Source: Oscillochloris sp. (GTDB lineage Bacteria; Chloroflexota; Chloroflexia; Chloroflexales; Chloroflexaceae). Taken from it: DNA of 64,000 bases. Within the stretch, counting starts at the first letter, position 1. Each line of letters opens with the position of its first letter. Positions 1 to 64,000 of this stretch are shown here, in pieces. The notes under the pieces were generated by a model, which searched no databases, was not told the origin of the DNA, and worked only from the letters and a program-made list of their open reading frames with translations. The translations under genes were made by a program, and so were the position numbers. Location: assembly GCA_012032775.1 (NCBI GenBank), contig JAAUQO010000001.1, positions 1 through 64,000 of the forward strand, written 5' to 3'.

Positions 1-468
1 CCTGGCTCGCGAACGGCACAAGCCCTACCTGCGCTTAAATGTGCCGAAACGCCATGTCATCAATCAGGTGCTCAGGTACGCGGCGCCGGCGAATGGAGCG
101 CCTACGCATGGCAGGTACGCATCCTTGATCCGGTGGCGTTGCTGCATAAACTTGGGCCGCTATTCGAGCAGCGCATCGCCGCAAGCCCCTTCGCCACACT
201 CACCCGCGATCTGATCATCAACCTCTACCGCCAGAAGATCAAACTCGCATTCACCTCAGGCCAACTCCGCAGCGTCGAAACCTTCAGCGGCGACGCGCCG
301 AATGATCTGCAACTACCGCCCGATATGCTCGCGCCGCTCGTCTTCGGTTGGCGAACAGTTCAGGAGATTCGCCACCTGCACCCCGACGCCTACGCCGTCA
401 ACCATGCGCACCTGCTGATCGACACGCTTTTTCCGCCGCTTGAGGCATTTTTGTACACCGTGTATTAA
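1..468 (+). CDS. GNAT-type acetyltransferase, C-terminal part (5' truncated by window; apparent frameshift near 75-100)
   Basis: Frame 2 reads LARERHKPYLRLNVPKRHVINQVLR, then frame 1 continues EWSAYAWQVRILDPVALLHKLGPLFEQRI...; C-terminal sterol-carrier-like region typical of some GNAT proteins. Confidence 0.5.
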   Translation, partial: PGSRTAQALPALKCAETPCHQSGAQVRGAGEWSAYAWQVRILDPVALLHKLGPLFEQRIAASPFATLTRDLIINLYRQKIKLAFTSGQLRSVETFSGDAPNDLQLPPDMLAPLVFGWRTVQEIRHLHPDAYAVNHAHLLIDTLFPPLEAFLYTVY

Positions 469-483
469 ACTGCAAAGGAGTGC

Positions 484-1245
484 TTGATGGCTGCCAGCCG
501 TCGTACCGGTGCAACACAGCGCAGTGCGATTGCGCCGGAAACACTCACCGAATTGAACGCAGGCAGGTTGGAGACGGCCACATTGGCCGAGGGATTGGCG
601 ATCGATTTCGCGCAGTTGTTGCATGCTGTGGCGCCTGAGGCAAGCGCCGAGGCCCTGGACATGCATGGCGGCGTAACGCAGCGGATGGCGGAAAGCGGGC
701 GATTGCTGTTGGCGCATTACGGTTCGAGCGGGATCGCGCGCTTCGCCACACACAATGCCGATACCGTCCGGGGCTGGGCTGCCTACATGATCGCGGCTAT
801 GCCCGACATAAGCCTTGATCAACGGCTTATGTTGATCCGCCCACTGGCCGACGATCCCCATTTTGCGGTGCGTGAATGGGCCTGGCTGGCGCTCCGTCCG
901 CATCTCGCCGCCGATATCGGCGCCGCAATCGACAAACTTGTAGCGTGGACAACGGACTCAGCGCCGAACCTGCGACGCTTCGCCGTCGAAAGCACCCGTC
1001 CGCGCGGGGTCTGGTGCGTGCATATCGGCACGCTCAAGCAGCAACCGCACCTCGGGCTACCGCTGCTGACGCCGTTGCGGGCCGATCCAAGCCGCTATGT
1101 GCAAGATTCGGTGGCTAACTGGCTCAACGATGCCGCCAAATCACAGCCGGCCTGGGTGCGCAGCCTTTGTGATGCATGGCAAGCCACAAGCGACGCCGCC
1201 GCCACAAAGCGCATCTGCGCCCGCGCCTTGCGCAGCCTCAAATAA
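484..1245 (+). CDS. DNA alkylation repair protein (AlkD-like HEAT repeat)
   Basis: 253 aa ORF; WAAYMIAAMPDISLDQRLMLIRPLADDPHFAVREWAWLALRPHL and RFAVESTRPRGVWCVHI motifs. Confidence 0.75.
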   Translation: MMAASRRTGATQRSAIAPETLTELNAGRLETATLAEGLAIDFAQLLHAVAPEASAEALDMHGGVTQRMAESGRLLLAHYGSSGIARFATHNADTVRGWAAYMIAAMPDISLDQRLMLIRPLADDPHFAVREWAWLALRPHLAADIGAAIDKLVAWTTDSAPNLRRFAVESTRPRGVWCVHIGTLKQQPHLGLPLLTPLRADPSRYVQDSVANWLNDAAKSQPAWVRSLCDAWQATSDAAATKRICARALRSLK

Positions 1246-1283
1246 TCGCGGTGGGAGCTTCACGACCCACCGCGAGCACTGAA

Positions 1284-2153
1284 TTATCGAATGCTCTGAG
1301 CTGAAATTGTGGCCGAGGTTTGCGGCGCTTCAAACGGCAGCGCCCTGATGATCACCCGCTGCTTGAACTTGTCGGGGCCGGTAGCAGGCCAGCAGGTAAC
1401 AAGCGTTACCATCTCGCTGTCGCTCGGCGCGATGAACTGCGCATTGGCGGCGCGCTGTTCGGGCGGCGCGCCCTCCTCATCGACAATATGACGCTCGGTA
1501 ACGACATAGCGATACTGTTGGCCCTCGCTGTAGATCGTCACCGGATCACCGGGAAGTACGTAGTAGAGATCGCGGAAAACCTGACCATAGCCGCCGACGT
1601 GTCCGGCCATCACAATATTGCCGCCGTCGCCGGGATTAGCGGTGCCGTAATGATGCCCAACCGCATATTCGGCCACATCCCAGACCGCCACTTCCTGGCC
1701 GTTGAGCAACTCGCTACTCCAGCCAACCTCAACCACTTTCGCATCCAGAGCGATACTGGGCAACGTGATCCGCGCGATCTTCGAGGCCGGCGCGGCAGCC
1801 GAGCGAGCGGGAGGAGCCGAGGCAATCTGGCCGTTGTTGAGCGCAGGCGGCTGAAACACCGACATCACCTCGGCGATCGGGCCGGCTTCCACTGCGCCGA
1901 ATTGAATCAGCCCCGAAACATCGGGCTGCGCCATGCTGCCTTCAACGGCGCGCGGTAATTCTAAATCGTTATCACCCCGCGCCGCCTCACGCATATAATT
2001 GATCTGTACGTATAATCCACCGACAAACAACAGCAGATACACGCCCACCAGCAACAACAAATTCCCGAGCGTCCAGACAACTCGCCGACGCATCGTAAGC
2101 CGGCGTGCAGCCGGTAAAATGTTTGCCAAATCTGAGTGTGTTTGCGTCGCCAT
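1284..2153 (-). CDS. Class D/E-like sortase, N-terminal TM anchor
   Basis: NIVMAGHVGGYGQVFRDLYYVLPGD and TLVTCWP catalytic Cys motif; start taken at MATQTHSD. Confidence 0.85.
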   Translation of the reverse strand: MATQTHSDLANILPAARRLTMRRRVVWTLGNLLLLVGVYLLLFVGGLYVQINYMREAARGDNDLELPRAVEGSMAQPDVSGLIQFGAVEAGPIAEVMSVFQPPALNNGQIASAPPARSAAAPASKIARITLPSIALDAKVVEVGWSSELLNGQEVAVWDVAEYAVGHHYGTANPGDGGNIVMAGHVGGYGQVFRDLYYVLPGDPVTIYSEGQQYRYVVTERHIVDEEGAPPEQRAANAQFIAPSDSEMVTLVTCWPATGPDKFKQRVIIRALPFEAPQTSATISAQSIR

Positions 2154-2351
2154 ACTCTGTAAATACACCATCTTTGCTGCTACTACTCCCCTTTGAGTAT
2201 AACATGGCCGCATTGCCGAACGAAAGAGGAAACGCCGTTGCCACCAGGGCGGAGGCAGCAGCCGCATTTCGCAGTTGCCGTCACGGTTGGGGCGAGTGTT
2301 ACAATAGCTGAACTTCGGATTTCGCTTGCATATGCTAGGAGCAAGGCAATG

Positions 2352-3376
2352 ATGCCTGAACTCACCCCGGATCTGGCAGCGCGTCTGGCGAGCATCGCCC
2401 TGGATGGGTGACGCGGGCCTACCCCTATAGCCCCGGCCATGTGCTGATGGACGCCACCGATATTCGCCATCCTCGCAGCTTGCACCCGGCATTCTACGGC
2501 TGCTTCGACTGGCATTCGGCGGTTCACAGCCACTGGCTGCTGCTGCGGCTGCTCCAGCAGCAACCGGATCTCGCTCAGGCCGACCGCATCCGCCGGACGC
2601 TTAACATGCACCTGACGGTGGAAAACCTTCAGATCGAGGCGGCCTACTTTCGCGAACCCGGCCGGCGCAACTTCGAGCGACCCTACGGCTGGGCCTGGCT
2701 GCTCAAGCTGGCCGCTGAACTCCACACATGGGACGATCGCGACGGCGCGCGCTGGTCGGCGGCAATCCAGCCCTTGGCGGAACAGATTGTCGAGCTGTAT
2801 CTCCGATTCCTGCCGCGCCTGACCTACCCGATCCGGAGTGGAGTCCACAGCAATACGGCTTTTGGACTGATCTTGGGGCTGGATTACGCTGCTACGATCG
2901 GGGATGAGCCGTTACGCAGGTTGATCATCAGTCGCGCCAAAGATTATTATGTAAACGACAAGCATTGTCCGGCAAGCTGGGAGCCGAGTGGCGGCGACTT
3001 TTTCTCGCCCTGTCTGATCGAAGCCGATCTGATGCGGCGTGTGCTGGCGCCGGCCGCATTCAGCGACTGGCTGGCGGCATTCCTGCCGGAGTTGGCGCAA
3101 GGGGCGCCGCCGGAGTTACTGAACCCGGCCCAGGTGAGCGACCGCAGCGACGGGCAGATTGTGCATCTGGACGGACTCAATCTGAGCCGGGCCTGGTGTA
3201 TGTGGGGCATAGCCGGCATACTTACCTCGGCCGATCAACGTCGGGCGGTGCTGTTGGAATCCGCCACGCGCCACGCAATCGCCGGTATGAGCGGAGTTGG
3301 TAGCGGCGATTACATGGGCGATCACTGGTTGGGCAGCTTCGCACTCTACATGCTCGGCTGCGCCAGGCATACCTGA
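2352..3376 (+). CDS. DUF2891-like protein (frameshifted near 2406-2408)
   Basis: FYGCFDWHSAVHSHWLLLRLL and EPSGGDFFSPCLIEADLMRRVL; N-terminal MPELTPDLAARLASIALDG lies one frame away, joined by a missing G in GGG. Confidence 0.75.
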
Positions 3377-3428
3377 AGAGAATAAGCCGTTTTGGCCGAT
3401 CACGACCATATCAAAATAAGGAACAGCG

Positions 3429-4251
3429 ATGCGAATCTACATTTCGGCGGATATGGAGGGGGTTTCGGGTGTCGTACATAGCGAGCAGACGGCGCCCGGC
3501 GCTCGTGAATACGATCGCGCTTGCAGCCTGATGTTGGGCGAAGTGAACGCGGCGATCGCCGGGGCGTACGAAGGCGGCGCAACCATGGTGCTGGTAAACG
3601 ATTCGCATTGGAACATGCGCAACCTGAACCTGCTGGAACTTGACCCACGAGCCGAATTGATCAGCGGCTCAACCAAGCCGCTCTCGATGATGCAGGATAT
3701 CGACACCGGTTTCGACGGCGCATGCTTTGTCGGGTACCACGCCCGCGCCGGGACTGCTGCGGCGAGTATCGATCACACCTATACCGGCCAGATCTTCCGG
3801 GTCGAGGTGAACGGGCGCGAGTTGGGCGAGTTGGGATTGAACAGCTTGCTGGCCGGCAGTTTCGCTGTTCCGCCGATCATGGCCACCGGCGATCAACAAC
3901 TGGTAGCCGAAGCCCGCGAACTACTGGGCGAATCGCTGGTGACAGTTCAAGTGAAAACGGCGATCGGTCGCAACGCCGCCCGCTGCCTGAGTGTCGCCGA
4001 GGCCCGCCGGCGCATTCAAGCCGGCGCCCGTGCGGCCGTCGAGCGGCTGGGCAAGCAAGCAGACTCCGCCGCCACTGGTGCCGGAATCACCAAGCACCCT
4101 GGCCGTCACCTTCATGAAGACCGATCAGGCCGAGCAAGCGGCGCTGGTGCCGGGTAGCGAGCGGATCGGGCCGCGTGAAGTACGTTTCAGCCATAACGAC
4201 TATCGCGAAGTGTACCGGGCCTGGCGCGCACTGCAAAAACTGGGCGCATAG
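3429..4251 (+). CDS. M55 family D-aminopeptidase (DppA-like), frameshifted near 4050-4075
   Basis: MRIYISADMEGVSGVVH, VNDSHWNMRN, GYHARAGTAAASIDHTY; C-terminus STLAVTFMKTDQAEQAALVPG...VRFSHNDYREVYRAW is in another frame. Confidence 0.85.
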
Positions 4252-4319
4252 GTGAAAGGGCGGCGTATACGCCTACCCACCAGGAAACCCGCGTAACGTG
4301 AGATAGGGGGCGAGAGAGC

Positions 4320-4697
4320 TTATTCCTGGCTAAAGCCGTCGCCGTTTTGAATGAACTCCAGGCGATTACCGAAGGGATCGGCGGCGTAAAAACGGCGCAC
4401 CCCCGGCAACGTCGTATCAGGCGTGATGTCAACCCCCGCATCACGTACCTGGGATTCCCAGGCAGTCAGATCCGCCACCAGAAATGCCGGATGGGCCTTG
4501 CGAGCCGGGGTAAACGCCTGCTCGACCCCAAGGTGCAAGTGAATGCCGGGGCCGACGAACCAGCACCCGCCACGGGATGCCAGCGGCTCCGGCTTAGCAA
4601 TCTCCGTCAGGCCAAGCAACCCGCCGTAAAACGCCCGCGCCGCATCCTCCTCGCCAGCCGGCATCGCCAGTTGTATATGATCTAGTCCGACCAGCAT
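4320..4697 (-). CDS. VOC/glyoxalase superfamily protein
   Basis: MLVGLDHIQLAMPAGEEDAARAFYGGLLGL ... RRFYAADPFGNRLEFIQ. Confidence 0.85.
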   Translation of the reverse strand: MLVGLDHIQLAMPAGEEDAARAFYGGLLGLTEIAKPEPLASRGGCWFVGPGIHLHLGVEQAFTPARKAHPAFLVADLTAWESQVRDAGVDITPDTTLPGVRRFYAADPFGNRLEFIQNGDGFSQE

Positions 4698-4739
4698 AGA
4701 CCCCTCGCTCGTACAAATGCAGAATACAGAAACACTGCA

Positions 4740-5111
4740 ATGCCTTAAGCCGACGCGACACAAGCCGGCTTGCTTGATCGCGGCCGCCGTCGTATCGGCG
4801 ATATCGATGAACGGCACTGTTGTGGCCGCCCGAATTGCGCCAGACACCTTGTGCATGGTGTTCGTACAGAGCACAACGCATTCGGCGCCGCCGCGCTCCA
4901 GGCTCCCGGCGGCAGCAGCCAGCACCTCGCCCGCCGCGTCCCAATCGCCGTTGTGTTGCATCGCCTCGATCGGTGCGAAATCCACCGAATACAGCAGGCA
5001 TTGCGCCGAATGCAAGCCGCCGAGTCGCGCCTTCACCAACATGTTGATCAGACGGTAGTACTCGGCCGAAGACTCCCAACTCATGCCGCCAATCAGGCCG
5101 ATTGTTCGCAT
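4740..5111 (-). pseudogene. Aspartate/glutamate racemase family, C-terminally truncated
   Basis: MRTIGLIGGMSWESSAEYYRLIN ... VVLCTNTMHKV...AAAIKQAGLCRVGL then loss of homology; ORF continues in frame into the VOC gene. Confidence 0.75.
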
Positions 5112-5276
5112 TCATGATGCCTTTCACGATGAACTGGGGCGCCGCAGACGCTCCTCGTGCATCATCGCCGCCCTTGCGCAAATTGTAGTACATCTGCGCA
5201 CGGCTTCCTATAGACAATCGTTTTTCATTGCTTTATGCTCAACCCACCGCGACGAATCAGTAACAACCCGAGGTGG

Positions 5277-6773
5277 ATGATGACAACCGCTCAAACCCCG
5301 GCGCTCACGATTCCCGGCCCACCGGCTCAACTTGGCGGCTACCTCAACCTGATCAAGATGGTGCGTGACCCGATCGGCGAGATGGGCCGGCTCTTCAGCA
5401 CATTCGGCCCGCTGGTGAATATGGCCCACGGCGCCAAAGTGCGCTTCTTGTCATCGTATCCGCGCACCGAAGGCGTGGTGTTTGTACGTGGCCCCGAATT
5501 GCTGCGGCAGATCGCCACCAAGAGCGACATTTACCACCGCTATCACCTGCTTGGCCCGCTCGCACCCGGCAACCATGCAACCCGCCGTCAGGAGCCGTTG
5601 CGCTACTTCGCCGCCGGGCTGTTCGATATGAACGAGGGCGAACACCGCCGCGCCCGTCGCCTGATGCTGCCGGCCTTCCATCGCAAACGCGTCGAGAACT
5701 ACCGCGACCGCATGATCGCGCTCACACAGCAGTTGGCCGCCGGTTGGGCGCCCGGCGCCACAGTTGATCTGCACCATGCCATGACCGAATTGACCATGCA
5801 GATCGTCACCAGTTGTTTGTTTGGGGTTGATCCACACAGCAGCGGCGAGCAGATCGGCCGCACGATTCAGCACGCGATGGATGTAGGCTTCAACCCGGCA
5901 ACCCTGATGGTGCGCTACGATTGGCCCGGCACAAGCTACAGCCGTTTCCTTGATATTGTCGGGCAGATCGAGGATGCGATGCGCCGGATTATCTACGAGA
6001 AGCGGCTCGGCAACAGCGCCGGCGATGATGTATTATCGATGTTGATGCAGGCCCGCGACGAAGAAGACGGCTCGATGCTCAGTGAGCATGATCTGCTTGG
6101 CCACGCCGAATTGCTGTTTATCGCCGGCCATGAGACAAGCTCGAATGCACTGTCCTTCACGCTGTTGCTGCTCTCACAGCACCCCGACATCTGCGCCGAC
6201 CTCGTCGATGAACTAACAGGTGTCCTCGGCGCTGATCCACCAACCGTCGAACAACTGCGCGAATTGCCGCTGCTTGATCGGGTGATCAAAGAGAGCATGC
6301 GCGTGCTGCCGCCGGTGCCCTGGAATAGCCGAATCGCCGTCGCCGAGGATGAGCTCGCCGGCCAAAAAATCCTTCCGGCCACCGAAATCCTGATGAGCAT
6401 CTATCACACCCATCATCTCGCCGAGATCTACCCCGATCCCGAGCGCTTCGACCCAACCCGCTGGGAGCAGCACGATTATGGTATTTTCGAATACAACCCC
6501 TTCAGCGGCGGCCCGCGCATGTGTATTGGCGCAAGTTTCGCCACCATGGAGATCAAACTGGTGCTGGCCACATTGCTGCAACGCTTCCGCTTTGAATTGG
6601 TTGAGGGCGCCACCGTCAATCGCTTTGTCGGCCCGACCATGAGCCTGCGGCCGGGCTTGCCGATGCGGGTGATGCCGCAGGATCGCCAGTTCCAACGCGG
6701 CGCCGGCAATCTGCGCGGCAACCTGCGTGAGATGGTGCATTTCCCCGCATCCACGAGCGGCCGGCGCCATTAA
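5277..6773 (+). CDS. Cytochrome P450
   Basis: FIAGHETSSNAL (I helix), heme loop FSGGPRMCIGASFATMEIK. Confidence 0.95.
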   Translation: MMTTAQTPALTIPGPPAQLGGYLNLIKMVRDPIGEMGRLFSTFGPLVNMAHGAKVRFLSSYPRTEGVVFVRGPELLRQIATKSDIYHRYHLLGPLAPGNHATRRQEPLRYFAAGLFDMNEGEHRRARRLMLPAFHRKRVENYRDRMIALTQQLAAGWAPGATVDLHHAMTELTMQIVTSCLFGVDPHSSGEQIGRTIQHAMDVGFNPATLMVRYDWPGTSYSRFLDIVGQIEDAMRRIIYEKRLGNSAGDDVLSMLMQARDEEDGSMLSEHDLLGHAELLFIAGHETSSNALSFTLLLLSQHPDICADLVDELTGVLGADPPTVEQLRELPLLDRVIKESMRVLPPVPWNSRIAVAEDELAGQKILPATEILMSIYHTHHLAEIYPDPERFDPTRWEQHDYGIFEYNPFSGGPRMCIGASFATMEIKLVLATLLQRFRFELVEGATVNRFVGPTMSLRPGLPMRVMPQDRQFQRGAGNLRGNLREMVHFPASTSGRRH

Positions 6774-6812
6774 ACCATGTGCCTGCAATTCCTGCTGTCA
6801 AACCGCATGGCA

Positions 6813-6889
6813 GTGCGTCAGACATCAAGTGTCACGTATCAGGCATCAAGCGTCAGGCGTCACACATCAGGCATCAGGCATCACGCATC
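6813..6889. repeat. 11 tandem degenerate heptamers, consensus near AGGCATC
   Basis: gtgcgtc agacatc aagtgtc acgtatc aggcatc aagcgtc aggcgtc acacatc aggcatc aggcatc acgcatc. Confidence 0.9.
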
Positions 6890-7630
6890 GTGCTGAAGCC
6901 TCTGGGCCATCCCGGCCCCCAGCAATTCGCCCCAACGGGCATAGCCGGCCGGGCCGGGATGAAAACGATCGGCGCAGAACTGGTCGGGCGTGACCGGGAT
7001 CGTAATCGGCAGATGCACAACAGCGGCCAGTTTTGGGGCAAGATCGGCTGCCGCCGCATCCAGCAAGCGCGCACGCAGGCCAAGCACCGCCCGCAGCGGC
7101 TGCGGCAACGCAGGAAAGCGCGCCAGCGGCGGCACAGCGGCGAGAAACACCCGCGCCGGCCCGACCCGCTCGCGCAACGCGGCAACCAGCGCCCTAAGAT
7201 CAGCGACCCAGCGCTCGGGGGAGCGCAATTTCAGGCTGTCGTTGACACCCAATGCCAGCAACGCAACATCGACTGGTTCAGGCGGCAGATTCGGCACCAG
7301 AATGCGGCGCGTGCTTGATGCCGTCATCCCGATCCGGCCCTCGGCGCGCCAACGCACCGCTCGCCCAAGCTGCACCGCCAGCGCCTCGGCCGTCCGCCCG
7401 GCCAGACCATCGGCGTGTGTAGCTGCGCCGACACCGGCCACAGTGGATTCGCCGAGAATCAGGAAATGCAACGGCGGGCCGGAAGCATCAACCAGGCCCG
7501 CCGACGGGCCGGCGGCGCCAGGCAATTGCGGCGTGTTCCGGCGCACCATGCGCCCCTGGTAGAGCAATAACGGCCCTAACGCCAGCGATGCATTCGATGC
7601 GAGCCGCAAGCCAAATCTTCCCTGCGCCAT
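6881..7630 (-). CDS. SGNH/GDSL-type esterase
   Basis: LILGESTVAGVGA, LLALGVNDSLKL, DRFHPGPAGYARWGELL blocks; start chosen at MAQGRFG. Confidence 0.8.
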   Translation of the reverse strand: MAQGRFGLRLASNASLALGPLLLYQGRMVRRNTPQLPGAAGPSAGLVDASGPPLHFLILGESTVAGVGAATHADGLAGRTAEALAVQLGRAVRWRAEGRIGMTASSTRRILVPNLPPEPVDVALLALGVNDSLKLRSPERWVADLRALVAALRERVGPARVFLAAVPPLARFPALPQPLRAVLGLRARLLDAAAADLAPKLAAVVHLPITIPVTPDQFCADRFHPGPAGYARWGELLGAGMAQRLQHDA

Positions 7631-7670
7631 CAATCCTGCCTTGCTATAGCACAATGCCTGAGGTGAAAAT

Positions 7671-7691
7671 AGAACCGAGAACCGAGAACCG
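7671..7691. repeat. Heptamer repeat (AGAACCG)x3
   Basis: agaaccg agaaccg agaaccg read directly. Confidence 0.9.
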
Positions 7692-7824
7692 TAACGGCCG
7701 CTTTTCATCGTGGTGTTGTGCGCCATGCGCATGACCGTCTGATGCGTGATTCCTGACCGCGCTGCCGCGCGGCTCACCAGTCCGGTATGCGCTCCCGGAT
7801 CAGGCTCACGCGTTGTGCTCACCG

Positions 7825-8901
7825 CTATAATTCGCGTAACTGCGCCGGCGGCAACGCCTCGACCGTGTGGCCGGCATAGCCGCTAGTGGTGGTCGCCATA
7901 CAAAGCGCATTATAGATCGCTTCTTCCGTAGCCTCGATCGCCGCCAGGAACAACGGCGAGATCAGCGCATTCGGCAGGTCGGCAATCGAGGCAAGGGCCG
8001 CCCGGCGCTCGGGCGTACGCCGCACAGCGGGCGCAGTACTGAAGGCGATCACATAATCGCCGGAGCCATCGCTCATCGCCGCGCCGGTACGGGCCAACCC
8101 GGCCAATCCTCGCTGCGCCAGACGGTTCAGATTACGATCGGAGAGCGGCGCATCAGTGGCCAGGATGATGATCACCGAGCCGTCGGCATCACCGCGATCC
8201 AACGGTTCGCGCAGAAAGTAACGCCCAAGGCTACGACCGACCGGCAGGCCGGCGATCTGCAAAACGCCGCCGAAATTGGCCTGCACCAGGGCACCGACCG
8301 TCCAACTGCCAAGTTCATCCGGCAAACGCCGCGAACTGCTGCCGATCCCGCCCTTCCAACCAAAGGCGACAACTCCGGTTCCCGCGCCGACACAACCCTC
8401 GGCGAACGCCCCTTCTTGCGCTGCCGTAATCGCCGCCAACGCATGATCAGTCGTGACGACGCGGGCGCGGATGTCATTCAGATAACCGTCATTACACTCG
8501 CCGACCAACGGGTTCACCGAGCCTACCGCCGCATTGCCCGGTTGGGCCAGGGTGTATGTGATCAGCGCATCGGCGGCTCGCGGCACTGCCAGTGTGTTCG
8601 TGAGCAGGATCGGCGTTTCGATCTCGCCTAACTCGCGCAATTGCGTAGCCCCGGCCAACTTCCCAAAGCCGTTGCCGACCGCAAGCCCGGCCGGCACCCG
8701 TTCCTGAAACAGGTTGCCGCCGTGCGGTAGGATCGCCGTCACACCGGTACGAATCGCCGCGCCCTCCACCAGCGTGAGGTGGCCGACGCGCACCCCGGCC
8801 ACGTCGCTGAGCATGTTCAGCGGGCCTGGTACAATCACCCCCGGCGCAATCCCAAGCTCACGCAGGCGCATGCGTGCCGAGCCAGCAGGCGCTTCACTCA
8901 T
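7825..8901 (-). CDS. P1/DmpA family aminopeptidase
   Basis: LSDVAGVRVGHLTLVEG, GVTAILPHGGNLFQERVPAG, VGECNDGYLNDIR. Confidence 0.85.
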   Translation of the reverse strand: MSEAPAGSARMRLRELGIAPGVIVPGPLNMLSDVAGVRVGHLTLVEGAAIRTGVTAILPHGGNLFQERVPAGLAVGNGFGKLAGATQLRELGEIETPILLTNTLAVPRAADALITYTLAQPGNAAVGSVNPLVGECNDGYLNDIRARVVTTDHALAAITAAQEGAFAEGCVGAGTGVVAFGWKGGIGSSSRRLPDELGSWTVGALVQANFGGVLQIAGLPVGRSLGRYFLREPLDRGDADGSVIIILATDAPLSDRNLNRLAQRGLAGLARTGAAMSDGSGDYVIAFSTAPAVRRTPERRAALASIADLPNALISPLFLAAIEATEEAIYNALCMATTTSGYAGHTVEALPPAQLREL

Positions 8902-8930
8902 ATAACCTCTTCCTCCAAGCCAAACCAATG

Positions 8931-9026
8931 CCGCCTCCTTTCTCCCGTCTTCTGTCGCTATTGCGCCTCCTTTCTCCCGTCTTCTGGCCCTATTGCGCCT
9001 CCTTTCTCCCGTCTTCTGGCCCTATT
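8931..9026. repeat. Three tandem copies of a 32-bp unit
   Basis: gcgcctcctttctcccgtcttctggccctatt units starting at 8931, 8963, 8995. Confidence 0.9.
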
Positions 9027-9669
9027 CCTCCTCATGCAACACATCGCGCGCCGCCCGAATCAACTCCTCCAGGCGCTTACGTCGCTGCGCCGACAGCGGC
9101 TCACGGATATGCAACTCGACCCCCGCCGCCAGACGGATACGCTGCCAGTGCTCCGCCACAGGCGCCGGATGCTCGTCGGAACTCACACGCTCCGCATCGC
9201 CAGAATCGTCGGCATCCGTCTGATGCGGAAAGAATTCGTAACGCCCCAACTGCAACGGTGCCGGGTTGATCGATAATGGGTTCCCCAGCACCGGATGCGA
9301 CAACCCGGCGCTATACGACTCGCCCGCCTCGTGGAGTGCGCCCCGCCGTGCATCCGACGGCCTGCGCCGCAAACCACGCTCATTCCCGCCAAGTGCGAAC
9401 GGCGACCCCTGGTGTTGATCCGAGTGCGGCTGTGCTGCTGCCGAATCGGCATCCAAACGCTCACGAATCACCCGTAACGGCAAGTATTCCGCCTTGAGTT
9501 CGGCGATCATCCGCAGCCGCTCAAGGTGAGGTTTGCCGTATCGCGCATACCGGCCCTGCGTATCCGGCTGCGGCAACAATCCCTCGCCGGTGTAATAGCG
9601 AATGGTGCGCGGCGTCACTCCCGCCAGTTCCGCTAATTCGCCGATCGTATATTCCGGTTCGTTCGCCAT
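9022..9669 (-). CDS. MerR family transcriptional regulator
   Basis: YTIGELAELAGVTPRTIRYYTGEGLLPQPDTQGRYARYG N-terminal HTH. Confidence 0.85.
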   Translation of the reverse strand: MANEPEYTIGELAELAGVTPRTIRYYTGEGLLPQPDTQGRYARYGKPHLERLRMIAELKAEYLPLRVIRERLDADSAAAQPHSDQHQGSPFALGGNERGLRRRPSDARRGALHEAGESYSAGLSHPVLGNPLSINPAPLQLGRYEFFPHQTDADDSGDAERVSSDEHPAPVAEHWQRIRLAAGVELHIREPLSAQRRKRLEELIRAARDVLHEEE

Positions 9670-9777
9670 ATGTCCCCCATAGTGCAATTCCGAATCGGTA
9701 TACCGCATTGCTTCAGGCTATTCCAATGCGGCAAATCTGTACCCTCACGCAAACAAAGCTGCGTGAACCGGATCAGA

Positions 9778-10422
9778 TCAAGGCAACCCGTATTTTACAA
9801 TGCCGGCACATCTTCGCGCCCCGACAATCGCATCGATCAAGCCATAGGCCCGGGCCTCGGCCGGGCTGAGAAAGCGGTCGCGATCGAAATCCTGGGCGAT
9901 TTTCTCCAACGTCTGGCCGGTATCACGCGCCAACAATTCACGACACAACTGCTGCTTGCGCAACAACTCCCGCGCCATAATCTCAACATCAGGCGCATAA
10001 CCCTGCATGCCCTGCGCCGCCGGATGCATATGAATGGTCGCGTTCGGCAGGCTATAACGCCGCTCCCGCGCCCCACCGGCCAGCAGCACCGTTGCCATGC
10101 TTGCCGCTATCCCGACACATACCGTCGATACCGGCGCATTGATCGCCTGCATCGTATCGTAAATTCCTAAGCCCGCCGTTACCGAGCCGCCCGGACTATT
10201 GATATAAAGCCGGATCTCGTCGTCGGGATTTTCGCTGTCCAGGTATAACAACTGCGCGATGATCAGCGCCGCCGCTTGATCATCGATCGGCGCACTCAGC
10301 ATCACAATCCGCGCCTGCAACATGCGCGAAAAGAGATCGAAGCTGCGCTCGCCACGCGTTGTTCGTTCAACCACGGTCGGCACCAGCAATGCATGCGCAA
10401 CCCTATTCCAAGATTCCATCAC
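9778..10422 (-). CDS. clpP: ATP-dependent Clp protease proteolytic subunit
   Basis: INSPGGSVTAGLGIYDTMQ, GIAASMATVLLAGG, ATIHMHPAAQG, DRDRFLSPAEARAYGLID. Confidence 0.9.
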   Translation of the reverse strand: MMESWNRVAHALLVPTVVERTTRGERSFDLFSRMLQARIVMLSAPIDDQAAALIIAQLLYLDSENPDDEIRLYINSPGGSVTAGLGIYDTMQAINAPVSTVCVGIAASMATVLLAGGARERRYSLPNATIHMHPAAQGMQGYAPDVEIMARELLRKQQLCRELLARDTGQTLEKIAQDFDRDRFLSPAEARAYGLIDAIVGARRCAGIVKYGLP

Positions 10423-10466
10423 CGCCTCCTGTGCTTGCCCTCAGCTCTTTTGCGGCCATAACAACA

Positions 10467-10517
10467 TGACACAACAACGTAATACTGCTATTATGACAGT
10501 ATTACGTCGTTGTGTCA
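10467..10517. promoter_or_regulatory. Long inverted repeat (21-bp arms, 1 mismatch, 9-nt spacer) between clpP and the tRNA array
   Basis: tgacacaacaacgtaatactg - ctattatga - cagtattacgtcgttgtgtca. Confidence 0.85.
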
Positions 10518-10549
10518 ATAGTCTTGCAGGCGGTGTTGCGGTTAACCGC

Positions 10550-10637
10550 TGGCCGAGCACGATGGAGTTGAACCATCCACAGTCGCCCGTGGCCCCGGTC
10601 TTCCAGGCCGGTTACCGCACCGGCGGTGGCGTGCTCG
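10550..10637 (-). tRNA. tRNA-Ser(GGA)-like, non-canonical 8/4 fold
   Basis: CGAGCACG/CGTGCTCG acceptor, D-arm ACCGC-CGGT-GCGGT, anticodon loop CTGGAAG, long variable arm, ATGG-TTCAACT-CCAT, G73, encoded CCA. Confidence 0.75.
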
Positions 10638-10641
10638 ATTG

Positions 10642-10726
10642 TGGAGGGCGAGCGCGGAATCGAACCGCCGGCCGCTGCGGCCGTCGCGTGTTCAAGACGC
10701 GATGCGCCACCCGGCGCTGCCCGCCC
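10642..10726 (-). tRNA. tRNA-Ser(TGA)-like, non-canonical 8/4 fold
   Basis: GGGCGGGC/GCTCGCCC acceptor, D-arm GCGCC-GGGT-GGCGC, loop CTTGAAC, variable arm GGCCGCAGCGGCC, GCGG-TTCGATT-CCGC, CCA. Confidence 0.75.
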
Positions 10727-10731
10727 TTTTA

Positions 10732-10820
10732 TGGTGCCGTGGGTGGGTTCGAACCCACATGTTCGCTTAGGAACGCCTGTTTTTAAGACAGGCCGGTCTG
10801 CCAATTCCACGCACCACGGC
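10732..10820 (-). tRNA. tRNA-Leu(TAA), canonical
   Basis: GCCGTGG/CCACGGC acceptor, loop CTTAAAA, long variable arm, GTGGG-TTCGAAC-CCAC, ACCA. Confidence 0.92.
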
Positions 10821-10828
10821 AATTATCA

Positions 10829-10916
10829 TGGCCGAGCGCAGCGGGATCGAACCGCCCACGGGTTCCCGTGGCCCCAGGTTTCGAAGCTGGTTGAGACACC
10901 TGTCTCGGTGCGCTCG
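10829..10916 (-). tRNA. tRNA-Ser(CGA)-like, non-canonical 8/4 fold
   Basis: CGAGCGCA/TGCGCTCG acceptor, D-arm GAGAC-AGGT-GTCTC, loop TTCGAAA, variable arm CCACGGG-AA-CCCGTGG, GCGG-TTCGATC-CCGC, G73, CCA. Confidence 0.75.
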
Positions 10917-10919
10917 ATC

Positions 10920-10995
10920 TGGTGTGCCCGCTCGGAATCGCACCGAGACCTCCCGATCTTCAAACGGGCGCGCAGACTGACTACGCCACAGGCAC
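10920..10995 (-). tRNA. tRNA-Phe(GAA), atypical D- and T-loops
   Basis: GTGCCTG/CGGGCAC acceptor, loop TTGAAGA, T-arm CTCGG-TGCGATT-CCGAG, ACCA. Confidence 0.75.
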
Positions 10996-10998
10996 ATC

Positions 10999-11075
10999 TG
11001 GGGCCGCCGGCCGGTGCTGCCCCGGCGATATCCTCGTTACCAACGAGGCGCTCTGGCTGGCTGAGCTACGGCGGC
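10999..11075 (-). tRNA. tRNA-Thr(GGT), atypical T-loop GGCAGCA
   Basis: GCCGCCG/CGGCGGC acceptor, D-stem GCTC/GAGC, CCTCG-TTGGTAA-CGAGG, GCCGG-GGCAGCA-CCGGC, CCCA. Confidence 0.75.
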
Positions 11076-11078
11076 TCG

Positions 11079-11153
11079 TGGTCGGCGCGGCTGGATTCGC
11101 ACCAGCGACCGGCGAGGTGTAAGCTCGCTGCTCTCCTACTGAGCTACACGCCG
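11079..11153 (-). tRNA. tRNA-Val(TAC), T-loop TGCGAAT
   Basis: CGGCGTG/CGCGCCG acceptor, GCGAG-CTTACAC-CTCGC, GCTGG-TGCGAAT-CCAGC, ACCA. Confidence 0.85.
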
Positions 11154-11157
11154 AATG

Positions 11158-11230
11158 TGGTCGAGACGTCTGGAGTTGCACCAGATCCGCGTGCGTATCA
11201 GCACGTGCGCTGCTCCTGCGCTACGTCTCG
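11158..11230 (-). tRNA. Probable tRNA-Ile(GAT) with a 6-nt anticodon loop as sequenced
   Basis: CGAGACG/CGTCTCG acceptor, CGTGC-TGATAC-GCACG, CTGG-TGCAACT-CCAG, ACCA; one missing T would restore TTGATAC. Confidence 0.6.
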
Positions 11231-11231
11231 C

Positions 11232-11331
11232 TGGCTCTCCAGGCAGGTTTCGTTAGCGAAGCTGGCGCGCAGTGCTTTCCTGCAACCCTCCGGTTAACAG
11301 CCGGGCACTCTCCTGGTTGAGCTACTGGAGA
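11232..11331 (-). tRNA. tRNA-Asn(GTT)-like with a 31-nt T-loop
   Basis: TCTCCAG/CTGGAGA acceptor, D-stem GCTC/GAGT, loop CTGTTAA, T-stem GCAGG/CCTGC closing AAAGCACTGCGCGCCAGCTTCGCTAACGAAA, GCCA. Confidence 0.6.
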
Positions 11332-11335
11332 TCGG

Positions 11336-11409
11336 TGGTGGAGCCACGGGGAGTCGCACCCCGGCCTTCTCCTTGCAAGGGAGTCGCTCGCCTCCTGAGC
11401 TATGGCCCC
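11336..11409 (-). tRNA. tRNA-Ala(TGC), T-loop TGCGACT
   Basis: GGGGCCA/TGGCTCC acceptor, CTCC-CTTGCAA-GGAG, CGGGG-TGCGACT-CCCCG, ACCA. Confidence 0.88.
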
Positions 11410-11411
11410 GT

Positions 11412-11486
11412 TGGTCAGGCCGGCAGGATTCGCACCTGCGACCGCTCGTCCCCCAGACGAGTGCGCTCCTTCTGCGCCACGGCCTG
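11412..11486 (-). tRNA. tRNA-Pro(GGG), T-loop TGCGAAT
   Basis: CAGGCCG/CGGCCTG acceptor, CTCGT-CTGGGGG-ACGAG, GCAGG-TGCGAAT-CCTGC, ACCA. Confidence 0.85.
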
Positions 11487-11746
11487 TAATTTGTATGTTT
11501 CGGTTCGTTTCGGCAACATAGCCGGCGACACAAACCAGGCTGGCCGGCACCACGACAGAAGTCGCTCGATTAAACTCTATAGAACCTTACTGAACCATTC
11601 ACAGCCAAATAGTAGCACGCCGGCCAACAAAACAACTCCGCCTTTCGACGGAGTTGCTGCGCATAAAATGAACTGCCGGATGTCGTGATATCGGTCTCGG
11701 CGCTTACTTCAGCAACACCGAAGCAATTCCGCATTCTGCATTGACT

Positions 11747-12724
11747 CTACGCGTGTCCAAGCACGCGATGCGGCGTGTACGGCTCCTCCAATGCGGCGAT
11801 CTCGGCGGCGGTCAGTTTCACCTCCAGGGCCGCAACCGCCGCTTCGAGCTGATACATTTTGCTTGCCCCGATGATCGGCGCGCTCACCTCGGGCTTGTGC
11901 AACAGCCAGGCCAGCGCCACCTGGGCATTTGTAACGCCGCGCTCACGGGCGATCTCGCTCAACTGTTCCACCACCCGGTAATCGCCCTCGTTGTACAAGG
12001 CATGCGAGATCGTATCAGTGCGCCCGCGGGTCGTCGCCGCATCGGCGCCCTGTGGCCGGTTGCCGGTCAGAAAGCCGCGCGCCAGCGGACTCCAGGGGAT
12101 CAAACCGACGCCCTGATCTTTGCAGAGCGGGATCATCTCACGCTCTTCCTCACGGTATACCAGGTTGTAGTGGTTTTGCATGCTGACGAACTTCGCCCAA
12201 CCGTTGCGCTCCTGAAGGGCGAGCGCCTTCGCAAATTGCCAGGCGTACATGCTGGAAGCGCCGAGATAGCGCGCTTTGCCCGCCCGCACCACATCGTTCA
12301 GTGCGTCCAACGTCTCCTCGATCGGCGTGTTGTAGTCCCAACGGTGGATCTGATACAGATCGACGTAGTCGCTGCCGAGCCGGCGCAGCGAGTTGTCGAT
12401 CGACTTCATAATGTGCTTGCGCGACAAACCGCCGTCGTTCGGCCGGTCGCTCATGGGATGAAAAACTTTGGTCGCAATCACAACCTCGTCACGGCTTGTG
12501 AAATCGCGCAGCGCACGCCCCAGCACCTCTTCACTCACACCGAGCGAGTACATGTCGGCCGTGTCGAAAAAGGTGATCCCCAGCTCAAGCGCCCGTTTGA
12601 TAAACGGCCGCCCGGCCGCCTCATCCAACACCCACTCGCGCCACTGCGGGCTGCCGTAGGTCATGCAGCCCAGACAAATCCGCGACACCTGCATCCCCGT
12701 CGTTCCGAGCCGCACATACTCCAT
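11747..12724 (-). CDS. Aldo/keto reductase
   Basis: MEYVRLGTTGMQVSRICLGCMTYG, FFDTADMYSLGVSEEVLGRAL, DLYQIHRWD. Confidence 0.95.
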   Translation of the reverse strand: MEYVRLGTTGMQVSRICLGCMTYGSPQWREWVLDEAAGRPFIKRALELGITFFDTADMYSLGVSEEVLGRALRDFTSRDEVVIATKVFHPMSDRPNDGGLSRKHIMKSIDNSLRRLGSDYVDLYQIHRWDYNTPIEETLDALNDVVRAGKARYLGASSMYAWQFAKALALQERNGWAKFVSMQNHYNLVYREEEREMIPLCKDQGVGLIPWSPLARGFLTGNRPQGADAATTRGRTDTISHALYNEGDYRVVEQLSEIARERGVTNAQVALAWLLHKPEVSAPIIGASKMYQLEAAVAALEVKLTAAEIAALEEPYTPHRVLGHA

Positions 12725-12923
12725 TGGTCAACTCTCCTCTGTTCTGGCACATGAGTTGCTTGGTAATGCAAGACTGTGCCGAAGCGTCAGTCCATAGCGT
12801 GCTGCCTGCGCAATGAGCGGATACCGCCGGATTATCGCATGGACGCAGCAAACGCTGTCCTCGAAATTAAATCATATAAGGATTTTTATCCATGCATCGA
12901 CGATTTTTCAAATCACCTCGATC

Positions 12924-14153
12924 ATGCTTACATCTTTGCTCCTGTTGGTATTAGGCGCCTGCGCCGATCAGGAAGGCGCGATCACCGACCCCGAGCTTGC
13001 CGCCGAAGCCACGGCCCTTGCCGCCGAAGGCCCGCTGGTTCAGAGCACCGAGAGCGCCGGCCAACAGCAAGAAACCCCCGCCACTGAAGCAACCCCCATT
13101 GACCAGGAAGCCCCGGTGATTGTGGAGACCGCCGATGTTGCAGGTACCGCTGCGAGCGGCACTATCACCGCACCAACCAGCGATCTGTCGGAAGAGACTT
13201 CGGTCGCCGCGACAGCACAACGGGCCACCATCGAGCGTGCTACAACAACGCAGCTGAGCCCAACCCCGGCGATCGAGTCGCCGCCCTTGCCCACCGCCGA
13301 TCCGGCCGGGAGCGGGACAGGGATGATGCGCGACGAAATCGCCGGCGCCCGCACCGAGTTGGTGTTGATCGACAGCGACGGCCTGATGGATGCCGCGCCG
13401 ATCAACGTCGAGGTCGGCGAACTGTTTGTCCTCGATATTACCAACCGTTCCGCCAATGATGTGCTGCTGAATGTACCACTCGGCGAGACCGGCCAGTTTG
13501 CGCTGCCAATCCCCGCCGACACGCTTGCCGACCTACCGATGCTGCCCACCAACCCCAACAATCCCAACGCCAGCCCTACAAGCGATGCCGGCACCGTCGG
13601 GATTCCCGAACAGACGCCCGAACTTGCGACAACTCGTGTGCCATCGGAAGGTGCAGAAAATACCGGCGACGAGCAGGACAGCAGCGGCACCTTGCCCGAT
13701 TTCGACGCGATCGAAAATCAGATCCTCGACACTCAGCCGACCACCTCGCTTGTGATGCGCTTCGAGCGTCCCGGCACCTACACCCTCACCTGTATGGCCA
13801 GCCCGGCGCAGATCGGCCAACCCTTTGATCGCGGCCAGGGCGCCACAGCCGTTCCAACCGGTCGAACCGGCGCCACCACTGCCACGCCGAGCGCCACACC
13901 GACAGCGGCCGCAACCAGCGAGCGGGCGACAACCGAGGAGAACGCTTGTCAGGGCGAATTAGTGATTGTGGTGGGTGATCCGAGCGAGCAAGATAATCTC
14001 ACGACGCCGACATCGATCATCGATATCACCATTGTTCCTGAAGAAGAAACCCTGACCCCGATCGTTGACGAAACCACCACGCCCCAGAACCGAACCACCA
14101 CCCCAACCAGCGATACCACCACCACGCCCGAAAGCGAAACCTCCGAACTTTAA
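12924..14153 (+). CDS. Secreted lipoprotein, Thr/Pro/Glu-rich with cupredoxin-like segments
   Basis: MLTSLLLLVLGACADQEG lipobox; NVEVGELFVLDITNRSANDVLLNVPLGETGQF and MRFERPGTYTLTCMAS resemble cupredoxin-like strands; TATPSATPTAAATS low-complexity. Confidence 0.6.
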   Translation: MLTSLLLLVLGACADQEGAITDPELAAEATALAAEGPLVQSTESAGQQQETPATEATPIDQEAPVIVETADVAGTAASGTITAPTSDLSEETSVAATAQRATIERATTTQLSPTPAIESPPLPTADPAGSGTGMMRDEIAGARTELVLIDSDGLMDAAPINVEVGELFVLDITNRSANDVLLNVPLGETGQFALPIPADTLADLPMLPTNPNNPNASPTSDAGTVGIPEQTPELATTRVPSEGAENTGDEQDSSGTLPDFDAIENQILDTQPTTSLVMRFERPGTYTLTCMASPAQIGQPFDRGQGATAVPTGRTGATTATPSATPTAAATSERATTEENACQGELVIVVGDPSEQDNLTTPTSIIDITIVPEEETLTPIVDETTTPQNRTTTPTSDTTTTPESETSEL

Positions 14154-14189
14154 CTCACGCGAATGACGCAGACAACCTGCGTACTTCGT

Positions 14190-14220
14190 GGTGGTTGGGC
14201 AGCAAAGCTGCTCAACCACC
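14190..14220. terminator. Hairpin after lipoprotein gene
   Basis: ggtggttgggcagc-aaa-gctgctcaaccacc; no strong T-tract. Confidence 0.5.
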
Positions 14221-14300
14221 GGAAACGATCCCTCTACTTTTGTGCTAGAGTAATTCTTCAAACAGCAGTGCAGCAATTCCGCATTCTGCAGGAGTAACCT

Positions 14301-15546
14301 ATGATCACACCCGGCGACGGGATGCAGATCAGCGCCGATGTTCGTTTCGCTCCGGGCGTGTACTACCTGCCGAACGGGATCGATGTGCGCGCCGACAATA
14401 TCACGATCGACGGCGGCGGTGCATTACTGGTGGGGGCCGGCGGCGCGGCAGCGGCATACGGATTGAAGGCCGGCGCGGCGTCACAATCCGCAATCTACGC
14501 CTGGCCGAATATTATCACGGCATTGTCGCCCGCAACTGCGCACAACTCACGATCTACACATGTGCGATCAGCGCCACCCACGAGGAGCCGCCGAACAGTT
14601 TATTTCTCGACATCTGGCGTCCGGCCGCACAAGCCTATGGCGGCGCGATCGTGCTCGATCGGGTTAGCGATTCGCAAATCGCCGAGAACGATCTGCAACA
14701 TCAGCAGAACGGCCTGCTCTGCTACACCTGCGAGCGCCTCACGATCCGCGCAAACCAGGCCAATTACAACAGCGGCTTCGGGTTTCATCTCTTCGCAACC
14801 AGCGACTCGCTGATCGAAGCGAATTATGCCGATTATTGCTGCCGCTATCAACCCCGTGGCGGCGGTGGGCATCTCGGCGCCGATGCGGCCGGATTCCTGA
14901 TCGCCCACGGCTCCTGCCGGAATGTCTTTCGCCGCAACTACGCCCGCATGGGCGGCGATGGCTTTTTCTGGCCGGACTGCGCCCCGACTGGGTGCATGTA
15001 CCCTGCAACGACAACCTGTTCGAGGCGAATGACGGCTCGTACAGCCCGAATATCGCCTTCGAGGCCACGTTCAGCGCCGGCAATCGCTTTGTCGGCAACC
15101 GCGCCTACGGCTGCAACTATGGCTTCTGGTTGGGCTTCTCGCGTGATACCGTCCTGGAGCAGAACACGATCGCGGCCTGTCGCAAAGCCGGCGTCGCCGT
15201 GGAGAACGGCATCGAGATGGTCGTTCACGCCAACCAGTTCGCGGCGAATCACTACGGCATGTTGCTCTGGTCGCACTATGTCGCCGCCTTCGCCGGAGCG
15301 GTGCCCGAAAACAACACCAGCCACAGTTGGGCCATTGCGCACAACAGTTTCAGCGCCAACGATATTGCGATCCGGATCGCCGCCGACCAGGATCATGGCG
15401 TCCAACCGCTTCCCGCACTGACGCCGTCGTGTCCCCGGCCACACAGCCACACCATTGCCGACAACCGATTTCGCCGCAACCACCTCGACATCGAGATCAT
15501 CGACGCCGACGAACCGCTTGTGGAACGGAATGAATTTGAAGATTGA
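14301..15546 (+). CDS. Right-handed beta-helix (NosD-like) repeat protein, two apparent frameshifts (about 14470 and 14965)
   Basis: DNITIDGGGALLVG; other frames give VTIRNLRLAEYYHGIVARNC..., DSQIAENDLQHQQNGLLCYTCERLTIRANQANYNSGFGFHL..., NDNLFEANDGSYSPNIAFEATFSAGNRFVGNRAYG. Confidence 0.75.
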
Positions 15547-15582
15547 TCTGGTGACAGGGCGACTCCAGGCCACAGATAATGT

Positions 15583-15614
15583 CCTGACACCCTGACACCC
15601 TGTCACCTGCTCAC
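15583..15614. repeat. Octamer repeat near CCTGACAC x4
   Basis: cctgacac cctgacac cctgtcac ctgctcac. Confidence 0.85.
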
Positions 15615-16099
15615 GCAACCACACCGCGCAAGGCCTGGTTGATCGCACGCAATTGCGCCAGATGCCCCTCGACATGGCCGATGTACAACGTCAACAGGGC
15701 CGCCAGATCCATCGGCCCACGCACCGGATGCTGGGCCGTTCGCAACCAACTCGCCTCGCTGATCACCCGGCGCAACAACGCAGCCGTGTCGGCCCGCAGC
15801 AGCGCCGCAAGCTCCAACGCCGGCTGCGGATCGACCGCGTCATAGGCGAGATGTTCGGCCCAACCGGCCTGCTGATACATATACAGCGTCGGGTTATCTT
15901 CGGCCAACAACTGCCGGAAGCGCCCCGCCGCCACAATCTCCGAATCCAGCAAATGCACCAGCACCTGCCGCGCACTCCACTCGCCGGGCGCCGACACCCG
16001 ATCGAGTTGCTCCAGCGGAGCCAACGCAGCGGCGCTGCGAATCAGCTCCGCCCCATCGGCAAAACGGTCGAGTAATTCCTGCTGTTCCGGAGTCATCAT
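15611..16099 (-). CDS. DinB family protein
   Basis: LDRVSAPGEWSARQVLVHLLDSEIVAAGRFRQLL and YIGHVEGHLAQLRAI. Confidence 0.8.
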   Translation of the reverse strand: MMTPEQQELLDRFADGAELIRSAAALAPLEQLDRVSAPGEWSARQVLVHLLDSEIVAAGRFRQLLAEDNPTLYMYQQAGWAEHLAYDAVDPQPALELAALLRADTAALLRRVISEASWLRTAQHPVRGPMDLAALLTLYIGHVEGHLAQLRAINQALRGVVA

Positions 16100-16306
16100 C
16101 AACCTCCTTGTTTCTGATGTAGAAGAATGATACGTTGTTGTTCGGCTACGCCGAGCGACCACCCATCCTCCGCTTCAAGCCCTAGAGCAGTGAGCACAAC
16201 GCTTGAGCCTGATCCGGGAGCGCATACCTGATTGGCGAGCCGCGCGGCACTGCAATGGCGGGTTGCGCCGACACGAAGAGCGGTATCAGGCATCAGGCAG
16301 CTTGCC

Positions 16307-17367
16307 CTAGCGAGTAGCAAGAACATCGATCAGATCGCGCAGCATCGCCTGGGTCGAGCCCAACGGGCCATCTTCCATGCTGGCGGCACTGGTGCGACCG
16401 ATCGCATCACTATAGTACACCAATCCCATCTCGCCGCCCCGCAGCCGCGCCAATGGATGGTCGGCGTCAAGCACCTGTGGCCCGACCGCAAGCTGATAGC
16501 TGCCGTCATCACGCACCTCGGCGCTGCCGACCACCGAGATCCGCCCGCCGGCATCCCAGGCGCGCCGGATCTCCTGCGGCGACAGATCGCGAATGCCGCG
16601 CACATGCAGGTCGTGCAATTTCGCCGGCTGCTCCAGCACTGCATTCGTAAAATGATCAGCTTATTTGCCGCATCCCAACCGTCAACATCCAGCGATGCGT
16701 CAGGCTCGACAATCCCCTGACTCTGCGCTTCCGCCAGTGCTGCATCAAAACTCCGGCCTTCGGCCATCTGCTCCAGAATCACCTGCGTGGTGCCGTTCAC
16801 CACCAGTTCGGCCCTGCTGATGCGTGAGCCGGCCAGATCACGCCGGCCGATATTGATCGTCGGTAAAGCGCCGCCAACAGCCCCGCTGAAACGCAACGCC
16901 GGCGCCGTACGCGCCCCGGCCAGATCGCTCAACGCCGCCAATTCCTGGTAGGCCAGTACCAACGGCCCCTTGCTCGCCAGAATTGCATGCTTGCCGGAAG
17001 CCAGCGCGGCGCGTACAATACTCAAACCAGGTTCACCGTCCGTCAGACTCGTCGGCGTCGCCTCGAACAGCACCTCCGCCTCTGCTGTCGCCGCCAATTC
17101 AGCCGCAGTCAGGTCGGGCCGAAATTGCGGCAATGCCGCAATCCTGCCGCCGGCTCGCTTTAATGCCGCAACCGCCGCAATATCCAGACCGGCCGGATCG
17201 GCGGCTACGCCCGACGAGTCGGCAACCCCGACGCAACGCAATCTAAAGCCGTAACGGCGTGGCAACAGATCGCCGCGCGAAATCAACAACTCCAACAACG
17301 TCCGTCCGATGTTGCCCAATCCGGTGAGAATAAACCGTAACTCAATCGGGGTTTTATCCGGGGACAT
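16307..17367 (-). CDS. hom: Homoserine dehydrogenase, frameshifted near 16647
   Basis: RFILTGLGNIGRTLLELL, VLFEATPTSLTDGEPG, SGAVGGALPTINIGRRDLAGSRI..LVVNGTTQVIL, DVDGWDAANKLIIL; adding one A gives LTNAVLEQPAKLHDLHVRGIRDLS. Confidence 0.85.
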
Positions 17368-17425
17368 AGTTGCGCCTTGTGCTATAATATTAGATCCAAC
17401 CGACGTGACCTGTGGGAAAACAAAA

Positions 17426-18175
17426 ATGAAGCAGTGTCAATATCCATGCCCGATCGTCAGTAGTGTGCGGCACGATATTACCGCACTGCGTACGCACCTG
17501 TTGGAAGGATATCAGTGTCTGGATACCTGGCTTTCCCTAAGCCGTCTCGTAAACGATCCCCAAAAGCGGCGGGATTGTTTAGAACGGGCGTCGGTGTTAG
17601 CCCCCGATAACGAAGAAGTCCAATTGGCCTATCTTGAATCTCGCATCGCGGCCGACCCGAACGACAAACTGGCCAGGCAACGCCTGGCGGAAATTCACAC
17701 CCTGAAGCTGCTCTCCGATGTGAAAAGCACGCACTTTCACGAACAGCCTAAGGCCCGGCTGCTGGGCGATATTCTTATTTCAGTCGGCGCGATCAGCGCT
17801 GCCGAGTTGCAAGCAGTCCTGAAAATGCAAACCAGCGGCAGCCCGATCACCACCGATCGCCGGCTTGGGCAGTTGTTGCTGCGCCAGGGGATGATTACAC
17901 CGGCGAAATTGGCCCATGCCTTGATTGTGCAACAACAAGAGCGCAGCCAGCTTCGTATCGCGCCCCAGGTTCTTGGCGAGTATCTGGTTGAGCGGCAGTT
18001 TATCACACCTCAGCAGCTTGAACTCGCGCTGGCCGAACAACTTCGGCTGGACCAAAAGGGCCATGCGCTGAGCCTCGGCCAGATTCTGGTGCGTCTGAAT
18101 ATGATCAGCCAGGAGCGGATCGAGCAAGCCGCCAAAGAACACGAATTGATCTTCTGGTCGAAGTTCGGCTATTGA
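17426..18175 (+). CDS. Protein with repeated GspE-N/MshEN-like motifs, no ATPase domain
   Basis: LGDILISVGAISAAELQAVLKMQ, LGQLLLRQGMITPAKLAHALIVQ, LGEYLVERQFITPQQLELALAEQ, LGQILVRLNMISQERIEQAAKE. Confidence 0.7.
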   Translation: MKQCQYPCPIVSSVRHDITALRTHLLEGYQCLDTWLSLSRLVNDPQKRRDCLERASVLAPDNEEVQLAYLESRIAADPNDKLARQRLAEIHTLKLLSDVKSTHFHEQPKARLLGDILISVGAISAAELQAVLKMQTSGSPITTDRRLGQLLLRQGMITPAKLAHALIVQQQERSQLRIAPQVLGEYLVERQFITPQQLELALAEQLRLDQKGHALSLGQILVRLNMISQERIEQAAKEHELIFWSKFGY

Positions 18176-18183
18176 ATCCGAGA

Positions 18184-18220
18184 CGGGCGAAGCATCGTCC
18201 ATTGTGCAATGCTTCGCCCG
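18184..18220. terminator. Hairpin terminator
   Basis: cgggcgaagcat ... atgcttcgcccg 12-bp stem just after stop at 18175. Confidence 0.6.
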
Positions 18221-18438
18221 CCACATCAACGCCCGCCAATCAACCACAAGACCGCTTGCAACAAGCGCCGCCGCCCGGCCCGCCGTCGCCGTGCATACAG
18301 GGCCGCAAACACCATCTCTCGATCACGCCGCCGCTGTTCCGCCACATGCATCCGCTCAAAATAGCGATCATTCATGGTACACCTTTTGAACCGGCGGTAA
18401 TTTCGGCGCGCTGATGCTCGCGAAACTCCGCAGTAACG

Positions 18439-19919
18439 CTAAATCACCGGAACATAATCGCCCGACACTGCCGCCTGCCCCGGCTGGCCGTAACTACGTT
18501 CGCGCAACAACATTCCCAGCGTCGCCACCGCATCGCTGATCCGTTCCGGCGGTTCGGCGCTGAAACAAAGCCGTAAGTGCGCCCGCCCGTCCGGCGCCGG
18601 CCCGAACATCTCCCCCGGCACAAATGCCACCCCACGCCCGACAGCATTGACATACAGATCGGTGATCGAAATCCCGCCCGGCAACGAAACCCAGCAGGCA
18701 AATCCGCCCTGCGGGCGGGTCCAGGTTACGCCGCACGGAAACGACTGCTCCATTGCGCTGATCAGTGCGTCACGCCGCTCACGGTAGCGCGGCAGCATGC
18801 GCCTGATATGGCTATGGAGCCAGCCCTGCTCGATAAAAATCGCCAATGCGCGCTGCGTAATCGGCGGCGCACAAATATCGATCGCCTGCCGCTGAGCCGC
18901 AAAACGGCGGATCAGATCCGGCGCCGCCACGATATAGCCCATCCGCAAGCCGGGCATCAGGCTCTTCGAAACACTGCTCAGATAGATCACATGCCCGCCG
19001 TAGTCGTGAGCCTTGAGCGCCGGTTGCGCCGGCCCTTCCAATCCCAGGCGGCCGTAAATATCGTCTTCCACAATCGGAATCCGATAGCGCGCCGCTAATT
19101 CGAGTAATTGCACCCGCCGCTGAGCGCTCAAACATACGCCGCGCGGATTGTGATAGGTTGGAATGGTGTAGATAAACGCCGGTCGCTCGGCGCGAATGGA
19201 CTCCTCCAAGGCATCCACCACCATGCCTTCTTCATCCATCGGCACGCCGCTAGTGCGGATACCGCGCGCCGCCAGGATGTTCAGCACCCCCAGATAGTCG
19301 GTTGCTCGACAATCACGCTGTCGCCGGGTCGCGCCAGCACATCGGCGCATAATGCCATCCCACCGGTCACGCCGGCCGTCACCACCACCTCGTCGGGACC
19401 GCTGGAGATACCGCGCTCGCGCACCAACTCCGCCAGCACCGAACGCAACTTCAGATCGCCCTGGGGCGTGGTGTAGTTCATCAGCACCGAACCACCGCCG
19501 GCAAACGCCATCTCCGTTGCGCGCTGCCAATTACGCAACGGAAAGAACTCGTGAGCCGGATCGGCCCGCGAGAGCGAGATAATCCCCGGGATCTGGGCCA
19601 TGCGCAACAGATCGGCCAGCATCCCCGATGGAGTCGCCTCGCGACCAAGCTGCGTCTCAAGCGGCGCCACAAGCTGTTCGATCCGCTCGGCCACAAAGGT
19701 TCCGCGCCCAACCGTCGCTTCGATCCAGCCGCCGGACTGCAACTCGGCGTAGGCACTGTGGATGGTAAGGCGGGTTACGCCGAGCTGGCGCGCTAACTGG
19801 CGTACCGTCGGCAGGCGCGTACTCGGCGGCAGATCGCCGCTCCGAATACGTTGCTGCAACATACCAGCCAACTGGCGATACAACGGCTCACGACTGTTGC
19901 GATCAAGCTCGATCTGCAC
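18439..19919 (-). CDS. GntR/MocR family regulator with aminotransferase domain, frameshifted near 19298
   Basis: N-terminal MQIELDRNSREPLYRQLAGMLQQRIRSGDLPPSTRLPTVRQLARQLGVTRLT; C-terminal FIYTIPTYHNPRGVCLS, SVSKSLMPGLRMGYIVAP; missing C restores VEQPTYLGVLN. Confidence 0.9.
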
Positions 19920-20216
19920 CTCGCCCCTCCTGACAGATTGTCCGTCTCATCATACGAAATTGTTTCAATAGCGTGATTATACCAGGACAATCCAGGCCAT
20001 AGTAGCGACAATTCCAGCTAAAAGCACGAGACAATGGGTGGATGAATGTATGATCCATAGCCTTAGGCCGCGTGGTATAATGCTTTTCCAGATACGATAT
20101 ACCCCGCCCCCGGTGCATTTCCGCGTGGTCAGGCATCGGTTCTATCATCAGCAAGCGGGGAGGATCTAAGGGTGGCCGCACGATGATGCTTCGTCGCACC
20201 ATTGCAAGGTAATGCC

Positions 20217-20459
20217 ATGCCGATGTATGAGTATGCCTGCCTCGAGTGTCGTAGCCAATTCGATCAGTTGCGACGCATGAACGAGTCCGACCACGGAGTA
20301 GCCTGTCCCCACTGCCGCAGTCCACAGATTCAGCGCCGACTCTCGACATTTGCCGCCCATACGCGCAGTGCCGGCGGAAGCGCCGTGGTTGCCGAGCGAC
20401 CAACTCAGACCGCAGGCGGTTGCTGTGGCGGCTCGTGCGGCTGCGGTTCGAGGAGCTAA
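20217..20459 (+). CDS. FmdB-family zinc ribbon protein
   Basis: MPMYEYACLECRSQFDQLRRM...VACPHCRSPQIQRRLSTFA...GGCCGGSCGCGSRS. Confidence 0.9.
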   Translation: MPMYEYACLECRSQFDQLRRMNESDHGVACPHCRSPQIQRRLSTFAAHTRSAGGSAVVAERPTQTAGGCCGGSCGCGSRS

Positions 20460-20462
20460 GCT

Positions 20463-21440
20463 ATGAAGGTGATGATTCTGACCGCCGGTTTGGGTACACG
20501 CTTGCGCCCGCATACGTTCACCAAGCCGAAGCCGTTGGTCAGTGTGGCCGGCAAACCGGTGCTCGCCCACATTATCGACGACTTACTTGATATTGGGATC
20601 GATGAACTGATCTGCGTCACCGGCTATCTCGGCAACCAGATCGAGGACTATGTCCGCAGTAACTATTCCTTCCCGATGCGCTTTCTGGAACAGAAGGAGA
20701 TGCGCGGACAGGCCGATGCGATCTATCTTGCGCGCGAAATCGCCAGTGGCCCGCTCCTGGTTGTCTTCGGCGATGGACTGTTCCAGATCGACAAGGAACG
20801 CCTGAGTCAGCATCCTAATGAAGGGATTCTGTACTGCAAAGAGGTCGAAGACCCACGGCGTTTTGGGGTTGCCGTGGTTGAAGACAATCGGATTATGCGC
20901 CTGGTTGAGAAGCCGAGCGAGCCGGTGTCGAATCTCGCCGTGATCGGGGTTTATTATCTCCCCGAGGCGCGTCGGTTGATGGATGCGATTGCGTTCATTA
21001 TGGAGCGCAATATGCAGTTAAAGGGTGAGTTCTACCTCGCCGATGCCTTGCAGGTGATGATCGATCGCGGCGAAGTCTTGCGCGCCGAGTCGGTGCCGAT
21101 GTGGCGCGATTGCGGTACGGTCGAGGCACTGCTCGATACGAACCGCTACCTGTTGGAGCACGGCCATAGCCGCACGATCGATACCTCAACCGCCGTGATT
21201 ATTCCGCCGGTGCATATCGCCCCAACCGCAACGATTGAGCGCGCCGTGATCGGCCCGCATGTGTCGATCGCCGACGGCGCCGTTATCCGCGATGCGATCG
21301 TCAAAGATTCGATTATCAATACAGGCGCTCAGTTGCAGTCGGTTATTCTCGCCCGCAGTCTCATCGGTGATCGCGCCCTGGTTGATGGTGTAAGCCAGGA
21401 GTTGAACGTCGGCGACCAGTCAGATATTCGATTCGGGTGA
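20463..21440 (+). CDS. Sugar-phosphate nucleotidyltransferase
   Basis: MKVMILTAGLGTRLRPHTFTKPKPLVSVAGKPVLAHIIDDL; left-handed beta-helix C-terminus. Confidence 0.92.
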   Translation: MKVMILTAGLGTRLRPHTFTKPKPLVSVAGKPVLAHIIDDLLDIGIDELICVTGYLGNQIEDYVRSNYSFPMRFLEQKEMRGQADAIYLAREIASGPLLVVFGDGLFQIDKERLSQHPNEGILYCKEVEDPRRFGVAVVEDNRIMRLVEKPSEPVSNLAVIGVYYLPEARRLMDAIAFIMERNMQLKGEFYLADALQVMIDRGEVLRAESVPMWRDCGTVEALLDTNRYLLEHGHSRTIDTSTAVIIPPVHIAPTATIERAVIGPHVSIADGAVIRDAIVKDSIINTGAQLQSVILARSLIGDRALVDGVSQELNVGDQSDIRFG

Positions 21441-21444
21441 ACCA

Positions 21445-22533
21445 ATGATTGCTTACAACTTCCGTACTTCCCGCAATGACGCCGGAGGTCAGGCCAATGA
21501 GGGCCATTGGGAGTTGGCGCTTTCCACGCCAGCAAAGGCCTATGCGGCCGCTCGCCTTAGCTATCGCGCTCATCGCGCGCCGGCCGGCGAGCGTGTCCTG
21601 CTCGATCATCTGCACGCTACCCTCGGCGCGCAGTTTCCGCATTCACTGATTACCAGTTACTACATCGCACTGAAAGCCCATCAGTTTGTCGCCCTAACCG
21701 GACGGCCCGACAGTGGGAAGTTTGCGTTTGCATCGGCTTTCGCGCGGGCTTTGATCGGCGCGGCCGATAGTCAGTTGGTGGTGATCGATTCAAATGGCTG
21801 GGTTCGGCGTAGCGCCAATCTTCAGGCCCACGATCTCCACGCCCGCTTCGAGTCGCTCCAGTTTCGCCAGGTGTTGCAAGAGGCAATGGCGCCCGAGCAA
21901 TCCGGCAAGCTGATCTTCCTGTTGCTGCGCGGCCTCGCCGTCGATGAAGTCGAGTATTACGCCCGCCGGCTTTTGCAGATCGACCCGGACGGCACCCGCC
22001 GGCTCGCCCTCACCGGCTTTCCGGCCGATAATCTGCCGGTGCTGCCGCCCAATGTGATGATCACCGCAACCATGCACCTGTCGCGCCGCGATCATCACCT
22101 TGAAGCGCAAACGCTGCGCCATGTCAGCCCGATCGCGTTGCCGGCCGGCCTGAATCCCGGCGCTGAAGCGCCGATAACGGTACCGCCGGTTGGTTTGCAG
22201 CGGATGTTGCTTGCAGCGGCGGTACGCGGCAACGAGGCCCGCGACCGGCTTGAAGCCATCCTCGGCGCCGGTCGTCTACGGATGCTGCGGCCATCGGCCT
22301 CGTTGGCGGCGTTGCTCTGGCGGCTTGGCATACCCAGTGATGCTTCCGATACGGCGATCCTGAACTTCGTCGCCAATAGCTTCACCGCCGATGGCCACGG
22401 GCTTTTCGCGCCCAGCGATCCCTGGCGCAATGCCCGCCGCGCCTGCGATGTCGCAGCGTTACAGCATGCCCTCTGCCATCCCGCATGCTCATCTCGCATG
22501 CGCCGTGAGTTCACCAGCCTGCTGTCGGCATGA
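21445..22533 (+). CDS. AAA/McrB-like P-loop protein, divergent
   Basis: HQFVALTGRPDSGKFAFASAFARAL resembles a Walker A with Phe in place of T/S; rest without clear family. Confidence 0.5.
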   Translation: MIAYNFRTSRNDAGGQANEGHWELALSTPAKAYAAARLSYRAHRAPAGERVLLDHLHATLGAQFPHSLITSYYIALKAHQFVALTGRPDSGKFAFASAFARALIGAADSQLVVIDSNGWVRRSANLQAHDLHARFESLQFRQVLQEAMAPEQSGKLIFLLLRGLAVDEVEYYARRLLQIDPDGTRRLALTGFPADNLPVLPPNVMITATMHLSRRDHHLEAQTLRHVSPIALPAGLNPGAEAPITVPPVGLQRMLLAAAVRGNEARDRLEAILGAGRLRMLRPSASLAALLWRLGIPSDASDTAILNFVANSFTADGHGLFAPSDPWRNARRACDVAALQHALCHPACSSRMRREFTSLLSA

Positions 22534-22726
22534 TTTTGGGTTGTACCGCACTTCCTCAAGCGGTACAATTGTCGGATATGGCTACAATGCGTTGTGATGT
22601 ATTGCGCTCAGGTCGCTCGATGCGACCGGGCCTGGGGCAAGGTGGTTGCTCCGCAGATGCTTATTCGGTGGTCTGGCCGGCGGAAACCAACCAGGCCACC
22701 AAAAAGTGATTTGAGACTACATAATC

Positions 22727-22755
22727 TTGACAGCTATCGGAAAACATAGTACGAT
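22727..22755 (+). promoter_or_regulatory. Sigma70-type promoter candidate upstream of dppD
   Basis: TTGACA - 17 nt - TACGAT. Confidence 0.55.
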
Positions 22756-22899
22756 CAATTAACCGCATGTTTATCTTTTATTGCCCACGGCAATGTCTGC
22801 CGACAACGACCTGCTTCCAGTCGTTGAGCGCCGCCGCTCATCCCCTGCGTCGTGCGCATCAGAATCGCTGCACTGTGACCAATACGGAGCGAAAAATCC

Positions 22900-23916
22900 A
22901 TGGCCCCACTGCTTGAAGTTCGTGATCTTGAAACTCATTTTCACACTCAGGACGGCGTTGTAAAAGCCGTGAACCGTGTTTCGTTCCACGTTAATCGCGG
23001 CGAAACACTCGGCATCGTTGGTGAGTCGGGCTGCGGCAAGTCTGTCACATCCCTCTCGATTATGCGCCTCATCCCAACACCGCCCGGTAAGATCGCCGGC
23101 GGCCAGATTCTCTTCGACGGCGAAGATCTTACCAAGGTCAGCGAAGAGGAGATGCGCCACATCCGCGGGAACCGGATCGCGATGATCTTCCAGGATCCGA
23201 TGACATCGCTCAATCCAGTGCTGACGGTCGGGCGCCAGATCACTGAATCGCTTGAATTGCACTTGAAACTGACGAAGAAGGAAGCCGAAAATCGGGCCGC
23301 CGAACTGCTCGATATGGTCGGAATTCCCTCGGCCGGCAAGCGGCTCGACAATTATCCCCATCAGTTCTCCGGTGGAATGCGCCAGCGTGTGATGATCGCA
23401 ATGGCGCTCTCCTGCAACCCTGAGTTGCTGATCGCCGATGAGCCGACCACCGCGCTCGATGTGACGATCCAGGCCCAGATTTTGGAGTTGATCAATCGGC
23501 TGCGCGAAGAACTTGATACCGCAGTCATTATGATCACCCACGATCTCGGCGTTGTCGCCGGAATGACCGACCGGGTGACGGTGATGTATGCCGGCGGAGT
23601 GGTTGAGGAAGGCCCAACCAAGGAGATCTTCGCCAATCCGCGCATGCCTTATACGATCGGTCTGCTGCGCTCTATCCCGCGCCTCGATGAAGACTACGGC
23701 CGGAAGCTTACGCCGATCCGCGGGCTACCGCCAAGTCTCGTCGATCTGCCGGCGATCTGCCCGTTCAGCCCGCGCTGCGATTATGTTCAGGAAACATGCC
23801 TGACCCGCGTTCCTGACTTGCGCAGTGTCGCGCCCGATCATCGCGCGGCCTGTTTGTTTGATATTACGCTGGATACGCCGATCCCCGAACGCAAGAATGA
23901 GACGGTCGCCGCGTAA
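22900..23916 (+). CDS. dppD: Oligopeptide ABC transporter ATP-binding protein
   Basis: [52 protein letters not shown]-terminal [14 protein letters not shown]. Confidence 0.93.
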
Positions 23917-23955
23917 TTTTGGATCGGGGCGTTGCCCTACACTACAGAGAAACAT

Positions 23956-25056
23956 ATGACAACAGCACCAACTCAGGCGGCCGATACTACCTTGATTGAG
24001 GTTGAAGGGCTGCAGATGCACTTTCCGGTGACACGCGGCATTATTTTTCAGCGCCGCGTGGGTACGGTGAAGGCGGTCGATGGCCTGAATTTCAAGATTA
24101 AAAAGGGCGAAACCCTCGGACTCGTCGGCGAGTCCGGCTGTGGGAAGAGCACCACCGGCCGCGCACTCTTGCAGTTGTACCGCCCGACTGCCGGCAAGGT
24201 AATTTTTCAGGGCGAGGATCTGACAAAGTTGCGTGGCGATGGGATGCGCCGCATGCGCCGCCGTGTCCAGATGATCTTCCAGGATCCCTATGCCTCGCTC
24301 AACCCGCGTATGACGGTCGGCGATATTATCGCCGAGCCGATTAAGGTTCATAACCTGCGCCAGGGCAAGGCGGTTCGCGAACGGGTCGAGGAGTTGCTCA
24401 GCCTGGTCGGCCTGAACTCCGCATTCGGCAATCGCTATCCCCACGAGTTCTCCGGCGGTCAGCGCCAGCGGATCGGGATCGCCCGCGCGCTCGCCGTTGA
24501 ACCTGAGTTCGTCGTCTGCGATGAGCCGGTTTCGGCCTTGGACGTGTCGATTCAGGCGCAGGTCGTTAACTTGCTTGAGGAGCTTCAGGAGAAGCTTGGC
24601 CTGACCTATCTGTTCATCGCCCATGACTTGAGCGTCGTCAAGCATATCTCCGATCGCGTGGCGGTGATGTATCTGGGCAAGATGGTCGAGCTCGCCGATG
24701 GGCCGAAGCTCTACAGCATGCCGCTGCATCCCTACACCCAGGCGCTGCTTTCGGCAGTGCCAATCCCCGACCCGAGGGTCGAGCAGCAACGCCGGCGTAT
24801 TATCCTCGAAGGCGATGTGCCGAGCCCGCTCAATCCGCCGCCCGGTTGTCACTTCCATACGCGCTGCCCGATCGCGATTCAGAAGTGCAAAGAAGAGGAG
24901 CCGCCATTCGTCGATTATGGCGATGGTCACTTCGCTGCATGCTGGCGCGCGCGTGAATCCGGCGCACTTATGCCTGAAGTGGCGAAGAAGCAGGCCGATG
25001 CCGTCGCCGCACGCATCGCCGCCGATATCGCCAAGGTGAAGGGCGCCGCAGATTAG
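23956..25056 (+). CDS. dppF: Oligopeptide ABC transporter ATP-binding protein
   Basis: [68 protein letters not shown]. Confidence 0.93.
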
Positions 25057-25078
25057 TACGGCTCCAGGGTCGTGCCGT

Positions 25079-25118
25079 AAGGGCAAAGTATTTCGATCTG
25101 TCGAAATGCTTTGCCCTT
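25079..25118. terminator. Bidirectional hairpin terminator between convergent genes
   Basis: aagggcaaag(t)atttcgatctgtcgaaat(g)ctttgccctt. Confidence 0.75.
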
Positions 25119-25126
25119 ATTGATTC

Positions 25127-26380
25127 TTAGTAGTTCTCCCGCAGCCACGCCCGCCATCCGGCATCGAATTCTTCGTAACCAATCCCGAATACCGTCTGCA
25201 GTGCCCCGTCGTAGCGCGCTACCCCGGTGCCCGGCGTCGATTTGATCGCCTGCGCCAACTCCCAGAGCTTATCTAAGCCGCCTAACTCCTGATCGATATA
25301 CGCCACCAGGCTGTACGACAGGCCATAGGCCAGCGAGCGGTTCGCCTCCAACAGGTACAAATGGTCGAGATCCTGCGGATTCACCCCGCCGTTCGGATCG
25401 ATGATCGGAATGATCTGATCCGTAGCAACTGCTTCGCTTACCTCGCCGGCTCGTGGGCTGTCCGATACGTACTCGGCCAGTCCTTCATACATCCAGTCGC
25501 GCATTTCCGCCGTCGGCATAAACGCGCGCTGATTCACCAGGTGCGTATACTCATGCACCAGGGTCTGGTATAGATCGTCTTCCCAGCCGTCCGATTCAAT
25601 ATAGCCGCCGAACACATATGAGTACGGCGCATAGATCTCCATCCGGTCGCCACGCGGTCTCGCCGCCGACTGATACCAGGCGATCGCATTCGCACTGGCC
25701 GGCGGCGCAATCCCGAAGATCGGCCTGATGTAGACGTTGTACACGCCCTCAGGCGCCCGCCCTAATCGCTCGATCACTTGCTCGCGGGCTTGCTCCATCA
25801 AGGCGATCAAACGGTCGTTCACCGGCTCGGCCCATTCGTAGGTGTGAAAGGTAAAATGTTCGTGCTCGATCTCGTAGCGCTCGCCAATCTGGCGCTCCGT
25901 CGGCTCCGAAAGCACCCAGCGACCGTCTTGCTCTTTGAATAACCAGTCATAGGCAATACCGCCGCGGGTCAGATGCGCCTGCACAAATCCCAGATCGCGC
26001 GGTTCAATCTGCTCGACCGTTAACTCGGGAAACGTCGCCCCGGCGAAAATCGAACTCTGGAAGATGTTGAAGCGTTCTTCAACTAAGCGCCGGAAGGGTG
26101 CATTGGTCTGATCCACAACCTGCCGCAACAACTCCACATCATTGGTGTTGTACGCCTGCGTGTACTGATCGGCCGCCGCCTGGATGCCGGTAAGTGCATT
26201 GGATTCATTAAACCCGCCACTGCTTTCGACCGGCGCCGTCGTCGGCGCGGCAGAAATCACCGTCGGCTCAACCGGCGCCGTCGTCGGCGCGGCAGGAATC
26301 ACCGTCGGCGTACTGCCGGTGCCGGGAGCACATCCTGCCAGCAGCACCATCACCAACACCAAAAACACCATCACTCGCAT
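25127..26380 (-). CDS. Lipoprotein with peptidase MA-like (HEYTH) domain
   Basis: LVLVMVLLAGCAPG lipobox; LYQTLVHEYTHLVNQRA; WMYEGLAEYVSD. Confidence 0.85.
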   Translation of the reverse strand: MRVMVFLVLVMVLLAGCAPGTGSTPTVIPAAPTTAPVEPTVISAAPTTAPVESSGGFNESNALTGIQAAADQYTQAYNTNDVELLRQVVDQTNAPFRRLVEERFNIFQSSIFAGATFPELTVEQIEPRDLGFVQAHLTRGGIAYDWLFKEQDGRWVLSEPTERQIGERYEIEHEHFTFHTYEWAEPVNDRLIALMEQAREQVIERLGRAPEGVYNVYIRPIFGIAPPASANAIAWYQSAARPRGDRMEIYAPYSYVFGGYIESDGWEDDLYQTLVHEYTHLVNQRAFMPTAEMRDWMYEGLAEYVSDSPRAGEVSEAVATDQIIPIIDPNGGVNPQDLDHLYLLEANRSLAYGLSYSLVAYIDQELGGLDKLWELAQAIKSTPGTGVARYDGALQTVFGIGYEEFDAGWRAWLRENY

Positions 26381-26532
26381 GATCGTACTCCTGAAATGCT
26401 TGTGCAGAAAAGGCGTCTCCTTACGGACACTATACCATTTTGCACGTATCAGCGGTGTCGCCGATTGTCCTACTCGACAAACACAGATTGTCTCTATCTT
26501 CCAACCCGGCGAATTGTGCTACGATCAGCCTG

Positions 26533-27744
26533 ATGGATCTCACCACCTTCAACTGGTTACGCTCAGCGGCAGGAGCGGAGATACTGGCGGATCTGGCCAA
26601 TCGCGAACTACGCGAAAGTGCGGTGTTGCCGGAATTGGAACGCTTACGGCGCAGTTTACCCGCCGAACATGCCCGTGCCGCAGTTGAACTTGCGCTGTTG
26701 CGCCAACGAGCGGCGCCCCGCTTTCCCAATGCCGAGCGACTTTTCTTTACGCGTGAAGCGTTGGAACAGGCCAGCGCCGCACCGGTAGCCGCTCATCGCG
26801 CCGCGCGCATGGCCGGTATTGCGACGATCGATTCGATCGCCGATCTGTGCTGCGGGATCGGTGGCGATGCACTCGCATTCGCCGCTGCCGGCTTGCATGT
26901 GACGGCGGTCGATCGCGATCCGCTGCGCCTGGCGATGGTGCAAGCCAACGCTGACATGTCCGGTCTCGCCGATCGTGTGACAATCCTGACACTCGACCTG
27001 TTACGCGATCCGCCGCCTCAGGCCGGCGCCCTCTTCTGCGATCCCGGCCGCCGGGCAGGTGGGCGGCGTCGTTTTCATAGTGAAGCCTATGAACCGCCGC
27101 TCAGTCAGGTGTTACGCTGGCGCCGGCCATCACAACCGCTGGCGATCAAATTGGCGCCCGGAATCGATCCGGCGGAACTTCCGACCGACGCCGAGTTGGA
27201 ATTTGTCTCACTCGACGGGGATTTGAAGGAGGCGGTGATCTGGTATGCACCCGATCAGGTCAGACGCCGGGCAACGCTGTTGCGCCGCAGCACAAACGAT
27301 GCAGTGCATCATGTCGAAATGACCGAGCATAGTGTAATCAATGCGCCGCCGACCCTCAGCACACCGCGCAACTGGCTCTACGAGCCCGATCCGGCTGTGA
27401 TTCGCGCCGGGTTAGTGCGTGAACTGGCCACACGGCTTGGACTGGCCCAACTCGACCCTTCAATCGCATATCTCACCGGCGATCAGTTTGTCGCAACTCC
27501 GTTTGCCCGAGGCTGGCCGATCTATGAATGGCTGCCCTTTCAACTCAAACGGCTCAATGCGCGCCTGCGTGAACTCGACGCCGGAGCGGTGACTGTGAAG
27601 AAGCGCGGCTCGCCACTCGATACCGACATCCTTGCAAAGCGATTGAGCGGCACTGGCACACAAGCACTGGTGGTAACCCTGACCCAACTGGCGGGCAAGC
27701 CGATTGCGCTGATCTGCGGCCCACCTCATACGGCGTATCGGTAA
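26533..27744 (+). CDS. Class I SAM-dependent methyltransferase with THUMP-like C-terminus
   Basis: SIADLCCGIGGDALAFAAAGLHVTAVDRDPLRL; CDPGRRAGGRRRF. Confidence 0.85.
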   Translation: MDLTTFNWLRSAAGAEILADLANRELRESAVLPELERLRRSLPAEHARAAVELALLRQRAAPRFPNAERLFFTREALEQASAAPVAAHRAARMAGIATIDSIADLCCGIGGDALAFAAAGLHVTAVDRDPLRLAMVQANADMSGLADRVTILTLDLLRDPPPQAGALFCDPGRRAGGRRRFHSEAYEPPLSQVLRWRRPSQPLAIKLAPGIDPAELPTDAELEFVSLDGDLKEAVIWYAPDQVRRRATLLRRSTNDAVHHVEMTEHSVINAPPTLSTPRNWLYEPDPAVIRAGLVRELATRLGLAQLDPSIAYLTGDQFVATPFARGWPIYEWLPFQLKRLNARLRELDAGAVTVKKRGSPLDTDILAKRLSGTGTQALVVTLTQLAGKPIALICGPPHTAYR

Positions 27745-27773
27745 CAGAACCATTTTGTGCTGTTTGTCTCATT

Positions 27774-29033
27774 TTGGCGGCGACGGTGCCAGATCCAGAC
27801 AAAAGAGTGGAGTTCTACGTGAACCTGACCCATGCAGCTCGCCGGCGTGGCCTGATCGCTCTGATGGCCACCAATTTCCTGATGTTCTGCGGCTTTTTCA
27901 TGGTCATCCCGCTGGTATCAGTGCATTATGTCGAAAAACTCGGCTTCGCTGCTGCGGTGGTCGGTATTGCGCTGGCCTTACGCCAACTCTTTCAGCAAGG
28001 GCTTACCGTGGCCGGTGGCGCACTCGCCGACCGCTTCGGCCCGCGTGGGCTGATCGGCTGGGGCGTATTCATCCGCGCGATCGGCTTTATCTGGTTGGCA
28101 TGGGCCGAATCACCATTGCAACTCTTCCTCGCAATGATCCTTTCGGCATTAGGCGGCGCCCTCTTCGATGCACCAAGTCGCGCCGCTATCGCAGCTCTGG
28201 CCACCGACGAGAACCGGTCGCGGGCCTACTCGCTGAATGCCACCTTCGGCGGAATCGGTATGACGGTCGGCCCGCTTCTGGGTGCATGGCTGATCGGAGT
28301 CAACTTCCAGATCGTCTGCTTCGTGGCTGCGGCATGTTTCCTGCTCGTGCTCATCGCAGTCGCAGCCCTTCCGCCGCTTCAGATCGCCGAGCAGGGGGCG
28401 TCTGCCGGTGCCGGCCTGGGCATGGCTTTGCGCAATCGCACCTTCGTGCTCTTTACCGCACTACTGATGGGCTACTGGTTTATGTGGGTACAATTGACCA
28501 TCAGCCTGCCCCTGGCAACCCAACGCATCACCGGTTCCAGCAACAGTATCGGCTTGATCTACGCCATCAATGCCGGTATGACGGTACTCTTGCAGTACCC
28601 GATCCTCAGGCTGGTCGAGCGTTGGCTGCGACCATTCCCGATTCTGATTATCGGGGTCGCCCTGATGGCACTCGGATTGGGATCTGTGGCGATCGTCACC
28701 AACTTGCCCGAGTTGGCACTCTGCGTCGGCATCTTTACCTGTGGTACTCTGTTAGCATCGCCGACCCAACAAAGCGTAACCGCGACCCTTGCCGACAGCC
28801 GCGCCCTCGGCTCGTACTTTGGAATCAGTTCGTTGGCCCTGGCATTCGGCGGCAGTCTCGGCAATCTTTCCGGCGGTCTGCTGATCGATCTAGCGCAGCA
28901 TGCCGGGCGCCCGACCCTACCCTGGCTGGTATTCAGCCTGATCGGCCTGGCCAGTGCGATCGGTCTGGCATTATTGGCGGAGAAGTTAGTGCGTCGGCGC
29001 GCGACCGCCGATCTGGTTCAAGCGCGCACATAA
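27774..29033 (+). CDS. MFS transporter
   Basis: 12-TM pattern; GGALADRFGPRGLIGWGVFIRA, GGIGMTVGPLLGAWL. Confidence 0.9.
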   Translation: MAATVPDPDKRVEFYVNLTHAARRRGLIALMATNFLMFCGFFMVIPLVSVHYVEKLGFAAAVVGIALALRQLFQQGLTVAGGALADRFGPRGLIGWGVFIRAIGFIWLAWAESPLQLFLAMILSALGGALFDAPSRAAIAALATDENRSRAYSLNATFGGIGMTVGPLLGAWLIGVNFQIVCFVAAACFLLVLIAVAALPPLQIAEQGASAGAGLGMALRNRTFVLFTALLMGYWFMWVQLTISLPLATQRITGSSNSIGLIYAINAGMTVLLQYPILRLVERWLRPFPILIIGVALMALGLGSVAIVTNLPELALCVGIFTCGTLLASPTQQSVTATLADSRALGSYFGISSLALAFGGSLGNLSGGLLIDLAQHAGRPTLPWLVFSLIGLASAIGLALLAEKLVRRRATADLVQART

Positions 29034-29093
29034 GGCAGTCGGCAATAAACGTAAAGCCGATTCAGCTTATCACAGCGCGGTATATCGCTTCCT

Positions 29094-29114
29094 GGTTCTC
29101 GGTTCCCGGTTCTT
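29094..29114. repeat. Heptamer repeat (GGTTCTC-like)x3
   Basis: ggttctc ggttccc ggttctt; reverse complement of the AGAACCG family at 7671. Confidence 0.85.
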
Positions 29115-29136
29115 GATTTTACAAAGGAGGATTGTG

Positions 29137-30060
29137 ATGCCGAACAACAAGTACGCATTCTTTAACGGCGAGATTGTTCCGATTGAACAGGCGCAGGTAA
29201 GCGTGATGACCAACGCCCTTAATTACGGTACCGGCTGCTTCGAGGGTATTCGTGGCTACTGGAACGCCGACGTTGAGCAGTTGTACATTTTTCAGCTTCG
29301 CCCACACATGGAGCGGTTGCTGCGTTCGTGTCGCATTCTGTACATGAGCATTCCCTATAGTGCCGACGATCTTTGCCGGATCACACTTGATCTCCTCCGC
29401 AAGGAGCAATTCCGCGAAGATGTCTACATTCGGCCTCTGGTCTACAAAAGCGATCCGGCGATCGCCGTACAGATGAACGGGCTGAACGACGCCCTCACGA
29501 TTTTCGCAGTCGGCTTCGGCCAATATATCGCCGGCGGCGCACTCCGCGTCTGTGTTTCGTCGTGGCGCCGGATCGACGACAACATCATTCCTTCGCGCGC
29601 CAAAGCAAGCGGAGCGTACATCAATTCGGCCCTGGCAAAAACCGAGGCCCTGTTGAACGGCTACGACGAAGCGATTGTGTTGGGCAGCGACGGCCAGGTT
29701 TCGGAGGCCAGCGCCTCCAACTTGTTCATTGTACGCAACGGAGTACTGGTAACACCGCCGATCACCAGCGATGTGCTTGAGGGGATTACCCGACAGGTGG
29801 TGGCGCAACTTGCTCGCGAGCAATTGGGCCTGACAGTTCACGAGCGCGCGATCGACCGCACCGAGTTGTACGTCGCCGACGAGGCGTTCTTCTGCGGCAC
29901 CGGCGTCGAAATCAAGCCGATTATCGAAGTCGATCGCCGCAATGTCGGCAATGGCGAACCGGGGCCGATCGCCACGAAACTGGTATCCGCCTACGCCGAT
30001 CTAGTGCGCGGCCGCGATAACGCCCACAGCGACTGGTGTACTCCGGTCTACGAATCATAA
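29137..30060 (+). CDS. ilvE: Branched-chain amino acid aminotransferase
   Basis: ALNYGTGCFEGIRGYW, RAKASGAYINSALAKTEALLNGYDEAI, EASASNLFIV, EAFFCGTGVEI. Confidence 0.92.
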   Translation: MPNNKYAFFNGEIVPIEQAQVSVMTNALNYGTGCFEGIRGYWNADVEQLYIFQLRPHMERLLRSCRILYMSIPYSADDLCRITLDLLRKEQFREDVYIRPLVYKSDPAIAVQMNGLNDALTIFAVGFGQYIAGGALRVCVSSWRRIDDNIIPSRAKASGAYINSALAKTEALLNGYDEAIVLGSDGQVSEASASNLFIVRNGVLVTPPITSDVLEGITRQVVAQLAREQLGLTVHERAIDRTELYVADEAFFCGTGVEIKPIIEVDRRNVGNGEPGPIATKLVSAYADLVRGRDNAHSDWCTPVYES

Positions 30061-30110
30061 TGTGGAAGTCCGGTTGGCAACAACGCTGTCAACCGGACTT
30101 CCACACTTTT
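30061..30110. terminator. Bidirectional terminator between ilvE and ssb
   Basis: tgtggaagtccggttg-(13 nt)-caaccggacttccaca-ctttt, perfect 16-bp stem. Confidence 0.9.
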
Positions 30111-30657
30111 AGAACGGAATATCGTCGTCGCTCTCGATCGGCTGCGGCTGATTGCGTGCCGGCGCCCGCGCAGAACCTCGGTTGGCGGCAGGAGCAGCGG
30201 GAGTGGATGTATTGCGACTGCCGGACGCAGCTACCGGGCGACGCGGCGCAGGCATCGACTCCGCCTCCGGCTCATCGACGGGTTCTTCAAATCCTTGATC
30301 ATCGGGAACCGGGCCGCGCTCACCACGGGAAGACAGGATAATCATATCCTGCGTAATAACCTCGGTGGTGTAGCGATCTTGGCCATCGCGATCTTGCCAT
30401 TTCCGCGTCTGCAAACGTCCTTCAACATATACCCGCGTACCTTTCGTCAGGTACTGGTTGCAGATCTCGGCCAGCTTATCCCAGGCTACACAGCGAAACC
30501 ATTCGGTGTCGTCGTGCGCATTGCCGTCGCGATCTTTCCAACTGCGGCCACTGGCAACCCGAAACGTCGTTACCGCGCTTCCCTGAGCGGTGTAACGCAT
30601 CTCCGGATCGGCACCAAGATAGCCCGTCAACTGGACTTTGTTCAAATCCTTCGCCAT
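30109..30657 (-). CDS. ssb: Single-stranded DNA-binding protein
   Basis: MAKDLNKVQLTGYLGADPEMRYT...WFRCVAWDKLAEI...YVEGRLQTRKWQD; acidic tip ESDDDIPF. Confidence 0.97.
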   Translation of the reverse strand: MAKDLNKVQLTGYLGADPEMRYTAQGSAVTTFRVASGRSWKDRDGNAHDDTEWFRCVAWDKLAEICNQYLTKGTRVYVEGRLQTRKWQDRDGQDRYTTEVITQDMIILSSRGERGPVPDDQGFEEPVDEPEAESMPAPRRPVAASGSRNTSTPAAPAANRGSARAPARNQPQPIESDDDIPF

Positions 30658-30777
30658 AGCCTGCCTCCTCGTGTCTCGTATCTACTCGTCGTCACCGTAC
30701 CGTTGGTTCGAGAGGGCTGACGATCTTCGAACCTATGTGCTGATAATAAACCGAAAACATGTGTTTGTCAAGCGGAA

Positions 30778-31056
30778 TCATGACAATCCAATGTCGTAAC
30801 CTGCCTCAAGATCACGTCGCGCAAAGCGCCGGAAAGCCAGAATGGTCGTGGTGCTGATCACACCTTCGATCCGAGCAATTCCACCCGGCACACCCTCATC
30901 CAACGACTCGTACTCATGCACCCGCAATACCGCGATGATGTCGAATTCGCCGGTTACCGAATACACTTCCGCCACATTCGGTAATTCCGCCACCGCCTGG
31001 GCTACATCGCTGATCCGCTGCGCCTGACACGTAATCATCACAAATGCTGTTACCAT
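30778..31056 (-). CDS. Lrp/AsnC ligand-binding (RAM) domain protein
   Basis: MVTAFVMITCQAQRISDVAQAVAELPNVAEVYSVTGEFDIIAVLRV. Confidence 0.9.
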   Translation of the reverse strand: MVTAFVMITCQAQRISDVAQAVAELPNVAEVYSVTGEFDIIAVLRVHEYESLDEGVPGGIARIEGVISTTTILAFRRFARRDLEAGYDIGLS

Positions 31057-31130
31057 CCCATACCTCCTTACACCTGCCTATCCAACTCTCCGGCTCGCGC
31101 TTCACCAACTGCCCGGCTCTACCCTGTAGC

Positions 31131-33212
31131 CTAAAACGGTTCAGGCGGCCGGATCCGCCAGAGCATCGGTGCCAGCCAGATCCAGGCGGTATTCAACACC
31201 ACCACCGCACCCATGATCAGCACCGCAAGCTTCCCGCTGCGGCTCATACGCCAGATCTGTGTTGCCGCCGCCGCCGAGCCAATCGCAACCACCCAGGCAA
31301 TGAACAACATCCAGCGCGGGCTATTGGTCAATCCGGTAATAAACGGCAGTACCGCAAATGCTACTGCCACCAACAAACTTCCGCCCATCAACCAGATCGC
31401 GGTATGGCGACTCGCTGAGCTACGATTGTTCGCCGTACCTACCCCACGCACAAGTTGCCAAACCCCTCCGAGCGCCAGCAGCAACGGAAATAGTCCAAAG
31501 TGGGTCAGCAATCCCGCCTGCCAGAGCGTCTGCCACATGACTGCGCGGCTCACCGGCCCACGCCCCGCCACCGCCGTCAATCCGCCCGCGCTGGCAGCCT
31601 GCAACTGGCTGAGAAACACCGGTATATAGGCGCTGTAAAAGGTTATTCCGGCAAATGCGCCGGCAATCACCACCGCAATGGTCAGTGGCCAACGCACACG
31701 ATAGGCCCAACTTTCGGGCTGCCGGCCCAGAAACCATGCAACAATCGTTAACCCGCCCAGCAATAACGCACTATTGATGAGAAAACCAAAATGGCCCAAA
31801 AATACCAGTGTTAGTGCTCCGGCAACCATCCCAATCCAAAACAAACGCTGCCGGCGGTTATCGGCTTGCCAGGCGTCTCCAGCCCAGATCAGCACCGCGA
31901 TCAAGAGCAAATGGAAGAATTGTGTGTAGATATGCGTGTCGAACGACCACCACGAGACCATGAAGGTAGCGGCCGTAAACACATAAATGCCTGCTGCCAG
32001 CAGCGCTGGACGCGGAAACAGCAATCGCGTCGCGATCGCATAAATCAGCGCCGCACTCAAGGCATCGACAAGTGCCGCTCCAATCTGCAAGGCGTGCCGT
32101 GGATGCACACCCAGAAGCGTGAGCGGCGCAATCCCGATATATGGCGCAGTCGGGTAGGGAAACTCAACCCCGCGATTTACCGAAAGGATGTGAAGAAGCC
32201 CCCAGACGGTCTCATTAAAGCGGTTATGATGAAATCCAATATCGCCGTGCATCGAATCGGGGTACAATCTTCCGCCATAGCGTAAAGCGAAGCTGATACC
32301 AATGAAAAGCGTCAGCCAAGCCATGGTAAACCGATCGAACGGCACACCCAGGTGTTTCGCTACCCTCGGCAACCCATAACCCACCGCTATAATCAGTGGA
32401 TAAGTAAGCAGTACCGCCGTCAGGGCTGCATTCGTGCCGAAGGCCCAACGCGCCGGATCGAGAAAAATTGCCGCAGCAACCAGTAACCCTCCAAGCATAA
32501 ACACAACCGATGCCGCCGGCCACTGCGCCACTGCGACTCCCGTCAAAGCGTGACGCACAGCGAGCCAGCCGATCACCAGCGTCAGCAACCATCCGCCAAG
32601 CGCATGAATGTCGGGGAGTGCCGGAGGGCTGCCGGGAACCGACTGGATACGCACTTGATCGAGAAGCGTGCCAAGTTGACGCTCGTCATTCGGCAAACTA
32701 AATGTTGTCGAGCGCAATGTCAGCCGCACTATCCCATCAGCCGCCGGAGGCATGACGATCTGCTGGATCGATCCTTCGGCACGGATCGGCAATGTCGCAA
32801 TAAGCCGGTCGTCGGCATACACATCGATCGTCTGGGGGCCACGAGCGGCAACTTGTGGTCCAAACGGAAAGAAGTACAAACTCACTAATGCTGGGCGCCG
32901 GCCGAAACCAGGCACAACGATCAGCGACTCGGCGGCCGTCCAGCGAAAGGTGCCGTTTGCATCGCGCTCGGCTGTGTTAAATCCCTGGAGAAACGGCAGA
33001 TCACTGCCGATACCTTCTTCGTAACCTACATCAATGACAAGCCGCCGTGATAATTGCGGCGAAATGATCATGACCACCAGGACGAGACTGAGCCCAATCC
33101 AGAGGATCGGTCGGCGCAATGCAACAACTTCATCACGCACGAAGCTGAATAGACCGACCGGCAACCGGTTGCGCGCCGGCCGGGTTGAAGATACGATCTT
33201 TTCCGTCTGCAT
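31131..33212 (-). CDS. Multi-pass membrane glycosyltransferase-like protein
   Basis: Many TM segments; YGGRLYPDSMHGDIGFHHNRF and YPTAPYIGIAPLTLLG regions resemble GT39/ArnT-type enzymes. Confidence 0.6.
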   Translation of the reverse strand: MQTEKIVSSTRPARNRLPVGLFSFVRDEVVALRRPILWIGLSLVLVVMIISPQLSRRLVIDVGYEEGIGSDLPFLQGFNTAERDANGTFRWTAAESLIVVPGFGRRPALVSLYFFPFGPQVAARGPQTIDVYADDRLIATLPIRAEGSIQQIVMPPAADGIVRLTLRSTTFSLPNDERQLGTLLDQVRIQSVPGSPPALPDIHALGGWLLTLVIGWLAVRHALTGVAVAQWPAASVVFMLGGLLVAAAIFLDPARWAFGTNAALTAVLLTYPLIIAVGYGLPRVAKHLGVPFDRFTMAWLTLFIGISFALRYGGRLYPDSMHGDIGFHHNRFNETVWGLLHILSVNRGVEFPYPTAPYIGIAPLTLLGVHPRHALQIGAALVDALSAALIYAIATRLLFPRPALLAAGIYVFTAATFMVSWWSFDTHIYTQFFHLLLIAVLIWAGDAWQADNRRQRLFWIGMVAGALTLVFLGHFGFLINSALLLGGLTIVAWFLGRQPESWAYRVRWPLTIAVVIAGAFAGITFYSAYIPVFLSQLQAASAGGLTAVAGRGPVSRAVMWQTLWQAGLLTHFGLFPLLLALGGVWQLVRGVGTANNRSSASRHTAIWLMGGSLLVAVAFAVLPFITGLTNSPRWMLFIAWVVAIGSAAAATQIWRMSRSGKLAVLIMGAVVVLNTAWIWLAPMLWRIRPPEPF

Positions 33213-33240
33213 ACGCCAGATTATACCCGACCTTATACAA

Positions 33241-33270
33241 AATCCCTCGCCCCTTATGGAGCGAGGGATT
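33241..33270 (-). terminator. Hairpin downstream of rpoC
   Basis: aatccctcgc-ccttatgga-gcgagggatt followed on minus strand by TTGTAT. Confidence 0.6.
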
Positions 33271-33308
33271 GCGATGTGCCAAGAGGCTCACCATGCTACA
33301 ATCGCGGC

Positions 33309-38606
<5,298 letters not shown>

Positions 38607-38643
38607 GGGTGACTCCTGACACAAACCAGAACGCTTGTGCCAT

Positions 38644-38685
38644 TTTATCCGGTTCCGGTAACTATGTCAACCGAAACCGGATAAA
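38644..38685. promoter_or_regulatory. Inverted repeat in the rpoB-endonuclease gap
   Basis: tttatccggttccgg-taactatgtcaa-ccgaaaccggataaa, 15-bp arms with one mismatch. Confidence 0.75.
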
Positions 38686-38716
38686 GCCACCCACAGGCCG
38701 CATCGCCTGCATCAGG

Positions 38717-41700
38717 TTAGAACTCGCCGCGCTCCATACCGCTGAGGTTGATCCCATCGAGCGCGGCGACATCATTATCGACATCGTCGGTAAGCTCAAC
38801 TGTGCGATCATCTTCGCTGAGCACCTCAACCGAGAGCCCAAGCGACTGAAGCTCCTTGATCAGCACCTTGAAGCTCTCAGGCACGCCGGCCTCCTGGATC
38901 GGTTCACCCTTCACAATCGCCTCGTAGGTCTTCACGCGGCCGACCACATCGTCTGACTTGACCGTCAGCATCTCCTGGAGGATATAGGCTGCGCCGTACG
39001 CTTCGAGCGCCCAGACCTCCATCTCACCGAAGCGCTGGCCGCCGAACTGGGCCTTACCGCCGAGGGGTTGCTGCGTCACCAGACTGTAGGGACCGGTGGA
39101 GCGAGCGTGGATCTTATCTTCCACCAGGTGAGCCAACTTCAGCATGTAGGCATAGCCGACCGTGACCGGATGATCGAAGCGATCGCCGGTACGACCGTCG
39201 TAGAGCGTAACCTTACCATCGCCGGGAAGACCGGCATTGATCAACGCTTCCTTGATCTGGGCCTCACTGGCGCCATCGAAGACCGGTGTTGCGATTCGAT
39301 AGCCAAGGCGGGCCACAGCCCAACCGAGGTGCGTCTCAAGGATCTGGCCGATATTCATACGCGACGGCACACCGATCGGATTGAGAATAATATCGACCGG
39401 GCGACCATCAGGCAAGAACGGCATATCCTCGATCGGCAATACCCGCGACACCACACCTTTATTTCCGTGGCGACCGGCCATCTTATCGCCGGCGCTGATC
39501 TTGCGCTTCTGACACAGCAGCACGCGCACCGTCTGGTTTACACCAACCGGCAATTCAGCCCCTTCGCTACGCGAGAAGACCTTGACATCGATCACCTTAC
39601 CGCGTACACCATTGGGCACCCGCAGCGAGCTATCCTTCACCTCGCGGGCCTTTTCACCGAAGATCGCGCGCAGCAGGCGCTCCTCAGCGGTCAGATCCGT
39701 CTCGCCTTTAGGCGTGATCTTGCCGACCAGAATATCGTTCGGCTGAACCTCGGCGCCGACATAGATAATCCCGCGCTCATCAAGATTGCGCAGACTATCC
39801 TGGCCGACATTCGGAATATCGCGGGTGATCTCCTCGGGGCCGAGCTTTGTATCGCGAGCCTCAACCTCATACTTCTCAATATGGATCGAAGTAAAGATAT
39901 CCTCGCGTACAAGGCGTTCGGAAACAAGAATGGCATCCTCGAAATTACCGCCTTCCCAGGGCATATAGGCGACGAGAATGTTCTGACCAAGCGCCAACTC
40001 ACCGAAATCGGTGCTGGAACTATCGGCGATCACCTCACCAACCTCAATCCGCTGTCCCTTCTGGACGTTAGGCCGCTGGTTAATGCAGGTATCCTGGTTC
40101 GAACGCATGAACTTGCGCAACGGATAAGTATACTCGTTGCCGTCGTCCTCCTGGACGATAATTCGATCGCCGTTGGCACTGACCACTACACCGGGCGTGC
40201 GTGCCACCACCACCTGACCGGAGTCACGGGCGGCGCGGTGCTCCATACCGGTGCCGACGATCGGCGCATCTGGGCGAAGCAACGGCACCGCCTGGCGCTG
40301 CATATTCGAACCCATCAGCGCACGGTTCGCGTCATCGTGCTCAAGGAAGGGGATGAGCGCCGTACTGACCGAAACCACCTGCTTCGGCGACACATCCATA
40401 TAATCGATACGATCGACTCGCTCTTGCACAAACTTCTCGCCGAAGCGACAGGCTGCCGCCGCATTCACGAAGCGATTATGCTCATCGATCGGCGCATTTG
40501 CCTGCGCAACAATAAAGCGATCCTCCTCATCGGCGCTGAGATACTCAACCTCTTGCGAGACAACCGGCTGGATGCGGATCATCTTAATCGGCATCTCAAT
40601 AATCTGCTCGGCCAGCGAACGATTAATCTCCGTCCCCGACTCGGCGATCGTCTCACCGGTATCGGGATTGACGATATCTTCGCGCAGGATTTGACCACGC
40701 AGCATACCGACCGTGATTCGACGCGCTATACCCTCATCGACCCGCGAGCCTTTTGCAGCGATCAGATCGCCGGTACGCAGGTCGCGCACATCGCGCAGCA
40801 ACATCTTCTTCTCGAGCCAAACCTGCGCATTATCGACCGTGTTGTACACCTTGCGATAGGGCGTCTCCAGAAAGCCCATCTCATTCACACGTGAGAAGGT
40901 GGACATCGTACCGATCAAACCGATATTCGGGCCTTCCGGCGTCTCCACCGGGCAGATCCGGCCATAGTGCGAGTGATGCACATCGCGCACTTCGAAACCG
41001 GCGCGGTCACGGGAAAGGCCACCGGGGCCAAGGGCAGAGAGGCGGCGCTTATTCGTCAACTCAGCGAGCGGATTAGTCTGATCCATAAACTGGCTAAGCT
41101 GTGAACCGCCGAAGAACTCACGCATCGCTGCAACCACCGGACGAATATTGATCAACCCGTTCGGTGTCGCGCTTTCGGGATCTTGCAGCGACATCCGCTC
41201 CTTGACCACACGTTCCAGGCGCAACAAACCAACCCGGAACTGCTGCTGGATCAACTCGCCGACGGTACGCACGCGGCGATTACCGAGGTGGTCGATATCA
41301 TCAGGACGGCCGATACCATTGTTAAGGTGGATCAACTGCTCGACGATCTTGAAGATATCGCGCGGCAGCAGCACTCGCACCTTCTGATCGGGCGCATTGC
41401 TGACGCCATCGCGGCGCGCATCGCGCTCCCAAAGGTTCTTATTGAGCTTATAGCGCCCAACCTTGGCGAGGTCGTAACGGCGCGGATTGAAGAGCAGCGA
41501 CTCGATCAACGAGCGCGCATTCTCCAAAGTCGGCGGATCACCGGGGCGCAGGCGCTTGTACAACTCCATCAGGGCCTCGCGCGAGTTGTGCGAGGGATCC
41601 TTATCGAGGGTAGCCTGCGTATAGGGATGCTCGGCGACTGTATCGACGTGGCGCAGCAATTCAAGAATTTGCTCGTTGTGTCCGTGCTGCTCCAACTCAT

Positions 41701-42409
41701 TATCGGGCACCCAGCGGCCTTCACCGTTCTCCTCAGCCTTCCAGGCGATAATCGCCCGCAGCAGAATGGTGACCGGGATTTTGCGCTTGCGATCGACTTT
41801 GACACTGAGCACATCGCGCTTATTGCTCTCGAACTCCAGCCATGCACCGCGGTTCGGGATCAACTTCGCAGAGTGCAGAGCCCGGCCGCTGGTCGGATCT
41901 TTATCGTCTTTGAAATACACGCCGGGCGAGCGAATCAATTGCGAAACCACGACACGCTCAGCGCCGTTGTAAATAAAGGTGCCGTTATCCGTCATCACCG
42001 GAAAATCGCCGAGAAAGATCTCGGTCTCCTTGATCTCGCCGGTGCTGAGAATGCGCAGTTCAACATTGACCCGCAGCGGAGCCGCGTACGTCAAATCGCG
42101 CTCACGACACTCAAACTCATCGAAGCGCGGCTCACCGAAGGCATAATCGCGGAAATGAAGCTCCAGGTTCTTACCCGTAAAGTCGGTGATCGGCGAAATC
42201 TCATCAAAGAGCTCGCGCAGGCCCTCTCGGCGGAACCAATCAAAGCTATTGACTTGCGTCTCGATCAAGCGCGGAACATCGATCGCGTCGTGAATACGCG
42301 CAAACGAGCGGCGCTCAATCCGCTGGACACGGCGCCCTGCTAATCCAGGATCGATCGGCGTAATCAACGGCTGCAGGACGACACTCTCAATCAACGGGGG
42401 CATACTCAC
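38717..42409 (-). CDS. rpoB: RNA polymerase beta subunit
   Basis: 1230 aa intact [55 protein letters not shown]. Confidence 0.98.
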
Positions 42410-42734
42410 CTCTCCTCAGTCGTCGGCGGTCGGTCCACCGCGCATTGCGACACCGGCTGCGACGGTTGCGTTAGGCGATATGAAACACAAATCGCCGGCC
42501 CTCGGCGCATACCCTTCTGCGGGTTGCCTGATGACTGGCGTGAACAAGCGGTTGCGTGAATCCGCACCGGATACGTGCTTGGTGTACTACGAGGCAATTG
42601 TGGACAAGATCACAAAAACGATCACTCGTAAACGATTGATTTAACCATTGATTAACAAAGACAACCAGACTGCGAAAGAGGATATTAACATACAACGAAG
42701 CGAGTGTCAAGTTTCCCCCTTTGCAGCAAGCAAG

Positions 42735-42763
42735 TTGCACAAATTAGCAGCTCGTGCTATACT
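42735..42763 (+). promoter_or_regulatory. Sigma70-type promoter for tRNA-Arg
   Basis: TTGCAC - 17 nt - TATACT, 18 nt upstream of mature tRNA. Confidence 0.8.
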
Positions 42764-42781
42764 AACGCTCGTTGCGGAGAT

Positions 42782-42858
42782 GACCCCGTAGCTCAGTGGA
42801 TTAGAGCGTTTCCCTGCGGAGGAAAAGGTCGCGCGTTCGAGTCGCGCCGGGGTCGCCA
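42782..42858 (+). tRNA. tRNA-Arg(GCG), canonical
   Basis: GACCCCG/CGGGGTC acceptor, loop CTGCGGA, GCGCG-TTCGAGT-CGCGC, encoded GCCA. Confidence 0.95.
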
Positions 42859-42868
42859 GTTTTGGAAA

Positions 42869-42897
42869 GGTGGTGCTTTAGAGCACCATCTTTTTTT
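42869..42897 (+). terminator. Rho-independent terminator after tRNA-Arg
   Basis: tggtgctttagagcacca + TCTTTTTTT. Confidence 0.9.
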
Positions 42898-42920
42898 ATT
42901 TCCGCAGGCCATGTTCTATT

Positions 42921-43880
42921 CTACCAGAGTTTGGCCAATAATGCAGGATCAATATTCCCCCCCGAAAGCAGCACCCCCACTCGGCGGCAATCAGCCGGCA
43001 ACGCGCCGGCCATCATCGCGGCCAATGCGACGGCGCCGGTTGGTTCGACCAACAGTTTCAGGCGCAGCAACAAATAACGCATGGTCTCCACGACCTGTTC
43101 ATCACTGACCAGCAACACATCCTCCACGTACTGCTGAATGATCGGGAAAGTGAGCCGGCCGGGGGCAGTGGTGCGAATACCGTCGGCGATGGTGGTTGGC
43201 GGCGAGATGCTGACACGCTTACCGGCCCGCAACGATTGCCGTACATCATCGGCGCCCTCGGTTTCCACGCCGAAGATGCGAATATCCGGCTTGAGGCCCT
43301 TTGCCGCAACCGCACATCCAGCGATCAAACCACCACCGCCGATCGGACAAACCAGCGCATCGAGATCGGGTTGGTCGGTGAGCAACTCCAGAGCCGCCGT
43401 GCCCTGGCCGGCGATAATGTGGGGATGGTCGTAGGGCGGGATGATCGTCAGGCCCCGTTCTTCGGCCACTGCACGTGCAAACTGTTCGCGATCAACGGCG
43501 GTGCGCGTATAGATCAGCACCTCGGCACCGTACTCTCTGGTGGCCGCCAGTTTCACACCTGGCGCATCGTCGGGCATGCAGATCACCGCAGGTACGCCGA
43601 GAATCCGGGCTGCAAGTGCTACGCCCTGGGCATGATTTCCGCTGCTAAACGCAACAATGCCGCGGGCACGTTCTTCAGCACTGAGCCGGCTGATCGCGTT
43701 ATATGCGCCGCGAAACTTAAATGCGCCGCCGCGCTGGAACTGCTCGCATTTAAGAAATACCCGACATCCGCTACGCGCATCGAGGCTACGGCTGCTATGA
43801 ATCGGCGTCCGGTGGGCGACACCGGCAAGGTTTTCGGCGGCGAACCGGACATCATCAAAAGTAATCGGAAACGTTTCCAT
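42921..43880 (-). CDS. Threonine/serine dehydratase (PLP-dependent)
   Basis: FLKCEQFQRGGAFKFRGAYNAI, FSSGNHAQGVALAA, CPIGGGGLIAGCA. Confidence 0.93.
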   Translation of the reverse strand: METFPITFDDVRFAAENLAGVAHRTPIHSSRSLDARSGCRVFLKCEQFQRGGAFKFRGAYNAISRLSAEERARGIVAFSSGNHAQGVALAARILGVPAVICMPDDAPGVKLAATREYGAEVLIYTRTAVDREQFARAVAEERGLTIIPPYDHPHIIAGQGTAALELLTDQPDLDALVCPIGGGGLIAGCAVAAKGLKPDIRIFGVETEGADDVRQSLRAGKRVSISPPTTIADGIRTTAPGRLTFPIIQQYVEDVLLVSDEQVVETMRYLLLRLKLLVEPTGAVALAAMMAGALPADCRRVGVLLSGGNIDPALLAKLW

Positions 43881-44170
43881 ATATTCTCCTGCGGATTAAG
43901 CATGGGTTGATTATACAAGGCGTCATGCAAATGCAGCATTTCCTCATGTGGTAACGCTACAACATCAGGCAGAGGGCTGGCGCTTGACTGCGTGTCGAGA
44001 CCTCAAGGAAAAAGACGAATCCAGCAAGCGGTTGCGCAACAAATCACGGCGCGCTGGCCCGTAGATTGCGGTAACAGTGCAGCACAGATCCGCGAGCGGG
44101 ACAGGTATAATGCATACAGCGCCGAACCTTCCGGCGCAATTGAAGCGTTTAGCGCCGAGGAGCATCGCCC

Positions 44171-44647
44171 ATGGTTGTCGAGGCCCGGCTCAGCCCTACC
44201 CAATTTCGTCGTATTGCGTTGTTGCGCCACTTTCAGCGCCCCGGTTTCTACTTCTATTCACTTACGGCCGCCGCACTGACCGCCGGTGTATTGGCGTTGG
44301 GAATGCGACCGATCTTCCTGGCGGTAGGCTGGATTCCGTTCGTGATCTACATGGTGTTGGGGTTCATCAACGCAATTGTCGGCAGTCGCGGCGATAATCG
44401 TCCGTATTTGCTGCAAACCCGTTACGAGTTCAACGCCCGGGGCGTAAAGATGAGCACCAGCCAGGGGAGTAGCGAACTGGACTGGGATGCGTTTTTGCGC
44501 TGGCGCAAGGTGATCAACTGTTATGTGTTGGAGCTGAAATCGGGGCTGGTTATCGCCTTCCCGAACGACGGTCTTTCGCCGCAGCGCATACAGTCGCTGG
44601 ATGATTTGTTCAGCCGCGAAATTACGAAACGGAATAAGGGCGCGTGA
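44171..44647 (+). CDS. YcxB-like family membrane protein
   Basis: Two TM segments followed by [38 protein letters not shown]. Confidence 0.65.
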
Positions 44648-44651
44648 GTCG

Positions 44652-44775
44652 ATGCAGAATGCAGAATTGGCGCGCATCAGACCGCAGGTAAAAATGCAGA
44701 ATGCAGAATTGGCGCGCATCAAACCGCAGGTAAAAATGCAGAATGCAGAATTGCCGCGCATCAGACCGCACGCAG
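44652..44775. repeat. 42-bp tandem repeat, about 3 copies, each beginning with tgcagaa heptamers
   Basis: atgcagaatgcagaattggcgcgcatcagaccgcaggtaaaa repeated with 42-bp spacing (44652, 44694, 44736). Confidence 0.92.
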
Positions 44776-44780
44776 TTGGC

Positions 44781-44808
44781 ATCAGGCATCAAGTATCAGG
44801 CATTGAGA
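44781..44808. repeat. Heptamer repeat ATCAGGC-like x4
   Basis: atcaggc atcaagt atcaggc attgaga. Confidence 0.8.
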
Positions 44809-44819
44809 TAGGGGTTTTG

Positions 44820-46417
44820 ATGACAGATCAACCAATCTGGTGGCAGTCGGGGGTGGTATACCAGATCTATCCGCGCAGTTTTCAGGATAGCAACAATGAC
44901 GGAATCGGCGATCTGGCCGGGATCGCCCAACGGCTCGATTATCTGCAAGAATTAGGGATCGATGCGCTCTGGATCTCGCCGATCTATCCTTCGCCGATGG
45001 CGGATTTCGGCTACGATGTGGCCGATTACACCGGCATCGATCCGATCTTCGGCACACTGGAAGATTTCGACACAATGTTGGCGGCGGCGCACACCCGTGG
45101 GCTGCGCGTGATCCTGGATCTGGTACCGAACCACAGCTCCGACGAACACCCCTGGTTTGTACAGTCGCGTTCAGCGCGCGACAATTCCTACCGCGACTGG
45201 TATATCTGGCGCGATCCGGCACCCGACGGCGGCCGCCGAACAACTGGATCAGCCACTTCGGCAGCCCGGCCTGGACCTTCGATGAAACGACGGGCCAATA
45301 TTATTTGCATTTGTTCGAGCCGAAGCAGCCCGATTTGAATTGGCGCAACCCACAGGTGCGCGCGGCGATCTACGATGCGATGCGCTTCTGGCTCAAGCGC
45401 GGTGTAGACGGATTTCGGGTCGATGTGATCTGGATGCTGATCAAGCACCCGGATTTCCCCGATAATCCGCCCAACCCCAATTATCGCGTCGGGCAGCCGG
45501 ATCAATGGAAGTTGCAACGGATTTACGATCAGAATCAGCCGGAAGTGCATGATGTGATCCGCGAGATGCGCCAGGTGATCGAGGAGTTCCCGGCGCGCTT
45601 GCTGATCGGCGAGATCTACATGGAGCCGGAGGGTCTGGCTACGTACTACGGGCCACAGCTCGACGAGTTACACTTGCCGTTCAATTTCAATCTGGTGACG
45701 TTGGAAGAATGGCACTCGCACAGTGTCGGCGAGATGATCACACGTTATGAAGCGGCGCTGCCGCCGGGCGGGTGGCCGAACTGGGTACTCGGCAACCATG
45801 ATCAGCCGCGGATCGCTTCGCGGGTGGGGGCGGCCCAGGCGCGATTGGCGCACCTGCTGCTGCTGACGTTGCGCGGCACACCAACGATGTATTACGGCGA
45901 CGAGATCGGCATGTCCGATGTGCCGATCCCGCAAGCGCAAGTGGTCGATCCGCAGGGATTACGTACACCCGGATTCAGTCGTGATCCGGAGCGTACGCCG
46001 ATGCAGTGGGACAACGCGCCGAATGCCGGTTTCAGCAGCACCAGGCCCTGGTTGCCGGTTGGAGCCGATTTGAGCGAGCATACGGTGGCGGCGCAACGGC
46101 AGGATCCGCACTCGCTTTTGAATCTGGTGAAGCAACTGCTCAAACTGCGGCGCAAACACCCGGCCCTGGCGGTGGGCGAATATGCGCCGGTAGTGGTGAG
46201 CGATCCGCATGCTCTGGCCTACCTACGCCGCCACGCCGACGAGCAACTGCTGGCAGCCCTGAATTTCGGCAGCGATCCGATCACGATCGAGCTGCATACA
46301 GCCGCAACTACAGGCGAGATCCTGGTAGCGACGCATCCCAACCGTAGCGGAACGGTTGAACTGGCACAGTTGACGCTTCAGCCGGCTGAGGGATTGTTGA
46401 TGAAGGTAGGGGATTAA
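44820..46417 (+). CDS. GH13 alpha-glucosidase, frameshifted near 45233
   Basis: [65 protein letters not shown]; restoring CCC gives [30 protein letters not shown]. Confidence 0.95.
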
Positions 46418-46452
46418 GGACGCAGAGCGGCGCAGCATGCTGGGCTGTACGA

Positions 46453-46483
46453 GCGCCAAAGACTCACGATGAGTCTTTGGCGC
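46453..46483. terminator. Hairpin between convergent GH13 and ABC permease genes
   Basis: gcgccaaagactca-cga-tgagtctttggcgc perfect 14-bp stem. Confidence 0.85.
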
Positions 46484-46492
46484 CCGGCGATT

Positions 46493-47365
46493 TTAGCCCG
46501 GTTGTTCGCCGAGCCCAACCGGCGCGCGGCGCAGGTTCACGCGTTCAGCCAGGCGGCTAAACAGCCAGGTGAGCAAGAAAAAGGCAGTGCAGGTGAGCAC
46601 AATCGCCGCACCTGAGGCAATACTGAAGTAGTACGACAGATATAGCCCGATCACCCCGGCCGCCGCCGCGATCACGGCGGAGATCAGCAGCATCCAATGC
46701 AAGCGACGGGTGATAAGCGAGGCGGTAGCGGCCGGAGTAACCAGCACGGCCAGCATCAGCGCAACCCCAACCGTCTGAATCGCGATCACAACCGTCACCG
46801 CGATCAACACCAACAACAGATACTCCAGAAACTGAGTCGGCAAGTGAATCGTCGCGGCCAGAATCGGGTCGAAGGTAAGCACCAGCAACTCTTTGTAGAG
46901 CAACCCAATCAGCAGCAGAATCGCGGCGCCGAAGATCGCACTGCGCCAGAGATCACCGCTTGAGACACCGAGCACATCACCGAAAAGGAAATGAGTGAGA
47001 TCGACGCTGTAGCTGCGAACCGTTGAGATCAAGGCGACACCGAGGGCGAACATACCGGCGAAGACCACACCAATAGCGGTATCTTCGCGGATGCGCGCAC
47101 TGCGGGTAATTGCGCCGATCCCGAAAGCGCTGCCGATCGCAGTGATGAGCGCCCACCAGAACAGTGCGCCGCGATCACTGCCATGAAGCAAGTAGCCGCC
47201 GGCGAGGCCGGGCAGAATCGTGTGGGCCAGCGCATCGCCGAAGAAGGCCATACCGCGCAAAACCACATATACGCCGACAACCGCACAAACAACACCGACG
47301 ATCACGGCGGCAAGCATGCCGCGCAGCATAAAGGGATAGGCCAGTGGTTCGAGCAGAAATTCCAT
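46493..47365 (-). CDS. Metal (Zn/Mn) ABC transporter permease
   Basis: MRGMLAAVIVGVVCAVVGVYVVLRGMAFFGDALAHTILPG. Confidence 0.92.
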   Translation of the reverse strand: MEFLLEPLAYPFMLRGMLAAVIVGVVCAVVGVYVVLRGMAFFGDALAHTILPGLAGGYLLHGSDRGALFWWALITAIGSAFGIGAITRSARIREDTAIGVVFAGMFALGVALISTVRSYSVDLTHFLFGDVLGVSSGDLWRSAIFGAAILLLIGLLYKELLVLTFDPILAATIHLPTQFLEYLLLVLIAVTVVIAIQTVGVALMLAVLVTPAATASLITRRLHWMLLISAVIAAAAGVIGLYLSYYFSIASGAAIVLTCTAFFLLTWLFSRLAERVNLRRAPVGLGEQPG

Positions 47366-47367
47366 AG

Positions 47368-48186
47368 CTATGAATGATCGCCGTCACAGCAGGTGTCGGC
47401 CACGGTAAGCAAGCCGTCGCGGGTGAGTGACAGATGCAAATGACTACCGTAGGTTTCGATCAACCTGGCCGGCGTAAAGATTTCGGCGGCCGAACCGAAG
47501 CCGACCATACGGCGATTCAGCAGGATGGCGCGATCGAAGTGGCGAGCGGCAAGTTGCAGATCGTGCATAGCAGTGAGCGCCGTCACACCCTGCCTGCACA
47601 AGTGATCGAGAATCTGAAACAGATCGTCTTGCGCGGCGACATCAAGCCCATTCAGGGGTTCATCGAGCAAGAGGATGCGCGCTTCCTGAGTGAGGGCGCG
47701 GGCCAGAAACATCCGCTGCTGCTGGCCGCCGGAGAGTTGACCGATCTGCCGGTTAGCCAGTGATTCGAGGCGAACCAGCTTCAACGCCTCGTGAACACGC
47801 TCGCGGTCGGCCCGACGGGGACGGCGGAAGAAGCCGAGATGCCCGACCCGGCCCATCATCACAACATCGGCCACAGTAACGGGAAAACGCCAATCAACCT
47901 GACTGCGCTGAGGGACATAGGCCACCGCACCCGACAGCTTAATGCTGCCGGAGTTGGGCTTTTGTAAGCCGACGATCGCCTTCAGCAACGTGCTCTTGCC
48001 GGCACCGTTGGGACCGACAATCGCCACTCGTGATCCTGTCGGGATCCCGCAGGACACGCCTTCGAGTGCCACGCCGCTGTCGTAGCGCACGCACAGATCG
48101 CGGATCTCGATCGCCGGTTGCTCAGCGATACCGATCGCCGGAGTACCAGGAACTTTCTGCTGTGCAACCGATTGAAATGCCACCAT
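47368..48186 (-). CDS. Metal ABC transporter ATP-binding protein
   Basis: GPNGAGKSTLLKAIVGLQKP, LSGGQQQRMFLARALTQEARILLLDEPLNGLD. Confidence 0.93.
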   Translation of the reverse strand: MVAFQSVAQQKVPGTPAIGIAEQPAIEIRDLCVRYDSGVALEGVSCGIPTGSRVAIVGPNGAGKSTLLKAIVGLQKPNSGSIKLSGAVAYVPQRSQVDWRFPVTVADVVMMGRVGHLGFFRRPRRADRERVHEALKLVRLESLANRQIGQLSGGQQQRMFLARALTQEARILLLDEPLNGLDVAAQDDLFQILDHLCRQGVTALTAMHDLQLAARHFDRAILLNRRMVGFGSAAEIFTPARLIETYGSHLHLSLTRDGLLTVADTCCDGDHS

Positions 48187-48301
48187 GAAGTATCTTCCTT
48201 TACAGTGTGTGAGCGGCAAAACCGCCAACACCCCGTAAAAACAGTTATTGTCCGCTACGACAGCAACATCGCCGACGGCGTATCTTGCGATCAGTGTACA
48301 C

Positions 48302-49243
48302 CTAACGCAAGGCTTCGACTATCGTTCGTACGTTGGAACGCATGTAATCAAGGTACGTAGCAGCGGAATCATCACTGCTGAGCGATTCGGTCAAAATGGG
48401 CACAATCCGCACTCCGGTATCTGCGGCAAGGCGCTCGGCCAGATTCTGATTGGCGACATCGCCGACAAAGATCGCCGGGACTGCAAACTCCGTGATGCGA
48501 TCCTGCAAGGCGGCCAATTCCTGAGCCGACGGCTCGGCGCTTGAACTAAAGCCCGGCAAAACCGTGCCGATCTGCTGGAGGCCGTAGCGGTCGGCAAAAT
48601 AGCCGAAAACTGCATGATCGGTGACGAGAAGACGGCGTTCGGCCGGCACCTGGGCGAACTGCTCGGCAATCCAGCCATCGAGTGTGTCGAGTTCGGCGTT
48701 GTATGCAGCGGCATTGGACTGATACGTCGTAGCGCCGGCGGGATCAATTCGGCTCAGCGCCTCGGCCAACGTCTGCGACCAATACTTCACATTGCTCGGA
48801 TCGGTCCAGACATGGGGATCAAGGCCGTGTTCTTCGCCCTCGGCGTGTTCTTCGCCCTCGGCGTGTTCCTCGCCCTCGGCCAATTCGCGCAGTGCAATGC
48901 CGGCTGAAAGATCGATCACTTCGGCGGAGCCACCGGCGTTCGCCAAAAGACTCGTCAGAAACTCCTCATAACCGGCACCGTTAATCACGATCAGATCGGC
49001 GCTAGCGACGCGGGCGAGATCTTGCGGATTGGGCTGAAAGCTATGAGCATCGACACCAATCGGCACCAACGTGTCAACCACTGCGCGTTCACCGGCGATC
49101 TGCGATACCACATCGGCGACAATGCTGGTTGTCGCAATCACCGACAATTGGTCATCGGCAGGAGTTATTGCAGCAGGCGTGCCAGTACATGCAGTCAAGA
49201 GCATGACACTGCCGACCAACACAGGAAACAAACGGCGAAGCAT
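48302..49243 (-). CDS. Metal ABC transporter substrate-binding lipoprotein (ZnuA-like)
   Basis: LLTACTG lipobox; TTSIVADVVSQIAG; ALREL-AEGEEHAEGEEHAEGEEHGLDPHVWTDPSN. Confidence 0.92.
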   Translation of the reverse strand: MLRRLFPVLVGSVMLLTACTGTPAAITPADDQLSVIATTSIVADVVSQIAGERAVVDTLVPIGVDAHSFQPNPQDLARVASADLIVINGAGYEEFLTSLLANAGGSAEVIDLSAGIALRELAEGEEHAEGEEHAEGEEHGLDPHVWTDPSNVKYWSQTLAEALSRIDPAGATTYQSNAAAYNAELDTLDGWIAEQFAQVPAERRLLVTDHAVFGYFADRYGLQQIGTVLPGFSSSAEPSAQELAALQDRITEFAVPAIFVGDVANQNLAERLAADTGVRIVPILTESLSSDDSAATYLDYMRSNVRTIVEALR

Positions 49244-49274
49244 AGGATCAGATTCCTCCGAAAATCACGCTTAC

Positions 49275-49289
49275 TGAAACAATGTTTCA
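49275..49289. promoter_or_regulatory. Palindrome upstream of metal-transport operon, candidate metalloregulator operator
   Basis: TGAAACAATGTTTCA, 7-bp half sites, 32 bp upstream of start codon. Confidence 0.45.
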
Positions 49290-49409
49290 ACAAGGCTGGA
49301 TTATCGCACCGGAGGAAGAAGCTGTCAAATAAGCAGTAACGCAATCGCCTGTAGTGGCGGCAGGCGTACCGGTTCGTTTTGCTTCCGGCAGGATTGTCTA
49401 TGGGCCTGC

Positions 49410-50513
49410 TTATTCGCCGCTTGCCTGAGCGAGGAGTGCCGAAATCTGTTCGCGGGTACCGAGGACGATCAAAAGACTACCGGCATTAAGCACTGTATCG
49501 GCGCCGGGACTGGTATCGATCGGCATTCCCGGCATCTGAACGGCGAGTACCGTCACACCAAATGCAGCGCGTAGACTCGTCTCACCGAGGGTCTTACCGA
49601 CAAGCGATGAATGACTGCCGATCGGCACCTGATCGATCAGGAATTCAAGACTGGAGGCGTGCATCACCTCATCGAGAAAATCGGCGACACCGGGGCGCGC
49701 GAGGGTGGCGGCCATACGACGGCCGCAGATACGATACGGCAAGATCACACGGGTAGCGCCGGCGCGGCGCAACTTGTCCTCACTATCGTCGTAGTTGGCC
49801 CGTGCGACGATCACAAGATCGGGCCGCATCGCGCGAGCGGTAAGCACAATAAAAACATTCTCGGCATCGGAACTGGCGGTAGCAACAAGGCTAGCGGCAC
49901 GTTCAATCCCGGCGACCTGCAAATCCTCTTCATCGGCGCCATTGCCCTGGATCGCCATATAACCCAGGTTACGAACCCGCTCAACCTTTTCAAGATCCAT
50001 ATCGACAACCACAAAGGGCGATTTTTGGGCGTGGAGTTCATCGGCGACATGGCGCCCGACGCGGCCGTAACCACAGACAATCGTATGACCGGAAAGTTGA
50101 GCAAGCATGGTTCGCTGCCTCCGTAGATTGAGATACATCTGCCATTCGCCGGAGAAGATCATCTCGGTGAGGGTGCTAAGAGCGTATGCAGCCACCCCAC
50201 CACCGCCGATTAACAGCGCGATTGTAAACAAGCGACCCTCGGGGCCAAGTGGGGTAATCTCGCCAAATCCGACTGTAGTCAGAGTAATAACGGCCATATA
50301 CAACGCATCAACCGGACTCATCGCGGCGATGATGTGGTAGCCGGCGGTACCGATAAGCAGCAATCCGGTGAGCGCGGCAAGGGCGATGAAAAGCCGTCGA
50401 TTAGTACGGCGACGAATAGCTTCAATTCGCTCCACGAATATTCCTCTTTCCTCCAGATCGCAATACCTGGGGGTGGCCATACCTTGTGTTATGCAAAAAA
50501 CATGCTCGAACAA
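49410..50513 (-). CDS. Potassium channel protein with TrkA-N domain
   Basis: ALYMAVITLTTVGFGEITPLG selectivity filter; TIVCGYGRVGRHVADEL. Confidence 0.92.
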   Translation of the reverse strand: MFEHVFCITQGMATPRYCDLEERGIFVERIEAIRRRTNRRLFIALAALTGLLLIGTAGYHIIAAMSPVDALYMAVITLTTVGFGEITPLGPEGRLFTIALLIGGGGVAAYALSTLTEMIFSGEWQMYLNLRRQRTMLAQLSGHTIVCGYGRVGRHVADELHAQKSPFVVVDMDLEKVERVRNLGYMAIQGNGADEEDLQVAGIERAASLVATASSDAENVFIVLTARAMRPDLVIVARANYDDSEDKLRRAGATRVILPYRICGRRMAATLARPGVADFLDEVMHASSLEFLIDQVPIGSHSSLVGKTLGETSLRAAFGVTVLAVQMPGMPIDTSPGADTVLNAGSLLIVLGTREQISALLAQASGE

Positions 50514-50733
50514 CGGGCATTCCGTGCGGGCGAGATGTAGTATATACCGTTACCATTCAAAGCAAGATTCACACAGCCCCATATCGCCACTCCTACACGA
50601 CAGTAGTACCGACAGCGAACAGCATCCAGCCCTAATGGGCGGCGGCATCAACCGTATCAAACCGCTTACCGCAGCGGTCTACGTATCAGTGTCGTAGAAA
50701 GCATAAAGCATCTGAAACTAAAGGAGCGGGGCA

Positions 50734-50937
50734 ATGCACAGATCGGAGCAACTGACGGATCGCGCAACAATTGAACGGCGCTGGATCCGTAACGGCGAAA
50801 GTTGGACATTGCGATACAGCGTTGCAGAGATCTGGCTCCTGGCTGCACGCGGCGGGGTTGAGTTAAATATGCCTGCGCCACCGCCGCCGCCGCCACCGCC
50901 GCCGCCACCGACATGGCAGTGGGCGATCTGCGCTTAG
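50734..50937 (+). CDS. Small protein with polyproline tract
   Basis: 67 aa, ends NMPAPPPPPPPPPPPTWQWAICA; RBS-like AAAGGAGCGGG just upstream. Confidence 0.5.
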   Translation: MHRSEQLTDRATIERRWIRNGESWTLRYSVAEIWLLAARGGVELNMPAPPPPPPPPPPPTWQWAICA

Positions 50938-50991
50938 CAGACACATGAAATGCTTCGAGACGTTCCACATCGATCACGAAAGCAGAATCCT

Positions 50992-52314
50992 ATGGGCACT
51001 ATACCCCGCCGTGTACAAATGACGGTATTGCTGCTGCTGCTCGCCTTGAGTGGCTGTGTTCAAGCAGGGCCGAAAACCCGCGCCCCAATAGCGCCGGAAA
51101 CATTGACGCTCAATACCAATAAGCGCTGGTTGGTCAGCGATCCAGGCGCGATCATAGCCGACCTGCCCCCGCCATCAGCGGAGCTAGGGGCGACACCGGA
51201 GAAACCGGCTGATCCGGCGATGTTGGCAGCCTGGGAAAGGCCGGTTTCCGCATGGATGCAGCACACATTAACCAGCATCGCCACCGATCAATTGGTGGCG
51301 CCACAGGCCGCCCGAACCCTGATGCTGATGAGTGTAACCCTTAACGACTCGTTGCAGATCGCGGCAGCAACCCGTAACCAGGGGATAGCGGTAAATGACG
51401 ATGCCGTGCTGGCCGAATCTGCCCAACGAGTGCTAACCGGGCTATTTCCATTGCGCGCAACGATCTACCGGCAGGAAGCCGAGATTGCCCGGTGGGTCGG
51501 AGTATGGCACGGCACAGCCGACAGCACTGCGGTGCTAAATGGGCAGGTGATCGGGGCTGCGGTGGCGGAGCAGGTACTGGCCTACGCCGCCAAGGACGGT
51601 GCGGATACACCGCTGGAGTATGTTCCTGCACCATCCGGCGCAACCGGACGTTGGCATCCGACGCCGCCCGACTATATGCCGCCGCAAAATCCGGCCTGGA
51701 TGCATGTGCAGACCATAGCCGTCGGCGATCCGGCGGAGTTACGTGTGCCGCCACCACCGGCATGGGACAGCCCGGCGATGGACGAACAGCTCCGCAGCTT
51801 TAAAACGGCGCAAAGCGATCTGAGCGCTGAAGATCTGATAACAGCCGCGCAATGGGCCGGAGAAGCCGGAACCGTTACGCCGCCCGGCATCTGGATGCAG
51901 ATTGCCATGGCGCAGGTTGAAGCGCAGCACACATCCTCGCATGAAGCCGCCGCGATCTTCGCGCTGCTCGGCGTGGCACTGCACGACGCGGCGATAACCT
52001 GCTGGGAGAGCAAGTATCACTACAACTTCATTCGCCCGGTGCATGTGATCCAAGCCAGCGATCCGGATTGGTTACCGTCGCTGAAGACCCCGCCCCATCC
52101 GTCGTATCCCTCCGGCCACGCCACCTTTAGCGCCGCCGCCGCCGGTGTGTTGCGAGCGGTATTTCCCGAGGCAGCAGCAGAACTGGAGCAGTGGGCCGAT
52201 GATGCCGCCCGTTCGCGCGTTCTTGGCGGCATTCACTGGCCGATCGACGGGAGTGCCGGACTGGCACAGGGTTATGCCGTAGCCACGCAAGTGCTGCGGG
52301 TTGCCGGAGAGTAA
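50992..52314 (+). CDS. Vanadium-dependent haloperoxidase / PAP2-type phosphatase
   Basis: KYHYNFIRPVHVI, HPSYPSGHATFSAAAAGVL, RVLGGIHWPIDGSAGLAQG. Confidence 0.92.
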   Translation: MGTIPRRVQMTVLLLLLALSGCVQAGPKTRAPIAPETLTLNTNKRWLVSDPGAIIADLPPPSAELGATPEKPADPAMLAAWERPVSAWMQHTLTSIATDQLVAPQAARTLMLMSVTLNDSLQIAAATRNQGIAVNDDAVLAESAQRVLTGLFPLRATIYRQEAEIARWVGVWHGTADSTAVLNGQVIGAAVAEQVLAYAAKDGADTPLEYVPAPSGATGRWHPTPPDYMPPQNPAWMHVQTIAVGDPAELRVPPPPAWDSPAMDEQLRSFKTAQSDLSAEDLITAAQWAGEAGTVTPPGIWMQIAMAQVEAQHTSSHEAAAIFALLGVALHDAAITCWESKYHYNFIRPVHVIQASDPDWLPSLKTPPHPSYPSGHATFSAAAAGVLRAVFPEAAAELEQWADDAARSRVLGGIHWPIDGSAGLAQGYAVATQVLRVAGE

Positions 52315-52432
52315 TGCAGGCTGAAGGGTAGGCAGCGCAATGAACGTATGCTCATGCGCTTGCATGCGAACGGCCACGAGCGCCGGGAATGTCCCGACGC
52401 TCGTCTCAACGCAATCGCGGTGTGGGCGGGAG

Positions 52433-53029
52433 CTACTTGGTGCCATACCCAATCGTGATGACGAGGTAGCCGTCTGCGATGCCCACGCCGATTTCGTAGA
52501 TGGTGTTGGGAAAGTAATTCGGACTGGTCGGGTCATTGGTGTACCAACACGCCAACAAGTTTCCTCGGTGGGTGGGCGATGTCCAGAAGGCTTCAATCGA
52601 GTAGGCCGGGTATTCGATCATCGCCCCGCCGGCGATGTTCTCCAGGCCACCGGGGTAGCCGTACTGCTCGTACCAACTGGCTGGGGCATGGGTAAGGCCA
52701 CCACGCACAATCGCTTCTTCGGCCCAGCCCTGGGTTGCCGCCATGAGCTTGTCGTTCGACACCACCGGCGAGGGGCAGCCGTCGTTCGCACGCTCGATGT
52801 TAATCAGCCGGATCACTTCGGCGCGAAAAGTTGCCAGGTCAGCGGGCATCGGCGGCGGGAACGGGGTGGGCTGCGGAAGCGCACAGTCGTCACAGACCAG
52901 ACTCGGCAAGTAAAGCGTGGTCGTGGTTGCCGGATCCGCCGCCTGAATTGGCTGGCGCAGACCCAACAGAGTCGCAATGGTCAGGATCGTGACGGTCAGC
53001 ACGATGGGCGTCAGGCGGGTGCGATGCAT
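52433..53029 (-). CDS. Secreted CAP (SCP/PR1) domain protein
   Basis: VIRLINIERANDGCPSPVVSNDKLMAATQGWAEEAI ... AFWTSPTHRGNLL. Confidence 0.85.
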   Translation of the reverse strand: MHRTRLTPIVLTVTILTIATLLGLRQPIQAADPATTTTLYLPSLVCDDCALPQPTPFPPPMPADLATFRAEVIRLINIERANDGCPSPVVSNDKLMAATQGWAEEAIVRGGLTHAPASWYEQYGYPGGLENIAGGAMIEYPAYSIEAFWTSPTHRGNLLACWYTNDPTSPNYFPNTIYEIGVGIADGYLVITIGYGTK

Positions 53030-53259
53030 GGGTGGGTTGCTCCTGAATAGGCGTTTGGAGGGGCCATTCCCGATCCGATTCTACTGTAACACAGGCTTCT
53101 ATCGCCGCTCGTACCATGATGCGAGATGCTCAGTATCTACACTATACCGTATATATGCAATCCGTCGTAAGGCGGATTCTCCCGTTGGTTCATGGCCCGA
53201 TTCGGCGTTTTGCGGTGGGGCGCACGCTGGTGCGTCCTGACACAGCAATGAGGAGTTGT

Positions 53260-56200
53260 ATGCGACGTTCTACTCATCATCTTCGCCCATACGCAATCTT
53301 CCTCGGCCTGCTGCTGGCAGTGGGCGGTGTGCTGCCCTTCCCGGATTTCCCGCCGGCCCCGGCTGCGGCACAGATGACCCCCGGCGGCAGTTTCGGCAGC
53401 GCCGTTCCGTGTCTGACGGCGACCGATACCTTTGCCGTAACGTGTGCCGCCGACACGATTGTCAGCAATGTTCCGGCCGGTGACCCCACGCTGGTTGGCC
53501 TCACCAGCGCCGGCAAAGGGACGACCTACGGCACCCTGGTGGACACCGGCGCGGTGTATGGGGTGGCCTACGATGACGGCAATGCCACCGGCGGCACGCC
53601 GCGCCTGTTTAGTGCCGCCTACACCAAGCGCTTGTCGGCCTACGGAACGCTCGGTGCCGGCGGGATCTATGTCACCAATCTGGCAACCAATAGCACCACG
53701 CCATACACCACCATTGGCGGGGCCGGAACGCTGGGTGGGCGCACTGCCGTCGCCCGCGATAGGAACGCGATTGCCGCCGTCGGGCGCACCGGCCTGGGGG
53801 ATATGGAGATCAGCCCGGACGGCACGACCCTGTTTGTGACCAATCTGGCGGCGCGGCGGATCGAGCGGGTACGGATCAGTGGAGCCACCCCGCAAGCGCT
53901 GAGTGCGATCGCCATTCCCTTCAACCTGCTCGATGGAAATGCGACGGCCCAGGCCGATATGATCCCGTTCGCGCTGGAGTTTTATCCCGATGCGGCGAAC
54001 AACAGCCAACTGCTGCTGGTCGGCGTCACCGATACCGCCCGCCGAGGTGCGCGGCCATTGGGCCAGGCGCCGACCGCCTTGCCACGCGCCTTTGTGCTGC
54101 TCTATGTGGTATCGGCCCCCGCCGGTGATCCGACCTGGACGACCGGCCAATGGGTGCGCGTGCTGACCCAGGATCTGAGCGATAGCGGACTGGGCCACCC
54201 GGTCAATGTGAATCGCTTCACGGGCAGTAGCTATGGCGTGACGTGGGATTCCACGCCGACCTTTCGGGCCAGCGGCTATCAGGGTTGGAACCCATGGCGC
54301 GATAATCTGGCCGAGATGCCCTGGACAAGTTCGAGCGGCGGGAGCGGGGCCCGTACCGTCTTTTATCCGCAACCGTTGCTGACTGATATTGAACTGGATC
54401 ACAATGGGTCGCTGCTGTGGTTGGGCTTGCGCGACCGCACGGGTGATCAGGTCTATAACGCGAACGCGCCGAGTGGGGAGTACACCACAATTGCGCAGGG
54501 CGACACCTTGGCCTACCGGGTCAGCGGCGGTGCCTGGACGCTTCAAACCGTCAGTCGCAACGAGGTAGTCAACGACCGCGACCCGGCGGCGCGCACGGCA
54601 GCCGCACCGAGCGACTATTTCAACGACAACCGCCACGCCTACAATCCCGGCCCGATCCCGCCGCACATCGAGAACCACATGGGCGGCCTGGCGAGTGCCG
54701 TGCAGGGCAACCCGACGACGGCCAACGATCGCCTGCTGACCACCTCGCTGTTGGGTGGGAACGAAGCGGGAACCATCTTTTTCCACGAAAGTGGCGGCGA
54801 TCGGGTCGGGCGGGTGCCGCTGATCACGGGTGCGGTGAGTACCCGTGGCAAGGCGACGGCGCTGGGCGATGCCGAATGGTTGTGCAGCTACGGCCTGATC
54901 GCGGGTGTGGTCTGGCGCGACACTGACTATGACGGCATCCGCGATGCGGGTGAACCGGCCTTTCCCAACCTGACGTTGGAGGTGTTTCGGGGCGATGTGA
55001 CGAGTCCGGCGCTGGCGCAGGCGACAACGGATGCGAATGGCGCCTATACCTTTGCGGTGCCGGCCAACCAAGGCTTCAACGTACGGATCGCCCAGCAGGA
55101 GTTCTTCAGTGGTGATGCGATCGGCTGGCGCTATACCCGTGCCAATCGAGGCAGCGATGACACCCGCGATAGCGAGGTCAATCCGCTCCGTGGCTATATG
55201 GAGTTCGCCGCCGGCAGCGGCAGTAGCGGCATGGCGCTGCCGCTGCGCATGCGCGAGAGCGACGAGCGCAATATCAACATCGGCCTGACCAACCGCTTGC
55301 CGCTTGGGGAAGTGGGCAACTTTGTGTGGAGCGACACGGATAGCGACGGGCGGCAAGATAGCGGCGAACCGGGCATTCCCGGTGTGAGCGTCAGCCTCTA
55401 CCGGGTCAGCGGCTTCGGCAGCAACACCCTCGCCCCAGCGCTCAACAGTTACCCACGCACCGCAACCACCAATGCAAGTGGTGATTATCGGTTCATCAAC
55501 ATCGAACCGGGGCGCTACTATGTGCAATTCAGCCCGCCGGCAGGCTACCGGGCGACCTTGCGCGATGTGGGTAGCGACACCAGCGATAGTGATGCCGATG
55601 GCACGACCGGCTGGCGCACGCCGCAATTCGATATTGGCGATGTATTGCCACAGAGCGTTAACCTCGATCAAGATCTGGGCTTAGTTGGTGATCGCGGCAA
55701 CCTGGCAATCAGCAAGATCGGCCCGACGCAGATGAACGTCGGGAACACCGCCGCCTATGGCTATCGCCTGAACTGGAGCTACACCGGCAACCGGGCGGTG
55801 AGCAATGTGCAGGTGATCGACACGCTGCCGGCGGGCATCACCTACCTCAGCGCCAACCCGGCCCCGTCCTCGGTGAGCGGGCGCACCTACACCTGGAACC
55901 TGGGGGCGCTGAACAACGACCGCAGCGGGACGATTACGATCTTCATTCGCGCGCCGGCCAGCCTGACCCCGACGGCCGCCATCCAGCAAGATGTGACCAA
56001 CACCGCCACGATCCGCACCAGCACCCCCGGCGGTGATGATGACCCCCGCGATGATAGTTCCAGCACGACCACCCGCCTCGTGCGGCCGGAGATCCGTGTC
56101 CAGAAACGTGCCCCCACGACCGTCCTCGTCGGCGACGAGTTCAGCTACGAGATCCAGGTGACAAACAGCGGCAGCACGCCGGCGGTGAATGTCGTGGTCA

Positions 56201-57702
56201 GTGACCCGATCTACGCACTCGGCCTGACCTTCGTGCGCTACGAGCAGACCGGCGGTGCCTCGTGTAGTCGGGTGGGGAACGACATCCGTTGTTCCGGTGG
56301 CGTGCTGAGTAACCTCGCTCCCGGCGCAACCTACACCCTGCGCTTCACCGTGCAGGCAACGGCGACCACCATAAGCCCGCTGGTGAACACGGCAACGGCG
56401 ACCACCAGCAGCAGCGGTGACAACCCGGCGGATAACAGGAGCAGCACCAGCACGATCGTGCAGTTCCCCAACCCCGGCGTGGGTGTTTCGCTCACCCCGG
56501 CGCCCTTCCCGGTCGGCACTTCAGGCACGCTGACGGTGCCGTATCGCAACACCGGCACGGGTGAAAGCCGCAGCACCGTGCTGACGATCGCGCTTTCCAG
56601 CGGCACGTACACATTGGGCAGCCTGCCGGGTGGCTGTAGCTCCAATCCGACCACACGCACGATCACCTGTGACCTGGGAACGCTGAATTCGGGGGCCAGC
56701 GACCAGATCGTTGTGCCATTCACCATTCCGGCGGATTTCCCGGCGGATCAGATTGTGGCGACGGCGACGATCACCTCCAGTACGCCGGAGCGGGTGAGTG
56801 ATCGGGCCGACAACTCGGCAACTACAACTGTGAGCGTCGTGCGCCCGAATGTGTATGTGGAGGCGACCGGGCCGAGCAGCATTGTCGGCCAGGGCAGCGT
56901 GTTCCCCTACGTCGTAGACTATGGCAACGTCTACCGGCGCAATCCGAGCCTGACCCGTGCCGCCGAGAATGTCGTCCTGACGGCAACCTTGCCCAACGAT
57001 GTGAGCTACCTCGATGCCGACGTGCCGCCGAGCAGCATCAACGGGCAGGTGCTTACCTGGGATCTGAACACGCTCGCCCCACGCGCCAGCGGGCGGATCA
57101 CGATCCTGGTGCAGACCGACGTACCGGCCGGCGCCGTGCTCACCTTCGAGACGGAGATTACGACCACCACACCCGGCGACGACCCGAGCGACAACCGCGA
57201 TACCGTGATCACGGATGTGGTGCAACCGCCGGCTATTCCCGAAGCCGGAGGCGCTCTGCGCCTGGCGATTCACTCCGAGTTCGACCCCAACAGCCAGGAC
57301 GGCAACCCGACCAACGGGGTCTACATCTCGGACGGCGGCACGATCGCCTGGCCCGCCGGCGAGGTGCTGGATTTTACGCCACGCCTGAATGATCTCGATC
57401 TTGGCTCGGCCCCGTGGCCCTACGAGTATCGCGCCCGCGTCACCGGCTGGAGTCTGGTCGGCTTCCAGGTGAACGGGACGGACTATCCGGCCACGGCGAC
57501 CGACAGCCGCGGCCGCGCCGGTTGCCGGCCGGGCGACACCCTCGCCGATCCGCAGTCTATCCTTGCCGGTTGTCGCTACCGCTACCTGGGCGGCGAGAAC
57601 CTGAACGCGATCGCGAGTCCACAACCGATCCGCGAGGAGCAGATCGCGCGCCAGGCCCACGCCTACTGGACACCAACCCCCGGCGCCGCCGATGCGCGAT
57701 GA
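53260..57702 (+). CDS. Large surface protein with SdrD B-like and DUF11 repeats
   Basis: [57 protein letters not shown], repeated [18 protein letters not shown] / TNTATI blocks; signal peptide; RBS AGGAG. Confidence 0.92.
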   Translation: [1480 protein letters not shown]

Positions 57703-57931
57703 CGTGTACATGTACACCCTCGATCCAATGGAGTCGGTGCAGGTAACAGTCCAGGTTGAGGTTGAAATCCACTTGGTGAACGCCTATCCCGGCGACATCA
57801 ACGGTATTCCCTTGCCCGAAATCCCGATCGCCCCGCTGCCCGACCCGGAGCGCCAGACGATCGAGCGTACCTTCGACATCACCCTGCTCGTGCCGCGCAG
57901 CGTCGTCGGCCCCGGCAGTGTCGAGCGGTAG
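57692..57931 (+). CDS. Small ORF overlapping the surface protein stop; possibly its C-terminus after a frameshift
   Basis: MRDDVYMYTLDPMESVQVTVQVEVEIHLVN...; 2-bp loss in GCGCGC would fuse ...PGAADAR-DDVYMYTLD. Confidence 0.5.
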   Translation: MRDDVYMYTLDPMESVQVTVQVEVEIHLVNAYPGDINGIPLPEIPIAPLPDPERQTIERTFDITLLVPRSVVGPGSVER

Positions 57932-58025
57932 GGATGAAGGATGAACCGGTGAAGGAAGAAGGGTGAAGGAAGAAGCGCCAACCGTTGCTTATTCTGCATC
58001 CCTTATCCCTCATCCCTCATCCTTC
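57931..58025. repeat. Two opposed heptamer blocks forming a potential hairpin
   Basis: gggatga aggatga accggtg aaggaag aagggtg aaggaag ... attctgc atccctt atccctc atccctc atccttc. Confidence 0.85.
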
Positions 58026-58045
58026 CACCAGCCACGGAATGAACG

Positions 58046-58555
58046 ATGCCGCAGTACAACAAGGAGATGCGTGAAGTGGCATACATCGCAGTGCAATGGG
58101 AGAAGCTATGGACCAGGTTACGGCCGCGCCGGGTGCTGGCGATGGTGCCAGTCCGTCGCAATCGTCGTGAACATGGGCAAGCCCTGGTGGAATTTTTGAT
58201 CGTCTTGCCGGTCTTGCTATTGCTCATCCTGGGCCTTGTAGCGATTGGCCAGTTGTTGTTGGCGAACTACACCGTGAACCAGGCCGCGCGCGCCGCCGCA
58301 CACCAGGCGGCAATCGCCGGAGGCGCGCCGGACGCGGCGTATCTGGCCGCAGAGAATGTGCTGAACGCCGGCGTTGGAACGAGCTACCGCGAGGCAACCA
58401 TCTCGGTGGCCTGCGAACGAACGCCATGCCGGCGCTACGATGCGATCACGGTGCAGGTTGCGTATGCCGGCGCATTCTGGACTCCTTTGCCCGGTTTTGA
58501 GCGTTTCAGCGTGAATGCCAGCGCCACACGGGCAGCAGAAAGAGATCAGCAATGA
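58046..58555 (+). CDS. TadE-like pilus assembly protein
   Basis: REHGQALVEFLIVLPVLLLLILGLVAIGQLLLANYTVNQAARAAA. Confidence 0.85.
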   Translation: MPQYNKEMREVAYIAVQWEKLWTRLRPRRVLAMVPVRRNRREHGQALVEFLIVLPVLLLLILGLVAIGQLLLANYTVNQAARAAAHQAAIAGGAPDAAYLAAENVLNAGVGTSYREATISVACERTPCRRYDAITVQVAYAGAFWTPLPGFERFSVNASATRAAERDQQ

Positions 58556-59103
58556 ACCGGTTCCTGAACCGCTATTTACGCACACAAAGCCGTGGACAGT
58601 CCGCCGTGCTGGTGGCGCTCATTCTACCGTTTCTGATGGGCTTCACGCTGCTGGTGGTCGAAGTAGCCGAGCGCTGGTTGGAAGTGGCGATGGTCGAGGA
58701 TGCGTTGCAACAGGCGACCCGCTCCACGGTGCAACATTTCAACTACGCGGCCCTGGCGCAAGGCGATGATCGCCTGGCGTCACATACGGAATGCCGCGCC
58801 GTTACGGCTCGACAAGCCAGTGATTGCAAGGCGATACTCAACATTGCTCACACAATTCTGGTAACCAATCTGACCGGTGTACGCGGCATGAACGAAAGCC
58901 ATGCGGCATTGGCCGACCGGGTACGCTGGACGGTGTTGCCGAACGGCGGCACCTGTAGCTTCAGCAGCAACGCGATTGTGCCGGTGACGGAAACGACACC
59001 GCTGATTTGTGCCGAGGTGCGCCCACAGATGCGCGGGATCGTCGGCTGGGGTGTGTATACGCCGCTGATTGTCGCTGCCGACACACTTGATCCGTTGCCC
59101 TGA
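58552..59103 (+). CDS. TadE/TadG-like pilus protein
   Basis: RGQSAVLVALILPFLMGFTLLVVEVAERWLEVAMVEDALQQATR; overlaps upstream gene by ATGA. Confidence 0.75.
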   Translation: MNRFLNRYLRTQSRGQSAVLVALILPFLMGFTLLVVEVAERWLEVAMVEDALQQATRSTVQHFNYAALAQGDDRLASHTECRAVTARQASDCKAILNIAHTILVTNLTGVRGMNESHAALADRVRWTVLPNGGTCSFSSNAIVPVTETTPLICAEVRPQMRGIVGWGVYTPLIVAADTLDPLP

Positions 59104-59271
59104 ACAGCGACGGAATACGGCGCAACCCGTATCTTCAGGCGCGCTCATCCGGTATCTCATCCAAAGACAACAGGGCGATTGAGCGGTTGACATGCGATAA
59201 GCCATTGCCTACAGCCAATCGCCCAGTCGCTTGATCACGTTATCGCCCGATCACAACAGGAGAACCTGCTC

Positions 59272-60150
59272 ATGGCCACACTTCCCACCAGTTCTTCCAC
59301 TCCGTTGAGCCAGGCGTTCGCCCGCAAGAAGTCCAATCCGCTCCCGGCGATCATCCTGGCGGTTGGACTACTGAGCGCCATCGGTTTCGCTGTCCTTGGC
59401 TACCTGGAAAGCCGGCGCACTGAAGCCGTTGTGATTTTGGCCCATGACATTCCCTACGGCGCCCAGATTAGCGCCGACGACCTGGGTGTAATCGAGCTGC
59501 CGCTTCACCGACCCACTCAACTGCAAGGCATCGCCGATCCACAAACCATTGTCGGACAGTATGCGGCCCGTAATCTTGGCACAAACGATGTCGTTCAGCC
59601 GGCAATGTTGATGCCGCAACCGCCTACACAGCCGGTTTACCCCAATGGCGAGGCGCTGGCGCCCAACATGGTGCCGGTGCCGTTCTCAACGGCGACAATC
59701 GGCCCGATCAATTTCCGCGACCGGGTGAATATTGGCTTCAACGACCCAACCGGCGATCCGACGCTTTGTGATGCCGCCCTGAGCGCTGCCGGCGGAAACG
59801 AGCCGACCATGATCGCAGCCCAGAATTCGCCCCTCCAACCACGACCGTACGCCTGTCGCCTGCTTAGTTCTGTGCGCGTGCTGTATGTAGATGATGGCGC
59901 CGGAATCGCCTATCTCGAACTCAGTCCGTACCAGTCACACACAATCTGGGCCTTGCAATCGGCAGGATTGCAACTGTGGGGCGAGCGTTACGGCGTCGGC
60001 TCAGATGATTTAGGCGCCCTGCATCGCCTTGATATCGGCCAGGTGAATTACGAACAACTTACCGCACCGGTGACGACGCCGGAGTTCCCCAGCGACACGC
60101 CAAGCCTACCTGGCGCCGGTAACCCGATTCCCGGCAGTGTACAGCCGTAG
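59272..60150 (+). CDS. cpaB: SAF-domain Flp pilus assembly protein CpaB-like
   Basis: TM then RRTEAVVILAHDIPYGAQISADDLGVIELPLHRPT. Confidence 0.8.
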   Translation: MATLPTSSSTPLSQAFARKKSNPLPAIILAVGLLSAIGFAVLGYLESRRTEAVVILAHDIPYGAQISADDLGVIELPLHRPTQLQGIADPQTIVGQYAARNLGTNDVVQPAMLMPQPPTQPVYPNGEALAPNMVPVPFSTATIGPINFRDRVNIGFNDPTGDPTLCDAALSAAGGNEPTMIAAQNSPLQPRPYACRLLSSVRVLYVDDGAGIAYLELSPYQSHTIWALQSAGLQLWGERYGVGSDDLGALHRLDIGQVNYEQLTAPVTTPEFPSDTPSLPGAGNPIPGSVQP

Positions 60151-60202
60151 GGCAGTGATACAAGATCCAGCCGGGCAACCGGGCAGGGAAGAGGTTTTTC
60201 CG

Positions 60203-61411
60203 ATGTTTGATGATGATTACAGCCACGCACAACCGATCGATGTGGCGGCGGTTTGTGAAGAATTACGCATGCTGGTAAACAGCGGGCGTATGCGTAGTAT
60301 GTGGCAACTGCCGCCCGCAGAAGCATTTGGTCTTGTCGGCATCGATACGCACTTTCAGTCCTCCTATGGCGCCGAGCTTGATTGGTACGGGCCGCTGGAG
60401 ATCTGGCGCGGCCCCGAACACGAGGTGAGCGATATTCTGTTCAACGGCCCGCCGAATGATCCGTTTTTTGTGGTTCAGCGCGGCGCAATGGTTGATAGCG
60501 GTGTAACCGTCCATCCCGAGTGGATCGTCTGGATCCAACATCAGTTGCTGTTGCGGAGCCGCAAGATCGACCCCTGGGATCAGGACTGGCCTGCGCCGAT
60601 GATGCAAGGCGTAGCGGATCGGATGCGCTACGCAATCACGCAATCGCAGGTTTCGCGCGACGGCGGAAGCCTGGCGATCCGGCTTCTACCCGAGCGTTGG
60701 CGTACCCTCGACGACCTGGTTCATGCCGATACTATCAGCCGCGAAGCGAGCGACCTGTTGCTGGCTGCATTGAAGGCGGGCGCTTCGGTGTTGATATCCG
60801 GCGCCACCGGCAGCGGCAAAACAACCCTGACCGCAGGGCTGACGGATGCGATCGGACGCAGTATGCGGCTGGTGTTTATCGAGGATGGCGGTGAACTGCC
60901 GCGCAGCTACAACAGTCTGCACATGGATGTGCCCAGCGACGAGTATGCGTTCTCGCGCTGTGTCAAGTTCTCGCTGCGCCAGAAGCCGAACTTTATCATC
61001 GTCGGCGAGGTACGCGGCGGCGAGGCCATGGCGATGTTACAGGCAGCCGCAACCGGTCATCCCGGCATCGGCACTATTCACGCCGGCAGCGTGCAAGGTG
61101 CATTACGCAACCTCGAACGCATGGCGATGTTGGGATTGGCGGCTGAAGCCGGCGGCGGTGGGCAAGCCGCAGCACAAATCGTGCGCGGGCTGATCACTTC
61201 CGATGTGGTGAATCTGCTGGTGGTGCAGATCGGGCGCACGGAAAACGGCCGGCGCAGTGTGCTGGCGATCGAGGAAGTGCTGCGCCAGGGCGCGCAAGGC
61301 CAGAGCGGTGATCATTTCCCGACAAATGTATTGTTCCAACACGACCGCCGGCACGAACGACTGGTGCGGGTTGGGCATGTGAACGGCGCCTGGGGATTGG
61401 GCCGGCTTTAG
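60203..61411 (+). CDS. cpaF: Tad secretion ATPase (CpaF/TadA-like) 1
   Basis: LISGATGSGKTTLTAGLTDAI, NFIIVGEVRGGEAMAMLQAAATGHPGIGTIHAGS. Confidence 0.9.
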   Translation: MFDDDYSHAQPIDVAAVCEELRMLVNSGRMRSMWQLPPAEAFGLVGIDTHFQSSYGAELDWYGPLEIWRGPEHEVSDILFNGPPNDPFFVVQRGAMVDSGVTVHPEWIVWIQHQLLLRSRKIDPWDQDWPAPMMQGVADRMRYAITQSQVSRDGGSLAIRLLPERWRTLDDLVHADTISREASDLLLAALKAGASVLISGATGSGKTTLTAGLTDAIGRSMRLVFIEDGGELPRSYNSLHMDVPSDEYAFSRCVKFSLRQKPNFIIVGEVRGGEAMAMLQAAATGHPGIGTIHAGSVQGALRNLERMAMLGLAAEAGGGGQAAAQIVRGLITSDVVNLLVVQIGRTENGRRSVLAIEEVLRQGAQGQSGDHFPTNVLFQHDRRHERLVRVGHVNGAWGLGRL

Positions 61412-61433
61412 CACTATGGAAGGAGTTATTTGC

Positions 61434-62699
61434 ATGGAGTTGGTGCTTTTCAGCGCATTAGACGGCTTGCCGATGGCAGTAGAGGGATTCCGCGATCTGG
61501 ATGTGATCGTACCTTCGCGGCTCGATCAGGCGCTCCGCTTGCTGAGCGGGCCACGCGTACCCGATGCGATCTATCTGGATGATACGCGCGGCGTCGCATT
61601 ACCCGATCTCTGGCGAGCGGTCAGCACAGCACAAGAAGCGGGCGCACGGGTGTTACTCAATATGAGCGGATCGGCGCGTAACATCCTCGACGATGCACGC
61701 AGTGCCGGGGTCGCAGTTCTGACCGAGCGCGATCCGACGGCAGTTGCCGCGTGGATCGGCCTGCAACTTGGACTCCACCGCGGCGCCACAACGCGCAACA
61801 CGCCGATTATCGCGATCGGCGCGGCGAAAGGCGGAATCGGCAAGACATTCGCAACATGTGTGCTGGCTGAAGGCCTGCGCCGGCGCGGGCTGAATGTGCT
61901 TGTTTGGGATAGCGATATCTCGAATCCCGGTCTTGTGCCTGCCTTTCGCGTGCCGTCATCGGCGCCGTCGTACCTGCATCTCATTCAGCGCGGCCCCTCG
62001 CATTGGAATCCAACCGGGATCCAGCCGTTTATCTACGCTCCCGAGCATACTCGTAGCGCGAACAACTGGGGCGCGATCAACTTTCTGATCGGCTCGCATA
62101 CCGTGGCCCGCGCCGAAAACGACGTGCGCCTGCCGGATTGGCAAAGCTTCTACCAGGGCGTCACCACGCTCGATACCTACGATCTGGTGCTGATCGATAC
62201 ACCGCCCGATTATTTGCGCCGCCCGTATGCAACCCATGTGCTTCAAGCAGGCGGGACGGTTATTCTGCCGACGCCGCCCGGCGCGCGCGAGCGGATGGGT
62301 GTGGGCCACATGTTGGATCACTTTCGCGAACATGCCCCCGAACGCCTGGAACATTGCGCGCTGTTGTTTATGGAGCCGGAGCGCGGCGTAACCGTGACGG
62401 TCAATGATGTTGCCGGACTTTTTGGACGCCGCTACCCGCAGGTATCGGCCCTGGGCGTACTGCCGCGCGCCCCGAAACTGGCCAGCCTCGCCGATGAGCA
62501 CGACGGCTATATCTCGATGATCGATATCGGCCCCCATAGCGCCTTTACCCAGGCCGTGCATCGCATCACCGACGCGCTCTGTACACGGGTCGGGATTACG
62601 CCACGCCTACCGATCCCGCGTTCAGGGCCGATCGCCCGCGCCCTGGCTCATATGCGCGGCGAGCGGGCCTATACGCTCACGACGGCCTCGATGGCCTAA
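61434..62699 (+). CDS. cpaE: CpaE/TadZ-like MinD-type ATPase
   Basis: IIAIGAAKGGIGKTFATCVLAEGLRRRGLNVLVWDSDISNPG; DLVLIDTPPDYL. Confidence 0.8.
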   Translation: MELVLFSALDGLPMAVEGFRDLDVIVPSRLDQALRLLSGPRVPDAIYLDDTRGVALPDLWRAVSTAQEAGARVLLNMSGSARNILDDARSAGVAVLTERDPTAVAAWIGLQLGLHRGATTRNTPIIAIGAAKGGIGKTFATCVLAEGLRRRGLNVLVWDSDISNPGLVPAFRVPSSAPSYLHLIQRGPSHWNPTGIQPFIYAPEHTRSANNWGAINFLIGSHTVARAENDVRLPDWQSFYQGVTTLDTYDLVLIDTPPDYLRRPYATHVLQAGGTVILPTPPGARERMGVGHMLDHFREHAPERLEHCALLFMEPERGVTVTVNDVAGLFGRRYPQVSALGVLPRAPKLASLADEHDGYISMIDIGPHSAFTQAVHRITDALCTRVGITPRLPIPRSGPIARALAHMRGERAYTLTTASMA

Positions 62700-62715
62700 T
62701 GTTGCCGGAGCAATA

Positions 62716-64000
62716 ATGACAACCTCACACCGACCACTTACGGTAGTCGAAGACGGCGGCCTGGCGGCGCTCACCTCGACAATTCGCCGGCGGCGCCCGG
62801 AACGCGATCCGGCAACTGATCCCGAAACCCTTCAGGCAGTGCGGGATCTCTTGCTGAGCCAGCTTGATGCCGAACTACTTGATCCGGTGGCGCCGGCGAA
62901 CGCGCGTGATCCCGAAGTGCTGCGGGTATTGCGCGCCGAGATCGGTGTTCAAACCGAGCGCAGCGCCGGCCCGTTGCGCGATCTGCCGACTGATGAACAA
63001 ACATTGCTGCGCCTGTTTCAGGAAACCCTCGGTTGGGGGCCGGCCCAGGCATACCTCGATGATGAGCGGGTGCAAGAGGTGAAGATCATCGGGAACTTGA
63101 TTATGGTGCAGGAAGATGGAGCGGATTTTATGTTGGCCGGCGAACGTTTCAGCGACGGCCGGCAGGCCCTTGATCGGGCACTCTTGCTGGCGTCGCGGCT
63201 GAATGTGGCCCTTGATCGCAGCCGGCCCCAGGAAACATTGCCCCTTGCCCACGGTACCCGCGTGCATGTCAGCATTCCACCCTGTACGCCCGAACATACG
63301 GCCCTGATCTGCATCCGGCGCGGTCGCCGTCAAGCCTGGACGCTCGACGACATCGAGCGGCGCGGCGCATGCAACACCGCCGTCGCAGATCTGTTGCGGT
63401 TACTGGTGCGCGCCGGCTGTTCATTTCTGATCGCCGGAGAAACTGGCTGCGGCAAGACCGCCCTGCTCGAAGCACTGGTCAATACCTGGCCTGGTGAGCC
63501 ACATGTGATCACGATTGAGGACAACACCCAGGAGATCAATGTGCGCCACGCCGCCTGGACTCGCGAACTTGTGCAGACGGCAGTTGAGCCGGGGGCCTTT
63601 GGCCGGGCGGCCAAAGAAGTGCTGCGCCAGACGCCATCGGTGGTTGCGCCGGGTGAGACTCGGGCATCCGAGGCGGGCGCAATCCTGGCGGTCGCAGTCA
63701 GCGGCCATGCCGTCGTCACCACGATCCACGCCCGCACCGCCGCCCGAGCCGTACAACGCTTTGCCGATTGCGCCGCCATGCCCGGCGCTTACCTTTATGA
63801 AGGCCGGCGCGACAACGCGATCGAGGATGCCTGCGACAACTTTCATGTGGTGCTGCACCTGGAGAAAGTGGGCGGCAGACGCTATATCAACGAGATCTTG
63901 TTGCTGGACGGTTCCGAAGAAGTCGGCGGAAGAATTCGCCCACGCACGGTGCGCCTGGCTTGGGTTGAGCCGAGCGCCGACGCTGCACCAATCTGGCATA
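62716..64000 (+). CDS. Second, divergent CpaF-like secretion ATPase (runs off window)
   Basis: My translation of + strand: SFLIAGETGCGKTALLEALVN...VITIEDNTQEINVRH...VVAPGETRASEAGAILAVAVSGHAVVTTIHARTAARA. Confidence 0.85.
   Translation, partial: MTTSHRPLTVVEDGGLAALTSTIRRRRPERDPATDPETLQAVRDLLLSQLDAELLDPVAPANARDPEVLRVLRAEIGVQTERSAGPLRDLPTDEQTLLRLFQETLGWGPAQAYLDDERVQEVKIIGNLIMVQEDGADFMLAGERFSDGRQALDRALLLASRLNVALDRSRPQETLPLAHGTRVHVSIPPCTPEHTALICIRRGRRQAWTLDDIERRGACNTAVADLLRLLVRAGCSFLIAGETGCGKTALLEALVNTWPGEPHVITIEDNTQEINVRHAAWTRELVQTAVEPGAFGRAAKEVLRQTPSVVAPGETRASEAGAILAVAVSGHAVVTTIHARTAARAVQRFADCAAMPGAYLYEGRRDNAIEDACDNFHVVLHLEKVGGRRYINEILLLDGSEEVGGRIRPRTVRLAWVEPSADAAPIWH

Follow-up and report, generated by a model that had tools for sequence, protein, structure and literature searches.

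Allo-tRNA-like serine tRNAs in a tRNA array of an Oscillochloris genome and the wider context of the array

The array and its serine tRNAs

The window (the whole stretch of DNA analysed, 64,000 nucleotides of an Oscillochloris contig) carries 11 tRNA genes within 937 nt (10550-11486), which meets the criterion for a tRNA array unit (dense and of mixed kinds). The genes are listed below with the candidate regulatory site that lies upstream of them. R1 is a covariance model described in the next section.

10550-10637, minus strand: tRNA-Ser(GGA); 8/4 fold, CCA encoded, G73; 96.8 bits with R1 (R1 training sequence)
10642-10726, minus strand: tRNA-Ser(TGA); 8/4 fold, CCA encoded, U73; 57.7 bits with R1, from which it was held out
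10732-10820, minus strand: tRNA-Leu(TAA); canonical T-loop
10829-10916, minus strand: tRNA-Ser(CGA); 8/4 fold, CCA encoded, G73
10920-10995, minus strand: tRNA-Phe(GAA); G55 T-loop TGCGATT, AG in the D-loop
10999-11075, minus strand: tRNA-Thr(GGT); T-loop GGCAGCA (G54, G55, G58), A18
11079-11153, minus strand: tRNA-Val(TAC); T-loop TGCGAAT, D-loop AGTAGGA (A18-G55)
11158-11230, minus strand: tRNA-Ile(GAT); T-loop TGCAACT, 6-nt anticodon loop
11232-11331, minus strand: tRNA-Asn(GTT); T-loop with an insert of about 30 nt
11336-11409, minus strand: tRNA-Ala(TGC); T-loop TGCGACT, D-loop AGGAGGC (A18-G55)
11412-11486, minus strand: tRNA-Pro(GGG), the first gene of the array; T-loop TGCGAAT, D-loop AGAAGGA (A18-G55)
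11582-11595, plus strand: GAACCTTACTGAAC, candidate regulatory site; match to the pattern GAACCTTWCWGAAC

The Ile gene can be drawn either with a 6-nt anticodon loop on a stem of five pairs or with an 8-nt loop on four pairs (ARAGORN gives the 8-nt loop, 'gata'). The same short insert (core CTGCGCGCCAGCTTCGCTAAC) occurs in or beside the T-loops of several array tRNAs, in two genomes and in both orientations (window 11232-11331, in the Asn gene; L053 9517, 9618 and 10214), with one copy only in the genome studied here. It looks like a tiny mobile element targeting tRNA T-loops. Between the end of the array and clpP there is also a near-perfect palindrome (10471-10517), which overlaps a TTGACA...CATAAT-like promoter and is likely to be an operator for clpP.

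A preliminary description of this DNA had proposed three serine tRNAs whose acceptor stem has 8 bp and whose T-stem has 4 bp. All three are present on the minus strand and the 8/4 fold is directly observed: the acceptor 8-mers pair (CGAGCACG/CGTGCTCG in Ser(GGA), GGGCGGGC/GCTCGCCC with one G-U in Ser(TGA), CGAGCGCA/TGCGCTCG in Ser(CGA)) and the eighth pair, 8-65, is Watson-Crick and covaries as claimed (G-C, C-G and A-U, respectively). The standard 7/5 criterion (U8 unpaired, 49-65 paired) is not met, position 8 being G, C or A and paired with 65. A 7/5 fold would place G-C, G-G and G-U at 49-65 and is poor in two of the three genes, as had been argued. The 5-bp D-stems with 4-nt NGGT loops (CGGT, GGGT and AGGT) and the long variable arm were also correctly recognized. 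The genes had been presented as three together; all are real, but Leu(TAA) intervenes and the set is only part of the 11-tRNA array. In minimum-free-energy prediction, Ser(TGA) and Ser(CGA) adopt the 8/4 cloverleaf and Ser(GGA) a different multiloop. The anticodon-stem pair 31-39 is mismatched in Ser(GGA) and Ser(CGA) (C-A and C-C), and the discriminator is G73 in two of the three genes and U73 in Ser(TGA).

ARAGORN calls Ser(TGA) alone among the three, and none of them reaches the 29-bit cut-off of the standard Rfam tRNA model. A clear preference for that model would have told against the proposed fold; the Rfam tRNA-Sec model (gathering score 47 bits) wins for all three, with 46.9, 42.1 and 41.7 bits at a relaxed threshold, and gives 49.2 bits for Ser(TGA) in another Rfam search. 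For the normal Ser(TGA) and Ser(GCT) of the genome, the standard model (60.0 and 55.2 bits) is ahead of tRNA-Sec (41.6 and 42.7 bits). The true selC gene is separate (contig C312, 71.4 bits with tRNA-Sec). tRNA-Sec usually carries a UCA anticodon and has an 8/5 branch; with serine anticodons and an 8/4 branch, the three genes differ on both points. The preliminary description had also raised the question of an unusual SerRS. None is evident: there is one full-length SerRS match in the genome, on contig C35, and it implies that a single enzyme charges both the array and the canonical Ser tRNAs, serylation itself being inferred.

The three genes share with allo-tRNAs (Mukai et al. 2017, as described in PMC7609411) the 12-bp acceptor/T branch arranged as 8/4, the long variable arm and the tight D-arm, and, as inferred from sequence alone, they are of serine type; they meet the allo-tRNA criterion of an 8/4 or 9/3 acceptor/T-stem. 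They do not meet that of a non-serine anticodon: allo-tRNAs are mostly non-serine, whereas these genes have the serine anticodons GGA, TGA and CGA, and membership is therefore only partial. They also differ in occurring in Chloroflexales, within array sets with recoded elbows, although allo-tRNA 'polycistrons' that include further irregular tRNAs are reported for soil (PMC7609411). They are allo-tRNA-like UCN-Ser members of a tRNA array, not isolated allo-tRNAs.

Sister arrays and compensatory changes

The genome includes three arrays: that of the window (C294) and two others (C283 and C49). Together these cover Pro, Ala, Asn, Ile, Val, Thr, Phe, Ser and Leu as well as Trp, Arg, Asp, Gln, Met, Glu, His, Cys and Tyr; no Gly or Lys tRNA was seen in them. 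A single array in genome G424 covers all 20 amino acids. Array tRNAs are only 51-78% identical to the canonical tRNAs with the same anticodon (for those compared), while the anticodon loops of most of them closely match the canonical ones. Searches of plasmid and phage DNA with the array of the window returned nothing, or only short similarity to ordinary tRNAs. The C283 array also includes a tRNA-Phe-like RNA (L001 6229-6322, minus strand) with a D-arm of five pairs and a four-base loop and with an extra predicted hairpin between the T-arm and the acceptor strand. HNH endonuclease genes lie in or beside arrays (L052 9516-10019, L055 1569-2075), as in mycobacterial arrays.

Orthologues from other genomes much strengthen the case for the covarying 8/4 fold. 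The model R1 was built from four 8/4 Ser genes; Ser(TGA) of the window, misplaced by MAFFT, was left out, served as a held-out test and was recovered. More 8/4 Ser genes emerged with R1 in G041, G010 and G054, as well as in G429 and G424 (another family of the same order). All 14 UCN-Ser genes from the arrays of six Chloroflexales genomes have a Watson-Crick pair at 8-65 (GC 6, AU 5, CG 2, UA 1), while 49-65 is Watson-Crick in three, G-U in four and mismatched in seven. The pair varies between genomes even within one isoacceptor (for TGA: C-G, U-A, G-C and A-U). Control Ser tRNAs behave in the opposite way, with 0/17 paired at 8-65 and 17/17 at 49-65 (all 7/5). These controls are nine genes (the two canonical ones of the same genome, AGY-Ser of the arrays and one viral Ser) plus eight housekeeping genes from array-free relatives, Ser GGA and CGA included; one Planctomycetota array Ser, which can pair either way, was excluded from both groups. 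Dealing the 8-65 partners at random over the 14 genes would give full pairing with a probability of 6!5!2!1!/14! = 2e-6, a figure that is only a guide since the sequences are related.

The fold is not limited to this order. The trn operon of Nostoc PCC 7120 includes an 8/4 Ser(UGA) (G8-C65, with A49/C65 mismatched) and a Mycolicibacterium plasmid array an 8/4 Ser(CGA); a Tolypothrix Ser(UGA) is also 8/4, though 7/5 is possible too. Judged from sequence, tRNA arrays of at least three phyla contain serine tRNAs of the 8/4 type.

The contacts between D-loop and T-loop are regarded as hallmarks of nearly all tRNAs. With a script that accepts any T-loop sequence we collected 187 tRNAs from Chloroflexales arrays, among them those of Kouleothrix aurantiaca COM-B. 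In about half of them the elbow is recoded: G18-U55 becomes A18-G55, G19-C56 becomes C19-G56 and T54-A58 becomes A54-T58. The covariation is directly observed. Where the T-loop has G55-C56 (94 tRNAs), the D-loop carries AG in 92/94 and GG without a preceding A in 4; where it has U55-C56 (83 tRNAs), GG without a preceding A is found in 75/83, the remaining eight having AGG or four-base loops. For this contrast in the D-loop GG, Fisher's test gives p=5e-35, again only a guide because of relatedness. U55-G56 is accompanied by G18-C19 in 5/5 tRNAs and G55-G56 by A18-C19 in 2/3. At 54-58 the array tRNAs have T-A (131), G-G (36) or A-T (13). In comparison, 40/40 canonical tRNAs of the same genome have a TTCRA T-loop and GG in the D-loop. 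The elbow also differs between 8/4 Ser(CGA) genes (AAGT D-loop and CGCGATA T-loop in G041, AGGT and TTCGATC in the genome studied here). Since the exchanges at three tertiary contacts are matched, the array tRNAs appear, as far as sequence can indicate, to be under selection to fold.

Two reviews on the T-loop and elbow make no mention of G55 or A18. Some related cases lie outside the order. The array of a Planctomycetota MAG, ACE_PLA31 (L068), has G55 in 29/30 scanned tRNAs, nearly all with AG in the D-loop, together with a Ser(CGA) that is possibly 8/4. One viral contig array has three G55 tRNAs. The A18-G55 elbow is not confined to arrays, since a tRNA-Met that combines G55 with A18 occurs on many viral contigs (L079-L091), usually by itself.

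The upstream motif and the Ro60-like gene

The three arrays of the genome have a motif in common, again a direct observation. The 14-mer pattern GAACCTTWCWGAAC occurs three times in the 6.27-Mb genome, once upstream of each array, while a control pattern does not occur; the exact 14-mer GAACCTTACTGAAC precedes two arrays and is absent elsewhere in the genome. These very sites served to define the pattern, which is known from this genome only, and the GAACC motif is absent at the array loci of other genomes.

Downstream of the C49 array are tRNA-like sequences with swapped halves, then the genes for a 72-aa protein whose last residue is Gly and for a 473-aa protein:

L002 7546-8967: Ro60-like 473-aa protein; fold match to Ro60/Rsr

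This Ro60-like neighbour was recognized from its predicted structure. The ten best PDB fold matches are all Ro60/Rsr (E 5e-8 to 3e-6, TM about 0.5-0.57) and the Ro60 fold criterion (a helical-repeat domain plus vWA) is met by the model, which has a pLDDT of 70 and a weak vWA half. Sequence comparison is less informative: Pfam gives no TROVE match, phmmer with the single sequence only a weak match (E=0.002), and a profile of four Ro60-like proteins has no match among PDB sequences. Relatives that are 68-73% identical are found in 3 other genomes of the 84 in the order (two families). A tRNA array precedes the gene in G000 (the genome studied here, at one of its three arrays), in G424 and in G002. 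In G424 and G002 a small protein precedes it and a Band-7 protein follows, and in G002 a DRB0094 RNA ligase (E=1e-60) lies between array and Ro60-like gene. G015 has Ro60 and a Y-RNA-like part with no tRNA array. The protein was not found in the array genomes G041, G010, G054 and G429.

Evidence for the accompanying Y RNAs is limited. The swapped-half sequence beside the C49 array scores 38.7 bits with the Rfam YrlA model, below the gathering score of 69 bits, as do those of G015 (46.4 bits) and G002 (36.7 bits), and in another array the junction of neighbouring tRNAs yields about 32 bits as well. Single-strand folding gives no support for the two permuted-tRNA Y RNAs beside Ro60 (z about 0), for which the evidence is the Rfam match together with inspection of the sequence. 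YrlA matches inside the array of the window (24.7 bits) were dismissed as chance products of adjoining tRNAs.

Around the Ro60-like gene, L002 encodes the small protein ending in Gly (7256-7474), an unknown protein (9102-9953) and a ThiF/E1-like protein (9898-10581), which may form a ubiquitin-like conjugation or sulfur-transfer unit. The 72-aa and 283-aa proteins beside it could not be named with NCBIfam, PADLOC or Pfam.

Possible roles of the arrays

Both tRNA array units and allo-tRNA-like folds are already known, and 8/4 Ser tRNAs within recoded-elbow arrays are a variant of these; the wider array context is more interesting than the three Ser tRNAs themselves. The nearest tested case is the plasmid trn operon of Nostoc/Anabaena PCC 7120, with its extra clustered tRNAs beside the housekeeping set and its 8/4 Ser(UGA). 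Its 26 extra tRNAs are normally silent, are induced by antibiotics against translation and aid survival (PMC10272220), and the operon is repressed by TrcR together with the RNA ligase gene rtcB (PMC10272220). It differs in that its elbows are canonical in 17/18 tRNAs scanned and that TrcR acts at another sequence, TGTAGTAT. Mycobacterial array units (PMC5966550) are likewise dense and include HNH genes, and the Mycolicibacterium alvei plasmid array has the 8/4 Ser(CGA), but its T-loops are canonical in 26/28 scanned and no Ro60 gene is listed in the 7-kb stretch examined. Elbow recoding is thus not needed for array function. The Rsr-YrlA-RtcBA operon (PMC7790460), activated in Salmonella by broken tRNAs, resembles the Chloroflexales loci in its Ro60 family protein and Y-RNA-like sequence, and in the RNA ligase of G002. 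The Chloroflexales loci differ in having an upstream tRNA array, a DRB0094-type ligase and, as partners, the small Gly-ending protein and Band-7 or ThiF.

With the Nostoc operon as guide, the simplest reading is a stress-inducible backup tRNA set with 8/4 UCN-Ser members, tied to RNA repair. We favour it from the combined analysis at a little better than even chances. The three genes would produce functional serine tRNAs of the 8/4 type (8-bp acceptor stem, 4-bp T-stem), the UCN readers of a clustered spare set spread over three arrays with a common regulatory site. In normal growth the set would probably be silent or expressed at a low level. Damage to ordinary tRNAs or to translation would switch it on and translation would continue while the RNA-repair/Ro60-Y RNA module dealt with damaged RNA. 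The altered frames (8/4 arm, swapped elbow pairs) would preserve the L-shape because the changes compensate each other, and whatever attacks normal tRNAs may act poorly on the spares. There are no expression or charging data for the array tRNAs, and their expression, inducibility, serylation and nuclease evasion are all inferred. Phage tRNAs evade anticodon nucleases by changes in the anticodon loop (PMC10264068), whereas most array anticodon loops are near-canonical, which counts against this kind of evasion here; escape would fit the altered contacts but not the anticodon loops. Also against a spare set tied to RNA repair is the Ro60 linkage itself, present in only 3/84 genomes of the order and at one of the three arrays of this genome.

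The array of the window could instead replace lost housekeeping genes, its tRNAs being ordinary essential decoders of drifted structure that supply isoacceptors whose canonical genes are gone. The preliminary description had asked whether canonical Ser genes exist as well; Ser(TGA) and Ser(GCT) do, but no canonical copy of Ser(GGA) or Ser(CGA) was found, nor of Pro(GGG), Ala(TGC) or Ile(GAT), and Rfam searches of the genome reveal no further Ser gene. The array may therefore be needed constantly. Array-free relatives do have canonical Ser(GGA) and Ser(CGA). However, with an assembly that is 93% complete, absence is unproven, and Ile and Ala tRNAs often lie in rRNA operons, which are lost from assemblies of this kind. 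For most other array tRNAs a canonical counterpart exists, Ser(TGA) could in principle read all UCN codons and the G424 array covers the full 20 amino acids. We consider this replacement unlikely, though it must be taken seriously. We give similarly low credence to arrays derived from plasmids or phages, whose tRNAs would survive host defences that cleave tRNA. Their spread is patchy (6/84 genomes of the order), HNH genes adjoin them as in mycobacterial arrays (PMC5966550), arrays also occur on plasmids and a viral contig, the G041 contig encodes a replication-relaxation protein, and the 68-73% identity of Ro60-like genes across two families hints at transfer. But the C294 and C283 arrays adjoin housekeeping genes (clpP and purB), no integrase or phage gene was recognized among the neighbours examined, and one regulatory motif common to three dispersed arrays is as expected of a host regulon.

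Two further possibilities carry very little weight. Low Rfam scores, the 31-39 mismatches, the Asn T-loop insertion and the odd Ile anticodon loop might suggest decaying, functionless tRNA-like genes, but the strong compensation seen at 8-65 and at three contacts of the elbow already contradicts this, and CCA is encoded and the anticodons are intact; we think it very improbable. Even less probable are aminoacyl donors for peptide or cell-wall synthesis outside translation. An altered elbow could, by inference, weaken use by the ribosome or EF-Tu, but the anticodon set is wide with normal loops and no peptide or cell-wall biosynthetic gene was recognized beside the arrays.

Beyond the stress-induced backup set, a stronger version is conceivable but doubtful: an emergency translation kit, in which a dispersed, co-regulated second tRNA set with rebuilt arm and elbow escapes nucleases and works with a Ro60-Y RNA-RNA ligase module. 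If this were true, the near-universal contacts G18-U55, G19-C56 and T54-A58 would be exchangeable in natural cellular tRNAs. The matched swaps at the elbow are a natural experiment on what keeps the tRNA L-shape, and array tRNAs are possibly useful as orthogonal scaffolds for genetic-code work. The arrays tie together 8/4 serine tRNAs, tRNA array units and Ro60/Y RNA repair, and the purpose of tRNA arrays becomes testable, including in Nostoc, whose manipulable trn operon also holds an 8/4 Ser.
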